Assembly: GCA_002731275.1 (NCBI GenBank)
Contig: PCBK01000066.1
Location: forward strand, 1 to 59,510
From: Deltaproteobacteria bacterium
GTDB taxonomy: Bacteria > Myxococcota_C > UBA6777
DNA: 59,510 nt
Direction: 5' to 3'
The translations under genes were made by a program, and so were the position numbers. The notes below the pieces were generated by a model. That model was not told the DNA's origin. It worked only from the letters and a program-made list of their open reading frames with translations, and made no database searches. This document shows, piece by piece, positions 1 through 59,510 of the stretch. Numbering within the stretch: the stretch's first letter is position 1; each line of letters starts with the position of its first letter.

Positions 1-258
1 CCCTCCTCTCGAAAGGGTTGAGAGGAGGGATGTCACGAAGTGACAGGGTGGTGAGTTTGTTGAGGCGGATGATTGCAAGTGAAGACGCAAAAAACCCACA
101 GCAAGCTCGAAAGCAAAAAGGAATCCAAGGATATGGCTTGCTATATCCGCCAGAAAGTGAGGGACGAAATGGTGGAATCAGGGGAGTTTGCGGAGACACG
201 AGTGCAACATCCACCGGAGCAGAAATCTAGAATCCCCCGTATATATCGGATGAATGGT
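1..258 (+). repeat. Structured repeat family, unit 1
   Basis: Starts with a hairpin at 1-29 (stem CCCTCCTCTC / GAGAGGAGGG, loop GAAAGGGTT), followed directly by a second hairpin at 31-45 (TGTCAC-GAA-GTGACA) and the conserved string GGTGGTGAGTTTGTTGAGG. A third inverted repeat lies near 130-146 (ATATGGC / GCTATAT, one G-T wobble). The unit ends with GTGCAACATCCACCGGA and a tail reading CCGTATATATCGGATGAAT. Short ORFs across it do not match the other copies and are not counted as genes. Confidence 0.75.
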
Positions 259-441
259 CCCTCCTCTCGAAAGGATTGAGAGGAGGGAAGAGCCGGAGGC
301 TCAGGGTGGTGAGTTTGTTGAGGCGTATGTTGCAAAGCGCACGAAGCAAATCAGCCCGACGAGGGCGCTTGCTTTGGGCGCAAGTGCAACGTCCGCCGGA
401 TCAGATTTATAGCTAAACCCCGTACATATCGGTTGGTTGGT
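259..441 (+). repeat. Structured repeat family, unit 2
   Basis: Same architecture as unit 1: first hairpin at 259-287, then a second hairpin at 290-302 whose stem is GAGCC-GGA-GGCTC instead of TGTCAC/GTGACA, so both arms changed together. The middle differs from unit 1 and has its own hairpins (GCCC-GACGA-GGGC and GCGCTTG / CAAGTGC). The 3' part GTGCAACGTCCGCCGGATCA and the tail CCGTACATATCGG are conserved. Confidence 0.75.
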
Positions 442-695
442 CCCTCCTCTCGAAAGGGTTGAGAGGAGGGAAGAGCCGAAGGCTCAGGGTGGTGAGTTTG
501 TTGAGGTGGATGATTGCAAGTGAAGACGCAAAAAACCCACTGAAAGCTTGCAAGTAACCGAGCTTACCAAGGATGTCGCCTGCGACATACGCCTGAAAGT
601 GGGGGATGATATAGGATGGTCAGGGGAGTTTGCGGAGACACAAGTGCAACATCCACCGGATCAAATATCTAGAATCCCTCGCATCTACCGTGTTT
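442..695 (+). repeat. Structured repeat family, unit 3
   Basis: First hairpin at 442-470, second at 473-485 (GAGCC-GAA-GGCTC). The middle resembles unit 1 (GATTGCAAGTGAAGACGCA), but its inverted repeat is now ATGTCGC / GCGACAT in place of ATATGGC / GCTATAT, again with compensatory change. It ends with the same TCCACCGGATC block immediately before the stop codon of the minus-strand aminotransferase, so it may also supply that gene's transcript end. Confidence 0.72.
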
Positions 696-700
696 TTCAA

Positions 701-1726
701 TCAATCAAAAACGATCTCTTTGGTCCAGCCATAGGGATCTTCTTTGACGCCGAATTGGATGTCTGTGAGCGCTTTGTAGAGTTTGGTGCAGTGTGGTCCT
801 GGTTGTCCATCTGCGAGATAGGTGATGGTCTCCTGTCCCCAAGTGATGCTCTCAACTGGTGTGATGACTGCGGCTGTTCCACAAGCGCCTGTCTCGACAA
901 ACTGGAACAACTCATCGACATGGACAGGGCGTTGTTCGATGGTGTAGCCGAGGTCTTTGGCGAGTGTCCGCAAGGAGTCGTTGGTGATCGATTTGAGGAT
1001 CGACTCAGATTGTGGGGTGACATATTTGTTGTCTTTGGTGATGCCAAAGAAGTTTGCGGCCCCAAGTTCATCGATGTATGACTTGGTCGCGTCGAGGTAG
1101 AGGGCTTCACCGTATCCATTGCTGCGTGCTTTGACGGTGGCTCTCATCCCTGCGGCGTAGTTTCCACCTGCCTTGGCTGTGCCGACACCACCGGGAGCTG
1201 CGCGGACGAGTTGGTCTTCAACGATGAGCTTGGTGGGGGTGAAGCCATTTTTGAAGTAGGGGCCAACAGGTGTGGCGAGGACGAGGAAGAGATATTCATC
1301 AGCAGGGGCGACACCAATACGTGCACCTGTACCAAGCAGAAGTGGGCGGATGTAAAGTGCTGCGCCTGTGCCGTAAGGAGGGATGAAGCGACGATTGGCC
1401 TTGACGACCCGCTCGACGGCTTCGACGAAGATTTCGACGGAAGGGGCCTGCATACTCAGTTGTCGGGCTGAGTGCTGCATTCTACGCGCATTGTCCTCTA
1501 CTCGGAAGGACAATGTCCTACCATCTTGTGTCTCGTAGATCTTGAGGCCTTCAAAAGCAGCCTGTCCGTAGTGCAAACAGGACGCCGCGATATGAAGTGG
1601 CAGTTGTTCAGAGTCGGTCTCGATCCCTTGGTCCCATTCGCCATTTCTCCATGTATACCGCACATTCATATCTGTCTTTTGGTATCCAAAGGGCAGTGAT
1701 GCGTAGTCCAATTGAGCTTTATCCAT
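701..1726 (-). CDS. ilvE: Branched-chain amino acid aminotransferase
   Basis: PLP-dependent fold-IV transaminase that interconverts Leu, Ile and Val with their 2-oxo acids in the cytoplasm. The sequence shows the class-defining block GVGTAKAGGNYAAGM with the predicted Schiff-base Lys185, plus GALYIRP-like and ELGAANFFG segments. The length of 341 residues fits the BCAT type II (eukaryote-like) group. I chose the ATG at 1726 because AGGAGG lies four bases upstream; a TTG five codons earlier would put that ribosome site inside the gene. It is divergent from a MocR-type regulator with shared palindromes between them, so it is a likely regulatory target. The stop lies next to the repeat array. 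Confidence 0.93.
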   Translation of the reverse strand: MDKAQLDYASLPFGYQKTDMNVRYTWRNGEWDQGIETDSEQLPLHIAASCLHYGQAAFEGLKIYETQDGRTLSFRVEDNARRMQHSARQLSMQAPSVEIFVEAVERVVKANRRFIPPYGTGAALYIRPLLLGTGARIGVAPADEYLFLVLATPVGPYFKNGFTPTKLIVEDQLVRAAPGGVGTAKAGGNYAAGMRATVKARSNGYGEALYLDATKSYIDELGAANFFGITKDNKYVTPQSESILKSITNDSLRTLAKDLGYTIEQRPVHVDELFQFVETGACGTAAVITPVESITWGQETITYLADGQPGPHCTKLYKALTDIQFGVKEDPYGWTKEIVFD

Positions 1727-1828
1727 GGTTCCTCCTGGCAAAAGAATGTTGACGAAAGATATTCTTTTCAGACCTCTGTGTCGTTGTGAGGGGAGGAATG
1801 AAAGATGAACATCTTGACTTTTTCCTGT

Positions 1829-1844
1829 ATTGTCCTATGACAAT
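1829..1844. promoter_or_regulatory. Operator-like inverted repeat 1
   Basis: ATTGTC-CTAT-GACAAT, one of four inverted repeats built from the TGACAAT / ATTGTCA half-site in the intergenic region and 5' end of the MocR-type gene. Predicted binding site for that regulator (inference). Confidence 0.5.
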
Positions 1845-1849
1845 AAGGA

Positions 1850-1863
1850 TGACAATGTTGTCA
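1850..1863. promoter_or_regulatory. Operator-like inverted repeat 2
   Basis: TGACAA-TG-TTGTCA, six-base arms around a 2-base spacer, starting five bases after the previous site. The close spacing suggests cooperative binding. Confidence 0.55.
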
Positions 1864-1902
1864 TTTGACTATTATAGAGCATAAAGATGAACAGTAAAGT
1901 AG

Positions 1903-1922
1903 GACAATCCATTTTCATTGTC
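1903..1922. promoter_or_regulatory. Operator-like inverted repeat 3
   Basis: GACAAT-CCATTTTC-ATTGTC, the same half-sites with an 8-base spacer, in the leader just upstream of the preferred GTG start of the MocR-type gene. Confidence 0.45.
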
Positions 1923-1940
1923 AGCTTTGGACGTGGAGAG

Positions 1941-1958
1941 GATTGTCAGGTGACAATC
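1941..1958. promoter_or_regulatory. Operator-like palindrome over the mocR-like start codon
   Basis: GATTGTCAGGTGACAATC has perfect 8-base arms with a 2-base centre. It overlaps the end of the GGAGAGG ribosome site and the GTG start at 1950, so protein or RNA structure here could block translation as well as transcription. This suggests autoregulation. Confidence 0.6.
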
Positions 1959-3425
1959 GACAAGGCGCAAAAAGAGCAACATCCTCTATATATGCAGATC
2001 GCCGATGGGGTTGTGCGGTTAATCCGGGACGGTCAACTTCCGGATGGTGCGCGTTTACCTACTGTTCGAGAACTTTCACAAGGCTTCGCTGTGACGCGTG
2101 TGACGGTCCAAAACGCGTACAATGAGTTGAAGACCAACGGCTGGGCTGACGCGACCATTGGGCGCGGGACATTTGTCACCTTTGCGCAGCCTGTCCACTC
2201 TGAGACGATAGAGATCGCGGTCAACAAAATGACCCCTGACAGGGTGATGGCCGATCTGAGCGTGATCAAAGAGAAAGAGGACATCATCTCCCTCGCGATG
2301 GGTGAACCCGATCGAGCATTGCTCCCTGCCAAGGCTTTCATGAAGACCCTTCGACAGCTCGAAGCTGACGCCAATGTGCTCTTCTCCTACGGCCCATATC
2401 AGGGGGATCCACAGCTCAGGCAGATGCTCGCGAGCTTGCTACGAGAACGTGGTGTGCGCGCATCTGCCGAGGAGTTCATCATCACAACAGGTGTCACACA
2501 AGGCCTCTCACTGAGTGTGAGCGCGCTATGTGATGTCGGCGATCGTGTGCTCGTCGAGCAACCTACATATCTTGGATTTCTCAACCTGTTGAAGACATAT
2601 CAACTCCAACCACTTGGTGTTCCAATGTTGGAAGATGGTCCTTGTGTTGAGACGATCGAGCGATTTATGCGAGAAGAGCGACCACGTGCCTATTATACAG
2701 TACCACAGTTCCATAACCCGACAGGCTCCTGTATGTCACTGGAAAAGAGAAAGAAAATACTCGCTCTCGCCAAGCAGTACGACGTGACGATCATCGAGGA
2801 CGATGTCTACGGGCAGCTTCACTATGGTGAGGGGGTGATCCAGCCTATGAAGGCGCTCGATACAGACGATATCGTCGTCTACCTGGGTTCATTCTCGAAG
2901 ATGTTATTTCCAGGCGTACGTGTCGGGTTTATGATCCCACCAACATCGTTTAAAGAACGCTTGATGTCCTTTGTGCGTGCGAGGGAGTTGTGTGGATCGC
3001 CTTTTGTACAGAGAGGACTCGCGGAGTTCATGAGGAGTGGGGCCTTGCACAAACATCTCTCCCATATTCTGCCTATATACAAGGAACGTTGTGACGCGAT
3101 GTTAGCTGCCTTAGGTGAGTCGATGCCCAAAGAGGTCGCGTGGACAAGGCCCGAAGGAGGGTATTGTTGCTGGGTCACGCTGCCTGAAGAGATCGAATTT
3201 GGTGAGCTGTATCGTGAGACTCTACGTAAGGGCGTTGCGTTTACACCGGGCGTTGTCTTCTTTCAGGAGACCTCAAGTACACGTCACCTGCGTCTGTGCT
3301 TTTGCACCCAAACCCCACAGTCCATTCACAAAGCGATCCGCATCCTTGGCGATGTCGTCCGCAGACTTTTACGCCGACCTTCCAAACAGAGCCTCCACAT
3401 GGAGCTGCAGCAACCTGTCGTGTGA
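1950..3425 (+). CDS. MocR/PdxR-type regulator: GntR HTH fused to aminotransferase domain
   Basis: An N-terminal GntR winged helix-turn-helix (about residues 10-75, LPTVRELSQGFAVTRVTVQNAY) is followed by a fold-I aminotransferase-like domain (about 100-470) with HNPTG, EDDVYG and the PLP lysine motif SFSKMLFPG (Lys317). MocR proteins use the aminotransferase domain to sense PLP or an amino compound and control a neighbouring gene. I prefer the GTG at 1950, preceded by GGAGAGG at eight bases; an in-frame ATG at 1887 has no clear ribosome site and adds 21 residues that do not look like protein. It is divergent from ilvE with four palindromes between or over the starts, so it probably controls ilvE and itself. 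The effector is unknown. Confidence 0.88.
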   Translation: MTIDKAQKEQHPLYMQIADGVVRLIRDGQLPDGARLPTVRELSQGFAVTRVTVQNAYNELKTNGWADATIGRGTFVTFAQPVHSETIEIAVNKMTPDRVMADLSVIKEKEDIISLAMGEPDRALLPAKAFMKTLRQLEADANVLFSYGPYQGDPQLRQMLASLLRERGVRASAEEFIITTGVTQGLSLSVSALCDVGDRVLVEQPTYLGFLNLLKTYQLQPLGVPMLEDGPCVETIERFMREERPRAYYTVPQFHNPTGSCMSLEKRKKILALAKQYDVTIIEDDVYGQLHYGEGVIQPMKALDTDDIVVYLGSFSKMLFPGVRVGFMIPPTSFKERLMSFVRARELCGSPFVQRGLAEFMRSGALHKHLSHILPIYKERCDAMLAALGESMPKEVAWTRPEGGYCCWVTLPEEIEFGELYRETLRKGVAFTPGVVFFQETSSTRHLRLCFCTQTPQSIHKAIRILGDVVRRLLRRPSKQSLHMELQQPVV

Positions 3426-3539
3426 TGTCGCTGTGTATCCATACAAAAATGAGGACATCCTCGCAAAAATGAATAGAATGGCTCTTAAAAAAGTCGAAGT
3501 GGGCAAAAAGCCCGTGTACCAAGAACAGGAGTTTGTTGT

Positions 3540-5414
3540 ATGAAGTTCCATCATCTTCTCAGCGGGGCTTGCCTTCGGGCGGGGTGTCGCGTTTCTCTCT
3601 TTGTGCTCACGTTGTGTGTCGGCTTGTGGGGGATTTCCTCCGTAGATGCCGCGACAAAGTGTCAGGACGCACCCAAAGGTATGGTCTGTGTGAATGGTGG
3701 CAGTGTCACCCTCGGCAGTGACAAAGGTGCACGGAACGAGCGTGCTGCACACAGTGCCAACGTCGAGACATTTTATCTCGATCGTACTGAGGTGAGCGCG
3801 AAAGAATACGCTGCCTGTATCAAAGCCGGCCATTGTTACGATTTGTACAAAGTGACGATTCCAGCTTCAGCGCGACGTGGTGCCCGAGCTGTCACACACG
3901 TTAACTGGTTTGAAGCGGCTTCCTACTGTCGTTGGCGTGGCAAGAGATTGCCTACAGAGGCTGAGTGGGAGTACGCAGCACGTGGGATCAACAAGGCCGA
4001 TTACGGATGGGGACCTGAGAAACCCACCTGTAAGCTCGCACATTATCGGGGCTGTCGTCCTCGTCGACCACAAGCCACAGACAAAGGCAACCCCGCTGGT
4101 TTTGGTTTGTTCCACATGGCAGGCAACGTCTCTGAGTGGGTACAAGATTGGTACGCGCCTTGTTATAGCGGTTGCAAAAAAGCTTGCGGTGCTGGCTGTA
4201 AAGGAGCATCTCCCAAAGGTCCATGTAAAGGCAAAACAGACTGCCCCACAAGACGTATGAAGGTCGCCAAGGGTGGTGCTTGGAATCTTCGACGTGTTGC
4301 GCTGAAAGCCTCGACACGCAAAGGCTGGCCGTTGTCCTATCGCAGCGCCTCCATTGGGTTTCGTTGTGCATCTTCAACGCCGACGCTCACGCCTCCTGGA
4401 GACAAACCACTCCAACTCAACAAACGTCCCGCGCCCAAAGCCCCTACCAAACCCCTCTCTGCCGAACAATTAAAGATCTTCAAAGGATTTCCTGTTGACG
4501 ATCTCAAGCTCAAAAAACTTTGCCCCACCAAGTATCGTTCAGGCTCCAACTGTCGCGATCCTGCGCACTACGTTAAATCCAACGAGAAGCGCCTGAAACT
4601 CTTTCGACCCTACCTGCTCAATGTCGGTGGCGGATACATCGGGATTGGTGCCGATCAAAACTACAACTTCATCGCATGGGCGCGCTCCAAGATCGTGTGG
4701 TTGATGGATTACGACATGGTGATCTATTGGATTCACAAGATGCACCGTGGCCTGATCCTCAACGCTGCCAACAACAAAGAGTACCTCGCGTTTTGGGACA
4801 AAAAGAACAAAAAGCGCGCGATCGCCATTCTGCAAAAAGTCTACGATGGTGACAAAGACAAGAAGATGATCCTTCGAGCATATCGACGTTATATTGGTGT
4901 CCTCGGGCGGTACTTCCGCATGGAGTGGAACCACAAAGACAAGGCCGCGCGTGATCACTGGTTGGTCAACGATGACAATTACCAACATATGCGAAAGCTT
5001 TATCAGCTCAACCGTATCCACGCGATCCCTGGTGATTTGCTTAAAAAGAACAGCTTGCTCGGTGCGACAAAGGCTGCTAAGAAGCTCGGTGTGACCGTTC
5101 GCGCGTTCTACTTTTCCAACGCCGAAGAGTACTGGAATTATCCCAAAACATTCCGTGAGGCGATGAAGATCGTGCCGATGGACAAACGGACTGTTGTTGT
5201 CCGGACGTTGTCTTCTCGCCGTTGGATGACCAAACGCCACAGTTATTTCCACTACAGTGTGCAGGGTGGGTTGTCGTTTAAAAAGATGTTGCAAGCACGC
5301 ATCTACAAGGGGTACTTTGGATTCCAGTACCCCAGCGTGCGACAGATGATGGAACGCCATCGGGTCAATACACCCTACGGCGGATTTACAACCATCGGGC
5401 TCCCCACACGTTAA
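3540..5414 (+). CDS. Secreted SUMF1-domain protein with C-terminal LIC_10091-like domain
   Basis: A signal peptide (about 1-38, cleavage near VDAAT) is followed by a SUMF1/FGE-sulfatase domain (about 48-285) with VSAKEYAACIKAGHC, RLPTEAEWEYAARG, GFGLFHMAGNVSEWVQD, KGGAW and IGFRCASS. The segment after GGAW lacks the catalytic Cys pair of true formylglycine-generating enzymes, so it is probably not an FGE. A proline-rich linker leads to a domain (about 310-620) with VGGGYIGIGADQNYNF followed by WLMDYD. This resembles, from memory, the LIC_10091 group with a methyltransferase-like fold (inference). An AGGAG ribosome site precedes the ATG. The extra Cys-rich loop with CYSGCKKACGAGCKG is unusual. 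Confidence 0.75.
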   Translation: MKFHHLLSGACLRAGCRVSLFVLTLCVGLWGISSVDAATKCQDAPKGMVCVNGGSVTLGSDKGARNERAAHSANVETFYLDRTEVSAKEYAACIKAGHCYDLYKVTIPASARRGARAVTHVNWFEAASYCRWRGKRLPTEAEWEYAARGINKADYGWGPEKPTCKLAHYRGCRPRRPQATDKGNPAGFGLFHMAGNVSEWVQDWYAPCYSGCKKACGAGCKGASPKGPCKGKTDCPTRRMKVAKGGAWNLRRVALKASTRKGWPLSYRSASIGFRCASSTPTLTPPGDKPLQLNKRPAPKAPTKPLSAEQLKIFKGFPVDDLKLKKLCPTKYRSGSNCRDPAHYVKSNEKRLKLFRPYLLNVGGGYIGIGADQNYNFIAWARSKIVWLMDYDMVIYWIHKMHRGLILNAANNKEYLAFWDKKNKKRAIAILQKVYDGDKDKKMILRAYRRYIGVLGRYFRMEWNHKDKAARDHWLVNDDNYQHMRKLYQLNRIHAIPGDLLKKNSLLGATKAAKKLGVTVRAFYFSNAEEYWNYPKTFREAMKIVPMDKRTVVVRTLSSRRWMTKRHSYFHYSVQGGLSFKKMLQARIYKGYFGFQYPSVRQMMERHRVNTPYGGFTTIGLPTR

Positions 5415-5496
5415 GTCTTCCTTACATGACGTCTCGATGTTGACCTTGTGAGGAAGGTATTTGGTTTCTTTGCAATGGTCTCATCGAGGACGAGAT

Positions 5497-5973
5497 ATGT
5501 GTTATTCGGTAGCTTCCGTCCAGCCTCCCCAATTGCCGTCTGTTTATCCTATCGCACAAGCCGCGTTTCCCGACTGGTCGTTTAAGGCATTCTCCGAAGA
5601 GGCGCAGCGACCGCGTTATACCATGCGTATGGCGATGCGTTGCGTGTCTGGTGAACGCGAAGTCTTAGGCTTTAGTCTGCTTTGGTCTGCGCCTGACGAG
5701 GTACATATTCTCAACATCGCGAGTGCGCCTGTCTGGAGACGCAAGGGGATCGGGCAAGTGCTGCTCGAAGACGCGCTATCTCTCGCTCGAAGAGAGGGGG
5801 CGCTGCAGATGATTTTGGAAGTAAGAGCTTCCAATACGCCCGCGATCGCGCTATATACAAAGGCTGGTTTTTTGGAGATTGGTCGACGTAAGCGCTATTA
5901 CCGGGCGCCCGTTGAAGATGCCATTGTGTTTGCGAGGGAGATCGAACATGTTGGTCAAGTGGTCGAAAGATAG
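5497..5973 (+). CDS. rimI: RimI-type GNAT N-acetyltransferase
   Basis: GNAT family acyltransferase, most like RimI, which acetylates the N-terminal amine of ribosomal protein S18. It has the acetyl-CoA binding motif V-WRRKGIGQVLL, then LEVRASNTPAIALYTKAGFLEIGRRKRYY, a RimI hallmark. I chose the ATG at 5497 (GAGGA six bases upstream; 158 residues, near family size); a TTG at 5461 is also possible. Its 3' end overlaps the next gene (a kinase) by 26 bases, indicating one transcript and probable translational coupling. The substrate remains unproved. Confidence 0.85.
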   Translation: MCYSVASVQPPQLPSVYPIAQAAFPDWSFKAFSEEAQRPRYTMRMAMRCVSGEREVLGFSLLWSAPDEVHILNIASAPVWRRKGIGQVLLEDALSLARREGALQMILEVRASNTPAIALYTKAGFLEIGRRKRYYRAPVEDAIVFAREIEHVGQVVER

Positions 5974-7015
5974 CCTGATCTTAAACACATATCGGATCGT
6001 CGACACCCTCGCTGAAGGGGGAATGGCGGAGCTGTATGTCGCCGAAAATGTCCAGCCTGCCCATGTCTCTGTCGCGGACACCTTGATGCTCCCTCAAGTG
6101 ATGGATAACCCTCATCAAATCGCTCCCGCTTCCCTCGTCGTCTTGAAGACCATTCGTTCGTTGTTCGCTTTTGATCAGGAGCTGATCCGGATGTTCCAGG
6201 ACGAGATCGCTCTGATGAAGCAGATCAAGCACCCGCATATTGTACGCTGGCTCGATGCAGGAGAACATGACGGTCGCTCTGTGCTTGTGTTGGAGTACGT
6301 TCAGGGGTACGACCTCGCGCGGTGTATGGAGAGCTTTCGTCTCGAAGGTCGCTCTCTACCGCTACATTGGCGAATACACATCATGCGCCAGATCCTCGAA
6401 GCGCTACACTTTATCCACACGATGAGCCAACCAGGTGGCCAACCTCTACAGCTCGTCCATCGCGACGTCTCTCCACCCAACATCCTCGTTGGGATTCATG
6501 GACGCGCCAAGCTCGCAGATTTTGGTATCGCGTTCCATCAGATGATGAGTCGTGAGTCCTCCGGCGAAGATATCCGTGGAAAATTCTCCTACGTTGCGCC
6601 TGAGATGTTGGCAGGTCGCAAGGTCGATCAACGTGCCGATCTCTTCTCTTGGGGTTGCGTCTTGTGGGAGTTATGTGCCAATCAGCGGCTGTTTTGGGGG
6701 GAGACTCCCGAGGAGATCCTCAAGCAGGTGAATGACAAAGAGATCCCACCTGTTCGCACATTTGATCCTGACTTCCCTGCCGCGCTCGACGACCTCCTGC
6801 AATGTGTCTTGCAACGTGAGCCGGAAAAGCGGTATACCAACGCTGCCCAGTTGCACAGCGCGCTATCACAAGCCTACCCGATGCATTCATGGCGCGCTGA
6901 TGCGAAAGAATTGCGCAACGTTTTGCAGGGATTTTCGTCTTTACAGTTGCCAGCTTTTTTTCGGGAAGTGTCACCTTCCCCTGTCTCCAACGCCACAAAG
7001 GCTACCCATGAATAA
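5948..7015 (+). CDS. Cytoplasmic Ser/Thr protein kinase (PknB-like)
   Basis: Eukaryote-like kinase of 355 residues without a membrane segment or sensor domain. Visible motifs: a loose glycine loop (LAEGGMAELYVAE), catalytic Lys67 in VVLKTI, HRDVSPPNIL with Asp173, ADFGIA with the metal-binding Asp191, and VAPEMLAG. The HRDVSPxN loop replaces the usual HRDLKPxN. I chose ATG 5948 because GAGGGAG lies just upstream; an earlier in-frame start would lie deep inside rimI. It overlaps rimI by 26 bases and the RNase D gene by 8 bases, so the three are probably co-translated. A regulatory link to RNA processing is only suggested by context. Confidence 0.88.
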   Translation: MLVKWSKDSLILNTYRIVDTLAEGGMAELYVAENVQPAHVSVADTLMLPQVMDNPHQIAPASLVVLKTIRSLFAFDQELIRMFQDEIALMKQIKHPHIVRWLDAGEHDGRSVLVLEYVQGYDLARCMESFRLEGRSLPLHWRIHIMRQILEALHFIHTMSQPGGQPLQLVHRDVSPPNILVGIHGRAKLADFGIAFHQMMSRESSGEDIRGKFSYVAPEMLAGRKVDQRADLFSWGCVLWELCANQRLFWGETPEEILKQVNDKEIPPVRTFDPDFPAALDDLLQCVLQREPEKRYTNAAQLHSALSQAYPMHSWRADAKELRNVLQGFSSLQLPAFFREVSPSPVSNATKATHE

Positions 7016-8180
7016 GCCCACCCATTGGGTTGATACACCAGATGCACTCGCGTCCATGTTTGAGCAGTTATGTCGCACGGGGATCCTCGCAGTCGATACA
7101 GAGTCGGACAGCTTCCATGCGTATCGTCCGGGGGTTTGCTTACTACAATTTGCGACGAGGCGGGACATTTTCCTTCTCGATGTGTTGGCATTTGACAAAG
7201 CGGAGCTGGCACCGCTCAAGACCATCATGGAAGATCGTAGTATCCTCAAATTGCTCCACGCTGCTGACAATGACTTGCATTACCTACAGCTCGATCTCGG
7301 GATCTTTACAAAGAATTTGTTCGACACCTTCCTTGCTGCGCGCTTTTTGGATCTACCCAAGCGCGGTCTTGGGCCACTCCTCGACGAACGCTTTGGCGTA
7401 CAAACCTCGAAGAAGTACCAGCGCCTGAATTGGCGGATGCGTCCCATCCCCGAAGGCGCACTTGTGTATGCCGCGATGGACGTGCGCTTCCTTATCGAGC
7501 TATACGAGCAACTCTCCGCTGAACTCGCAGAGGCTGGTTGGCTCGATGCTGTCGAGCAAGAGTCATTGCTGATGCTCGAAAAAAATTACACACTCAAGCC
7601 GTTCGATGAAGAGGGGTTTTGGAAAATACAGGGCGCAAAAGGCCTCTCTGGACGCAAATTGAGTGTACTCAAATCCCTTTACTTGTGGCGTCATACTCGC
7701 TGCTTGGAGACCAATATCGCGGCTGTGTTTATCCTGCCTGATCACGCTCTCCTTCGACTCGCGCAGCGAACACCACGCTCTATCAAACAAATTGAACGTT
7801 TACTCTCCATCGATCCTCGTAAGTTTCGGATGATGGGAGAGGGATTGTTACAGGCGATCCAGGATGGACTCAACACGCCACCTCCACAGCGCGTGTTAAA
7901 GCGAAGAAACAAACCATACCGTCGGCCTGTTGATAGCGAACTGTTCGATGTGCTGCGTGCGTGGCGCCTCGACACTGCACAAAAAGATGAACTTGAGCCA
8001 GGTTTGCTGGCTCCTAACTCTCTACTACAGGAACTCGCGCGCACACCACCGGCAGATATGGTTGCGCTTGCACAGATCGATGGACTGCTCAAGTGGCGTC
8101 TGTCGAGATACGGTGATGACCTACTCGATATTCTGCGAAAGTATCAAGAACAAAAAGAGATTGTCTCCGACGAAGATTGA
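7008..8180 (+). CDS. rnd: Ribonuclease D
   Basis: 3'-5' exoribonuclease that trims tRNA precursors and other small structured RNAs. The DEDDy catalytic core is seen as LAVDTESDSF (Exo I), DNDLHYLQ...LFDT (Exo II) and YAAMDVRFLIELY (Exo III). Two HRDC-like helical domains follow, around residues 205-290 and 300-385, as in full-length RNase D. The ATG at 7008 overlaps the kinase stop by eight bases; a longer frame upstream merely reads through the kinase in another frame. The weak terminator-like AAAAGCGGCTTTTTG follows the gene. Confidence 0.92.
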   Translation: MNKPTHWVDTPDALASMFEQLCRTGILAVDTESDSFHAYRPGVCLLQFATRRDIFLLDVLAFDKAELAPLKTIMEDRSILKLLHAADNDLHYLQLDLGIFTKNLFDTFLAARFLDLPKRGLGPLLDERFGVQTSKKYQRLNWRMRPIPEGALVYAAMDVRFLIELYEQLSAELAEAGWLDAVEQESLLMLEKNYTLKPFDEEGFWKIQGAKGLSGRKLSVLKSLYLWRHTRCLETNIAAVFILPDHALLRLAQRTPRSIKQIERLLSIDPRKFRMMGEGLLQAIQDGLNTPPPQRVLKRRNKPYRRPVDSELFDVLRAWRLDTAQKDELEPGLLAPNSLLQELARTPPADMVALAQIDGLLKWRLSRYGDDLLDILRKYQEQKEIVSDED

Positions 8181-8200
8181 TGTTTTCAGCAGATGTGCTC

Positions 8201-8229
8201 TTGACAAAAGCGGCTTTTTGTTTTGAAGT
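8201..8229 (+). promoter_or_regulatory. Possible sigma70-type promoter for the response regulator
   Basis: A perfect -35 box TTGACA at 8201-8206, 17 bases, then a poor -10 box TGAAGT at 8224-8229, about 30 bases upstream of the GTG start. The spacer contains the AAAAGC-GG-CTTTTT hairpin, which could instead be the end of the rnd transcript. Confidence 0.3.
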
Positions 8230-8258
8230 AAGGAAAAAGCACCCACGGAGGATAGACA

Positions 8259-8648
8259 GTGGCCACGTTAGAACGAATTTTATTTGTCGAAGATGATCTT
8301 GATATTCAAGAAATTGCCCGACTCGCGCTGCAAATGGTTGGTGGTTTTGATGTCTCGCTCATGTCTTCGGGCGAAGAGGCTCTTGAAAAAGCCAAAGATC
8401 TCAACCCCCAATTGATCCTGCTCGATGTCATGATGCCCGGGATGGATGGACCAAGCACACTCCGTGAGTTGCGAAAAATGCCTGAATTTACCAATATCCC
8501 CGTCATCTTCATGACCGCTAGAGTGCAACCTCACGAGGTCGCTGAGTATAAAGAACTCGGTGCACTCGATGTTATCTCAAAGCCTTTCGACCCCATGACC
8601 CTCTCCAATACCATCCTCTCGATTTGGGAACAACACCAAGGCTCCTGA
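8259..8648 (+). CDS. Single-domain response regulator (CheY-like)
   Basis: A stand-alone receiver domain of 129 residues with no output domain. It has the acidic pair in FVEDDLD, phospho-acceptor Asp56 in LLDVMMPGMDG, the Thr of FMTAR, and Lys108 in VISKPFD, so it should be phosphorylated normally. The GTG start is preceded by GGAGGA at a good distance. It lies upstream of a multi-receiver GGDEF protein and an Hpt protein and could shuttle phosphate within this set (inference from context). Confidence 0.92.
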   Translation: MATLERILFVEDDLDIQEIARLALQMVGGFDVSLMSSGEEALEKAKDLNPQLILLDVMMPGMDGPSTLRELRKMPEFTNIPVIFMTARVQPHEVAEYKELGALDVISKPFDPMTLSNTILSIWEQHQGS

Positions 8649-8780
8649 CACACTTCTCTTGACTCCTCCCTGAACGTCCTTCTTTTTCGCTGAACTCCAT
8701 CATCAAACTTACAGTTGCGCCGTTTTTTCATCAAGAACGCCTGACAACCTGAGGTGTCCGCGCGCTTCTTTTGAATGAGG

Positions 8781-8795
8781 TGAGAATTTTTCTCA
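8781..8795. promoter_or_regulatory. Operator-like inverted repeat upstream of the GGDEF protein
   Basis: TGAGAA-TTT-TTCTCA, perfect 6-base arms, within the roughly 290-base gap between the response regulator and the multi-receiver gene. The rest of the gap shows no gene or clear promoter. Confidence 0.3.
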
Positions 8796-8940
8796 TATGT
8801 CCGCGTGGTTTCTCTTTTTTATCCGGTGAGTGTGGCTTAAAGTGCTCAAAAAAGAAAGGGTTCATGGGACTTGCTTTCTGTGATCTCTTTCAGTAGTGTG
8901 GAGAAACAACAAAGTCATCAGGATGGGAGGTTCGTTTGGT

Positions 8941-11193
8941 GTGAGTCAGCTGATTTTATTGCTTGAAGATGATCTTGCGCTTCGAGATCAAATTGCCACC
9001 ACACTGACCCAACGTAACTTCGACGTGATCCACGTCGCAAGGGCGACGCAGGCATTTGATATCCTCAAACGCACGGCCGTTGACCTCATCGTTTTGGATA
9101 GTCTGCTCTCCGATATGAATGGGATTGATTTTATCGCGCAGTTGCGATTTGAAGGGGTGATCACACCGATCTTGTTTATGTCCGCGTTTCCGACATTGCT
9201 CGAAGACAACCGCACACTCAAAATGCTCACACATGAGCTCGGTGTGTCGAGGATCTTGAGCAAGCCTTTCCAGTTACAAGAGCTGCTGTTTCACGTTGAG
9301 GTCTTGCTCGCTGATGAAAAGGAACGCCACGAAGAGGCTGTTGATGATGGCTCATTTCGCACGCAGCCGCTCCCAGTGGTCGAGCTAGAGGAGGATATAT
9401 CTCTCTTTTTAGAAGAGCATCCTCCAGGCGCACTGCCCCCCCAGATGTCCTATCGGGAAGAGGGTGTGAGGGTCGAAGAAGACGCAGCAGCGCTTCCTCC
9501 ACAACCACATCGCACACGGACGCGCAAACAAAGAGATGTCTCGGGGTGGGATGATGCTGCGTTTCGAACAGAGGTGGAAAAAAAGCTCGATGACGATCTC
9601 GTCCGCATCGACTTACAAAAGCTGCGAGAACGTTTTAAACTCTCCAAACAAATCCAATCCAAAGCCCACGTGCTCAGAGAAGCTCGCTCATTGGCCAAAG
9701 TGCTCTCAAAGAGCATCGGCGTGACACCTCACCTGCAAGGACTCTCACAGGTCGCTGCGCTCCTGCAACAACTGGAGCAGAGTTACCAGGAAGGGACGCT
9801 GGACTCGGCCAATCCTCTTTGGATGGAGATCGATGGGTTGCTCAGGGGAGTCACCTTCGCACACCGTGAGTTTATGCAGGCACAGCTCGAACAGAAACCT
9901 CGTGGAGATATTGTCGCGAAGTTACTGCTCGTGGATGAAGATCCTTCTGCATTGATAGGTCGGCTTCACAACGAACAAACAGCGCTCTTTCAGCTGTTTC
10001 CCGCGAGGAGCCTCGAAGAGGCCGAGAAGTGTCTTGAAGAGTACGATATCGATGTCGTGTTCGTGCGTATCAAGGCTGGTGATGAGAGTGGTATTCGCAC
10101 CGCACGACTGCTTCGCACGACACCTGGATATGCAGAGCTTCCGATCGCCTTCTTGTCCTCTGACGCATCGATGGATATGCGTGTACAGGCGTCTCAGCTT
10201 GAGAAAACGCTGTTTCTCAGCGCGCCCTTTGAGGTGGACGAGCTGGTAAAAGCGATTCAGCAATTGCTATTACATCGTAAAAACGGACAACATCGGGTGT
10301 TACTCGTCGACGATGACAATGACCGCGCAAACCAGGCGCTGCAGATTCTCACGCAGGCTGGGATGAAGGTCCACTGGGTCGATCGCCCCGGTGATGTACT
10401 CAGTGTTCTCGAAGAAACACGCCCTGATGCCGTGCTCCTCGAAGTCTCCACAGCGATCCTCGGTGGGGTCGATTTGTGCAAGATGCTGCGTGCGGCCCCT
10501 CTTTGGCAGGGCTTGCCGCTCTTTTTACTCTCCGAACACGACAAGGACAGCCTACGTATTGCGGCTTTTGAGGCAGGTGCAGATGATTTTCTCGTGCGAC
10601 CTTTGCGAAAACAAGAGCTGCTCACCCGTATTGAATCGCGTATCGCACGTACCCGTAGTCAAAGAGAATCTCTGTACCGAGATCCCCTCACCGGGTTGAT
10701 AAAGAAGGCCGCGGCGCTCTATGCTCTCCACGCAAGGTATTCTGAGGCGCTTCGCAACCAGAAGACGCTCGCGCTTTGTATGATTGATGTCGATCACCTC
10801 AAACAAATCAACAAGGGCTATGACGATCTCAGCGGTGACAATGTCTTGGCATCACTTGGGCGGTTGATTCGCCTTGGATGTCGGGTGGAAGACATTCGTG
10901 GATATTGGGGGGCGGATGAGTTTGTCGTCGGATTTTACGGCGAAGATCTTCCCTCTGCGGTCATGATTATCGAGCGCATTCTCCAGGAGTTTCGCAAGTT
11001 TGAGTTTGAAGATGAGAAAGGGATGACGTTCCACGCGACATGCAGCGCAGGGGTGGCGGTCTACCCCGATGAGCACGATACGCTCGAAGGTTTATTTTCT
11101 TTAGCATGTCAAAGATTGGAACACGCGAAACGCTCCGGACGGAATCGGATCGTGAGTCACGATAGAAAGGACAATGTGGATGAACAAGGATGA
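8941..11193 (+). CDS. REC-REC-REC-GGDEF signalling protein
   Basis: Receiver 1 (about residues 1-120) is intact, with EDD, Asp53 and Lys108. A long, partly helical linker follows (about 125-320). Receiver 2 (about 327-441) has Arg376 where the phospho-Asp should be. Receiver 3 (about 448-565) has Glu501 at that position. A GGDEF diguanylate cyclase-like domain follows (about 575-745), with DPLTGL and CSAGVAVYP motifs, but the signature is GADEF (657-661) rather than GGDEF. Thus only receiver 1 looks phosphorylatable and cyclase activity is uncertain. I prefer the GTG at 8941, ten bases after GGGAGG; starts at 8896 and 8923 are possible. It overlaps the Hpt gene. Confidence 0.87.
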   Translation: MSQLILLLEDDLALRDQIATTLTQRNFDVIHVARATQAFDILKRTAVDLIVLDSLLSDMNGIDFIAQLRFEGVITPILFMSAFPTLLEDNRTLKMLTHELGVSRILSKPFQLQELLFHVEVLLADEKERHEEAVDDGSFRTQPLPVVELEEDISLFLEEHPPGALPPQMSYREEGVRVEEDAAALPPQPHRTRTRKQRDVSGWDDAAFRTEVEKKLDDDLVRIDLQKLRERFKLSKQIQSKAHVLREARSLAKVLSKSIGVTPHLQGLSQVAALLQQLEQSYQEGTLDSANPLWMEIDGLLRGVTFAHREFMQAQLEQKPRGDIVAKLLLVDEDPSALIGRLHNEQTALFQLFPARSLEEAEKCLEEYDIDVVFVRIKAGDESGIRTARLLRTTPGYAELPIAFLSSDASMDMRVQASQLEKTLFLSAPFEVDELVKAIQQLLLHRKNGQHRVLLVDDDNDRANQALQILTQAGMKVHWVDRPGDVLSVLEETRPDAVLLEVSTAILGGVDLCKMLRAAPLWQGLPLFLLSEHDKDSLRIAAFEAGADDFLVRPLRKQELLTRIESRIARTRSQRESLYRDPLTGLIKKAAALYALHARYSEALRNQKTLALCMIDVDHLKQINKGYDDLSGDNVLASLGRLIRLGCRVEDIRGYWGADEFVVGFYGEDLPSAVMIIERILQEFRKFEFEDEKGMTFHATCSAGVAVYPDEHDTLEGLFSLACQRLEHAKRSGRNRIVSHDRKDNVDEQG

Positions 11194-11515
11194 AGCTCTG
11201 CAGGAGCGATTGCGTGTGATCCGTAAAGGTTTTTTTCGCAAGCTGCCTTCGCGATTGACGCGCATTGAAGACAACAAAAATCAATGGCTCCAGAGCCAAG
11301 ATCAAGAGGCCTACGCAGCATTTTATCGAGATATTCATTCTCTCGCGGGCTCTGCCTCGACGTTTGGAGCCGAAGAGTTAGGCATGCAGGCGCGCGAACT
11401 GACAAATATGTTGAAGACCTTCGCACAAGCTCCCCTCCCAAACGAAACGCAACGACAGACCATCGATGCGTTGCTCGCCAATCTTCATCAAATCGTCGAA
11501 GCGCACGTCCAGTAG
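11180..11515 (+). CDS. Histidine phosphotransfer (Hpt) domain protein
   Basis: A small helical protein of 111 residues with the Hpt signature IHSLAGSASTFGAEELGMQARELT and predicted phospho-His53. It can pass phosphate between receiver domains. ATG 11180 has AAAGG nine bases upstream and overlaps the end of the REC-GGDEF gene, so the two are translated together. Its natural partners are receiver 1 of that protein and the single-domain regulator at 8259. No sensor kinase is encoded nearby. Confidence 0.85.
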   Translation: MNKDEALQERLRVIRKGFFRKLPSRLTRIEDNKNQWLQSQDQEAYAAFYRDIHSLAGSASTFGAEELGMQARELTNMLKTFAQAPLPNETQRQTIDALLANLHQIVEAHVQ

Positions 11516-11551
11516 GGGCGTTTCAATGAAAAATACTGACAAAGGGGTCCA

Positions 11552-12616
11552 ATGATGCTTGTGTTACGCCGTTTGTTTGGCGGGTTGTGTTTGTACGTTG
11601 TGTGTGCGCCGCTGTTGCTCGTGACAGTGCTTATCGCCTTCTCTTCGCACGCACTCTATGGTTCCATGTTGGCTGACGATGTACCCAGAAAGATCGCGCA
11701 GCAATTACCCCCCTTTGTCGATCATATTTTGGCCGTCTCCAAACGCCCAAAAGCGGTAAGGCAACCTGACGCAAAAGCCTGGATAAAGGCGGTCTCTTCA
11801 AGCGAAAAACCGCCTTCTTATTGGGTGCAGCAGCTCAAACTCTCCGAGTGGTTACGAGTGGAACTTTCTCGTGTTGTGCGCGATGTACAGAAGGGATTTC
11901 GGGGCACGTTGAAAAAGAAGACCATCTACTGGGACAACAAGGGATTAAAGCAAGCGCTCCATTCCAAGGCGTTTCGTGACTACTTACATCGTGTCCTCGC
12001 GAAGATACCTGCATGTCGTCCTGAACAAAACAAGGAGTGGCAGGCGATGATCATGAGGGAGCGTCGCCACCTCTACTTTCCGACTTGTAACCCTGAGCAA
12101 CAGGTCGCTTACAACACGGCACACAAGGCGATCGCGGACGCGATTGTCTCTGTGATTCGTATCCCCAAACGCGAAGTGGTACTTTACAAGAGCGACTTCA
12201 AGCGAGTGCATTTGCTCTCGAAGCCTTTTGCGATGATGGGGTGGTGGTTACTGCTGTTCCCATTGCTTATGATGGCCTTATCTGCGTGGATCATGTCGGT
12301 GGGAAGGCGTTGGGCGATCAGGCATGTCAGCGTCGCGGTGATGTTGGTCTGTGCAGCGCCGTTGCTCTTTCTCGAAGCCGTACAGGCCGAGCTGCTTCGC
12401 CGTTTGCTCTCCAATCCTTGGGTGTGGGAGTTGTGGGCTGGGTTCTCGTTATGGTCTGTGGACGCACAACGTGAATTTATGAGGGGGCTGTTACCTTTGC
12501 TGGTGTCGTGGATGCAACCCTTCTTCTCCTCCCTCTCTAGTGTCCTGATGGGGCTGAGCGGCCTCGCGGTCCTTGGTCTCCTCGCTTCCTCTCTCGTCTC
12601 AGAGAAAACATCATAA
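11552..12616 (+). CDS. Membrane protein of unknown function
   Basis: 354 residues. One N-terminal membrane segment (about 10-35) is followed by a basic, probably extracytoplasmic region (about 36-220) with two Cys about 25-30 residues apart (IPACRPEQ ... FPTCNPEQQ), then three or four hydrophobic segments (about 228-350). I do not recognise the family. AAAGGGG precedes the ATGATG start. It lies 36 bases after the Hpt gene on the same strand, so it may belong to the signalling transcript. Confidence 0.7.
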   Translation: MMLVLRRLFGGLCLYVVCAPLLLVTVLIAFSSHALYGSMLADDVPRKIAQQLPPFVDHILAVSKRPKAVRQPDAKAWIKAVSSSEKPPSYWVQQLKLSEWLRVELSRVVRDVQKGFRGTLKKKTIYWDNKGLKQALHSKAFRDYLHRVLAKIPACRPEQNKEWQAMIMRERRHLYFPTCNPEQQVAYNTAHKAIADAIVSVIRIPKREVVLYKSDFKRVHLLSKPFAMMGWWLLLFPLLMMALSAWIMSVGRRWAIRHVSVAVMLVCAAPLLFLEAVQAELLRRLLSNPWVWELWAGFSLWSVDAQREFMRGLLPLLVSWMQPFFSSLSSVLMGLSGLAVLGLLASSLVSEKTS

Positions 12617-12663
12617 CTTCAGGCAAAAATGCAGAGCTCTCCTGCGTGCTCATCCGATGTTGT

Positions 12664-14136
12664 TCACTTGGTGCAGAATGAACCGTTGGACTGTGGGCTT
12701 TTTTGGCATGTTGCATTGGCTCCGCAGTCGCTGTCTTTTGTGCAGCTCTTCGTACAAAATCCGCTGCCGTCGGCTTTTAAGATTTGACAATACAGTCCCT
12801 GTTTGCAGAAGACTTTTTTGCTGGGGTTACAGGCTTGCAGGACATCTGCGTTGCCTGGATAACTCTCTGGAAGACACAGCTTCTCCGAAAGAGTTGGAAA
12901 TTGGTAGCAGACGTGTTTGGTCTTGGAGGTTTGGTTCCACAGGCATTGTGCATCGTTTTGGCAGCCGATTTGGATGCACCCATGTTGAATGGGTGTGAGC
13001 GCGACACAGTAAAAGCCTGCATGTTCGCAACCTTGTTTGGGATCGCAAGGTTGGATACAGACAGGGGGGCGTTCAGAGGAGATCCTGTGGCAGGTGAGAC
13101 CTGGTTGGCAGGGGATGTAGTCTGTACTGCCTGCGTTTGTGACTTGTCCGCAAATATCGCCTTCTGAGGCAGAGGGGAGGCAGATATTTTGGTAGCAAGA
13201 GGAGGAAGCTTTACAGATCTTGCTGCGGTTGATATCACAGAAGGTTTTATCGGGGACCTCTTCGGCGCATATGTTGACGATGCTACCGTATACATTGAGT
13301 GGGAGGCAGCGTGTACGTTTGTCGAGGTTGTTGGTGCAGGTGCTGTCTTGTTTGCAGCTCTGGAAGCAAAACCCCGAGGCTGGCGTTGTGCGAATACACA
13401 GCTCGCCTTTGCTGCACTCTGCGTTGGAGTAGCAGCTCTGATGGAGTGTACAACCATCGTCGATGACAGCGTTACAGTCGTCATCTAAGCGGTTTCCACA
13501 GACCTCTGTGGGTTGGGGGCCGACGGCTCCCTTACAGGCACCCCATGTGCGGTCTTCCTGGCATGTGCGGATGCCGTATTTGCAGTTTCCTTTGTTGGCT
13601 GTACCTTCGGGGATGGGGATTTCCTTGCCGTCTGGACCGGTCTGACTGTAACAGGGCTCGGTGCTCCCTGGGATACAATATTGTTTGCAGCCAGGATCGA
13701 ATTTGTCGGTCTGTCCGTCACAGTCGTTGTCGATGCTGTCCCCACAAGTCTCGGCGTCGTTTTCTGGGCTGGGGGTGCGTGGGACACAGTTCCCCCATTT
13801 GGAAGCGTTGAGATAAGATGGGTGACAGGTCTGTAACCCCTCTCTGCATTCATTTGCTCTTGTACGCTGTGGACGACATGTTCGGCTCTTTCCTTTCTCG
13901 TTGCAGTCTTCTCTTGGGACAGCGCTGCAGGTGCCGTTGTCGCAGATCCCTTCGAAGTTTTGGCCAGAGCACTCACAGTCTTTTGTACAAGGGCTCCCTG
14001 TGGGGTCGAGTGAGACTGTTGTTGAGACGCCTTCTGTGGTGCAAGTCTCAGGTGGCGAGCAGTGACTTTGTGAGAGAGAAAGCAACGTGAGACACAACAC
14101 ACAACAGCGTGTCCATAACCTGTGTACATGGAACAT
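12664..14136 (-). CDS. Secreted cysteine-rich MopE-like protein
   Basis: 490 residues with a hydrophobic leader (about 1-25) and roughly 50 Cys. It has two copies of the MopE-type metal-binding motif, ETCGDSIDNDCDGQTDKF and EVCGNRLDDDCNAVIDDGC. The C-terminal half repeats short Cys motifs of the form CxxxxxCxxxxxC, as in secreted Myxococcota proteins. The lipobox is not canonical (SQSHC), so it may be free rather than lipid-anchored. AGGAGG lies just before the ATG. It is convergent with the membrane protein gene; its partner and function are unknown. Confidence 0.75.
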   Translation of the reverse strand: MFHVHRLWTRCCVLCLTLLSLSQSHCSPPETCTTEGVSTTVSLDPTGSPCTKDCECSGQNFEGICDNGTCSAVPREDCNEKGKSRTCRPQRTRANECREGLQTCHPSYLNASKWGNCVPRTPSPENDAETCGDSIDNDCDGQTDKFDPGCKQYCIPGSTEPCYSQTGPDGKEIPIPEGTANKGNCKYGIRTCQEDRTWGACKGAVGPQPTEVCGNRLDDDCNAVIDDGCTLHQSCYSNAECSKGELCIRTTPASGFCFQSCKQDSTCTNNLDKRTRCLPLNVYGSIVNICAEEVPDKTFCDINRSKICKASSSCYQNICLPSASEGDICGQVTNAGSTDYIPCQPGLTCHRISSERPPVCIQPCDPKQGCEHAGFYCVALTPIQHGCIQIGCQNDAQCLWNQTSKTKHVCYQFPTLSEKLCLPESYPGNADVLQACNPSKKVFCKQGLYCQILKADGSGFCTKSCTKDSDCGANATCQKSPQSNGSFCTK

Positions 14137-14396
14137 TTTTAACCTCCTGCGGGATCACCTGCATCTGTTGTAACACGAGCAGTCTTGTCTGTGGTTGTCT
14201 TTTGTGAAAGTCTGGTTCTAACGATTGGACGCAGAAGCCGAGTGGAATGCTTACAGCTCTTTGTATGGAGTGTGTTGGGCATCTTTGGCATACCCGGATG
14301 TGAGCGGGACGTTGCGAAAGCTGAAGAAACAGCGTATATTGGTGCCTTATCAACAAATCTTTTCGGTCCGTTTGTGTGCTTGGAGGGCTTTAGGAT

Positions 14397-16628
14397 ATGG
14401 CCGAACGAGGGAACACCTCAAATCATGAAAACACCACAAAGACGATGTCTTCAACAGAGGATATCTTGGAACAACTCGTGCTGCCGCCCAAGATGTTTGC
14501 GGTCTCTCTTGTTGGGAAAGGAGAGCTGCTGTTTGTTTCTGCGCTGATGATTCTGTTGTGGGTTGGGTATGTCTTGTGCATCGGTTGGGCAGGGGCGTCG
14601 CTCGCGCAGTTTGCGGTCCAACATGTCTCGTGGGTGCGTGGTGCTCAGGCCGGCTTTTTGTCGACGCTTTGGTTTGTACTGCCACTGTTGTTCGGTGTGC
14701 CTTGTTTGCTTTTGATGATCCGTGTGCTGTTTCCACACACCGAAGAGGACTTACAGACCCAAACTCTGACGCGCAAACAAGAGCCTTTTTTGTACGACTT
14801 CGTCGAGAAAATATGCTCCATGTTAGAGGTGACTTTGCCCGTACGTATCGAGGTGGACAATCGCCTTGAGGTGTTCGTCGATCTCCACACGCCAGAACAA
14901 ACAGGTGCACGCAAGGAGCTGCTCATCCGCTTCGGTTTGCCGTTAGTTGCAGCGCTTGATCTTCGCCAGATGACGGGGATGCTCGTTCACGAAGTGAGTC
15001 GCTTTCGCGATCGCATTGGGCAAACGTTGTCCTCCTTTATTCTTTCGATGTATCGGTGGTTCTTGCGCGCCGTGTTTGAGCGCGATGTGTGGGATGAGCG
15101 TTTGCAGTTGGCCTCACATATGCCCGTCGTAGGGGTGTTGTTGTTTCCACTGCGGCTCTTCACATGGCTCAATCGCAGTCTGCTGTGGTTGTTGATGGTG
15201 TTCGCGCATATGGTGAGCTTCTCTACACTGCGCAGGAGTCTGTTTCAAGCAGATCGCCGTGAAGTGCTGTGGATGGGGACCGAGAGCTTCATCGAGCGAT
15301 TGGTACGTCTGCGCATGCTCGGTTACGCTGCGGAGTCTGCATACCACGACCTCGAACAATCCTGGAATGACGGGCAACTTGGCGATGACCTGTCCGCCTT
15401 GATCGCGACAGAGCTCGAACAGCTCCCTCCTGAGATCAAGGGACAGGCCAAAGAAGAAGCCGAACACGCCGAGGGATTATTCTTCGAGCCTTTTCCTTCT
15501 GACAGTGAGCGTATTTCACACGCCCGTGTCCTCGATGAAGAGGGACGTTTTTCGGTAAAGGGGCAGGCCTCTATCTTGTTTCAAGATTTTGCGTCTTGTA
15601 GCGAAGAGATGACCCTCACCACGTATCAGGAGCTACTTGGAGATGAGATCCAGCGCAGCAACCTGATCCCGACAGCGTCGTTGTTGGAAAAGCAGCGCAT
15701 GGTATCCCAAGAAGCCGAGAGCCTGATGCGGTTTTTTCAAGGGGCGTTTTCGATCCTTCGTATGCCTGTTTTTCCTATGTTACCGGAGCGGCCCACGATG
15801 GACGCGGAGCAGATCGTGCCGGAGTTCCAAGAACTTCGTCGACAGATCAAGAAGGAAGCACCCGAGACTTGTGAAGCGCTTGAGCAATATGAGCTGTCCC
15901 ACTCACTCAAACAAAACGCCGTGTTGATGGAGTATCTGCAAGAGGCAGGGTTAACACACCAGGTGGATGCTCTGGGGCGCGCGTTCGGGGATATCCAGAG
16001 TCCGGAAGAGGCGATGCAGCAAAGTGATGCGATCCGTAAAGAGGTGATGCCTCGCTTGTTGGCTTTCGAGAAGATGGTGATGATGCGCTTCGATCTGGCC
16101 ATGCAGGCGCTGCAACTCCCTGAGGTCCTCGATGTGTGCCAAGCGGCTAAGGAGTGGCGTAGAGAGGCTGATGAGTTGCTCGGGACATTGCGCTCACTTG
16201 AGCGTCTCTCCGAGTCTTTCCTCGCACTTCACGAACAACATATTCGCCAAGGTTCTTTGGTCTTTCAGATCGAGCAGGCTGTCGGAAACAGCGCCTTGAG
16301 CGAGCGATTGTATGCTCTCCACGAAGAGCAAGTGCGGCGTTTGTTGTCGATCCGCGGGGCGCTCTCCCTCGAGCCGTACCCTTTCTCCCACGCCGACGGG
16401 ACCATCATGATGAGCCAATATGCCCTCAAAGAACTTCCGCCTGAAGAGGATCCTTATCTCTGCTTTATGGCAACAGAGGCATTTATTGAGCGTTATGTCA
16501 GAGTGCTCTTTCGCCTCGCCGGACGGCTGGCGTTTCTCGCTGAGCAGGCTGAAGAGAGCCTGGGACTTCCCCCTCTTGATGAACCTGAGATCTCTTTTAT
16601 GACCGGTCCCTCCGGACTTCCTCTATAA
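14397..16628 (+). CDS. Large membrane protein with degenerate M48-type peptidase domain
   Basis: 743 residues. Two N-terminal membrane segments (about 45-105) are followed by a domain shaped like M48 zinc peptidases. LLIRFGLPLVAALDLRQMTGMLVHEVSRF aligns with the M48 helix, but HExxH has become HEVSR, so the second zinc His is missing. A later segment, SLFQADRREV, resembles the M48 E-x3-AD region. More hydrophobic stretches lie near 240-290, and a long acidic helical region fills the rest. It is probably an inactive, scaffold-like homologue. GGAGGG precedes the ATG. Divergent from the MopE-like gene. Confidence 0.62.
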   Translation: MAERGNTSNHENTTKTMSSTEDILEQLVLPPKMFAVSLVGKGELLFVSALMILLWVGYVLCIGWAGASLAQFAVQHVSWVRGAQAGFLSTLWFVLPLLFGVPCLLLMIRVLFPHTEEDLQTQTLTRKQEPFLYDFVEKICSMLEVTLPVRIEVDNRLEVFVDLHTPEQTGARKELLIRFGLPLVAALDLRQMTGMLVHEVSRFRDRIGQTLSSFILSMYRWFLRAVFERDVWDERLQLASHMPVVGVLLFPLRLFTWLNRSLLWLLMVFAHMVSFSTLRRSLFQADRREVLWMGTESFIERLVRLRMLGYAAESAYHDLEQSWNDGQLGDDLSALIATELEQLPPEIKGQAKEEAEHAEGLFFEPFPSDSERISHARVLDEEGRFSVKGQASILFQDFASCSEEMTLTTYQELLGDEIQRSNLIPTASLLEKQRMVSQEAESLMRFFQGAFSILRMPVFPMLPERPTMDAEQIVPEFQELRRQIKKEAPETCEALEQYELSHSLKQNAVLMEYLQEAGLTHQVDALGRAFGDIQSPEEAMQQSDAIRKEVMPRLLAFEKMVMMRFDLAMQALQLPEVLDVCQAAKEWRREADELLGTLRSLERLSESFLALHEQHIRQGSLVFQIEQAVGNSALSERLYALHEEQVRRLLSIRGALSLEPYPFSHADGTIMMSQYALKELPPEEDPYLCFMATEAFIERYVRVLFRLAGRLAFLAEQAEESLGLPPLDEPEISFMTGPSGLPL

Positions 16629-16666
16629 TACACACATACACTCGTCTTTGCGTTTCAAAAGGATAC

Positions 16667-18172
16667 ATGATGAACAACTTCGTGAGCTTGTTAGGGATTG
16701 GATTGTTGTTGTTGGTGGCGTGGGTGATGTCCAACAATCGCAAGGTGATTAACACTCGTGTCATCATCGGTGGGATGGCGCTGCAATTGCTATTTGGGGT
16801 CTTCATCTTCGTCTTTCCACTTGGGCGTTGGTTGTTTCAAAGGCTCAATGATGCGGTCTTTGTTTTGCTCTCCTACGCCAACCAAGGGACGGTCTTTTTG
16901 TTCGGTAATCTCGCGATCAGCCCCGGAAAGAAGGGCTCGATGGGGATGTTTCTGGCGTTTCAGGTGTTGCCGGCAGTGATCTTTTTTGCCGCTGTCGTCG
17001 GTCTCTTGTACTACTTTGGTGTGATGCAGTTCTTGATCCGTGTCTTTGCGACGATCTTTTCGCGTCTTATGGGGGTCAGTGGGGCTGAGGCGCTGTGTGT
17101 GTCGAGTAACATCTTTGTTGGGGTCGAGTCAGGTCTGACGATTCGCCCCTACATCGAGAAGATGACCAGCTCGGAACTCTTTACGATCCTGGCGAGTGGG
17201 ATGGCGACGATCGCCTCGACAGTCCTGGCGATCAACGCAGGCTTCCTTCAAAAATCCTTCCCGAGCATTGCAGGGCACCTGATATCCGCTTCTTTGCTCT
17301 CCGCGCCGGCTGTTCTGATCGTGACCAAGTTGATGTTTCCCGAGACAGATACACCTGAGACTGCCGGACAAAATATCATGGATGACGTTGAGCGTTCGGA
17401 TAACTGGGTAGAATCGATCGTGACAAGTTCGATGGAAGGGGTCCGTCTCGCCGTTGGGATCGGCGCGATGTTGTTGGTCTTTGTCAGCTTTTTGTCGATG
17501 TTCAATGGCTTCCTCGGCTGGGGAGGAGGGCTCTTCGGGATCAAGGGACTGACACTTCAAGGCATTCTTGGGTATGTGTTTTATCCATTTGTCTTGGCGA
17601 TGGGTGTGCCTGCAGCGGACGCCAGCCAGATCTCGCAATTGCTTGGACTTCGTGCGGTGATCACAGAAGTCCCTGCATACAATATCCTCGCGGGGATGGT
17701 GAAGAGTGGGGCCTTTCAGGATCCAAGGAGTGTCGTCATCGCGACGTACTGTTTGTGTGGCTTTGCGCATATCCCGGCGGTTGCGATCTTTGTCGGTGGC
17801 TTTGCGGCGATCGCACCGAGTCGTTCGAAAGATCTGAGTCGATTGGGTTTTCGGGCCCTCATCGCAGCGACGATCGCTTGTCTGATGACTGGCGCTGTTG
17901 CGGGGCTCTTCTACACTGGTGGCGACACTGTCTTGCTCGGCAAGGCGAAACAACAGCCCACGCAGTCGGCGAAAAAGACACCTGGTCGTGATGTGAAGAA
18001 GAAGACCCAAACACCACCCAAAGCGCGTGCTGAAGGTGCGAAACAAGCGAATAGTGCGGCAGAAAATAAGCGTCAAGCGGCGCCTGTCGCGAGAGAGGCT
18101 GCTGGCAAACAAAAGGCTGCACCCAAGGCGAGACCAAAACAGCCTGTTACAGCGCCTGCGCCCCGCAGGTAA
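16667..18172 (+). CDS. CNT-family nucleoside transporter, atypical
   Basis: Concentrative nucleoside transporter (NupC/CNT type) with about ten membrane segments through residue 415. Family features: SNIFVGVESGLTIRPY, EVPAYNILAGM and the YCLCGFAH...GGFAAIAPSR block before the last helices. The usual GQTEAPLLVRPY motif reads GVESGLTIRPY, one residue shorter and without the Gln-Thr, so substrate preference may differ. A soluble C-terminal tail of about 80 residues, rich in Lys, Ala, Pro and Gln, is not part of the family. AAAAGGA precedes the start. It is followed nine bases later by the kelch-like gene. Confidence 0.85.
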   Translation: MMNNFVSLLGIGLLLLVAWVMSNNRKVINTRVIIGGMALQLLFGVFIFVFPLGRWLFQRLNDAVFVLLSYANQGTVFLFGNLAISPGKKGSMGMFLAFQVLPAVIFFAAVVGLLYYFGVMQFLIRVFATIFSRLMGVSGAEALCVSSNIFVGVESGLTIRPYIEKMTSSELFTILASGMATIASTVLAINAGFLQKSFPSIAGHLISASLLSAPAVLIVTKLMFPETDTPETAGQNIMDDVERSDNWVESIVTSSMEGVRLAVGIGAMLLVFVSFLSMFNGFLGWGGGLFGIKGLTLQGILGYVFYPFVLAMGVPAADASQISQLLGLRAVITEVPAYNILAGMVKSGAFQDPRSVVIATYCLCGFAHIPAVAIFVGGFAAIAPSRSKDLSRLGFRALIAATIACLMTGAVAGLFYTGGDTVLLGKAKQQPTQSAKKTPGRDVKKKTQTPPKARAEGAKQANSAAENKRQAAPVAREAAGKQKAAPKARPKQPVTAPAPRR

Positions 18173-18180
18173 ACGCCACG

Positions 18181-19593
18181 ATGCAAAGTCTAAAACACGT
18201 AGAAGAACGGCCTCAAAAAGGAAGAGGGTTTTGTCTTTTCATTTTGCTTGGATTTGCGTTGTGGATGGTGTTGATCATTGGTCCTTGGATGCCAAGGCAA
18301 CCCAAACCTCCATTTTCCATCGGAATCGAGCACTCCCATAACAACGTCACGTGGCTGGCCAATGGCGAACAAAGAGCGCTCTCGATCTTTATCAAGGATC
18401 GACATTCTCGACGCCTCAAGCTAAAACTGCACACCACACTGCGTCATACACCTCCCTCCCGGCTGACGAGCATGGGGAGCAATCTGATCAAGGCGCGACA
18501 ACCTGGAAAAGCCACACTTGCTGTGAGCGCTTACGCGGTCAACGACCCAACACGTCGCTGGTTACACTGGGAGATTGTCTGGATCTCGTCCTGGCGTCTG
18601 AGGCAGCGTTTCGCATTGCAAACACCTCCGAAGTTACGTTCTCAACATCCGCCTCAATGTGTTGGGGCTGTCTCGGCCCAAGGCGTCTCTTTGCTCTATC
18701 AGACCTGCTCACGGCAAAGCATGAAGCGTTGTGTGCGTCGCTGGTTGCATCATCGAGAAGAACACGGTGCGTGGAAAAAGCAGGTCGTCGGCGATGGCGC
18801 GATGCTACAGGGTGACTCCCACGTGGAGGTGATGGGACGTGTTAGAGGGCATGTGTTTGTCCGGGCTGGTAAGCACACCTCGACAAGTCAGCGGCGTTGG
18901 GGAGGACTCTCCTTGAAGAGTGGGCGTTGGCAGACCCTCTCTGGTCCGCCTGCATTGCAACTCACTCCGACGACACTTTCACTTCCTGGGAAGCTGATGT
19001 TGCTCGGTGGAGCCGGTGCTTTTGTCGATCAGGGGGGGCAGCGTGTGCAATCTTACTCTCTCTCTTCGAAGAGATGGGCTACTCCGACAAAGCTCCCTGA
19101 GCAGACGTGGGCTGCAGACGGTGCGGCTGTCCATAAAGGGCAGCTATATATGCTCAATCGTTACGGACGATTGTGGCGTTACGATATGAAGCAGCGTCGG
19201 TGGTATACAGAGCGCGCGCTCCCACAGACGCCAGGTGCTTTCTACGATCATCAGGTGTTGATGGCGACTTACAACGACAAACTTTTTGCCGTGTGGGTGC
19301 ATTCGACGAGGCGTTTTGTCGGGACTTGGGTGTACAACATCGCCTCCAAACGTTGGGTTCGTGGTCCATACTTACCTTACGGTTTTCGGGTAGGGGCGAC
19401 GTTATTTGCAGGGGAAGGGCAATTATATCTCGCGGGGGTGACACACAGAGATCCCGGACAGGTGACGCTGCTCTCGTGGTCTGCGCCAAAGGGCAGGGGA
19501 GCGGGTAAGAAGCCCCCCACAACGCGTGCTTCCAGTCGAAGAACTGGTCAGGCGATGCCGTCGACACGACCGGCTCGTCGCGCTGCTCATTGA
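18181..19593 (+). CDS. Membrane-anchored kelch-like beta-propeller protein
   Basis: 470 residues with a single N-terminal membrane segment (about 18-38), then a region of beta-strand character. The part from about 260 to 440 has kelch-like repeats, with GKLMLLGGAGAF, VQSYSLSSKRW, GQLYMLNRYGRLWRYDMKQRRW, TWVYNIASKRW and GQLYLAGV. The C terminus is a basic, Ser/Arg-rich tail. Probably a periplasmic or surface binding protein; the ligand is unknown. It is nine bases from the CNT transporter stop, so the pair is likely an operon. Confidence 0.6.
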   Translation: MQSLKHVEERPQKGRGFCLFILLGFALWMVLIIGPWMPRQPKPPFSIGIEHSHNNVTWLANGEQRALSIFIKDRHSRRLKLKLHTTLRHTPPSRLTSMGSNLIKARQPGKATLAVSAYAVNDPTRRWLHWEIVWISSWRLRQRFALQTPPKLRSQHPPQCVGAVSAQGVSLLYQTCSRQSMKRCVRRWLHHREEHGAWKKQVVGDGAMLQGDSHVEVMGRVRGHVFVRAGKHTSTSQRRWGGLSLKSGRWQTLSGPPALQLTPTTLSLPGKLMLLGGAGAFVDQGGQRVQSYSLSSKRWATPTKLPEQTWAADGAAVHKGQLYMLNRYGRLWRYDMKQRRWYTERALPQTPGAFYDHQVLMATYNDKLFAVWVHSTRRFVGTWVYNIASKRWVRGPYLPYGFRVGATLFAGEGQLYLAGVTHRDPGQVTLLSWSAPKGRGAGKKPPTTRASSRRTGQAMPSTRPARRAAH

Positions 19594-19617
19594 GTTGTTT
19601 GCTGAGAAGAGGGGGAG

Positions 19618-22209
19618 TTAGGTGGTGGAGAGCTTCACGACAGTGACACCTTCTCCACCTTCACCGCGTCCACCAGGGCGGTAACGTTCGATGTAGGGGG
19701 ATTCTTTGCAGAGCTGTCGGATGGCTTTGCGCAAGGCACCTGTCCCATTACCGTGGATCAAGAAGACCGTGTTCCACTCGCGGTGGTAGGCTTGATCGAG
19801 GAAGCTGTCGGCATTTTGCAGGGCTTCTTCGACGTTTAGGCCGCGCATATCGCAGCGATTCTCTCTCGTTTGGATGGCGAGAAAGTCATCACCTTCGTCT
19901 TGTGCTTCTGGCTCTTCTTGTCGCTTTTTGCGTGGCTCGACAGCGCGCAGGTGCTGTTTGCTCTTGGTTTTACGTGGTTGCTTATGAGCGCCGCCACCCT
20001 GTCCTTTGAGTTGAATGTCTGACAGTGGGATGCGGATACGCAGATTACCGACACGGACGTGCACCTGTCCTTGCTCATTGGGGGCTTCGAGGACTTCACC
20101 TTCGGCTTTAAGCGAGTGGACTCTGACTTTGGCTCCAACTTGCACTTGTTGCGCCTTGGGAGAGGCTTTTTTGTGCTTTTTATCGAGCTCTTGAACGGTC
20201 TCTTTGGCTTGCTTTTGTAGCCGCTGGATCTCGCGTTCAACCTCGTGTGCTTTGGAGAGATCGCCACCTTGCTTTTTCTTTTGAAGGGTTTTGACAGTGC
20301 TGCGGATCTCCTCTTTGGCCTCACGAAGTTCGCGTTGAAGAGACTCAACCTCACCACGTAGCAACCGCTCGCGAAGCTCTGTGATCTCGTCCTCTTTGCG
20401 TTGCAATGTGAGCATCTGTTTTTCGACACGTTGACGAGCTCGTGTCGCGCGGTCGCGCTCTTCGTAGAGCTCTTCGTATTGTTGCTCAAGTCGACTCACA
20501 ATACGCTCAAAGCGATCTGTCCCTGTGTCGAGGAGCTTCTCGACGCGGTGACATAGGCGATCGGAGAGACCAAGGCGACGGGCGATCTGTAGGGCGTTTG
20601 AACACCCTGGTGTGCCGATGTAGAGACGGTACGTGGGTTCGAGTTTTTGCAGGTCAAAGCCGACGCTGGCGTTTTCAAATCGTTCATCTTCGTAGGGGAG
20701 TGATTTAAGCGACTCGTAGTGTGTGGTCACGGCGAGGTAGGCGTTACATTCGGCGAGCTCCTGAAGGATCGCGGCGGCGAGGCAGCTCCCCTGTACTGGA
20801 TCTGTACCGACAACGATCTCATCGACAAGTACGAGTGTTTCTTCATCAGCTTTTTCGAGGATCGAGCGCAGCTTGAGGATCTGTGCCGAGAAGGTCGAGA
20901 GGTCTTGCTCAATGCTTTGTCTATCTCCAATGTCCGAGTAGACAGACGTGAGCAGCGGGACTTGACTTCCTTCATCTGCGGGGATTGGGAGCGCGGCGCG
21001 GACCATCAGGGAGAACAACCCGATCGTCTTGAGTGTGACGGTCTTACCACCTGTGTTGGGACCACTGATCAACAACCCACGGCGCTTGTGATCGAGGTGG
21101 ATGTCGTTGGCGACGACCTTCACCCCTTTGATAATCAGTAGGGGGTGACGTGCGCGTTTGAGGTTGAAGCCACCTTCACTGGGTTCGACGAGGACGGGGA
21201 TGTTGGCGTTGAGTTCTTCGGCGAAGCGGACACGGGCGTAGATGAGGTCGAGGTCGCGGAGCAGGTCGAGGTTGGAGCGAAGATGCGGAAGCGATTTGGT
21301 CGTCAACTGACTCAGCTTCTGGAGGATGCGCGCCTCTTCTTGTGCGACGTCGTTTTCTGCCATTCGTAGGGCGTTATTGAGGTCAACGAGGGGTTGGGGT
21401 TCGATGTAGATGGTCTGTCCTGTTTTGGAGCTACCGTAGACGATCCCTGGGATCTTGTTGCGGTCGGAGGCTTTGACAGGGAGGACGTATCGATCTTCGC
21501 GGAGTGTGTAGTAGTTATCGTTGAGGTGGCGACTCTGTGGTCCAGTGAGGTAGTGTTGAAGTTTGCGTTTGATGCGCTCGTGGCAGCTACGAACTTCTCG
21601 TCTCAAAGCACCAAGTTCCCAGGAGGCGTCGTCGCGTAATTGGCCACTCTCATCGATGGCACGTTCGATCTCTTTTCTCAGGTTTGGGAGTGGATCGAGC
21701 AGCTCTGCGCGTTCCCAGAGCGCTGGCAGCTCCTCTTTGATTTGGCCGATAAATCGTTTGATTTGTTCGGCGCTTGTGAGCATGTGTCTAAATTGTAGGA
21801 GGATGTCAGCTTCGAGGCGTCCGCCTTTTGCGAGGCGTTGGCATGGCAGGGTCAGATCGGGAATGTGACTGAGTGGGAGTGATTCACCGCGTTGACGTGA
21901 GAGGGTGAGGGCCTCTTGTGTTTGCGCGAGCTCTCGTTCGATCTCAGTTTTGGTCGGTAAAAAGGGAATACGCAACGCGCGTTGTTGTCCCATCGCGGTT
22001 TTACAGAAGCCAGAGAGATACTCTTTGATCTTCTGCCAGTCGAGGGCTGCGAGTGCTTCGTTGTCAAAGCGCAAGCCTGCGCTGTCGTCTTCGAAGTGGA
22101 TGTCTTCATGTTCGCCCGATGGGATATCGAGAGTGGAGAGCTGGTTGCGGTCTGCGGCGTCGATGGGCTCGCGTTGACGCATCGCTGAATGACTAGATTT
22201 TCCGTCCAT
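19618..22209 (-). CDS. mutS2: Endonuclease MutS2 (MutS-type ATPase with Smr domain)
   Basis: MutS homologue without the mismatch-recognition domain, linked in other bacteria to suppression of recombination or to rescue of collided ribosomes. Seen: core and clamp region, Walker A SGPNTGGKTVTLKT, Walker B TLVLVDEIVVGTDP, a long coiled coil (about 510-640), and a C-terminal Smr domain with LNVEEALQNADSFLDQA and LIHGNGTGALRKAI. Walker B has EIVVG where family members commonly have ELGAG or ELGSG. The N terminus carries about 45 extra residues before the usual start. ATG 22209 is preceded by GGAAAGA. Confidence 0.93.
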   Translation of the reverse strand: MDGKSSHSAMRQREPIDAADRNQLSTLDIPSGEHEDIHFEDDSAGLRFDNEALAALDWQKIKEYLSGFCKTAMGQQRALRIPFLPTKTEIERELAQTQEALTLSRQRGESLPLSHIPDLTLPCQRLAKGGRLEADILLQFRHMLTSAEQIKRFIGQIKEELPALWERAELLDPLPNLRKEIERAIDESGQLRDDASWELGALRREVRSCHERIKRKLQHYLTGPQSRHLNDNYYTLREDRYVLPVKASDRNKIPGIVYGSSKTGQTIYIEPQPLVDLNNALRMAENDVAQEEARILQKLSQLTTKSLPHLRSNLDLLRDLDLIYARVRFAEELNANIPVLVEPSEGGFNLKRARHPLLIIKGVKVVANDIHLDHKRRGLLISGPNTGGKTVTLKTIGLFSLMVRAALPIPADEGSQVPLLTSVYSDIGDRQSIEQDLSTFSAQILKLRSILEKADEETLVLVDEIVVGTDPVQGSCLAAAILQELAECNAYLAVTTHYESLKSLPYEDERFENASVGFDLQKLEPTYRLYIGTPGCSNALQIARRLGLSDRLCHRVEKLLDTGTDRFERIVSRLEQQYEELYEERDRATRARQRVEKQMLTLQRKEDEITELRERLLRGEVESLQRELREAKEEIRSTVKTLQKKKQGGDLSKAHEVEREIQRLQKQAKETVQELDKKHKKASPKAQQVQVGAKVRVHSLKAEGEVLEAPNEQGQVHVRVGNLRIRIPLSDIQLKGQGGGAHKQPRKTKSKQHLRAVEPRKKRQEEPEAQDEGDDFLAIQTRENRCDMRGLNVEEALQNADSFLDQAYHREWNTVFLIHGNGTGALRKAIRQLCKESPYIERYRPGGRGEGGEGVTVVKLSTT

Positions 22210-22478
22210 GATTCTTTCCATGATGTATCAGCGCCACGTAGGTATGCAGTGGATGAGTGGCGTAGGTTGTGTTGTGCGTTTGGTTGTATATTTTGGACCT
22301 TCAGAACATACCGAAGGATTCGTCTGTGAGGGAGTACCCAACAAAAAGATCGTGTTGTTTGTTTTGTGTTGTTGTTGGTGTTGAGAGGGAGTGTTTGTGT
22401 CTCTGTCAGGCAATACGCGGGAGGGGGACAGGAGGTTCACTTTGGTCGGACTTTTTTTTGTGCGGTGGGGGGACATGA

Positions 22479-22778
22479 TCATTGACAGGAGAGGAATGTG
22501 CCGTTGATACCGCCGGGAATGTGTGTGGCTGCGTCGAGGCAGTCGATGTCGGACTTGGAGGAGCGGGCACAGATCTCAAGTTGGCAAGGTGTGAAGGTTT
22601 GTTGCAGGTATTGGTCGAGCTTCGCGCCTTCTTTTGTGGAGGTCAGACGGCAACGTGTTTTGAGCTCTTGGTAGAAGCGAACACATGCATTTCCTGCGCA
22701 GCCGGTACCAGGGAGGCTAAAGCTCGCCATGGAGGAGAAGAGCAGAAAGACCACAAACCAACGGGACACTTTTTTCAC
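22479..22778 (-). CDS. Small secreted cysteine-rich protein
   Basis: About 99 residues with a signal peptide (VKKVSRWFVVFLLFSSMASF) and seven Cys in the remainder, suggesting a disulfide-bonded extracytoplasmic protein. I chose the GTG at 22778 because GGAG precedes it by six bases and the leader becomes a proper signal peptide; an upstream ATG would add 26 unlikely residues. No family recognised. It lies between mutS2 and a PEGA protein on the same strand. Confidence 0.55.
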   Translation of the reverse strand: MKKVSRWFVVFLLFSSMASFSLPGTGCAGNACVRFYQELKTRCRLTSTKEGAKLDQYLQQTFTPCQLEICARSSKSDIDCLDAATHIPGGINGTFLSCQ

Positions 22779-22869
22779 AATGAACTCCAAAACAAATGGT
22801 AACGCAGCCCCTGGCGGGTGCAGGTGGTTGCAGATGATGAGGGATACATTAGCCATTCTTTGAAGAATG

Positions 22870-24057
22870 TCAACGGGAAACAGGCGGACCGCCGATCGCT
22901 GGGAGAGCGTGAGAGATACCCAGCAAAGAGGTGGTTGGTTGGGGCTTTTTGGGGGGCATCGCGAGTAGGATGATGCCGGTCACACTGGCCACAGCACCGG
23001 CACCGATGATGATCCATCCCACGAGCGTTTTCGTGTTGCCGTCGTTGGCGAGCTTGTAAAAGTCCGTTTCGTACTGCACGAAGGTCGTGTGTTCCGAGCT
23101 GCCTGGTGTCGGACCGCCGTTATTTTGGTCACATATGGTCGGGTTTTTCGTGCAGTAGTCGATGCGAAATTGGTTGCCCTGGTTGGAGACGTCTTTGGCC
23201 TTGGAGAGCTCGCTCTGTCCTAAGTAAAGGGCAGTTGCACCACCGGCGATCGCTGCAACACCAACACCTACGAGTGTCCATGGGAGCCATTGAACACCTG
23301 TACTTTGTGTGGGTTTGGGAGGTTTCTTGTATGTTCGTGTCGTGAGGGAACGTCTCTTGATGGCGACGGGCGTTGGGCGTCTGTCTACACTGGGTGGTTG
23401 TCTTGTGGTTGTCGCCTCTGTCCCATCCAGTGAGAAAAACTTGGAGAGCCTCGCACCCGGTGGGATGTAGAGCTTGATGCGCTTTCGTTTATAACCTGGG
23501 TAGGTCATTGTAAATGTGATGTCACCGGGGCGGACGGAGATTGTAAAGGGGGTCTGTCTCTTCTTGAAGCCTGTGCTGGTCTCCAACAAAACGGTGGTGC
23601 CTGACGGGTTGGTCCGCAGCTGGAGTGTGCTCATGACGTGGGGCAGGACCTTGGGCATTTGTGCCTGGATCTGTCTTTGGATGTTGGCGCTCGCGCCGAG
23701 TTTTGAGCAGTTGTAGTAAGATGTGTAGGCTTTTTTCCACTGTCTGTTGTATTGGTAGGTGCGACCGACTGTAAAGAGAACACCCAGGTATACACGGTGG
23801 TATCGGTTCTTTTTGGACTGTGAGGAGGTCGAGCGGATGGCGTTTTTGATGGCCGCAACAGCCGTCTCAAATTCGATCAGGGCTTCTGTGTACTTTTGCC
23901 TCTGGACGAGTCTTAGCCCTGTTCTGTATAGGTTTTTTGCTTTTGCGAAGTAGAGTCTGCTGCTTTGTGCGTGTGTGTGTGATGGGAGGATGTACAACAG
24001 TGAGAGTCCACACACCATCCATATCCAATGTTTTCGCCAGCTCATCGTGTTTTGCAT
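22870..24057 (-). CDS. PEGA-domain membrane protein with TPR-like N-terminal region
   Basis: About 395 residues. A signal peptide ends near SHTHAQ. A helical, TPR-like region (about 35-140) follows, then a PEGA domain (about 150-215: LQLRTNPSGTTVLLET...TMTYPGYKRKRIKLYI), a Pro/Thr-rich linker and two membrane segments (about 262-284 and 350-372). PEGA domains are typical surface or periplasmic modules beside bacterial kinases. It starts 31 bases after the stop of the PEGA-containing kinase upstream, so the two are probably cotranscribed and act together (inference). The start at 24057 lacks a strong ribosome site. Confidence 0.72.
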   Translation of the reverse strand: MQNTMSWRKHWIWMVCGLSLLYILPSHTHAQSSRLYFAKAKNLYRTGLRLVQRQKYTEALIEFETAVAAIKNAIRSTSSQSKKNRYHRVYLGVLFTVGRTYQYNRQWKKAYTSYYNCSKLGASANIQRQIQAQMPKVLPHVMSTLQLRTNPSGTTVLLETSTGFKKRQTPFTISVRPGDITFTMTYPGYKRKRIKLYIPPGARLSKFFSLDGTEATTTRQPPSVDRRPTPVAIKRRSLTTRTYKKPPKPTQSTGVQWLPWTLVGVGVAAIAGGATALYLGQSELSKAKDVSNQGNQFRIDYCTKNPTICDQNNGGPTPGSSEHTTFVQYETDFYKLANDGNTKTLVGWIIIGAGAVASVTGIILLAMPPKKPQPTTSLLGISHALPAIGGPPVSR

Positions 24058-24088
24058 GTCTTTTGTGTGATTGAATGATGGGTTGAGA

Positions 24089-25906
24089 TCAGCCTCCGAA
24101 GGGATCGGCGATCCCAATGGGGTTGACTTTTCTGCGTTTTACAGGTCGTCGTCTCCTACGTCTGAGGCGACGCCACCGCCTTCTTGGTCTGACCCATCGG
24201 CGTCTTGGGGAGCTTCTTTTTTTGATGCGGGGGGGAGGGGGACGAGGCGCGACGAGGGCGGCTTCGAGGTCATAGGTTTTTTGTACCTGTGCCATGGAGA
24301 AGGTGCCACGTACCGTCTTGGTTTGGTAACCCTCAAGGGAGAGTTGGATGGTAAAAGAGGAGCCCGAGGAGCCTTTGATCACATGTGGTGTGACACCGAG
24401 GTAAGCCTTTTGTCCGCTCTTCGCAAATCTGTAGAGGCGCGCACGAGGTGGATTGGTGACGATGGTTAGCTCGACAGGCGCAGGAGGAAGGGGACGTGAC
24501 GCTTGTTTGTTTGGTGTTGGTGTACTCGGTCCAGAGAGGGCAAAGAACGCGATGATACCGATGGTCGCAATCGCTGCCCACAGGCTCCACCGTTTCCACA
24601 GGGGTGGTTTTCGCAAAAAGATCGCGTCTTGGGAGAGTGAGGTCTCATCGTCTGAGAAGCTCAGCTGGGCTGCGGCAAATGAGTCACCTGAGTTGAGTTT
24701 GTTTGCGTTGCGTACGGATGAGGACCACGAGCCATTTTTGCTGTCCTCGTTGCTAAACATATCGTTTGTGGGGAAGTCGAGGATCGTTTTGGCGTTGACC
24801 TGGAGACCACTAGAGAGCTGTGCTTGCAACGCAGCGTCACACTCTTGCCAAAAATGTTGTGCGTCTCTGGGTCGATTGTTTGGGTCTTTTGCGAGCGTTT
24901 TTGCGACGAACGCTTCAAGCTGAGGGTGCCATTTGATGTGTGGCGCGAGCTGTTGCAGGCGAGGGGGTTGTGTGTGGATCTGGTGATAGATGATGTTGAT
25001 CACACTGTCGTTGGAAAAGGGCGCCTGTCCTGTGAGCAGACGACACAGTATCACGCCGAGTGAGTAGAGGTCCGAGCGGGCATCCAGTTCGCGTAGGCCT
25101 TGCGCTTGCTCTGGAGAGACGTACTTTGCGGTCCCCAGGTATGCGCCCGTATGGGTGATCTCACTGCTCGCCGAGAGGGCGGCGATACCGAAGTCGATCA
25201 GCTTGACAAGATCGGGTCTCTTGGGATCGTCGGTGATGAAGATGTTTCCCGGCTTTAGATCCCGATGCACGATACCTTTGTTGTGGATGTAGTAAAGGAC
25301 TTCACAGATCTGTTTGTAAAGGTGCTGGATGCGCTGGAGTGGGAAGGCTTCTTGTTGTTTGATGCGTTGTTGGAGGTTGGCGCCTTCGAGGTACTCCATG
25401 ACGAGGTAGAAGCCGTGCTCTGGGAGCAGGCCAAAGTCAGTCAGGTCGACGATGTTTCCGTGACGAAGTTGTCCGAGCGCTTGTGCTTCACGACGAAAGC
25501 GCTCGACGACCTCGGCGTCGGAGACTTGATCCACTCGCAGCATCTTGATGGCGTAAAATTGTTCCAAAAAGACCTGCTCAGCTTTGTAGACAGCGCCAAA
25601 GCCACCTTTCCCGATACGTTCAAGGATTTTGAAGTTACCGACTTGCTGGCCGATGAGCGGGTCGTTGGGGGTGTGTTCTTGGAGCTTCTGCGAAACCTCT
25701 GCATGAGAAGAGAGCTCGGCGAGTGAGACACCCAATCCGCTCGCAGAGGAAAGGCTACCTGACGGTAATGATTGCGAATTTGCGGAGATGTTGGAGTCTA
25801 CTGCGGGAATGGGAGGGGAGGTGGTTTTCGGCATCACTGCAGAACAATGTTCACAAAATGGTTGTGTTGGGTCATTGAGGTGACCGCACATTTGACAGCG
25901 AAGCAT
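24089..25906 (-). CDS. Transmembrane Ser/Thr kinase with zinc ribbon and PEGA domain
   Basis: Domains in order: an N-terminal zinc ribbon (CQMCGHLNDPTQPFCEHC), a Ser/Thr-rich linker, a complete kinase domain (about 90-355) with GKGGFGAVY, Lys121 in YAIKML, HRDLKPGN and LIDFGIA, a membrane segment (about 440-460), and an extracytoplasmic PEGA domain (TIVTNPPRARLYRFA...LEGYQTKTV). A C-terminal tail is extremely Arg-rich. ATG 25906 follows AAGGA by about ten bases; a GTG nine codons earlier is possible. It closely resembles the next kinase upstream in the catalytic region, a duplication. Likely operon with the PEGA protein. Confidence 0.9.
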   Translation of the reverse strand: MLRCQMCGHLNDPTQPFCEHCSAVMPKTTSPPIPAVDSNISANSQSLPSGSLSSASGLGVSLAELSSHAEVSQKLQEHTPNDPLIGQQVGNFKILERIGKGGFGAVYKAEQVFLEQFYAIKMLRVDQVSDAEVVERFRREAQALGQLRHGNIVDLTDFGLLPEHGFYLVMEYLEGANLQQRIKQQEAFPLQRIQHLYKQICEVLYYIHNKGIVHRDLKPGNIFITDDPKRPDLVKLIDFGIAALSASSEITHTGAYLGTAKYVSPEQAQGLRELDARSDLYSLGVILCRLLTGQAPFSNDSVINIIYHQIHTQPPRLQQLAPHIKWHPQLEAFVAKTLAKDPNNRPRDAQHFWQECDAALQAQLSSGLQVNAKTILDFPTNDMFSNEDSKNGSWSSSVRNANKLNSGDSFAAAQLSFSDDETSLSQDAIFLRKPPLWKRWSLWAAIATIGIIAFFALSGPSTPTPNKQASRPLPPAPVELTIVTNPPRARLYRFAKSGQKAYLGVTPHVIKGSSGSSFTIQLSLEGYQTKTVRGTFSMAQVQKTYDLEAALVAPRPPPPRIKKRSSPRRRWVRPRRRWRRLRRRRRRPVKRRKVNPIGIADPFGG

Positions 25907-25960
25907 AAATTGCAAATCCTTTTTGACATCCACCTATCAGCATCAAGTCATGTGATGTGT

Positions 25961-25989
25961 ACTGTACCGGATTTATGCATTGATAGCAA
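25961..25989 (-). promoter_or_regulatory. Possible promoter for the zinc-ribbon kinase
   Basis: On the minus strand, TTGCTA, 17 bases, then TACAGT, about 60 bases upstream of the kinase start. Match to sigma70 boxes is moderate only. Confidence 0.3.
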
Positions 25990-26038
25990 TAATGTTATGC
26001 GATCCTTTGTCTCGAACGGAGAGGAGGGAGGGAGGTGG

Positions 26039-26055
26039 CGAGCGCGAAGCGCTCG
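26039..26055. terminator. Hairpin after the kinase gene, weak terminator
   Basis: CGAGCGC-GAA-GCGCTCG, a strong GC stem 19 bases beyond the stop codon of the minus-strand kinase. There is no T-run on that strand, so termination here would be inefficient or factor-dependent. Confidence 0.35.
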
Positions 26056-26073
26056 TCCTTCTTCGTTGTTGGC

Positions 26074-27666
26074 TTACGAGAAAAACCACCACGCCCCGAT
26101 CAGCATAAATAGGGCACAGATAGCGATGAAGCCTATGTAGATGAGATTGTTTTTGTCACCACCCCACAACGTGCTTTGGGTCTGCAGGTCGGGGAACAGA
26201 CTCTCCGAAGGAGAAGGGCCCCGTACGGTTGGCGGGTCTGGTTGCGCTGGGCGCGGGGGGAACGCTTGAGCGTGTTGTGGGGGTTGTGGGAACGTCGACT
26301 GATGAGGCTGCATATTTTGCGGTTGCTGTGCGCGCAGCGGTGGCAATTGGGGCAGGTTGGGAGTGGGTTGTCTCGGCGGCTGAGCGGGAGGGTGATATGC
26401 CGAGATCGCTGTCGGCGTCGGTGTCTTGACAGGGGGATGGTTGTGCGCATCGCGCATGGAGAACGGAAGACGCACGGTCTCACCGTCATCGTCGTCATCA
26501 TGATGATTCCAATGGGGAGGGGCGTGATTGGGTTGAGGTGGGAGCTGAAAGTCCTCGATGGATGGGCGTGTCATGTTGTGTGAGGTCGCTGGATCGATGA
26601 TCTCTTCTAGCTGCTCACGTGCCATCAGTGAAGAGGAGGCCGTAAAGTCTACGTCGACGGGGACAACGATGTTTTCTTCGCCGTGTGTCGTCTCATCAAG
26701 CATGTCAGATGAGTTGACGCCAACTTCGGACTGTGCCCAGTTTGGGGCTTCCATGTCATGAGGTTGTTGGACGGTCGCTTCGTCCAAATCTTCTTGGAAG
26801 GCGAGCGCGTTGCTCAACTCCTTCCAGAAGGCCTCACCATCTTTTGGGCGTTGATTGGGGTCCTTTGCGAGAGCCCTCTGCATAAAATTTTCCAGCTCAG
26901 GCGCCCACTGCACCCAATTGAGCGCTTGTGACAGGGGAGGGGGAGGCTTGTGGACTTGTTGGTGCAGGACTTCGATCTCTTCGCCGTGAAAGGGGAGCTT
27001 TCGTGTGAGCATGATGTAGAGGATGATACCGAGAGAGTAGAGGTCGGTACGTCCGTCGATGCTTGATTTACCTTGGGCTTGCTCCGGTGAGGTGAACAGA
27101 AATGTCCCGAGATAGGTTCCCGATTGGGTGAGCTGTCCGATCTTGTCTTTTAGCGCGGCGATCCCGAAGTCGATCAATTTGACCTTCTCTTTGGGGGTGT
27201 CTGGCGCGAGGAGGAAGATGTTTTCGGGTTTGAGGTCGCGGTGGATGATGCCTTGTTTGTGTACATAGCTGATCACCTGACACAGCTGCTGCATGATCAC
27301 TCGCAGTCGGTCTGTGTCAAAATGATCGCCGCTGAGCAGTTGTTGATGAAGCGTGACACCATCGAGGTATTCCATGACCATGTAAAAGCCAAACTCCGGT
27401 AACAATCCAAAGTCCGACGTTTGCACGATGTTGTCATGGTGAAGTTGTGCCAGCGCGCGAGCTTCACGTTGAAAGCGCAGGACAACCTCTTCGTTCATTT
27501 GTTGTTTGACGCGCAACAACTTGATCGCAAAAAATTGCTCCAAGAAGAGGTGGCGGGCCTTGTACACAGAGCCGAAACCACCCTGTCCCACTTTTTCGAG
27601 CAGTTGGAGGTTTCCGATCTTTTGACCAATCAGCGGATCTTCTGCATCTATCGTTGGGTTGGACAT
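26074..27666 (-). CDS. Ser/Thr kinase with C-terminal membrane anchor
   Basis: About 530 residues. The kinase domain (about 15-280) has GQGGFGSVYKA, AIKLLRV, HRDLKPENIF, KLIDFGIAAL and TSPEQAQG, all intact. A long Pro/Gln/His-rich linker (about 290-505) includes an acidic His-Asp stretch. The protein ends with a hydrophobic segment (IGFIAICALFMLIGAWWFF), so the kinase is tail-anchored with almost nothing outside. Paralogue of the downstream kinase (shared LFLEQFFAIKLLRV and FGLLPEFGFYMVMEYL-type blocks) but without zinc ribbon or PEGA. ATG 27666 is preferred over a GTG four codons upstream. Confidence 0.88.
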   Translation of the reverse strand: MSNPTIDAEDPLIGQKIGNLQLLEKVGQGGFGSVYKARHLFLEQFFAIKLLRVKQQMNEEVVLRFQREARALAQLHHDNIVQTSDFGLLPEFGFYMVMEYLDGVTLHQQLLSGDHFDTDRLRVIMQQLCQVISYVHKQGIIHRDLKPENIFLLAPDTPKEKVKLIDFGIAALKDKIGQLTQSGTYLGTFLFTSPEQAQGKSSIDGRTDLYSLGIILYIMLTRKLPFHGEEIEVLHQQVHKPPPPLSQALNWVQWAPELENFMQRALAKDPNQRPKDGEAFWKELSNALAFQEDLDEATVQQPHDMEAPNWAQSEVGVNSSDMLDETTHGEENIVVPVDVDFTASSSLMAREQLEEIIDPATSHNMTRPSIEDFQLPPQPNHAPPHWNHHDDDDDGETVRLPFSMRDAHNHPPVKTPTPTAISAYHPPAQPPRQPTPNLPQLPPLRAQQPQNMQPHQSTFPQPPQHAQAFPPRPAQPDPPTVRGPSPSESLFPDLQTQSTLWGGDKNNLIYIGFIAICALFMLIGAWWFFS

Positions 27667-27809
27667 GAAGTCTTTCACTCTCGGGCCAGGACTCCGTTGC
27701 CAGGAGTCGTTGGCATGTTGGAAGGTTCGATCATATCTGAACCTGTTTCGATTCCCAACACCACACTACCACATTTCAAGGTAAGAAAAAAGTTTGGCCT
27801 GGGAGAACA

Positions 27810-28577
27810 TCAGCGGCGCGCTGTCGGACGTGTGCTCGCGGGAGGATGGGAGGGGTGTTTCTGCGAACGGAGGCTCTTTACGCTGTCTTTGGTGAACACC
27901 ATCGTGTCGCCCTTATGGTAGGTCTTTTGTTTCCATTTGATGGGGGCTGCGAGTGTGATCTGCAGAGGATTTCCCGACGCATCAAACCAGCTCATGTGAC
28001 CTGCCGCGAGCGAAAATGCACCCCATTTGACCGGCTTTGTCAACAAACACCCCCACGAATCTTTACGCCCAAGCAAGATCAGGCGCTGTGGATGGCAAGG
28101 TAGCGGTTTGCCTGCCTTCAATAACACTGAACGGTGGGATGTTGCATGTGTGTACCCGAGCAAGCTCCCCTTCGTTGAAAATCGCACGAGCGAGCCTTGT
28201 GGAAGTCGTATCCCCGAGAAGCTCTGTGGACGCGCGAGGAACGCTGAGATCAGTCGACCATTTTTGGCGAACTGCACCTGACTCTTTCCACGCACAGCGA
28301 CACCCTGGAGCGTCTGCATATGTGCGAGCCGACCTGAACGAAGTTGGCCGTTTGGGTAAAACCGAACGTTTTGACGACCCATGAGCGCGACACCCCTATA
28401 CTGGACCGGGCGCATCAAGATGACCCGCGCAGGCTTTTTGTTAGGGTGCCTTCGTAAGATCGAATGTCTTTGTCGCGCCAACTCATCCGTGTCCTGGATG
28501 TCCTTTTGGCAAGCTGTCCACAGACAACAGCACACACACAACGAAAGCCAACACATACTTTTTTGAAGCCAACTCAT
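27810..28577 (-). CDS. Lipoprotein with MORN-like beta repeats
   Basis: 255 residues with a signal peptide ending in the lipobox LWTAC. The mature part has about five repeats of roughly 25-30 residues with the pattern V-F-x-NG-L (VRFYPNGQLRSG, VQFAKNGRLISA, VRFSTKGSLLGY, MSWFDASGNPLQ), reminiscent of MORN or surface-antigen repeats. AAAGGAGAGG precedes ATG 28577; the longer upstream frame is not needed. Probably an envelope protein; function unknown. It is the first gene of the minus-strand cluster ahead of the kinases. Confidence 0.65.
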   Translation of the reverse strand: MSWLQKSMCWLSLCVCCCLWTACQKDIQDTDELARQRHSILRRHPNKKPARVILMRPVQYRGVALMGRQNVRFYPNGQLRSGRLAHMQTLQGVAVRGKSQVQFAKNGRLISAFLARPQSFSGIRLPQGSLVRFSTKGSLLGYTHATSHRSVLLKAGKPLPCHPQRLILLGRKDSWGCLLTKPVKWGAFSLAAGHMSWFDASGNPLQITLAAPIKWKQKTYHKGDTMVFTKDSVKSLRSQKHPSHPPASTRPTARR

Positions 28578-28786
28578 GTCCTCTCCTTTGGTCAGGCAAA
28601 AAGGGATGGATGCGCTATTTTCTCGCGTTTGTCCACCTGTCTCAGGTGTGATGTGTGTATCTAGTCGATAAACATAGTGAAAAATACTTTCCCTTGTCGG
28701 CATGTTGAAGTCTGGGCGGGTGTCTCTGGAGTTGAGCCTTGTGTAACGCTTTTGGTACAACGACGACATCAATCACACTTGGATTG

Positions 28787-28799
28787 AGAGTCACTCTCG
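28787..28799. promoter_or_regulatory. Inverted repeat beside the oxidoreductase ribosome site
   Basis: GAGAGT-C-ACTCTC, perfect 6-base arms, directly before the GGAG ribosome site of the FAD oxidoreductase. It could be an operator or a leader hairpin that affects initiation. Confidence 0.3.
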
Positions 28800-28815
28800 A
28801 AAAAGGAGAAGCCTC

Positions 28816-30102
28816 GTGAAGATTGTGATCGTAGGAAATGGGGTGGCAGGCATTACATGCGCGATGTCCGCACGTCAGCGAGATAAAGACGCCGACATCA
28901 CCGTTGTCGGAGGGGAGACGGAGTATTTCTTCTCACGCACCGCCTTGATGTATGCGTATATGGACGTGATGACACGTCAACAGCTCGAACCATTCGAGCG
29001 GAAAGTCTACAAACAGCAGCGTATCGAGTTGGTCAAAGATTGGGTCATCGATCTCAACGCATCAGCGCAGACTGTGACGTTACAGGGAGGCGGTCATCTC
29101 GCCTATGACAAGCTTGTATTGGCTGTTGGCGCGACGCCAAACATGTTTCCCTGGAAGGGCATGGAGCAGGCTCGCGATGGGGTCGTCCATTTTGTCTCGA
29201 TGCAAGACCTCGATCGTTGTGAACGACTGACACCTTCGACGAAGCGAGCTGTCGTGATTGGTGGTGGTTTGATTGGGATTGAGCTGGTCGAGTGTCTGCG
29301 GTTTCACGGCGTCGATGTGTCCTTTTTGATCCGCGAGCCGTATTACTGGCCGATGGCGCTAGGCCAAGAGGAAGGGGAGTATGTCGCCTCTCATATGCGC
29401 GAGCACGGTGTCGATGTGCGTCTTCGTGAAGAGATGACGAGGGTCCATGTCGATGATTCCGGTCGCGTCGCGTCGATTGAGACCAATCAGGGAGAGCAGA
29501 TCGAGTGTCAGATGCTTGGCATCGCGGCAGGGGTGAAGCCGAACATTCAGCGTCTTCGGGATTGGCGGGAGGCGCCGGAGTTAGGGCGTGGGATCATCGT
29601 CAATGAACAATTTGAGACCTCACTTCCGAACGTCTATGCGATCGGCGATTGCGCGGAGATTCATCCCAAAGGCAAAAAGCCTTACAACGAGCAAATCTGG
29701 TATTCGGCGAAGCGGCATGGTCGTGTTGTTGGGCGCAATCTTTTTGATGATGGGCTCTCGTATGAGCCGCCTTTGTTCTTCAACAGCTCGAAGTTTTTTG
29801 AGATCGAGTACACGACAGTTGGCGAAGTGATGGGGTTACCAGAAGGGACGAAGACGATATATCGCAAGATGCCAGACAAACCCATCTCACAACGCATTCT
29901 TTACGTGGACGGTGCTGTGAAGGGTTTCAACATGTTGGGGTCTCGCTGGGATCATGAGGTGCTTTCGCGCTGGATTCACGAGCGACGTTCACCGGAGTTT
30001 GTGCTTCGTCATCTTCATCATGCCCAGTACGACGTCGAGTTTGGTCGCGCCGCGCTCGGGAAGATGACGGAGGAGCATATCCCTCTGGTACACGCGAAGT
30101 AA
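28816..30102 (+). CDS. FAD/NAD(P)-dependent pyridine nucleotide-disulfide-type oxidoreductase
   Basis: A two-dinucleotide-fold flavoprotein of 428 residues. The FAD motif VGNGVAGITCA is at the N terminus, an NAD(P) motif VIGGGLIGIE lies near residue 155, and the second FAD motif NVYAIGDCAE near 275. The redox Cys pair of disulfide reductases is absent, placing it with ferredoxin/rubredoxin reductase or nitrite reductase-like enzymes. GTG start with GGAGAAG upstream. The next gene, 96 bases downstream, encodes a membrane Fe-S protein that could exchange electrons with it (inference). Confidence 0.88.
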   Translation: MKIVIVGNGVAGITCAMSARQRDKDADITVVGGETEYFFSRTALMYAYMDVMTRQQLEPFERKVYKQQRIELVKDWVIDLNASAQTVTLQGGGHLAYDKLVLAVGATPNMFPWKGMEQARDGVVHFVSMQDLDRCERLTPSTKRAVVIGGGLIGIELVECLRFHGVDVSFLIREPYYWPMALGQEEGEYVASHMREHGVDVRLREEMTRVHVDDSGRVASIETNQGEQIECQMLGIAAGVKPNIQRLRDWREAPELGRGIIVNEQFETSLPNVYAIGDCAEIHPKGKKPYNEQIWYSAKRHGRVVGRNLFDDGLSYEPPLFFNSSKFFEIEYTTVGEVMGLPEGTKTIYRKMPDKPISQRILYVDGAVKGFNMLGSRWDHEVLSRWIHERRSPEFVLRHLHHAQYDVEFGRAALGKMTEEHIPLVHAK

Positions 30103-30198
30103 GGCCTTTTTCTGGAAAACAAAGAACAGATACACATGTCTATACATGCGCTGAGGACGGAGTTATGATGTCTTTGGTGTGGTGAAAAGGGAGCGAGT

Positions 30199-31335
30199 AT
30201 GAGACGAGCTGGCGCTGCAGGTTGGTTTGTACATGACGTCAAAAACCGTGGTATCACGGCGTGGTTGATCACGATTTTTCTGTTGGGGTTTTACATCTTG
30301 TTGTACTTCGGTGGCAAGATCTTCAAGCCTGAGAACGATCCATTTATTCTCACGGCGAAGGCGATGGGATTGCCGAGTAAATGGACCTTGTATGGTTTGA
30401 TCTACACGATCGCGATTTTGGTGTGTGGGATCTACGTCATCATCAAGTACAAGCACAATCGTTACCAGATTGTGCGGACGTGTGTGGTGATCTTTTCGCA
30501 GGTTGTGTTGGCCTTTTCGATCCCGCTGATGCTGAAGTTTTTTGAGCAACCGGAGTACTACTTTAGCTACATCTGGCCGCTGAAGATCGAGTATTTCTAT
30601 CCCTCGACGATCGTCTCACAACCCCTTCCATTTGTGCTGTATAGTATCTTCGCGGGTGTTGTGCTCGCACCATTCATGGCCTTGATCTTCGGTAAACGCT
30701 GGTATTGTTCGTGGGTGTGTGGGTGTGGTGGGTTGGCCAACACATTTGGTGAGCCCTGGCGTCATCTCTCCGACAAGTCGAGCACTTCCTGGAAGATCGA
30801 GAAATTTACGATCCACGCGGTGTTGGTGTTGTCCGTGCTCGTGACGATCGTGGCCTTTGCGAGTGTGGCGTTGCCCAAGTCTTCGGGCATGGTGCCTGTG
30901 AGCAAAGAGATCCGTAGTTGGTATGGGTTGATCATCGGCTCTGTACTCTCCGGTGTCGTTGGGGTTGGATTGTATCCGATCGGTGGGACGAGGATCTGGT
31001 GTCGCTTTGCCTGTCCGATGGCCGCGTTGTTGGGGCTGGTACAGAAGTTTGGTCGCTTCCGTATTCGCGTGAAAAAGGACATGTGTATCTCCTGTGGGAT
31101 GTGTACGACATACTGTGAGATGGGGATCGATGTGCGTGCCTATGCGCAGGCAAATGAGAGCTTCACACGAGCATCTTGTGTGGGGTGTGGGATCTGTGCG
31201 GAGGTCTGTCCTCGCGGTGTGTTGCGTCTGGAGAACGTCCATCCAAAAGATCCACAAGAGCTCTCGCTGATCGATGTCGAGGAGAGTTGGAAGGGAGAGG
31301 ATTTCTCGATCCAGAGTCGCAAAAAGCTCAATTGA
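30199..31335 (+). CDS. NapH/CcoG-like membrane protein with two 4Fe-4S sites
   Basis: 378 residues with about six membrane segments. It carries CSWVCGCGG and CRFACPMAA loops typical of NapH/NosR/CcoG-type proteins, then two ferredoxin motifs, CISCGMCTTYC and CVGCGICAEVCPRG, in a C-terminal domain. Such proteins move electrons between quinol or cytosolic donors and periplasmic or membrane enzymes. No terminal reductase is encoded nearby; the neighbour is the flavoprotein upstream. A GGGAG ribosome site precedes the ATG. Confidence 0.85.
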   Translation: MRRAGAAGWFVHDVKNRGITAWLITIFLLGFYILLYFGGKIFKPENDPFILTAKAMGLPSKWTLYGLIYTIAILVCGIYVIIKYKHNRYQIVRTCVVIFSQVVLAFSIPLMLKFFEQPEYYFSYIWPLKIEYFYPSTIVSQPLPFVLYSIFAGVVLAPFMALIFGKRWYCSWVCGCGGLANTFGEPWRHLSDKSSTSWKIEKFTIHAVLVLSVLVTIVAFASVALPKSSGMVPVSKEIRSWYGLIIGSVLSGVVGVGLYPIGGTRIWCRFACPMAALLGLVQKFGRFRIRVKKDMCISCGMCTTYCEMGIDVRAYAQANESFTRASCVGCGICAEVCPRGVLRLENVHPKDPQELSLIDVEESWKGEDFSIQSRKKLN

Positions 31336-31434
31336 TTCGAAAAGGACGGGGAAGAGGGGGATAAAGACGTTGTTGAAGAGGTCAGATCACTAGGCTCAGA
31401 AGCAGAGATGTACGTCTTTCTTTACCAAAAAGCC

Positions 31435-33219
31435 TTATTCGTGGATGGATTCGCCTGTTTGGACGTTCCACAATCGGTGGTAGATACCTTGTTGCGAGAG
31501 GAGCTCTTCGTGTGTGCCGCGTTCTTTGAGCGTGCCATATTCGAGGACGATGATCTCATCGGCGTGTCGAATGGTGGAGAGTCTGTGGGCGACGATCATC
31601 GTCGTACGATCTTTTGTGACGTGTTCGAGGGAACGTTGGATCGCGGCCTCTGTCTCGTTATCAACGGCAGAGGTTGCTTCATCGAGCAGGAGGATGGGGG
31701 GATTTTTGAGGATGGCTCTGGCGATGGAGAGGCGTTGTCGCTGCCCACCTGAGAGTTTTTGTCCCCGTTCACCGATGATCGTGTCGTAACCTTGTGGGAG
31801 GGATTCGATGAATTCGTGCGCTTCTGCGAGCTTGGCGGCCTCGATGATCTCTTCATCTGTCGCGTCGAAGCTACCATATGTGATGTTGTCTTTGACCGAG
31901 CCGTGGAACAGATACGTTTGTTGGCTGACGAGGCCGATAGCGCCCCTCAGATCCTGTAGCTCGATCTCTCGGATGTCTTTGCCATCCACTGTAATGGAGC
32001 CCTCGTCGATCTCGTAAAGTCTCGTGAGCAAGCGCAAGAGCGTACTCTTTCCTGAACCTGTACTGCCGACAACGGCGAGCGTTTTTCCTGGGGCGATAGA
32101 GAGAGAGAAGCCCTCCATCAAGGGGGGATGTTCGGGATAGGAGAAGGTCACATCTTTGAATTGAATGTCTCCTTCCACTTGTTGCTTGGGCAGCGGTTGG
32201 TCGCCATCAGGTGCGGCGATCTCTGTGTCGAGCAGGTCGAGCCCCCTTGTCGTCGAGGCCATCGCTCTCTGGTAGAGGTCAAAGGTCGCTCCCAGTCTCG
32301 TAAGAGGCCAGAGCAGCCGCTGTGTGAGGAAGACGAGGACGCTGTACGCTCCAACGGAGAGTTGGTTGGTGACTGTCAGCCATCCTCCATAGACCATCGT
32401 CGCGATAAATCCGAGGATGATGACCATCCTGATGAGAGGAGAGAAGGCCGAACTGACCGCGATCGCGTGGCGGTTGCTCTGGCGGTAGTCTTCACTCTGT
32501 TGCCGGATGCGTTCGTGTTCGTAGGCTTCGGAGGTGTAACTCTTGATGGTCTCGATACCGCTGAGGTTGTTGGAGAGCTGGCTGTTGAGGACGCTGACCC
32601 GTTCACGGACATCTGCGTAGCGAGGGGCGATTTTTTTCTGAAAGTACATCGAGCCCCAGAGCACAAATGGCATCGGAAGGATCGCCATGATCGCCAACGA
32701 TGGTGAGAAGGTAAAGAAGATCCCGCTGATCACGACGACCGTCGTACTGACCTGCAAGATATCATTCGCGCCGCCGTCGAGGAAGCGTTCAAGCTGGTTG
32801 ATGTCGTCGTTGAGGATGGACATCATGCCGCCTGTTTGTCGGCTCTCAAAGTAGCTGAGATCGAGCGCCTGAAGTTGATCGTATGCGTCGAGGCGCAGGT
32901 CGTGTTGAATCGTCTGTGCGAGATTGCGCCAGTACCAGGCGTAGGCGTATTCGAAGACGGACTCCATCGCCCAGATAAAGACGGTGAGGCCTGTGAGGAT
33001 CCACAGCTGCGTCATGATATCTGTGAAGCCAAGTTGTGCGAGTAAAGACTGCTCTTTTTTGACGACGATATCGACGGCCGCGCCGATCAAGAGTGGTGGC
33101 GCGAGATCGAACAACCTGTTGAGCAGGGAGCAGAAGGTCGCCTTTTGGATGTTGGATTTATAACGTTTTGCATAGCGTAATAGACGTGTAAGCGGGTGTG
33201 TTTTGGGCACTGTGGTCAT
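31435..33219 (-). CDS. ABC exporter, fused permease and ATPase (MsbA-like)
   Basis: A half-transporter of about 594 residues with six membrane helices (about 10-310) and a nucleotide-binding domain with Walker [10 protein letters not shown], signature LSGGQ, Walker [13 protein letters not shown] and the switch His in IVAHRLSTI. Works as a homodimer or with a partner; none is next door, so a homodimer is likely. Substrate cannot be read from sequence. I chose ATG 33219 over a TTG 17 codons upstream that lacks a ribosome site. Convergent with the NapH-like gene. Confidence 0.92.
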
Positions 33220-33548
33220 GGAAGAGTGGCTCTCTTTGGGGTTAGGATGGATCAGCAAGCGCTGAGACAAAGCATCAAGTCAAGTCGTAAAGTCTCTGAT
33301 CTTTGCGTGTGTGTATTGCGAGCCGTTCATCAAAAGAAGGTCGCGTGTGTATCTCGCTCAATGTGGTCGGTTTGCCGCCGTTGTCAACACCCCTCTGCTT
33401 GTTCTGCCAGCGCGACAATCACCTCGTAGAAGGGCTGTTGACGACGTTGTGTTGATTTTTTGTGATGGTATTTCAAGTGCGTGTGATATATCTCCAGTTG
33501 AGGCAATAGTTGAGAGCTTTTAGGCCCTGGTAGCAGCGGAGTGATATT
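33220..33548. other. Divergent intergenic region, no gene seen
   Basis: This 329-base gap lies between divergent starts of the ABC exporter and glgB. It must hold promoters for both, but I see no convincing boxes. CTGTTGACGACGTTGTGTTG near 33434-33453 contains overlapping short repeats of unknown meaning. Confidence 0.4.
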
Positions 33549-35482
<1,934 letters not shown>

Positions 35483-35486
<4 letters not shown>

Positions 35487-37894
35487 GCCAGAAAGAGACC
35501 CCCCTGCATATCTGTGTACATGGTCACTTTTACCAGCCCCCCCGGGAGAATCCGTGGCTTGATGAGATCGAGCTGCAGCCTTCAGCAGCGCCATTCAAGG
35601 ATTGGAATGAGCGGATCAACGAAGAGTGCTATCAACCCAATGCGACCGCACGTATCCTCAACAAAGAAGACGAGATTGTCGAGCTGTTCAACAATTACGC
35701 GCACATCAGCTTTAACGTGGGGCCGACGCTGCTGCGCTGGATGAAGCGCCACGCACACGAGACGTATGAAGCGATCAAGACTGCGGATCGCAAGAGTTTG
35801 TCGTTGTTTTCGGGACACGGTGCGGCGATGGCGCAGTCGTACAACCACATCATCATGCCTTTGGCCAATCGACGCGACAAGTGGACACAGGTGCGTTGGG
35901 GGATTCAGGATTTTCGTCATCACTTTGGTCGGATGCCTGAGGGGATGTGGCTGGCTGAGACGGCTGTGGATCTGGAATCCCTCGATATCATGGCGGAGCA
36001 GGGGATTCGTTTTACGTTGCTCGCGCCGAGGCAGGCTCATCGTGTGCGTCCTTTGTCCGGTGGGGCCTGGGAAGATGTCTCGGAGAGCCGCATCGATCCC
36101 AAAAAACCCTATCTCGTCAGGTTGCCTTCTGGTCGATCGATGAATGTCTTCTTTTACGATGGACCGACCTCACAGGCGGTGGCGTTTGAGCATTTACTAC
36201 ATCGTGGTGAAGATTTTGCCCACCGTTTGGTCAAGTCCTTCGCCAATGAGCTGCGCCCACAGCTCGTCCATATCGCGACGGATGGTGAGACGTACGGTCA
36301 CCACCATCGTTTTGGGGAGATGGCGCTTGCGTATGCTTTGCAATACATCGATGAGGCGAAGAGCGTGCAGGTGACCAATTACAGCGCGTATCTCGCGAAG
36401 TTCCCGCCACAAGACGAGGTGGAGATCTTTGAGAACAGCTCTTGGAGTTGTGTTCACGGCGTCGAGCGTTGGCGTTCTGATTGTGGGTGCCGGGGAGGTC
36501 GAGGTCAGGATTGGAAGCAGGATTGGCGTGCGCCTCTTCGCGAAGCGCTCGATGCCTTGCGCGATCAGATCGCGACATTGTACGTCGATGTGACCAAAGA
36601 CGTCTTTGAAGAGCCCTGGTCTGTTCGCGATGATTACATCTCCATCGTGCTCGATCCTTCTGAGGCGCAACAGCGTTCTTTCTTGCAACGTCATGCAAAG
36701 AGATCGCTTGAAGACATCGACATACCGCGCTTGTTATCGATCTTGGAGTGTCAACGTCAGGCGATGTTGATGTACACGAGTTGTGGGTGGTTCTTCGATG
36801 AGATCTCGGATCTGGAGACTGTGCAGATTTTGCGGTATGCGGGACGTGCGATACAGCTCGCGCGAGATGTGTTTGGCGTCGATATGCGCTCTGACTTCCT
36901 CGCGATTTTGTCGAAAGCACCGAGTAACCAACCTCAATATGAGAGTGGCCGTGAGGTCTACGAACAATGTGTCGAGACCGCCGTTCATACATTCGATGAT
37001 ATCGTGTGGATGGACGTTTGTCGGCGGATATTGCAGCCCGAAGACCTCGAACATTCTTTGTATGGTACGACGCTCACACCGGTCGAATTACACAGTCATC
37101 AGATGGGACGTTGGCGTTTGTTGCACGGTCAGATCAAGCTCGTTGAGTGGGTGACACGTCAGCAGCATGTGTGTGATGTCGTGGCGTTTGACGTGGGGAT
37201 GTTGCAGCCTGTGGGTTGTTGTATGAAGGCAGGAACACTGACTGACGATTTACTTACATCGTTGAAGTCGTCTTTCTGGCGAGCGGACACGATGGCGTTG
37301 CGCACACAATTGTCTTCACTTGATGGTCAGTTGATGAACCATGAGATGCTGGACGACCATTGGGAGTGGTTGCGGCATGAGCATGTGTACGGTCGGCTTG
37401 AGGGGGAGTTAGAGCAGAACGCGCTGGAGGTGTTTGATCTGTATGCGCCGCTGATGTCGTCTTTGGGGGCTTCGACGTCCCACGCTTACATGACAGGGCG
37501 TTGGTTGGAGATCGTGTTTGAGGCGAGGTGGCGTCGTTTGTTGAGGATGGAGTGTCCGAGTGTGGAGGCGCTTCATATGTTACTTGAGGAGACGGAGAAG
37601 TACGAGATGCGTTTTGATTTCTCCGACTTGACGAAGGACATGGAGGCCTTGTTATTCCGTCTGTTACACGATTGGGAAGCGGCACCGATGCAGCGCACGG
37701 CGCTGCGTCGTTTGTGTGTGTACATGCACGCCGCCGTCCAGTTTGATTTGATCGACAGTATGGGCAAAAAGAGGGCATTGCAAGACCGCTTCTACGGTCT
37801 CTGGCAGGGGCACAAGGGGCGGAGACATGAGTTGGAGGAGTGGGAGGAGTGGACGACTTCATTGGCTCGTGCGTTAGGGTTCCACATCACATAG
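35483..37894 (+). CDS. GH57 family glycoside hydrolase-like protein with DUF3536-type C terminus
   Basis: 803 residues. The N-terminal GH57 fold shows ICVHGHFYQPPRENPW, MPEGMWLAETAVDLESLDIM (the nucleophile region) and a later HIATDGETYGHHHRF, conserved in this family of alpha-glucan-acting enzymes. The long helical C-terminal half resembles DUF3536. The GTG start lies in a GTGA overlap with the glgB stop, with GGGAG upstream, so the two are translationally coupled. Together they point to storage polysaccharide metabolism; the exact reaction (amylase, branching or debranching) is uncertain. Confidence 0.87.
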
Positions 37895-37918
37895 GGTGGC
37901 CTTGGGCGAGGTGGGCTT

Positions 37919-38677
37919 TTACGCGACAGCCGCAGCGATGCGTCCTGCAAATTCAGCGAAGAGTTGTTTGAGATCCGTTGCAGGAGAGAGGCTCTCCCAG
38001 AGGCCCGAGGAAGTTCCAGCCTTCTTTTCTGATAAGGCGAGTGCTGCGAAGTCATACAGTCGTTGTTCCATCAATCGCTCACAAAGGATTTTGTATCTCT
38101 CTGCATACGATGCGTTCTCAAACTCAGGAGCGATGTTGTAGTGTGGTGAGTTGTTTGAGAGGGCTTTTGTTGAGCGTTCGCATTTTTGTAAAAGCATGAG
38201 ATAGCCGAGGAAAGGACGACGTGGATCGTGGTGTTTCGTGTTTGTCTCTTTTTTGTAGTTGTCCGGGTGGTAGTAACCATTTTTGAAAGCCGCCCAAAGA
38301 TCGGCAGCCGAACCGATAGCTTCTTCTGAGCGATTGTTGAAGTTGTTTCCGAAACTTCCGACCTGTGATTTGAATTCAAAAGCTGCGAGGAGCCTTCCTT
38401 TGTGGATGACAACGACATCCCAACTTTTGTGTGGGCGGTAGAATCCAGGAAGCGTTACATTTGCTCTACCTTCTGTGTGCACACAATCTTCGGAAAGTCC
38501 GCAGTGCTTTGCCGTTTCCTTCACAGCGTGTAAGAAACCGTCAAGATTTTTTCCTGAGATCACATTCCCACGGCTTCCGCCTTGCGTCTTGTTTCCTGAA
38601 GAGCGTGACTTCCAAAATATTTGCACTGCAGATGTAAGGAGTGTGTCGATATCAGGTGGAAGAAGGGGGATTGTCAT
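37919..38677 (-). CDS. Type II restriction endonuclease, PaeR7I/XhoI family
   Basis: 252 residues strongly resembling PaeR7I: GGSRGNVISGKNLDGF, LPGFYRPHKSWDVVVI, LLAAFEFKSQVG, SFGNNFNNRSEEAIGSA and FENASYAERYKILCERL. The PD-(D/E)XK-type core is WDVVVI...FEFKSQ. PaeR7I and XhoI cut C/TCGAG, so the predicted site here is CTCGAG (inference from family). The ATG overlaps the methyltransferase stop as ATGA, so the nuclease is made only after the methylase is translated. It is convergent with the GH57 gene. Confidence 0.92.
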   Translation of the reverse strand: MTIPLLPPDIDTLLTSAVQIFWKSRSSGNKTQGGSRGNVISGKNLDGFLHAVKETAKHCGLSEDCVHTEGRANVTLPGFYRPHKSWDVVVIHKGRLLAAFEFKSQVGSFGNNFNNRSEEAIGSAADLWAAFKNGYYHPDNYKKETNTKHHDPRRPFLGYLMLLQKCERSTKALSNNSPHYNIAPEFENASYAERYKILCERLMEQRLYDFAALALSEKKAGTSSGLWESLSPATDLKQLFAEFAGRIAAAVA

Positions 38678-40404
38678 GATGCTTTTTTGACCTGTGTGGT
38701 TTTTGCAAAATCGCTAATTTTGCGAGCTTGCCTGTCACTGAGTTGATAAAGTGAGTAGACAACTTCATCAATGTCAGGGCGAGATGTGTGCTTGGAGAGG
38801 GAGATGAGTTGTTCCCTGATGTTGGAGGGGACATCCTTCCACATGGGGATACGTATTCTTCGGAGGTATTGTGCTTGGAAGCGTAAGAATCCACCGGACA
38901 TCTTTACTGAGTATGCGCCAACAAACATCAGCGCAAGTGACGAACGGAGGAGGGCTTGGAGAGCTCTCAAGTCCCAATCTTGGGAGGTCAATACGTACAG
39001 GTTATGGTGGGGGTAAAATGCACCTTCATCATAGGCAACAGTTGCGTCCCCCTTTATATCAGGAATGAGCAGCTTTGGTGTTTCGGTCATCCATGTGTGG
39101 ATTCGATCGATGGTGCGGTACCAACGTTGAGGGTTTTTTTTGGCAACGTGACGTTTTTTGAGCGCTGTAGCGTGCTCGTTGATGTACGCTGCGAACGCAG
39201 GATATGCATCAAGAGATGCAAGCACACCTGATTCCGTGAATGGGTTCACGACACCTTTTCCAGACCAGCATAACTCGCCATCTTTGATGTCACCTGCCAT
39301 CGCCAGCGGAAGTTTACGCTCTTTTTCAACCGGAAGCTCCTCATAGTTCCCAATAAACACACGATCACAGCCCGTCGCGACACCTATCGTCACTTTGCAT
39401 TGGGCCTGCTCTATCGTAGGGAATTGTCCCTCCAAGTGTCTGAGGACGTTGAGGATATCTGGAGCGTCAAGGAGCCATGGATCTCTTTTGTTTGTGACTT
39501 GTGAAAGTTCCACGAAGTTCTCGTGTTTAGGACTGACTTTTTCTTTGATTGTTTTGATCAGCTTTCGTAAGTCTCCGCTCGCACCTTGCTCTGTCGCGAC
39601 GCGGGTTGTGTCTCCTTGGGCATTTCGGATAATGGTGATGCTTGGGTAGGCCATCACATCTTGATCGAAGGCGTTCACTTTCCCCATATCAATGAAGTAC
39701 TCAAGGTGGTAGGCGCTTGATACTTTTTCTCTGAGCGGTCCACCGTATTTGTTCTTAATCCATCGATCTGAGCAAATAAACCCAAGGCGGCCGTTTTTGG
39801 CGAGTAGATCAAGGCATTTTTCGTAAAAAGGTACGTACAAATCAGCACGATCATAAATGGTCTTGAAGTGTTGTCGGTACTCTTTTAAAAGCACAGAGGG
39901 GACCTTCTCTTGTCGGATATATGGCGGGTTTCCGACGATGAAGTCGAAGTCTTGTTGGAGTTGATGGAGCAAAAAATCATCCTGGATCAGCCAAGATGAA
40001 GTCAGCACTTTTGCGTTATTTTCAGCCACTCCTTCTTGTGTGAGATAGGCTTCCAACATTGTTTTTGTTTTGTTGTACGAAGGGATATGGATCTCGACCG
40101 CAAGGATTGCATGTGCAAGTTTTTGGTGTGCGACTTCGAGTTTACCCCCGTGAGCTGTGTACGATGAGATAAGTCTCTTTACAATTGTGAGTAGAAAGTC
40201 CCCTTGACCAAAAGAAGGCTCAAGTAGCTTCGTTTTTGAGAGGTCTTGTTCTGTTGTATATCCAACGAGGTCAAGGATAGCGTCAACGACCAAGTGGTTC
40301 GTGAAGACCGCGCCGCGTTTTTGCTTATTTTCGTTTGCGAGTTGGGAGACAGCCTCGCGTATTTGTGGTGAGCGGGAAAACTCTTCGGTGAATGGTAGCA
40401 ACAT
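38674..40404 (-). CDS. Type II adenine-N6 DNA methyltransferase, partner of the PaeR7I-like nuclease
   Basis: About 576 residues, gamma-class N6A methyltransferase: KQKRGAVFTNHLVVDAI, SAM-binding LLEPSFGQGDFLL (motif I), catalytic NPPYIRQE (motif IV), then a target recognition region (about 330-540). It should protect CTCGAG by methylating adenine, as M.PaeR7I does (family knowledge). ATG 40404 follows CGGAG by about seven bases; an earlier in-frame start adds 13 unlikely residues. It is the first gene of a two-gene operon with a 4-base overlap. No controller (C) protein is visible. Confidence 0.93.
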   Translation of the reverse strand: MLLPFTEEFSRSPQIREAVSQLANENKQKRGAVFTNHLVVDAILDLVGYTTEQDLSKTKLLEPSFGQGDFLLTIVKRLISSYTAHGGKLEVAHQKLAHAILAVEIHIPSYNKTKTMLEAYLTQEGVAENNAKVLTSSWLIQDDFLLHQLQQDFDFIVGNPPYIRQEKVPSVLLKEYRQHFKTIYDRADLYVPFYEKCLDLLAKNGRLGFICSDRWIKNKYGGPLREKVSSAYHLEYFIDMGKVNAFDQDVMAYPSITIIRNAQGDTTRVATEQGASGDLRKLIKTIKEKVSPKHENFVELSQVTNKRDPWLLDAPDILNVLRHLEGQFPTIEQAQCKVTIGVATGCDRVFIGNYEELPVEKERKLPLAMAGDIKDGELCWSGKGVVNPFTESGVLASLDAYPAFAAYINEHATALKKRHVAKKNPQRWYRTIDRIHTWMTETPKLLIPDIKGDATVAYDEGAFYPHHNLYVLTSQDWDLRALQALLRSSLALMFVGAYSVKMSGGFLRFQAQYLRRIRIPMWKDVPSNIREQLISLSKHTSRPDIDEVVYSLYQLSDRQARKISDFAKTTQVKKAS

Positions 40405-40902
40405 AAAATGACTCCGTATGCTTCTGTATGATTGGCCTAGCAAAATGCTGTTTATTCGTCAAGTGTCGGCGTTCATTTGTGCTGCAAGAATGGTACTTTC
40501 AGTGAAAGACATGATCATACAGGTTCTCCTCGTTGTTTTTACATGTTTTTCCTGCTCTCGTAAAATCACTGCGTTGTTGGTGGGATCTGTGTCGATCTGT
40601 GTCATGTCCAGATATAGGGCGTCTCGATCTTGGACACTGTTCACCTTTGCCGCTGCTTTTGTTTTCGATTCCTTCGTGTATGTCGGGCTCAATGTGTTGT
40701 TATGTGTGTTGGTGTGATTTCTGCTGCAGGGGGCAGTATATCGCATCCTCAGACTGCAAAGACTGCAAGAGGTAGTCTGTTCTCAATATGCATACGACAT
40801 GATGCCCCTGCATGTCGTGTTCTTTCTACGTTTTTTCACCCACCCGGTGTTGTGTTGAAGGTGAGGATGCAGGGGCCATCATCTATATGAGGGGAGTGTT
40901 AC
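40405..40902. other. Intergenic region between the RM genes and comM
   Basis: Nearly 500 bases between divergent genes. Short ORFs on both strands lack ribosome sites and protein-like composition, so I do not call any. The 3' part holds the inverted repeats of the comM leader (see 40794-40882). A promoter for the RM operon should lie near the left end but is not obvious. Confidence 0.5.
40794..40882 (+). promoter_or_regulatory. comM leader with two mutually exclusive hairpins
   Basis: A local hairpin ACGACATG (40794-40801) / CATGTCGT (40811-40818) competes with a longer pairing of ATGATGCCCCTGCAT (40799-40813) to ATGCAGGGGCCATCAT (40867-40882), 15 pairs with one bulged C. The distal arm ends about ten bases before the GGGGAG ribosome site of comM. 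This is the layout of an attenuator or switch, but no ligand or terminator is recognisable. Confidence 0.4.
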
Positions 40903-42426
40903 ATGAGTGTAAGAGTGCTTTCTGGCGCAGTGCTCGGCATTGACGCCTATAAAGTCGATGTAGAGGTCGACATGTCCAATGGGATGCCATCCTTTGATCT
41001 TGTTGGACTCGCCGAGGGGGCGATCAAAGAGAGTCGCGTACGTGTTCGTTCAGCGATGAAGAACTCTGGTTATCCCTATCCCATCCATTCCCGCCGTATC
41101 ACTGTCAATCTCGCACCAGCCAATATCCGAAAAGATGGTTCAGGCTTTGACCTGCCGATCGCGCTCGGTCTGCTCGCAGCTCTTGGGAGTGTGCCTTTGC
41201 GCTCTTTGCAGGACTTTCTGTTTGTCGGTGAGCTCGCCCTGAGTGGTGATATCAAGCCCGTACGTGGCGTCCTGTCGATCGCCGCGATGGCCAAAGAACA
41301 AGGGCTTCAGGCGATCATCGTCCCCTTTGAAAATGGTCAAGAGGCTGCGATGGTCGATGGGATTGACGTCTTTCCGATGTCTTCACTCGGCGAAGTAATC
41401 GACTTCTTACTCGGTGAAGCCGAGCTGCAGCCTCTCGAAACGCCAGTCTTCTTTGATGATGCAGCCTATGCGTCGAGATTGGATTTACAAGATGTGAAGG
41501 GGCAAGAGCAGGTGAAGAGAGTCTTGGAGATCGCGGCGAGTGGGATGCACAACCTGCTGATGATTGGACCGCCTGGTTCTGGTAAGACGATGTTGGCGCG
41601 TCGTCTTGCCACATTGCTACCACCTCTTTCCTTCGAGGAGTCCCTTGAGACGACCAAAGTTTACAGTGTCAGTGGACTCCTCCATGAGAACAAGCTCATC
41701 CATGAGCGTCCTTTCCGAACACCACACCATACCATTTCTGATGCCGGATTGATCGGCGGTGGAGCGTTTCCCAAGCCGGGAGAAGTCTCACTCGCACATC
41801 GTGGCGTGTTGTTCCTCGATGAGCTGCCAGAGTTTCGCCGCCACGTACTCGAAGTGTTACGTCAACCGCTCGAAGAACACGCAGTGACCATCGCACGTTC
41901 TGCGATTACTTTGCGCTACCCTGCGGATTTTTTGTTGGTCGCGGCGATGAACCCGTGTCCTTGTGGGGCTGGTGGGATGGGATGTCGTTGTGCACCCAAT
42001 GATATTCGGCGGTATCGCAATCGGATCTCCGCACCTCTTCTCGACAGGATCGATCTGCACGTTGAGGTGCCTGCCGTTCCGTTCCAGGATCTGAGTGAGG
42101 GGCGTCTTGGGGAGACCTCGAAGGTCGTCAGAGAGCGTGTGTTGCAAGCGAGAGCGATCCAAGCAAAGCGTTTTCAGGGAGCGCCGATCTTTGCGAACGC
42201 ACAGATGGGGCCGGCTGAGCTGCGAGAACATTGCGAGGTCGATCAGCACAGTCTTCAGATCCTTGAGCGAGCTGTTCATCAATTTGGTATGAGCGCGCGG
42301 GCCTTCGATCGGATCATGAAGGTCGCGCGGACCATCGCAGATGTCGAACAATCTGAGGATATCCTCAGTCAACATGTCGCCGAAGCGATTCATTATCGCA
42401 CATTGGATCGGCGGTATTTTCACTAA
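40903..42426 (+). CDS. comM: ComM / YifB family Mg-chelatase-like AAA+ ATPase
   Basis: 507 residues: an N-terminal Lon-like ChlI domain ([43 protein letters not shown]), then AAA+ with Walker [15 protein letters not shown], Walker [12 protein letters not shown], a Cys cluster [12 protein letters not shown], and the C-terminal Mg-chelatase lid. ComM is a hexameric helicase that drives branch migration during integration of transformed DNA. GGGGAG precedes the ATG. It sits 26 bases upstream of recA, whose strand-exchange product is the ComM substrate, so the pair makes functional sense as one operon. Confidence 0.95.
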
Positions 42427-42452
42427 ACTTCACATTTCTCCAGGAGGGGACG

Positions 42453-43583
42453 ATGTCATTGAAAGAAAAACTTCAGGCGGTCGCAGGGTTGATCGCGTCG
42501 GTGGAAAAGCAATTTGGTCAGGGGGCGATCATGCGATTGTCACCTGATATCAAGGACTCATCACAACAGGTCATTTCGAGTGGTTCGATTGGTTTGGATC
42601 GGGCGTTGGGGATTGGTGGGTATCCACGTGGTCGTGTTGTCGAGATATTTGGTCCCGAATCGGCCGGAAAAAGTACGCTCGCCTTACACGCCGTTCACTC
42701 CTGTCAAAAGCAGGGAGGGATCGCGGCCTACATCGACGCCGAACATGCGCTCGATACGACGTATGCGACGGCGCTCGGTGTGGAGGTGAGTGACTTGTTG
42801 CTCTCGCAGCCTGATTGTGGTGAGCAGGCGCTTGAGATTGTCGATTTGTTGGCGCGTTCACAGGCTGTCGATTTGATCGTCGTGGATTCTGTGGCGGCGC
42901 TTGTTCCGCAAGCGGAGCTGGAGGGGGCGATGGGGGACCAACATGTCGGCTTGCAAGCTCGTTTGATGAGTCGGGCGCTTCGCAAGATCGTGGGGATTGT
43001 GCAGCGGTGTGGTGTGACAGTGATCTTCATCAATCAGTTGCGGCAAAAGATCGGCGTGATGTTCGGCAATCCCGAGACGACCACAGGAGGACATGCCTTG
43101 AAGTTTTACTCATCTGTGCGGTTGGATATCCGTCGCGCAGGGCCAATCAAGGCCGGTGACCAGATCAAAGGCAACAGAGTGCGGGTCAAGGTCGTCAAGA
43201 ATAAGATGGCAGCGCCATTTCAGAAGGTCGAGTTTGATGTGTTGTACGGTGTGGGGATCTGTCATCTGAGCGAGCTGCTCGATATGGGGTTGGAGACTGG
43301 GATCGTTGAGAAGTCTGGAGCATGGTTGCGCTATGAGGGCGAGAGCCTGGGGCAGGGGCGCGACAAAGCGCGCGATTTCTTGCGGGAGAACGAAGCCATT
43401 CGCCAAGAGATCTACGACAAGGTGATGTTGGCGCTGAATGGAGAGGACGACGTCCAGGAAGATCCAGAAGAGACATCAACACCCAGTACTTCGACGACAA
43501 ACACAAAATCCACCAAGTCTTCAAAGAAGTCCCGCCGCGCAAAGAACACATCCAGCAAGACAAAGCAACAGGCCGTCGCCTGA
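42453..43583 (+). CDS. recA: Recombinase RecA
   Basis: 376 residues with all RecA landmarks: [11 protein letters not shown], Walker [10 protein letters not shown], Walker [11 protein letters not shown], loop 1 region [22 protein letters not shown], and [22 protein letters not shown]. It forms filaments on single-stranded DNA for strand exchange and LexA cleavage. The last 40 residues are Ser/Thr/Lys-rich ([11 protein letters not shown]) instead of the acidic tail of E. coli RecA. AGGAGGGG precedes the ATG. No LexA-like site seen upstream. Its stop codon is the first triplet of an RNA-like terminator element duplicated at 45930. Confidence 0.97.
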
Positions 43584-43692
43584 GTATATAAGGGTGAAGG
43601 ATTTTTTTCTATTGGGGGACATGAATGCCCCCCAAGCGCGGGCATACGCCCTTGCCTTCCCCCCCAGTTGAACCCCTTCGGGGTTTTTTTTT
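43581..43692 (+). ncRNA. RNA-like terminator element, copy 1
   Basis: Begins exactly at the recA stop codon (TGAGTATATAAGGG). It can fold into a branched structure: outer pairing AAGG..AAGG with CCTTGCCTT, hairpin TTGGGGG / CCCCCAA (43613-43635), hairpin GGGC-ATAC-GCCC, and a UUCG-capped terminator AACCCC-TTCG-GGGTT followed by nine T. A near-identical copy lies at 45930-46037; most differences fall in loops or homopolymer runs. It could be the recA 3' UTR, a processed small RNA, or a mobile terminator repeat. Confidence 0.6.
43671..43692 (+). terminator. Rho-independent terminator after recA
   Basis: Stem AACCCC / GGGTT with a UUCG loop, then a run of nine T. Clear intrinsic terminator on the plus strand. 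Confidence 0.9.
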
Positions 43693-44352
43693 GATAATCA
43701 TAAAAACGTGCAGGGCTTCATCATACTCGGGCTGGTTTTTGTTAATGTTTCTCTCTTCCAACTACACAATGGTTACTTGTAACTCCTCGATCGCTAAAAG
43801 AGTACTTTTCTCTTTGATGTCATCCATCCCCACAAATCACTGGCTTGTCCATTATCGTCGGACTCCTTGTGGAGAAGGCTTCAAACCGAAAGTATTTTGT
43901 CGTTGAAATCCACCTTGAGAGGAACTCGTGAACATGTGAGAGAACCACATGCTCTTTATTCTCAACCACCCTCTGGTGGTGATGCTAGATGCTCTTAAAG
44001 AGTATGGGGTTGTTGAAGATACGAAAGAACCTCATGGTTGGCCTTCCTCTGAAGAGTATGAATGGGAACTTTATTCGGTTGGTTTTTTTTATCTTGGGGA
44101 TCTGGTGAGTCTGCGAAAGGGCATTGGTTTGTGAAGCGCAGGAGCCAGAGGATGGGGGAATAAGCCACCTTGAATGGTCTCATTGAGTTCATCAAGTGAA
44201 TTTTCTTGTTGCTTTTGCGAATGCTTTATGTCATGTTTTGTCGCGATGTCGCATTTGCAGTTCAAGGAGAGGAAGAGGTTTATGTTTTCCCCCAACGTAT
44301 AAATAGTCCAAGTGCTCCTCACTCTCTGATCACACCAAAGGAGTCCATAGCA
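43693..44352. other. Mostly non-coding left part of the cassette
   Basis: About 660 bases between the first RNA-like element and the RHH gene. Apart from the small candidate at 43949 it shows no gene. Composition is more A/T-rich than the surroundings, consistent with acquired DNA or decayed coding sequence. Confidence 0.45.
43949..44134 (+). CDS. Possible small protein or gene remnant in the cassette
   Basis: 61 residues with an acidic, aromatic composition (EDTKEPHGWPSSEEYEWELYS) that looks protein-like. A GAGAG ribosome-like site precedes the ATG. No family recognised. It may be a genuine small gene or the remainder of a larger decayed gene, since the neighbouring cassette gene at 45023 is also broken. 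Confidence 0.3.
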   Translation: MLFILNHPLVVMLDALKEYGVVEDTKEPHGWPSSEEYEWELYSVGFFYLGDLVSLRKGIGL

Positions 44353-44994
44353 ATGAATGTTGTCCTTACCCCTGTGCTTGAACGGTTTGTCCATGAACAA
44401 GTCCGCTTGGGCAAGTATGTCAACGCCAGTGAAGTTGTACGCGATGCCATACGTCGGATGATGGAAGAGTCTGAGCAACAATCAGGCCCACAAAGTGAAA
44501 GTGCAGATGAGGATAATTCCTTGGCTCGGAGGGTCCTCCTGGATACGGTGGAGGATATTTATCCCGGCAAAAAATACCGGATTGGGATGGGTGGCAAACA
44601 GGGCCATCTACTCCGGATTACAGGGAGCCTTGATGGGGATGATGAAACCTTCGTTGGAGTCACTGTTAAGCTCGAAAACTACGAACGTCGTTGGAAGGAA
44701 ACTGCATGGTTCTTCTTCCGGGAACTGCGACAAGGAGAGATTGAGACGGACTTCCCGCTCAGAGATGAAAGAGACAATTACGAAAACGTCTGGTGGTGGG
44801 GTTTTAAACCGCTGGAGATAGAAAACAAAAATTCGGTGTACGAATTTGACCTAATAGAGCTTACAGAGCGTATCCGCCAACATTTCGAGAAGTACAGCCA
44901 CTTACGTTTCAAGGGTATCTCCACGTTCCAGTTCGGTAAGAATGCGGACGTGATCTCCATCTCAATCTATCAAACAACAAGAGAAAAACCATGA
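44353..44994 (+). CDS. ParD-like RHH domain fused to an unknown C-terminal domain
   Basis: 213 residues. Residues 1-40 match ParD/CopG-type ribbon-helix-helix antitoxins (VLTPVLERFVHEQV, GKYVNASEVVRDAIRRMME). After an acidic linker comes a domain of about 145 residues (YPGKKYRIGMGG, TVKLENYERRW, WWWGFKPLEIENKNSVYEFDLIELTERI) that I do not recognise. Typical ParD proteins are only 80-95 residues and pair with a ParE toxin; no ParE follows. AAAGGAG precedes ATG 44353. First clear gene of the cassette between the two RNA-like elements; transcriptional autoregulation is likely if the RHH domain binds DNA. Confidence 0.7.
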   Translation: MNVVLTPVLERFVHEQVRLGKYVNASEVVRDAIRRMMEESEQQSGPQSESADEDNSLARRVLLDTVEDIYPGKKYRIGMGGKQGHLLRITGSLDGDDETFVGVTVKLENYERRWKETAWFFFRELRQGEIETDFPLRDERDNYENVWWWGFKPLEIENKNSVYEFDLIELTERIRQHFEKYSHLRFKGISTFQFGKNADVISISIYQTTREKP

Positions 44995-45022
44995 AGTCTC
45001 GGCGTGAAATTTGGGTTGTGCA

Positions 45023-45508
45023 ATGAGAGGGAGGCTCTGGAGTTACAAAGACGGTGATTCTTTCATTGAGGCTTGCAAAGTCATTCGAGAGGAGAATTCA
45101 ACGGAGTGGCTGGTTGTCAAAGAAATCTCTTGGGCTTCTGTACCAGAGGCCGTCGTGGAAGCCCTAGAGTCTTGGAATCTTGATGAGGTTGTATCAACAA
45201 AGCAGGACGTTCTGATAAAAGAGTCTGCCATCAGCCCACGATACGACATGGTCATTGACGTGTAAGTCTGTGATGGGATCGGATCTTTCGAGGTCGAGGA
45301 CCAATTTCACACCTTCGGTGTACCTTCTTTGAAGTTTCAAATAGACAAACCAGAGGTTGATTGGTGGGGGGTGGACGAAGATCAGTCGATGTTTCGAACG
45401 TTGGATGGTCGCCCCATTGTAGCCACCGAACTCATCATTAATGATGTTCATAACCTCCACAGGCAGAAATATCCGGCGGTAGAAGACAATCTTTCAAATA
45501 GGAGATGA
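45023..45508 (+). pseudogene. Cassette gene interrupted by one in-frame stop
   Basis: The frame from ATG 45023 reads RLWSYKDGDSFIEACKVIRE ... SPRYDMVIDV, then TAA at 45263-45265, then continues in the same frame with protein-like sequence (DGIGSFEVEDQFHTFGVP, PEVDWWGVDEDQSMFRTLDG, ATELIINDVHNLHRQKYPAV) to TGA at 45506. The intact protein would have about 161 residues. A single substitution (for example AAA or CAA to TAA) would explain the break; stop read-through or a sequencing error are alternatives. No family recognised. It lies four bases before the next gene. Confidence 0.6.
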
Positions 45509-45512
45509 AGCT

Positions 45513-45881
45513 ATGTGTCTTACATTATCAGGGACTTTAAACTGGAACGATGGCCAACAACGCACCTTTGATCAGATCATTTTCTCTGCGCAAGGACAGC
45601 CAGTCCGAACTCGTGCTTCATTGATGGACTGTTACCCTGAAGAAATCGTGGACCGTATATCGTTCGATTACAAGTGGGAAGAGAACGGGCCAACGTACAC
45701 TGTTCAACTGAGGAGGAATGGTGGCGAATTCTCAGGCTCAAGCCACACCTCTGCCGGACCTACCAATGAAGACATCCGTTGTAGGTTGTACAGACGGACT
45801 GATCAGGAGATTCTATTGCTGGGGCGATGGATAGACGGCAAGGACCACTTTGAGTGGCGGGCGATTATCGCGATCGATTGA
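45513..45881 (+). CDS. Small orphan protein of the cassette
   Basis: 122 residues, soluble, no signal peptide, mixed beta-rich pattern (SGTLNWNDGQQRTFDQIIF, YTVQLRRNGGEFSG, EILLLGRWIDGKDHFEWRAI). I do not recognise it. The AGGAGATGAAGCT ribosome site overlaps the end of the broken upstream gene, so both belonged to one transcript. It ends 48 bases before the second RNA-like element, whose terminator would close this operon. Confidence 0.6.
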   Translation: MCLTLSGTLNWNDGQQRTFDQIIFSAQGQPVRTRASLMDCYPEEIVDRISFDYKWEENGPTYTVQLRRNGGEFSGSSHTSAGPTNEDIRCRLYRRTDQEILLLGRWIDGKDHFEWRAIIAID

Positions 45882-45929
45882 AGGTCCTAGAGGACAAGCG
45901 ATTTACCTCATTAGAAAAACGACTCTGTC

Positions 45930-46037
45930 TGAGTATATAAGGGAGAAGGATTTTTTCTATTGGGGGACATGCATGCCCCCCAAGCGCGGGCATGCGCCCT
46001 TGCCTTCCCCCCAGTTGAACCCCTTCGGGGTTTTTTT
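45930..46037 (+). ncRNA. RNA-like terminator element, copy 2
   Basis: Near-identical to 43581-43692, beginning at TGAGTATATAAGGG. I see about five differences: GGGTG to GGGAG, GAATG to GCATG and ATACG to ATGCG in loops or unpaired positions, and one fewer base in a T-run and a C-run. The stems are unchanged. Together the two copies form direct repeats around the 2.2-kb cassette. Confidence 0.6.
46018..46037 (+). terminator. Rho-independent terminator of the cassette operon
   Basis: AACCCC-TTCG-GGGTT with seven T, identical in stem and loop to the recA terminator. It lies between convergent genes. Confidence 0.88.
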
Positions 46038-46039
46038 GT

Positions 46040-47320
46040 TTATCGGGACATTTGGGTGTTGAGGGTTTTTATCTTTGTGGTCGCGCTTTTGAGTTTTGCG
46101 GTGAAGGTCTTGGAGGGGATACTGTTGAGTAGTTTGCTCACATCGTTGAGCTTTTTGCCGATACCTACCTTGCTCGCGATCTTTTTGATTGTGTTTTCTG
46201 CCTTTTGGACGCCTGGGATTTTTACGATCTTGTTTTGGATCTTTCTCATGATTGGGTCGATCAGCTTTTTCATCGCTGTCTTGAAGGCTTTTTGGGCAGC
46301 AGAGGTGTATTTTTTGATGTCCTTCACCAGGTTTTTGGGGCGTGTGCATTTTTTGGTTTGTTTGCGGATTTTGCCAACCTTGATTTTGAATTTGACGCAC
46401 ACACGTTTGGCGAGGAGTGCCTTGATTTGATTGGAAAATAATTTTAATGGAATCAAACCTTTTTGTAACGTCTTCATCATTGTGCGGGCTGTGTTCAGGG
46501 GGGCTTTGAGGGGGCTGAGAGCTGCTGATGCGCTGGAGACAGCACTTTTGAGCGGCTTGAGTGCTGCGAGGATCTTGTTATTTGCGGTACGCATCTGGCG
46601 GACCATCGGGGCCAGTTGTGTCATCAAGGCGATGTACTTTGCGGCCGCATCATTTGCACTACATGAACGCTTTTCGGCGGACATATTTTCGTCTACATCG
46701 GGAAGATCGTTGAAGCTTACATCGCACTTACTTTTGTTGTTGGATTTGCTTATGCAGTTGCGGTAGGCTTTTTTGACTTCCATACAGGTGAGCTTTGCAG
46801 CCGCTTGATAGGCCATGATTGCACCTGCGGCGTAATCCCAGTATTTGAAGAGTTTCAGCGATTTCTCGTAAAAGGTGACAACGGGATGTTGACCGTAGAC
46901 AGAAGCACCAAGATTCCCTTCACGCAGTTTTCCGACAAACACAGTCTTAAAAAAGTTGTTTGTTTTTTTCATTTTGATCGACGAAGCTGATAATGCGGGG
47001 AGAATTGCCTTAAAGAACGCTCGTGTCGCTGGCACAAATACTGGAATGATGCGTTCCGCGATCTCTGCTTGGTTCTCTGCAAGCTCCAGGGTTTGTGCGT
47101 TGACTTTGGTGATCACGATTGTATACGATGTTGACGCAAGTATCGCTTTAAATAAGGTCGTGCCTGCCCAAATCGCTGTAATGGAAGACTTGATCTCTTC
47201 CGAAGTGTTGATGTCGCTCTTGCAAAATTTGTAAAGCTCGGACTCTGCCCTCGCCTTTGTGCCGAAAGATACAAGCATCATACACATCGCAAGCACACAA
47301 AAAAATCTTTTCCTACTCAT
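46040..47320 (-). CDS. Secreted lysine-rich helical protein
   Basis: 426 residues with a signal peptide (about 1-25, FGTKARA). The mature protein is helical and very basic, with many Lys and Ala/Ser/Leu heptad-like stretches (LKPLKSAVSSASAALSPLKAPL, KIRKQTKKCTRPKNL). Cys are few and mostly paired (CMEVKKAYRNC, CDVSF...RSCSAND, RVCVKF...KKCTRP). No family recognised. AAAGGAG precedes the ATG. Its stop lies three bases beyond the second RNA-like element. Probably exported and perhaps polymer-binding (inference from charge). Confidence 0.65.
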   Translation of the reverse strand: MSRKRFFCVLAMCMMLVSFGTKARAESELYKFCKSDINTSEEIKSSITAIWAGTTLFKAILASTSYTIVITKVNAQTLELAENQAEIAERIIPVFVPATRAFFKAILPALSASSIKMKKTNNFFKTVFVGKLREGNLGASVYGQHPVVTFYEKSLKLFKYWDYAAGAIMAYQAAAKLTCMEVKKAYRNCISKSNNKSKCDVSFNDLPDVDENMSAEKRSCSANDAAAKYIALMTQLAPMVRQMRTANNKILAALKPLKSAVSSASAALSPLKAPLNTARTMMKTLQKGLIPLKLFSNQIKALLAKRVCVKFKIKVGKIRKQTKKCTRPKNLVKDIKKYTSAAQKAFKTAMKKLIDPIMRKIQNKIVKIPGVQKAENTIKKIASKVGIGKKLNDVSKLLNSIPSKTFTAKLKSATTKIKTLNTQMSR

Positions 47321-47726
47321 GAGATAGGCTCCTTTGGTAATGGGGGTAGATGTAGCGTGTTACAGCACAAAGTGTTCCGAAGATTGTTTGAATTGTAAGT
47401 GTCTGAAGTGACAGACGATTTGTGTTGGGAGGAGGGGGGGAGGGATGTTATATTCAACGATCATTGAAAATGAGTCTCAACGATCGTGTTGGAGAACTTG
47501 CCATGAAGAGAGGGGTGTCCAGGATCCTGGAAAAAAGTCCAGGTGTCTTGACAATTCCAGGATCCTGGAATCGAAATCGTAAGCGTGCATTTTCCATAAC
47601 ACCGATGTCTTCATTCTTTTCCTTTGCACTACACGTTGGTACATTTTTTGAGTTGAGAGGAGGAAGAATATGTCTGGGGAGTAGTGTGTTTTTTGGGAAG
47701 AATGGTTTGCGATATAGGTGATTGTG
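47321..47726. other. Divergent intergenic region with twin palindromes
   Basis: About 400 bases between the Lys-rich protein and the first Cys-repeat lipoprotein. Besides the paired palindromes at 47518-47571 it contains TCAACGATC twice, about 25 bases apart. An ORF over 47422-47721 has no support. Confidence 0.45.
47518..47571. promoter_or_regulatory. Paired CCAGGATCCTGG palindromes
   Basis: TCCAGGATCCTGGA (47518-47531) and ATTCCAGGATCCTGGAAT (47554-47571) are perfect palindromes with the same 14-base core, centres 38 bases apart. TTGACA lies at 47548-47553 directly against the second. Likely operators for a dimeric regulator of the divergent secreted-protein genes. Confidence 0.5.
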
Positions 47727-49205
47727 ATGTGGAAGTATTTGTGTGTTTTCATCTTTTCTCTGACATTGTTTTCATGTGCTACACGGGAGTATGCAAAGGA
47801 TTGTACCTCGGAGTGTAGGGAGAAGGGACATTGTCATTTGTCATTCGGTTCATGTGTGCCTTTGCAAGATGGGGATTGTAGCAGGAGCCAAAAGTGCGAA
47901 GATGATGGCGTGTGTTACTATGACGAAGGAGAGTGTGTCGTTAAAAACGGGGACTGTTCGCAGTTTAGCGGTTGTTATTCGGATGGCAAGTGTCACTTTG
48001 ATGGTCAACGATGTGTGGTGAGACAAGATTACGACTGTCGGCAAAGTGCGGTTTGTAAATACAATGGGCGTTGCACTGCCTTAGGGGGCGAATGTGTTGC
48101 GTCATCACCAAAAGATTGTGCCCAATCGTATGATTGCGAAATGGAAGGGCTGTGCTCTGTAGAGCGCGGTAAATGCGTGGCAAAAGGGCAAGATTGTGTT
48201 GAGCTTCTTATGTGTGTGAAACGAGGGAAATGTTCTGCTGTTCGCGGAGTGTGCAGTGCCCAAAGTGATGAAGATTGTGCTCGCTCCGAAGATTGCAGGG
48301 ATTATGGGGCCTGTACGATGAGTGAGGGTGGATGTATCGCGTCGGATGATGAGGATTGCAAAGCATCTACTATATGTAAGAAGGAAGGCTATTGTCATGT
48401 GTATGAAGGGGCTTGTTTTCCTGGAAGTGACGCTGGCTGCAAGGACTCTGAGGCTTGCCGCAAACTTGGGACATGTAAGCTCGAAAAGCACGATGAATTG
48501 AATATAAAAGGTCGGCCTTTTCGGTTTTGTGTTCCCGGTAGTGATGAGGATTGTGAGAGGAGTGATGAATGCCTTTTGCATTCGAAATGCTATTATGTGC
48601 AGGGCAGTTTTTCATGTCTGCTCGTGTCGCCCGGAGGTTGTTCAAAGAGCGATGATTGTGTGCTGAAAGGCCTGTGTTCCTCTGTACAGGGGAGTGGGGT
48701 GAGCTGTCTCGCAGCAGAGAACACCGACTGTCAAAAGAGGAGCGAAGTGTGTGAAAAGTACGGAACATGTACTGCTCGCGGTGGGGTTTGTGTTGCGGAA
48801 GATAAAGAGGATTGTCAGAGCTTGTGCAAGGAAAAAGGTCACTGTCATCCTTTGGGCGTGAAAGGTTGCGTGGCCAACGATAACAACGATTGTTTGTCCA
48901 GCGAAAACTGCCAAAAACTTGGACACTGTACGGTGGTGGATCGCGACTGTCGTCCGACACGTGATGAAGATTGCCGAAGGTCGCAGCTGTGTAAAAGAAG
49001 TGGGTTGTGTGGTTTTCGTGACAAACAATGTCGTGCCGTCAAAGCGCAAGACTGCCGTGATAGCGAACTGTGTCGACTTGAGGGGTTGTGTCGTCTGTCA
49101 AATGAAGTGTGTCTTGCACTGAAAGATTCTGACTGCGCAAACAGCGAGGCTTGTAAGGTACACAACCAATGCCTGGCCGAAGAGGGAAAATGTATTGTTT
49201 ATTGA
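47727..49205 (+). CDS. Lipoprotein built from about 17 tandem 4-Cys repeats
   Basis: 492 residues: signal peptide with lipobox LFSC, then about 17 repeats of roughly 25 residues following D-C-x2-S-x2-C-x3-G-x-C-x4-G-x-C-V-A-x2-D. Examples are EDCARSEDCRDYGACT and QDCRDSELCRLEGLCR. Each repeat has four Cys in fixed spacing, suggesting a rod of small disulfide modules on the outer membrane. The acidic D/E-D before each repeat could bind metal. I do not know a named family with this exact spacing. ATG 47727 is preferred (AGGTGAT upstream); a GTG three codons earlier is possible. Same family as the gene at 49381. Confidence 0.72.
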   Translation: MWKYLCVFIFSLTLFSCATREYAKDCTSECREKGHCHLSFGSCVPLQDGDCSRSQKCEDDGVCYYDEGECVVKNGDCSQFSGCYSDGKCHFDGQRCVVRQDYDCRQSAVCKYNGRCTALGGECVASSPKDCAQSYDCEMEGLCSVERGKCVAKGQDCVELLMCVKRGKCSAVRGVCSAQSDEDCARSEDCRDYGACTMSEGGCIASDDEDCKASTICKKEGYCHVYEGACFPGSDAGCKDSEACRKLGTCKLEKHDELNIKGRPFRFCVPGSDEDCERSDECLLHSKCYYVQGSFSCLLVSPGGCSKSDDCVLKGLCSSVQGSGVSCLAAENTDCQKRSEVCEKYGTCTARGGVCVAEDKEDCQSLCKEKGHCHPLGVKGCVANDNNDCLSSENCQKLGHCTVVDRDCRPTRDEDCRRSQLCKRSGLCGFRDKQCRAVKAQDCRDSELCRLEGLCRLSNEVCLALKDSDCANSEACKVHNQCLAEEGKCIVY

Positions 49206-49380
49206 GCTCATTGGAAGGAAAAAGCACCCTCTTTTCCCAAACTCTTCTTTCATCAAGTGACCTCAACCTTGCATCGAAAAGGACCGACTCCCTCGGAGCG
49301 TTCTTCTAGCGCGGTACAAAGTAAAGGTGTGATGGGATGAGTGTACGAATGTGCTCTCAATCGAATGATGGAGTGTGATG

Positions 49381-50319
49381 ATGCGTTATTGTCGAGTCTT
49401 ATTTGTCCATGTTTGTGCTGCTGTGTTGTTCGCCTGCTCTGGTTTCAGCGGTGGTTGGATGGAACCACCTGTGAACAAAGGTCGGTGTGATGAGAGCGAG
49501 GATTGCAAAGAGAGAGGCGCATGTGTGCACATCGTACATCTCAATGAATGTGTCGTCGAGTCCGATCTCGATTGCCAAAGAAGCCAAATCTGTAAACGTG
49601 AAGGAAAATGTTTTGCGATAGAAGGAGCTTGTCGAGAGAAGACTGTCGATGGGGGAGAGGGGGGTGACGGACAGAAGAATGTTGAGGAGAAGATTCCTCT
49701 GCGATGTGCGGACAAACAAGCGTGTGCGATGGATGGTTTGTGTGAAGATATGGATGGAAGGTGTGTAGCAAACACAACTTCTTGTCAGGTCAGTCGGGCG
49801 TGTAAAGACAAAGGCCAGTGTCACGTGGATAGAGGCGTTTGTGTCGCTTTGTCCGAAAACGATTGCAAGCAAAGTTTGTATTGTCAACAAAAGGGCCTTT
49901 GTACGTTCGATAAAGGCCAGTGTGTCGTGACAACAGAACAGAGTTGTTCGCAAAGTGATGTCTGTCGGAAGTATGGACAGTGTGTTCTTCAAAAGGGGAC
50001 GTGTGTTGCGCCTTCGGATGCGTATTGTGAGGGGTTGGCTCTTTGTAAAATCAACGGTCTTTGTCGGGCCATTGGGGGAAAGTGTGTGGCAAAACGCGAC
50101 ATTGATTGCGAAAAAAGTACTGGATGTCGGACATCAGGTCGTTGCACCGCAGACAAAGGGGAGTGTGTCATTTTGGTGGATGAAGATTGTCAAAAAAGCG
50201 ATGCCTGCAAGACTCACGGGCGCTGTTGGGCAAAAGAAGGAGCGTGCATCTCTATACAAGAACACAATTTCAATGAAACGAACCTCCCTGATGCCGGAGA
50301 AGTTACTTCATACGACTGA
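49381..50319 (+). CDS. Second 4-Cys-repeat lipoprotein
   Basis: 313 residues with lipobox LFAC and about nine copies of the same repeat (LDCQRSQICKREGKCF, NDCKQSLYCQQKGLCT, EDCQKSDACKTHGRCW), interrupted after two repeats by an acidic, Gly-rich linker. It is a tandem paralogue of the preceding gene with fewer repeats, so repeat number has changed by duplication or deletion. ATG at 49381 lies seven bases after GGAG; ATG 49378 is an alternative. It converges on the BRCT-LRR gene. Confidence 0.7.
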   Translation: MRYCRVLFVHVCAAVLFACSGFSGGWMEPPVNKGRCDESEDCKERGACVHIVHLNECVVESDLDCQRSQICKREGKCFAIEGACREKTVDGGEGGDGQKNVEEKIPLRCADKQACAMDGLCEDMDGRCVANTTSCQVSRACKDKGQCHVDRGVCVALSENDCKQSLYCQQKGLCTFDKGQCVVTTEQSCSQSDVCRKYGQCVLQKGTCVAPSDAYCEGLALCKINGLCRAIGGKCVAKRDIDCEKSTGCRTSGRCTADKGECVILVDEDCQKSDACKTHGRCWAKEGACISIQEHNFNETNLPDAGEVTSYD

Positions 50320-50343
50320 TCACTCTTGTAAAGCAGAGCTTTT

Positions 50344-52017
50344 TCAGGATTGGAAGACTCTGTAGGTGTTGTGTTGGATAGAGTGTTTCACTGTGTCCGA
50401 GAGGTAGGGGGAGGCGTTTATGATATCGAGCTGTGTCTCTGTCAAAAATCCCAGATAACATTGCTCCAAGGATGTGAAGTGAGGTGTGTAGGCGAAGCTC
50501 TCTATCAAATCATCTGTGAAGGTCATCCCATTCTTGATGTAGTATTCTTCGAAAGTTGGTCCCTCATACTCTTCCTCCGATCTCCACTGCGGGACAATGC
50601 TCAGGTGTGTGAGCTGCGTCTGTTGGATCGATTCACAAAGCATCGTGAGGATTTCCGTTCTGTCTGCAAATTGTGCATGCATATTTAATGTTTGTATAGA
50701 CGAAAGGTTTGGACTTTGGAGGAGAGCATTGAACGCTTCAACTGGAGCGCCTGAATCCCCTATCTGTAAGGAACGAAGCGATGAAAGGGATGGGTTTGAG
50801 GCGATGTCTTGGATATCTTCTTCGTGTATATCGGTCTTTCGGAGATTGAGCTGTCGAAGTGATTTGAATGGGGGGTGGTGTCGGAAGCTGCGACCCAATC
50901 CTTCAGCTGATGTGTAATGGCTTATGTCGAGCAATCTGAGCTGAGGAACAAAAGGTGAGCCAAGGAGCTGCTCAATTCGTTCGTTCGTCAAAAAGCCCGC
51001 ACTGTGCAATCGTAAAGTATGAAGAGATGTCAGATGCTCTGCACTAGAAAGAGGCTCAACCAGTGTATAAGCTGAACCGTAGGCCCTTGAGAGATCAAGT
51101 TCTTCGAGGTTTTTGAGTCCTTCGTTTGCGAGCATGTGTGCCATCAGTCCTCTATCCCGGAAGGAACATTCCCTCAACGACAAATACTTGAGCGCTGGAA
51201 AGCAATGTGAACCAACCAGACCCTCCACAAAAGGTTTGGTGAGCGGATTACCTTCAAGGCTGAGGTGTGTGACTTGTGATATTCCCTCCCACTGTCCCAA
51301 CATTTTGTAAAAGCCTTTGGGGAGCTTTTTGTTGTTGCCCAGGTTGATTTGGGTGATGTGTCGAAGATCGGGGCTGGCAAAGAGTGTATTTGTTGGTTTG
51401 CCTGTAAGGTTAAGATCGAAGAGGTTGATCTTCTTCAGAATGCGGTGTTTGGGGGAGTATTTGCCTGTAAATAACTCCTGGAGCCAGTGGTTTGGAGGCT
51501 CAAATGGTGGTGTATAGGAACGCTTGTCTTCTCGGTTGAAGCTCCCTGCGTCGGACCAGTTGGGTGTGTGTTGGGAAAAGTGCGCGAGGACGTACTCGAC
51601 GACATCTGGAAGGTTACTCTTAGGTGTCTTGTCGAGGACCTGATACAGCTGTTGCCACGTCTCCACCGTCGGCGCATCACCAAGGAGTGAGCGGATATGT
51701 GCGATGCTCTCTGTTAGTTCGATGGATTCACCTATTGGGGAAGCTTTCTCTTCGATGTGCAGGTGACCATGCTCAAGAAGGTCTTCAAACTGGACCTCGT
51801 TGATCACGATGGTGCCATTGAGCTCCGCACGCTCGGTATATTTTCGTGCTTCCTCTTCGAAATATGTATCTCCGATCACTAACACATCGGTGCTTTGGGC
51901 AAGTGTGGCCATGAGTTGTCCGCCACCATTTTGGAGCTTGGACCAGACTCTGGACTTTCGCATTCGCTGAAGTTTCCCAACAATCGTAAAAGATGTATCT
52001 TTGATAGTAAGTTCCAA
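50344..52017 (-). CDS. BRCT-like domain fused to leucine-rich repeats
   Basis: 557 residues, cytoplasmic (no signal peptide). The N terminus (about 8-85: FTIVGKLQRMRK, GGGQLMATLAQSTDVLVIGD) has the strand pattern and Gly-Gly turn of a BRCT domain. Residues about 190-520 form LRRs with L-x-L-x2-N/C motifs (VTHLSLEGNPLT, LKYLSLRECSFRD, LEELDLSRAYG, LRQLNLRKTDI). The TTG start is chosen because AGGAG lies eight bases upstream and the BRCT strand begins at once. BRCT modules usually bind phosphopeptides or DNA breaks, so with kinases nearby a phospho-reader role is conceivable (inference). Confidence 0.65.
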   Translation of the reverse strand: MELTIKDTSFTIVGKLQRMRKSRVWSKLQNGGGQLMATLAQSTDVLVIGDTYFEEEARKYTERAELNGTIVINEVQFEDLLEHGHLHIEEKASPIGESIELTESIAHIRSLLGDAPTVETWQQLYQVLDKTPKSNLPDVVEYVLAHFSQHTPNWSDAGSFNREDKRSYTPPFEPPNHWLQELFTGKYSPKHRILKKINLFDLNLTGKPTNTLFASPDLRHITQINLGNNKKLPKGFYKMLGQWEGISQVTHLSLEGNPLTKPFVEGLVGSHCFPALKYLSLRECSFRDRGLMAHMLANEGLKNLEELDLSRAYGSAYTLVEPLSSAEHLTSLHTLRLHSAGFLTNERIEQLLGSPFVPQLRLLDISHYTSAEGLGRSFRHHPPFKSLRQLNLRKTDIHEEDIQDIASNPSLSSLRSLQIGDSGAPVEAFNALLQSPNLSSIQTLNMHAQFADRTEILTMLCESIQQTQLTHLSIVPQWRSEEEYEGPTFEEYYIKNGMTFTDDLIESFAYTPHFTSLEQCYLGFLTETQLDIINASPYLSDTVKHSIQHNTYRVFQS

Positions 52018-52184
52018 GACTTCTTCTCCTGTCGTTTGGTCGTGTGTCTTCAGTGTAGCACTCTCTATGTCATACCATGTCAGGCGCTTTGTGAGGGGGG
52101 TTGTGCTTGTGTCGCGAGGGGAGGGGACGTATGATTGAGCGAGAATGTATACCTGATGGATATCGCAAAACAGGAGAGTGCTGA

Positions 52185-53006
52185 ATGATTCGATACATGT
52201 TCATGGCGGTGATTGTGGGATGTGGAGCATTTTTTGTCGGTGAGCAGAGTGCTTCGGCTGATACAAGTAAGGCGCTTCAAGAGGTCTTTGCGCGCGCCAA
52301 AAAGGCGCTGGAGACAAAGAACGAAGCCCTCTTCAAAGCGCAATGGCATCCCACCGGCTATCAAAAGAATCTTGTCGGTCGGAGCGGGATTCCTGGACGC
52401 GCTGTGTTTGGTCAGGGGGCACGAAAAGGTTGGTATCTACGACCCGATCCCAAAGCTCTTGTGGCCGCTGCAAAGAGCAAACAGCCCATTATCCCTTGTT
52501 TGATTTGGTCCACGCGAAGAAAACGCCCTGTCGATAAAGTTTACGCCTTACTCGTGCAGTATCAGAAGCGCTGGGTCATCCTCGGCGCTGGAGAGAATCG
52601 AAAGCAAGTGGAAGCGCTCGCATCGAAATCCACGTCTTTTGTCCCACCCACAGCAGCCAAACCAACACCCACGACCAAAACCGCACAACGAACATTCGCA
52701 AAGAGTTTGTTCGGAAGCTGGCGCGGTGTCGCACAAACAGAAGGTGGTAAACGCTACCCCCTCAAAAAAATCCAAATCTTTTACATCTTTATGAAGGGCG
52801 GTCGGTTCGCATCTTTGATGAAGTTTGAAGGCAAAGACCTCAGACGCAAGAAAGGCTCCTGGTACACCATCGGCGACAAACTCGTGTTGCAAATCGGTCA
52901 ACGTATCGACATGCGTTTCACCCGCAAGGGCAACAAATTGATGCTTCGTGTCCCCAAACACAAACGCACCCTCCACCTCACTTACTTCCCTGCAACCGTC
53001 AAGTAA
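52185..53006 (+). CDS. Secreted basic protein of unknown function
   Basis: 273 residues with a signal peptide (about 1-25, cleavage near ASA-DTS), a helical segment with a nuclear transport factor 2-like look (KALQEVFARAKKALETKNEALFKAQWHP), a Pro/Thr-rich linker near 158-170, and a C-terminal beta-rich domain (GSWRGVAQTEGGKRYPL, GGRFASLMKF, LVLQIGQRIDMRF), perhaps a small barrel. No family assigned. A ribosome site AGGAG lies before the ATG. Convergent with the MopE-like lipoprotein. Confidence 0.6.
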   Translation: MIRYMFMAVIVGCGAFFVGEQSASADTSKALQEVFARAKKALETKNEALFKAQWHPTGYQKNLVGRSGIPGRAVFGQGARKGWYLRPDPKALVAAAKSKQPIIPCLIWSTRRKRPVDKVYALLVQYQKRWVILGAGENRKQVEALASKSTSFVPPTAAKPTPTTKTAQRTFAKSLFGSWRGVAQTEGGKRYPLKKIQIFYIFMKGGRFASLMKFEGKDLRRKKGSWYTIGDKLVLQIGQRIDMRFTRKGNKLMLRVPKHKRTLHLTYFPATVK

Positions 53007-53034
53007 GCCCGGTCTTCTCTACTATTCACCTCAA

Positions 53035-54105
53035 TCACTCGTAACGTTGGAACTGTGTGATACTCACTTCTTGTGTTGAGAGATCCCACTTGAAGAAGAG
53101 CGAGATCGGTTTGTGGTTGGGGATCGTCAGACGAGGCGTTGTGTAGTTGTTTTGTGGGGTGTCTGGGCGTAACACAATGGATGTCTGGTTTTGGAGATAC
53201 TTTCCATTGCTGCCGTAGCTCACGGTCCAACCTTGTGGGAGGTCTACGTACAATGTCGTCGCGTCCCAACGGAATGAGAGCTTTGAAGTGCTGTTTTCAT
53301 CGCAGCTTCCGAGCGTCGGGTCAATACCGAGGGTAAAGGCTCCCTTTTTGTTCTGTGGGAACACACATCCGGCCGAACAAACTCCCCCTTCGTCGATGTC
53401 TCCACGACCATCATCGTCAAGTCCATTACATCGCTCCAATGGTAACTTGGGAGCCTGTGTCGTCTTTTGGATGGAGTGGATGGTGAAGGTCCCATCTGAT
53501 GGTCTTTCCCATGTTAGGTTGATGATGATGATTGTATTTTGTGCGATGTGGATCGCGACCTCGCCTTCAAAGGGAGCGCTTATGCTTGTAGAGCTGCTTA
53601 TTTTGCTCCACTCACCGCCTTTTTTCTTCGATTGGTATTTCCAGTCTCGTTGTCCATAAAGTAACAACACACCATGTCCCGAGCTGAAGTCGAGCTTTTT
53701 ACCACTTGCGTCTGTGCAAGCCCCATTGAGCGTGTCGAGGTAGAGATAGGATTGATACCCGGTGGGTTTGAAGGTGCCTGATTGCAGTGTGAGAGGGAAT
53801 CCACAATCTTTAGAACACACGCTACCTTCGTCGATCTGGCCGTCGAAGTTATCATCAAGCCCATTGCAAAGCTCCAAGGCCGGTTGTGGGGTGGTTGGCC
53901 TGTCTGTGGAGGTTGGACGTTCTGGTTGTGTCTTTTTCTCGGGGGCGAGGGCTTCTGTCGCTTGCTGCTCTGGTTGGGGACCGGCGTCTTTGGTCACGCG
54001 CTCTTGTGAAGTTGGTTCTTGTGTGTTCTCCGGTACATCGCTGCAACCTGTCACAAACATACACACACTTAACAACAGAAGACATACATTCTTCGAGATG
54101 TTCAT
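53035..54105 (-). CDS. MopE-type lipoprotein with two CNGLDD repeats
   Basis: 356 residues: signal peptide with lipobox VTGC, a Thr/Pro/Gln-rich linker (about 25-75), then two copies of a unit of about 125-150 residues starting with the MopE-type motif (LELCNGLDDNFDGQIDEG and LERCNGLDDDGRGDIDEG), each followed by GSVCSKDCGFP or GGVCSAGCVFP and a beta-rich segment. These acidic motifs probably bind calcium or copper. CGGAGG precedes the ATG. Surface lipoprotein of unknown role; related in motif to the protein at 12664. Confidence 0.75.
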   Translation of the reverse strand: MNISKNVCLLLLSVCMFVTGCSDVPENTQEPTSQERVTKDAGPQPEQQATEALAPEKKTQPERPTSTDRPTTPQPALELCNGLDDNFDGQIDEGSVCSKDCGFPLTLQSGTFKPTGYQSYLYLDTLNGACTDASGKKLDFSSGHGVLLLYGQRDWKYQSKKKGGEWSKISSSTSISAPFEGEVAIHIAQNTIIIINLTWERPSDGTFTIHSIQKTTQAPKLPLERCNGLDDDGRGDIDEGGVCSAGCVFPQNKKGAFTLGIDPTLGSCDENSTSKLSFRWDATTLYVDLPQGWTVSYGSNGKYLQNQTSIVLRPDTPQNNYTTPRLTIPNHKPISLFFKWDLSTQEVSITQFQRYE

Positions 54106-54809
54106 CGCTCAAAACCTCCGGTGTTCAAAAATATCATGGCTGTGGACTCTCTAAAGCAAACTCTATTCCGCTTTGTGTGATCGTTATATGAGCTTTATTA
54201 TTAGTGGTTTACATGTTTTTGGGAGATTAGGGAGGGGATATGTCGTGTTCTTTTGATGCAATGGGGATAGTTAGTATCCGCTTGGTGAAGTTGGTAGGGG
54301 AGTGATTCTTTTTGACATGTGCGAGTGGGTTGTGCTAGTGAAGAGGAGTTGCTGTGGGGTGCGAAAAACCTTGCAATCCGAATGGTGGATCGCCATTCAT
54401 GCCAAGTGACACCCCAATCCTCACTGGTCCACTCTTTACTGTAGGCGCCCCTTCACCCTAGGGGGGGGGGACAAACTGGGCGACAACACTCGATGTCCAG
54501 TCTATCTCCTGCCCAGTCAAAGAGGACTTCCTTGAAGTCGCCTTGGCCAGTCCATAGTCTGGTGTTGCTCTTTTCCAGTTTGTCCCCCCCCCCTAGGGTG
54601 AGGGGCTTTTTGAGCTGAGTGCCCCAGTCTACAGAAAAACGAAGGCTAGCCCCACAGCAACCATCTCTTTCTCTTTCCTCCGGCTTCTTCTCTCTTGGCT
54701 TTGATGGCCTTCTCCAGCAAAACAGTAGCCTCAAAACGCAATCAATGATATCCTTGCGCGACCTTGACATGAAACGATCCATTTCCCTGTGTGATAGGCG
54801 AGAGAGCAC
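54106..54809. other. Long non-coding gap containing an inverted-repeat element
   Basis: About 700 bases without a convincing gene. The first third is A/T-rich; the middle holds the inverted repeat at 54447-54606. Stretches on the minus strand (for example around 54500-54570 and 54370-54440) translate into protein-like fragments, so part may be a decayed gene, but I cannot join them into one frame. Confidence 0.45.
54447..54606. repeat. MITE-like inverted repeat with G10/C10 tracts
   Basis: Arms at 54447-54479 (GCCCCTTCACCCTA, ten G, ACAAACTGG) and 54575-54606 are complementary over about 32 bases with a single unpaired T. They flank a 95-base centre rich in CCAGTC. Each arm holds the palindrome CCCTAGGG. 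As RNA it would form a very stable long hairpin; as DNA it resembles a miniature transposable element. Confidence 0.6.
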
Positions 54810-56399
54810 ATGCAAAACGATTCGAAGAGTATGTTTTCCTTGGGTAAACAGGCGGTAAGGGATGTGAGCGCGATGGATCTGCGTTCGTTGGCGCTGTACC
54901 GCGTTCTTATTGCGTTGATATTGTTGTACGATCTGTGGGTGCGTTCACATGACCTGGTTGCGCATTACACCGATCAGGGGATCTTACCTCGCGACGTTGT
55001 GTTCCAACATTTGCAATATCCCTACACATTCTCATTACATATGATCAGCGGACACTGGCTTGTCCAGGCGCTGTTGTTTGGTCTCGCAGCGCTCTCGGCG
55101 CTTGCGCTGTTGTTTGGCTGGCGAACGCGGCTCGCGACCTTCTTGAGTTGGTTGTTTGTCACGTCGATCCAGGCGCGGAATCCGCTTCTGCTCGACGCAG
55201 GTGATGGGATCTTGCAGCTGTCTCTCTTTTGGGCGATCTTTTTGCCCATTGGCGCGATCTACTCTATCGATCAGCTTCGGAGCCGTCAGACGATCTCCAA
55301 CACGACGCCTTTTGTCGGGCTTCCTGTCTGGACATATCTGCTACAAATGTCTTTTATCTATTGGTTTTCTTTGTTCTTTAAGGTGGGGGACGCGTGGCTG
55401 GTGAATCGCACCGCTGTGTACTACGCCGTACATAGTCACATGTATGTCACTCATTTTGGTGAGTGGTTTCAGCAGTTTGATATGCTCTTCCCGCTCCTCA
55501 CGCGGGTGACTCTCTGGACTGAGTTGTACGCGCCGATTCTGCTCTTTATCCCCTTTTGGGGGGGGAGATTTAGACTGCTCGGGACGATCGCGCTGCTTGG
55601 TATGCACTTCTCTTTTCAGCTCTGTCTCAGCCTTGGGCTCTTCTCGATCATCCCGCTGATCGTCTTGCTACCTTTGTTGCCACCGATCTTTTGGGAGACG
55701 CTCTCCAGATTGTGGATCACCACCAGAGAGTTTTTTGTGTTCCGTTGGTTTGAACGCTTGGCCCATGCCTTCGCGACGCTTTGTACGATGCTCTTTTCAC
55801 CACGCCTCGAAGGTCATCGAAGACAAACACGTTTACACGCTCATCCTCTTTTGCGCATCGCCGCGCTCTACGCTTTTGTCGTGATCTTTTGGGCCAACGT
55901 CGCCTCTGTCAATGACAAATACCCTATGCCCAAGGTCGTGAAAAACTCCTACCTGTTTTTGCAGCTTACACAAAACTGGGGGATGTTTTCACCCAACCCA
56001 CCGACGACTTATGCGTGGTATGTGTTTGTCGGTGAGCTTGAAGATGGTAGCTATGTCGATCTCTTCAAGGTCGAACACCAGCCTGATATCAAGCCCACAC
56101 TTGATTGGAAGTTTCACTATCTCTCCCGTGCCGTCAAGAATTACCGACATGGGAATCTCATGGGAGAGCTGTGGGATAGTGACGATATGACCCTCGTCAA
56201 GCCTTATGTGCCGCACTATGTGCGCCATCTATGTAAGGTGTGGGAGACGAAGAAAGACAAGCTCGCCAAGGGGAAAGAATTACTTGGTGTTGCGCTCTTC
56301 TTGATGGTTGGGGAGAATCTCCCCAATCACAAACGCAAATTCATCGGTAAGCACCAATTTTATGCAGGCACCTGCCCGAACGGGGAGGCGATCAAGTAG
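54810..56399 (+). CDS. HTTM-domain membrane protein, paralogue 1
   Basis: 529 residues. About eight to ten membrane segments in the N-terminal two-thirds match the HTTM / vitamin K-dependent gamma-carboxylase-like group (LRSLALYRVLIALILLYDLW, FGWRTRLATFLSWLF, FALLGMHFSFQLCLSLGLF-type block). The C-terminal soluble part (about 380-529) has NWGMFSPNPPTTYAWYVF and ends CPNGEAIK. In actinobacteria and other groups HTTM proteins occur singly; here a second copy lies 1.1 kb downstream. Start ATG 54810 has GAGAG nearby. Substrate unknown. Confidence 0.82.
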   Translation: MQNDSKSMFSLGKQAVRDVSAMDLRSLALYRVLIALILLYDLWVRSHDLVAHYTDQGILPRDVVFQHLQYPYTFSLHMISGHWLVQALLFGLAALSALALLFGWRTRLATFLSWLFVTSIQARNPLLLDAGDGILQLSLFWAIFLPIGAIYSIDQLRSRQTISNTTPFVGLPVWTYLLQMSFIYWFSLFFKVGDAWLVNRTAVYYAVHSHMYVTHFGEWFQQFDMLFPLLTRVTLWTELYAPILLFIPFWGGRFRLLGTIALLGMHFSFQLCLSLGLFSIIPLIVLLPLLPPIFWETLSRLWITTREFFVFRWFERLAHAFATLCTMLFSPRLEGHRRQTRLHAHPLLRIAALYAFVVIFWANVASVNDKYPMPKVVKNSYLFLQLTQNWGMFSPNPPTTYAWYVFVGELEDGSYVDLFKVEHQPDIKPTLDWKFHYLSRAVKNYRHGNLMGELWDSDDMTLVKPYVPHYVRHLCKVWETKKDKLAKGKELLGVALFLMVGENLPNHKRKFIGKHQFYAGTCPNGEAIK

Positions 56400-56762
56400 G
56401 CCGATCGTTTTTGCAAGTCAGTGTGTGATGAGGGGAGGTGTCGGCAAGGGGAGGGATGCACAGCAAACCATCTTCCAGGTATTTGTGTCAAAAGACAAAG
56501 CTCATCAAACGAGGTTTTCTGACGACGTCTTTTGCATTCCAAGCGCGACAACTCGTGAATAAGTGCATCGCTCCCCTTGCCAAACCGAGAGTCTCAAGGT
56601 TTGAGTCCGGATTGCTGGACGAACGTAAGCTCGGACTGAGAGGGTTCTTACACCCTTTCTTACTTGAACTGTATTGTTTTGCTGGAGTTGAAAAGGCGTT
56701 GTGTTGAGGGGTGTTGGAGTTGGGGCAGAAGGGAGGGGAGTCAAGCAGGCTGGACGCCTACA
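56400..56762. other. Intergenic region between HTTM 1 and the poly-lysine repeat gene
   Basis: About 360 bases between convergent genes. Contains a hairpin GAGTCCG ... CGGACTGAG near 56601-56640 with a 20-base loop. No gene or terminator is clear. Confidence 0.4.
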
Positions 56763-57248
56763 TTACTTCTTTTTCTTGAAGACTTTGCGCTTCTTGAAGA
56801 TTTTGGGCTTCTTCTTGAAAACTCGGGGTTTCTTGAAGAATTTGGGCTTCTTGAAGAATTTTGGTTTCTTGTAGAACTTGGGCTTCTTGAAGAAACGGGG
56901 CTTCTTGAAGAACTTGGGCTTCTTAAAGAAACGGGGTTTCTTGTAGAAGCGGGGTTTTTTGAAGAACTTGGGTTTCTTGAAGAAGCGGGGCTTTTTGTAG
57001 AAGCGGGGCTTTTTGAAGAACTTGGGTTTCTTGAAGAAGCGGGGTTTTTTGAAGAACTTGGGTTTTTTGTAGAAGCGGGGCTTCTTGAAGAATTTGGGTT
57101 TTTTGAAGAACTTGGGTTTCTTTTTGAAGATTTTGGGCTTCTTCTTGAAGACTTTGGGCTTCTTCTTGAAGACTTTTGCGTTGGCAGCTGTCGAACCTAC
57201 AACGACAAATGCAAAGCAAGCGAGGATCAAGGTAGCGATTCTTCTCAT
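56763..57248 (-). CDS. Secreted protein of tandem F(F/Y)KKP(K/R) hexapeptides
   Basis: 161 residues: a normal signal peptide (about 1-24, cleavage near ANA-KVF) followed by a mature chain with no acidic residue. It has three VFKKKPK-type heptads, sixteen exact hexapeptides of K/R-F-F/Y-K-K-P, then three more heptads and a KKKK end. AGGAG precedes the ATG, and the signal peptide argues that this frame is the real one. DNA repeats of 18 bases underlie it; synonymous codon changes between repeats suggest selection on the peptide. It sits between two HTTM paralogues. I know no family; polyanion binding is likely from charge (inference). Confidence 0.8.
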   Translation of the reverse strand: MRRIATLILACFAFVVVGSTAANAKVFKKKPKVFKKKPKIFKKKPKFFKKPKFFKKPRFYKKPKFFKKPRFFKKPKFFKKPRFYKKPRFFKKPKFFKKPRFYKKPRFFKKPKFFKKPRFFKKPKFYKKPKFFKKPKFFKKPRVFKKKPKIFKKRKVFKKKK

Positions 57249-57500
57249 AGTTGCTCCTATTGAGATGAGATTGGGAAGTTAGGGTGCCACACATCGATCA
57301 GAGGAGATCATACTGTTTTGTATACGGTTCTCTGATGTCATGTGTGGGTTTAGACGTCTTCTTCACAGCTGTATTCAAAAAAATGTACACTTTTTTTTCG
57401 TGCTTGAAAAGAGGGCTTCTCTTGTGTTTCTATCACCTGTCAGAAGTACATTTTTCACGTTTTGATGTGGACGCTTGGTCTGGACAGAAGGAGTGACCCC

Positions 57501-59156
57501 GTGGCATTTTTGGGAAGAGTATTTTCGGCGGATCTACGGTCTCTTGCACTATATCGTGTGTGTGTCAGTTTGGTGTTGTTGTACGATCTGTGGGTGCGTT
57601 CACATGACATCGTGGCGCACTACACAGATCAGGGCATTCTCACACGTGAGATGGCCATGAAGAACCTGCATTATCCATTGTCCTTTTCGCTGCACATGAT
57701 GAGCGGGCATTGGTTTGTGCAGGTGTTGTTGTTCCTCATTGCAGCGGCAGCGGGCTTTGCGCTGTTATTTGGTTGGCGGACACGGCTCGCGACCTTTGTC
57801 AGTTGGTTTTTGCTGCTCTCTTTGCAAACGCGCAACACGTTATTGTTGAATGCGGGGGATTCGATCCTCGTGATCACACTTTTTTGGGGGATGTTTATGC
57901 CCTTGGGGGCACGTTATTCCATCGATGCGATCAAGCATTCATACTCTCGTAAGGTGATCCCTGATTCGATCTCCTCGCTCGCGGTTGCTGCCTTTATGTT
58001 GCAATTGGGGTGTTTGTACTGGTTCAGCGTTGTGCTCAAGTCGGGCCCAGCCTGGCACAAGGACTTTACGGCGGTGTACTATGCGCTCCATGTTCGCGAA
58101 TTCATCACACCGACGGGGATGTACTTGAGGCAATTTGAGTGGATATTGCCTTTCTTGACGAGGGTGACGATCTGGACGGAGGTGGGCGCGCCGCTGTTGT
58201 TGTTCCTGCCATTTTTCGGTGGGAGGATTCGGCTCTTTGGGGTGGTTGCTTTACTTGGTATGCACTTCTCCTTTCAGCTCTGTCTCAACCTTGGGCTCTT
58301 CTCTGTCATCCCTCTCATCGCGCTCTTTCCTCTCCTGCCGACTGTCTTTTGGGAGATGTTGGAGAGATGTTGGATGCTCGTGAAGGGCTTCTTTCTGTTT
58401 GCTTTTTTGCAGACACTTGTACACGGTGTTTCGTCGCTTATGACGGCGTTGTTTGCTCCTCAGAGTGATCGTGAACACAGATCTTTTTCACTTCGTCAGA
58501 GTTTGTTCTCCAAGGTGTTGGTCGTTTGTGCGTTTGTCGTTGTCTTTTGGGCCAATGTTGCCTCGATTAAGCCGTCCTATACAATGCCTGAGTGGATGGA
58601 GTCTCTCCACTATGCGTTGCTCCTCGATCAAGAGTGGGTGATGTTTGCCCCTGAGCCTTCAAAGTACGACAGTTGGTATGCGATCCCTGGCGAACTTGCC
58701 GATCATTCTCACATCGATGTCTTCAAGGTCCACAACAATATCCCCAACCCGACAAAGGTAAATTGGGATGGTTACAAGCATCTCTCGATGAGGATTCGAA
58801 ATTATCGTTGGAGCAATTACTATATCCGTCTCTTTGATTACGATGAACCAAAAAACCTCAAGGTCTATTGGCCTCGATATATCCGTTATATGTGTGGTCA
58901 ATGGAACTCCAACGCCCCTGAACAAAAGCAGTTAATCGCGATTGGCGTGTTCATGTTGACGAGTCTAACAAAACTTAATGGAACAAGCGAACTCATCGAG
59001 AATAAGAGGGCATGGTTAGGTCGTTGTCCCGATGGTCAGGTGATCAAAGAAGAGACTGATGGCAAAGAGAAAACAGCCCCGACCACAAAGCCTGCAAGCT
59101 CTAAACCCACGACGAAATCAGCAAGTTCTAAACCTGCGACGAAATCAGCCCATTGA
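57501..59156 (+). CDS. HTTM-domain membrane protein, paralogue 2
   Basis: About 551 residues and clearly a duplicate of the gene at 54810: shared LRSLALYRV, LLYDLWVRSHD-VAHYTDQGIL, LFGWRTRLATF, LLGMHFSFQLCL-LGLFS and FWANVAS. The last part (CPDGQVIK) matches the end of paralogue 1, but then a tail of repeated KPASSKPTTKSASSKPATK-type units is added. I chose GTG 57501 because AAGGAG lies seven bases upstream and the alignment with paralogue 1 begins there; a TTG at 57462 is less likely. Membrane enzyme of unknown substrate. Confidence 0.82.
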   Translation: MAFLGRVFSADLRSLALYRVCVSLVLLYDLWVRSHDIVAHYTDQGILTREMAMKNLHYPLSFSLHMMSGHWFVQVLLFLIAAAAGFALLFGWRTRLATFVSWFLLLSLQTRNTLLLNAGDSILVITLFWGMFMPLGARYSIDAIKHSYSRKVIPDSISSLAVAAFMLQLGCLYWFSVVLKSGPAWHKDFTAVYYALHVREFITPTGMYLRQFEWILPFLTRVTIWTEVGAPLLLFLPFFGGRIRLFGVVALLGMHFSFQLCLNLGLFSVIPLIALFPLLPTVFWEMLERCWMLVKGFFLFAFLQTLVHGVSSLMTALFAPQSDREHRSFSLRQSLFSKVLVVCAFVVVFWANVASIKPSYTMPEWMESLHYALLLDQEWVMFAPEPSKYDSWYAIPGELADHSHIDVFKVHNNIPNPTKVNWDGYKHLSMRIRNYRWSNYYIRLFDYDEPKNLKVYWPRYIRYMCGQWNSNAPEQKQLIAIGVFMLTSLTKLNGTSELIENKRAWLGRCPDGQVIKEETDGKEKTAPTTKPASSKPTTKSASSKPATKSAH

Positions 59157-59168
59157 TAAGGGTTTTTT

Positions 59169-59404
59169 GCCGGCATATGCGGGGTTTTGCTAGAAATCTG
59201 ATCCGGCAGACGTTGCACCAGCGCAGCGCGCTGGACCGCATTTGAACCCCTTCGGGGTTGGGGCTTTACCACTGACAGAGCCCTTCTCGGAGAGGCTTCT
59301 CTTCGTGGCTGATTTGCTTCGTACGCTTTGCAACATATGCCTCGACAAACTCACCACCCTGTCACTTCGTGACATCCCTCCTCTCAAGTCTTTCGAGAGG
59401 AGGG
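59169..59404 (-). repeat. Structured repeat family, unit 4 (inverted)
   Basis: Read on the minus strand: first hairpin at 59376-59404 (same 10-base stem, loop GAAAGACTT), second hairpin at 59360-59374 (TGTCAC-GAA-GTGACA), then GGTGGTGAGTTTGTCGAGG. The middle differs from the other units and has its own hairpins (AACCCC / GGGGTT; CCAGCGC-GCT-GCGCTGG). The unit ends GTGCAACGTCTGCCGGATCA and TTTCTAGCAAAACCCCGCATATGCCGG. Confidence 0.72.
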
Positions 59405-59510
59405 ACCATTCACCCCATGTATACGAAGATTGAGGTCGGACACAAGGCCCGACCCTACTGAGATTCATCCGATATACACGAAGATTTTTCGTTTGTATCG
59501 CGATATCTCG
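59405..59510 (-). repeat. Tail fragments of the same repeat family
   Basis: On the minus strand, two copies of the unit tail (AATCTTCGTGTATATCGGATGAAT-like, about 59474-59451 and 59430-59410) surround a hairpin GGTCGG / CCGACC. This indicates that the array continues past the window end. Confidence 0.5.

Follow-up and report, generated by a model that had tools for sequence, protein, structure and literature searches.

Ordered arrays of a modular, hairpin-rich intergenic repeat near gene 3′ ends in a deltaproteobacterial genome

The BOX elements of Streptococcus pneumoniae follow a modular boxA-boxB(n)-boxC design, and integron attC sites are folded elements located behind stop codons. Two studies (PMC2817692, PMC3733652) describe REPs as units of 20-40 bp whose orientation alternates regularly in BIMEs. 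Cozzuto et al. (PMC2267715) described stem-loop-containing sequence families that share a predicted secondary structure and are mostly intergenic, which defines a class and not a homologous family. The repeat presented here fits that class, as its copies are repeated, intergenic and share a predicted fold.

We studied it in a window of 59,510 nucleotides, the whole stretch of DNA analysed, which is contig C55 of a 10.75 Mb draft genome in 200 contigs. Positions 1-695 hold three direct units that start at 1, 259 and 442, in agreement with the three direct copies reported in a preliminary description of this sequence. The three copies are not all alike, however, since the middle one belongs to a different, shorter type (S) and units 1 and 3 to type L. 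Hairpin 1 begins exactly at the contig end (base 1), where the left array is cut off. The features of the window are the following:

1-218, plus strand: unit 1, type L, with hairpins 1-3, a GNRA loop and stem A; left-truncated by the contig end
1-29, plus strand: hairpin 1 of unit 1, CCCTCCTCTC loop GAGAGGAGGG; identical at 259-287 and 442-470
32-44, plus strand: hairpin 2 of unit 1, GTCAC-GAA-GTGAC
64-77 with 203-215, plus strand: stem A of unit 1, its 3′ arm lying within the 3′ core
109-112, plus strand: GNRA loop of unit 1, GAAA, with closing pair C108-G113
129-148, plus strand: hairpin 3 of unit 1, GGATATGGC-TT-GCTATATCC
219-258, plus strand: linker K with a CCCCCGTATATATCGG-like motif; more linkers at 401-441 and 661-695
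259-400, plus strand: unit 2, type S, with hairpins 1 and 2 and stems A and B; covariance-model match of 177.5 bits
290-302 and 473-485, plus strand: hairpin 2 of units 2 and 3, GAGCC-GGA/GAA-GGCTC
322-334 with 385-397, plus strand: stem A of unit 2
337-349 with 369-381, plus strand: stem B of the S unit
442-660, plus strand: unit 3, type L
505-518 with 645-657, plus strand: stem A of unit 3
550-553, plus strand: GNRA loop of unit 3, GCAA
571-590, plus strand: hairpin 3 of unit 3, the alternative allele GGATGTCGC-CT-GCGACATAC
701-1741, minus strand: gene adjoining the T end of the array, with its stop directly after the array
59202-59404, minus strand: unit of type M, located at the contig's right end and following the stop of a plus-strand gene

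The arms of hairpin 2 change together as the preliminary description had claimed (GTCAC/GTGAC in unit 1, GAGCC/GGCTC in units 2 and 3), and the compensatory changes that it reported for hairpin 3 of units 1 and 3 were confirmed (129-148 versus 571-590), as was the retention of the 3′ block GTGCAAC..CCGGA, which is kept in all three units. To these elements we add stem A, which pairs over a longer distance (64-77 with 203-215 in unit 1). Hairpin 1 had been considered fixed; this applies to the three copies of the window but not to the genome as a whole, where other arms occur and 4 of 98 copies have an inverted loop. A protein search with the gene neighbouring the left array, presumably a branched-chain aminotransferase, found relatives 70-74% identical from several lineages, and no array was present at this gene in the single relative inspected there (L126). 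The M unit at the right end (59202-59404) was anchored in the same way as the array on the left.

Units have a size of about 140-220 nt, lie in direct orientation and follow the order hairpin 1, hairpin 2, linker GGGTGGTGAGTTTGTTGAGG, the body with its closing stem A, 3′ core and spacer K. According to column counts, the bases preceding hairpin 1 are AATGGT-like, and hairpin 1 itself is replaced in some units by an alternative one, such as CCCCTTTTTCTCC with GGAGAGAAAGGGG. There are three body types, S, M and L, whose linker-to-core lengths are ~74, 121-137 and 149-152 nt, respectively, together with an S subtype in which the inner hairpin has a different sequence.

Copy numbers were based on pattern, BLAST and model searches of the draft genome. 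A search for the 3′ core TGCAACRTCYGCCGGA that tolerated at most two mismatches gave 278 genome matches versus 16 for the reversed control, which corresponds to ~260 copies, and the units form roughly a hundred arrays in this one bacterial genome, located directly after gene stop codons. BLAST with the left region listed 90 matches in the same genome, and the covariance-model search that the preliminary description had proposed, performed with a model of the S unit, returned at least 150. Counted by eye among these listed matches, some 35 contigs start near a unit. A DNA search of 97 other genomes, four of them from the same taxonomic family, did not find the repeat; a looser search of these four gave merely short, weak matches, and no matches to the units were found among phages and plasmids by DNA search. 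The sister genome G002 yielded two weak covariance-model matches (27-28 bits) that by eye have a similar layout, with a CCCCTCTC stem, TGCCCC-GAA-GGGGCA and then GGGGTGAGG. This sister genome also carries its own abundant palindromic repeat of ~115 nt, unrelated in sequence, with ~50 matching places in 380 kb (sampled contigs L226-L245). Our preferred reading, to which we assign a probability of roughly 60%, is that of an intergenic repeat confined to this genome, modular, rich in hairpins and comparable in kind to BIMEs and BOX elements, which would have spread as non-autonomous DNA and have a fold partly under selection.

The covariation first noticed in the window extended to the genome-wide copies, well above shuffled and slid controls. 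In the alignments of 29 S units and 50 L units, 97.5% of cells were paired in each case, both-side changes amounted to 45 versus 16 in shuffles (S) and to 87 versus 33.5 (L), and when the partner was slid by 1-3 columns, 35-51% of cells still paired and 0-2 cells had changes on both sides; these control values are not probabilities, because the structures were derived from the same sequences and the copies are related. Five out of six variable structure pairs were among the top 30 column pairs in the S alignment, the exception being pair 82-120 (rank 129), and the L alignment also placed five out of six there, the exception being pair 67-217 (rank 57 overall and 30 among pairs at least 4 apart). 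Pairing of hairpin 2 is not strictly required, since 7-10% of its cells were unpaired.

Covariation in both alignments would suit structured noncoding RNAs, or antisense or 3′-end RNA segments, selected for their fold and transcribed from the array strand in the direction of the 3′ end of the gene. The loops argue in the same direction. Among 71 L copies, 68 had a C-GNRA-G type loop; each of the four bases occurred at N, and R was a purine in 71 out of 71. Such a loop is compatible with a folded RNA or, perhaps, with folded single-stranded DNA. Hairpin 2 carried a GNA triloop (GAA, GGA or GTA) in 117 of 121 cases and the hairpin of M units mostly did so too. Both the GNRA and the GNA loops are located on the array strand, whose consensus folding energy was lower than that of the complement for S, M and L, and the inner hairpin was kept in S and s bodies despite its different sequence. 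However, the GNRA-bearing strand is antisense to the gene that the array abuts, the units have no Rfam match and the asymmetry of one-sided changes was weak (18 G-U versus 11 A-C pair types, counted by hand). Template switching can also account for some of the paired changes. We consider structured RNAs of this kind possible but unlikely.

Template switching between hairpin arms is presented in two studies (PMC8794818, PMC8604942) as a mutational source of paired changes that acts without selection. Since it could match the arms in this way, compensatory change alone is no proof of RNA. The preliminary description had taken compensatory change as pointing to selection on structure; the covariation proved to be real, but template switching could yield paired changes as well. 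The four inverted hairpin-1 loops (L072, L082, L088 and L107) were inverted in place with intact flanks, which points to a footprint of template switching, and neighbouring hairpin-2 pairs changed together as blocks. Both observations agree with covariation made by replication template switching only, arm being copied onto arm with no structural selection. Distant pairs covaried too, however (67-136 in S and 67-217 in L), inverted hairpin-2 loops were found in 0 of 121 cases, and the GNRA constraint sits in a loop, where arm copying does not explain it, making template switching as the sole cause improbable. The paired hairpin changes are real; part of them may stem from copying errors by which hairpins are rewritten, and selection on RNA may not be their sole source. 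With ~260 folded copies in one genome, structural selection and template switching should be separable here, because both seem to mark the same hairpins.

Each array has 1-4 typed units, which tend to follow the order L...S...M. Order statistics were obtained from 54 arrays with at least two typed units, and they are indicative, as are the position figures, because the loci were selected for carrying units and the gene calls were simple and made by the authors: L was first in 43 of the 54 multi-unit arrays and underrepresented in final position (p = 1.2e-7), S was last in 19 of the 54, and M was last 19 out of 21 times in multi-unit arrays and elsewhere twice, while the T end was oriented toward a gene 3′ end in 45 of 62 arrays and in the opposite sense in 17 (p = 5e-4), with 39 of the 45 toward-arrays and none of the 17 opposite-sense arrays lying within 100 bp of the gene. 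The K end was far from genes (median of 546 bp) and showed no clear direction preference (17/28). Unit identity was 85.4% within arrays versus 86.7% between arrays and, not being higher within them, argues against a recent origin of the units by duplication in place. In several arrays (L109, L084, L108 and L107), the sequence beyond the K end holds another family of hairpin repeats, CCCCCTCAG..CAGCTCCCCCT..AAGGGGAGCGATGCA, and likewise a GTAGGGTCGGGCCTTGTGTCCGACCT palindrome. Diverged inverted units are found beyond some arrays, as in L107 (contig C49, ~4415-5000), where they begin right after the stop of the opposite gene, and also on contigs C87 and C121.

The preferred order and the stop-codon anchor point to an insertion preference or to a role in the 3′ end, and so tight a restriction of position and order could mean that the arrays work in gene 3′ ends and are not a parasite that is tolerated there. 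A dedicated, ordered gene-3′-end system, in which an antisense multi-domain RNA of the form L(n)-S-M or a folded single strand would act on many genes of one organism, has little probability in our judgement.

Returning to the reading of a tolerated, genome-restricted repeat, the units would have spread as non-autonomous DNA, either by a recombinase or by ectopic gene conversion. As the genome yielded no transposase or recombinase associated with the units, this mobility is an inference. Arrays would be tolerated behind stop codons, and their hairpins would be kept partly by selection on folding, as RNA or as single-stranded DNA, and partly by template switching that rematches the arms. Stability or termination at mRNA 3′ ends would plausibly be affected as a by-product.

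A coding origin was rejected. Open frames occur in the unit bodies, and entropy values for part of L at first hinted at codon phasing, but six-frame synonymous tests on S and L gave a best p of 0.065, entropy-by-phase permutation over the whole unit gave p values of 0.34 and 0.42, and stops and frame shifts occur among the copies. No codon phase stood out in spacer K, and a Pfam search of the units returned nothing of note.

The preliminary description had named no described family with this layout, and none emerged from the comparisons: Rfam scores remained below threshold, the hallmarks of REP/RAYT and attC were missing, and phages and plasmids gave no match. Integron attC sites, considered because hairpins lie behind stop codons and the genome has an integrase, were rejected because none of 202 strands, taken from S, M and L units, carried the RYYYAAC...GTTRRRY pair. 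The genome encodes one full-length integron integrase (450 bits; L270, G000:C77, 4737-5681, minus strand), and its contig of 9.3 kb, which leaves distant cassettes out of reach, contained no hairpin-1, linker or 3′-core motifs. A REP/RAYT system was also rejected, as the four PF01797 matches appeared IS605-like when their loci were read, with a TnpB-like neighbour and no flanking units; one PF01797 gene and a unit are ~1.3 kb apart, separated by another gene. The IS605-like Y1 transposase genes (L031-L034; G000: C11, C23, C42 and C114) are unlinked to units. The GTAG/CGTC tag at the foot of the palindrome was absent before hairpin 1, CGTC occurring solely inside stem A, and the alternating orientation of REP/BIME was not seen, given that arrays are direct, with some diverged inverted units beyond them. 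Regarding Rfam, the window produced 0 matches at the gathering threshold and the best sub-threshold scores were far below it. One of these aligned hairpins 1 and 2 to the Whalefall-1 RNA (RF01762, PMC2864571), which shares two adjacent stem-loops followed by a CAGGGTG-like sequence, with 14.0 bits versus a gathering score of 37. The match was not seen in the units of L091, and the likeness is a resemblance only.

The closest counterparts are found among modular repeats. Like REPs and BIMEs, the family is intergenic, hairpin-based and present in high copy, with composite mosaics within one genome; unlike them, its units measure about 140-220 nt and are direct. The restriction of position and order seen here is tighter than any known to us for BIMEs. 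BOX elements share the combination of module types in an order, a comparison that concerns modular design alone, and to our knowledge their sequence and structure differ from those of the present units. The combination of the L...S...M order with an anchor at gene 3′ ends is unusual for bacterial repeats.
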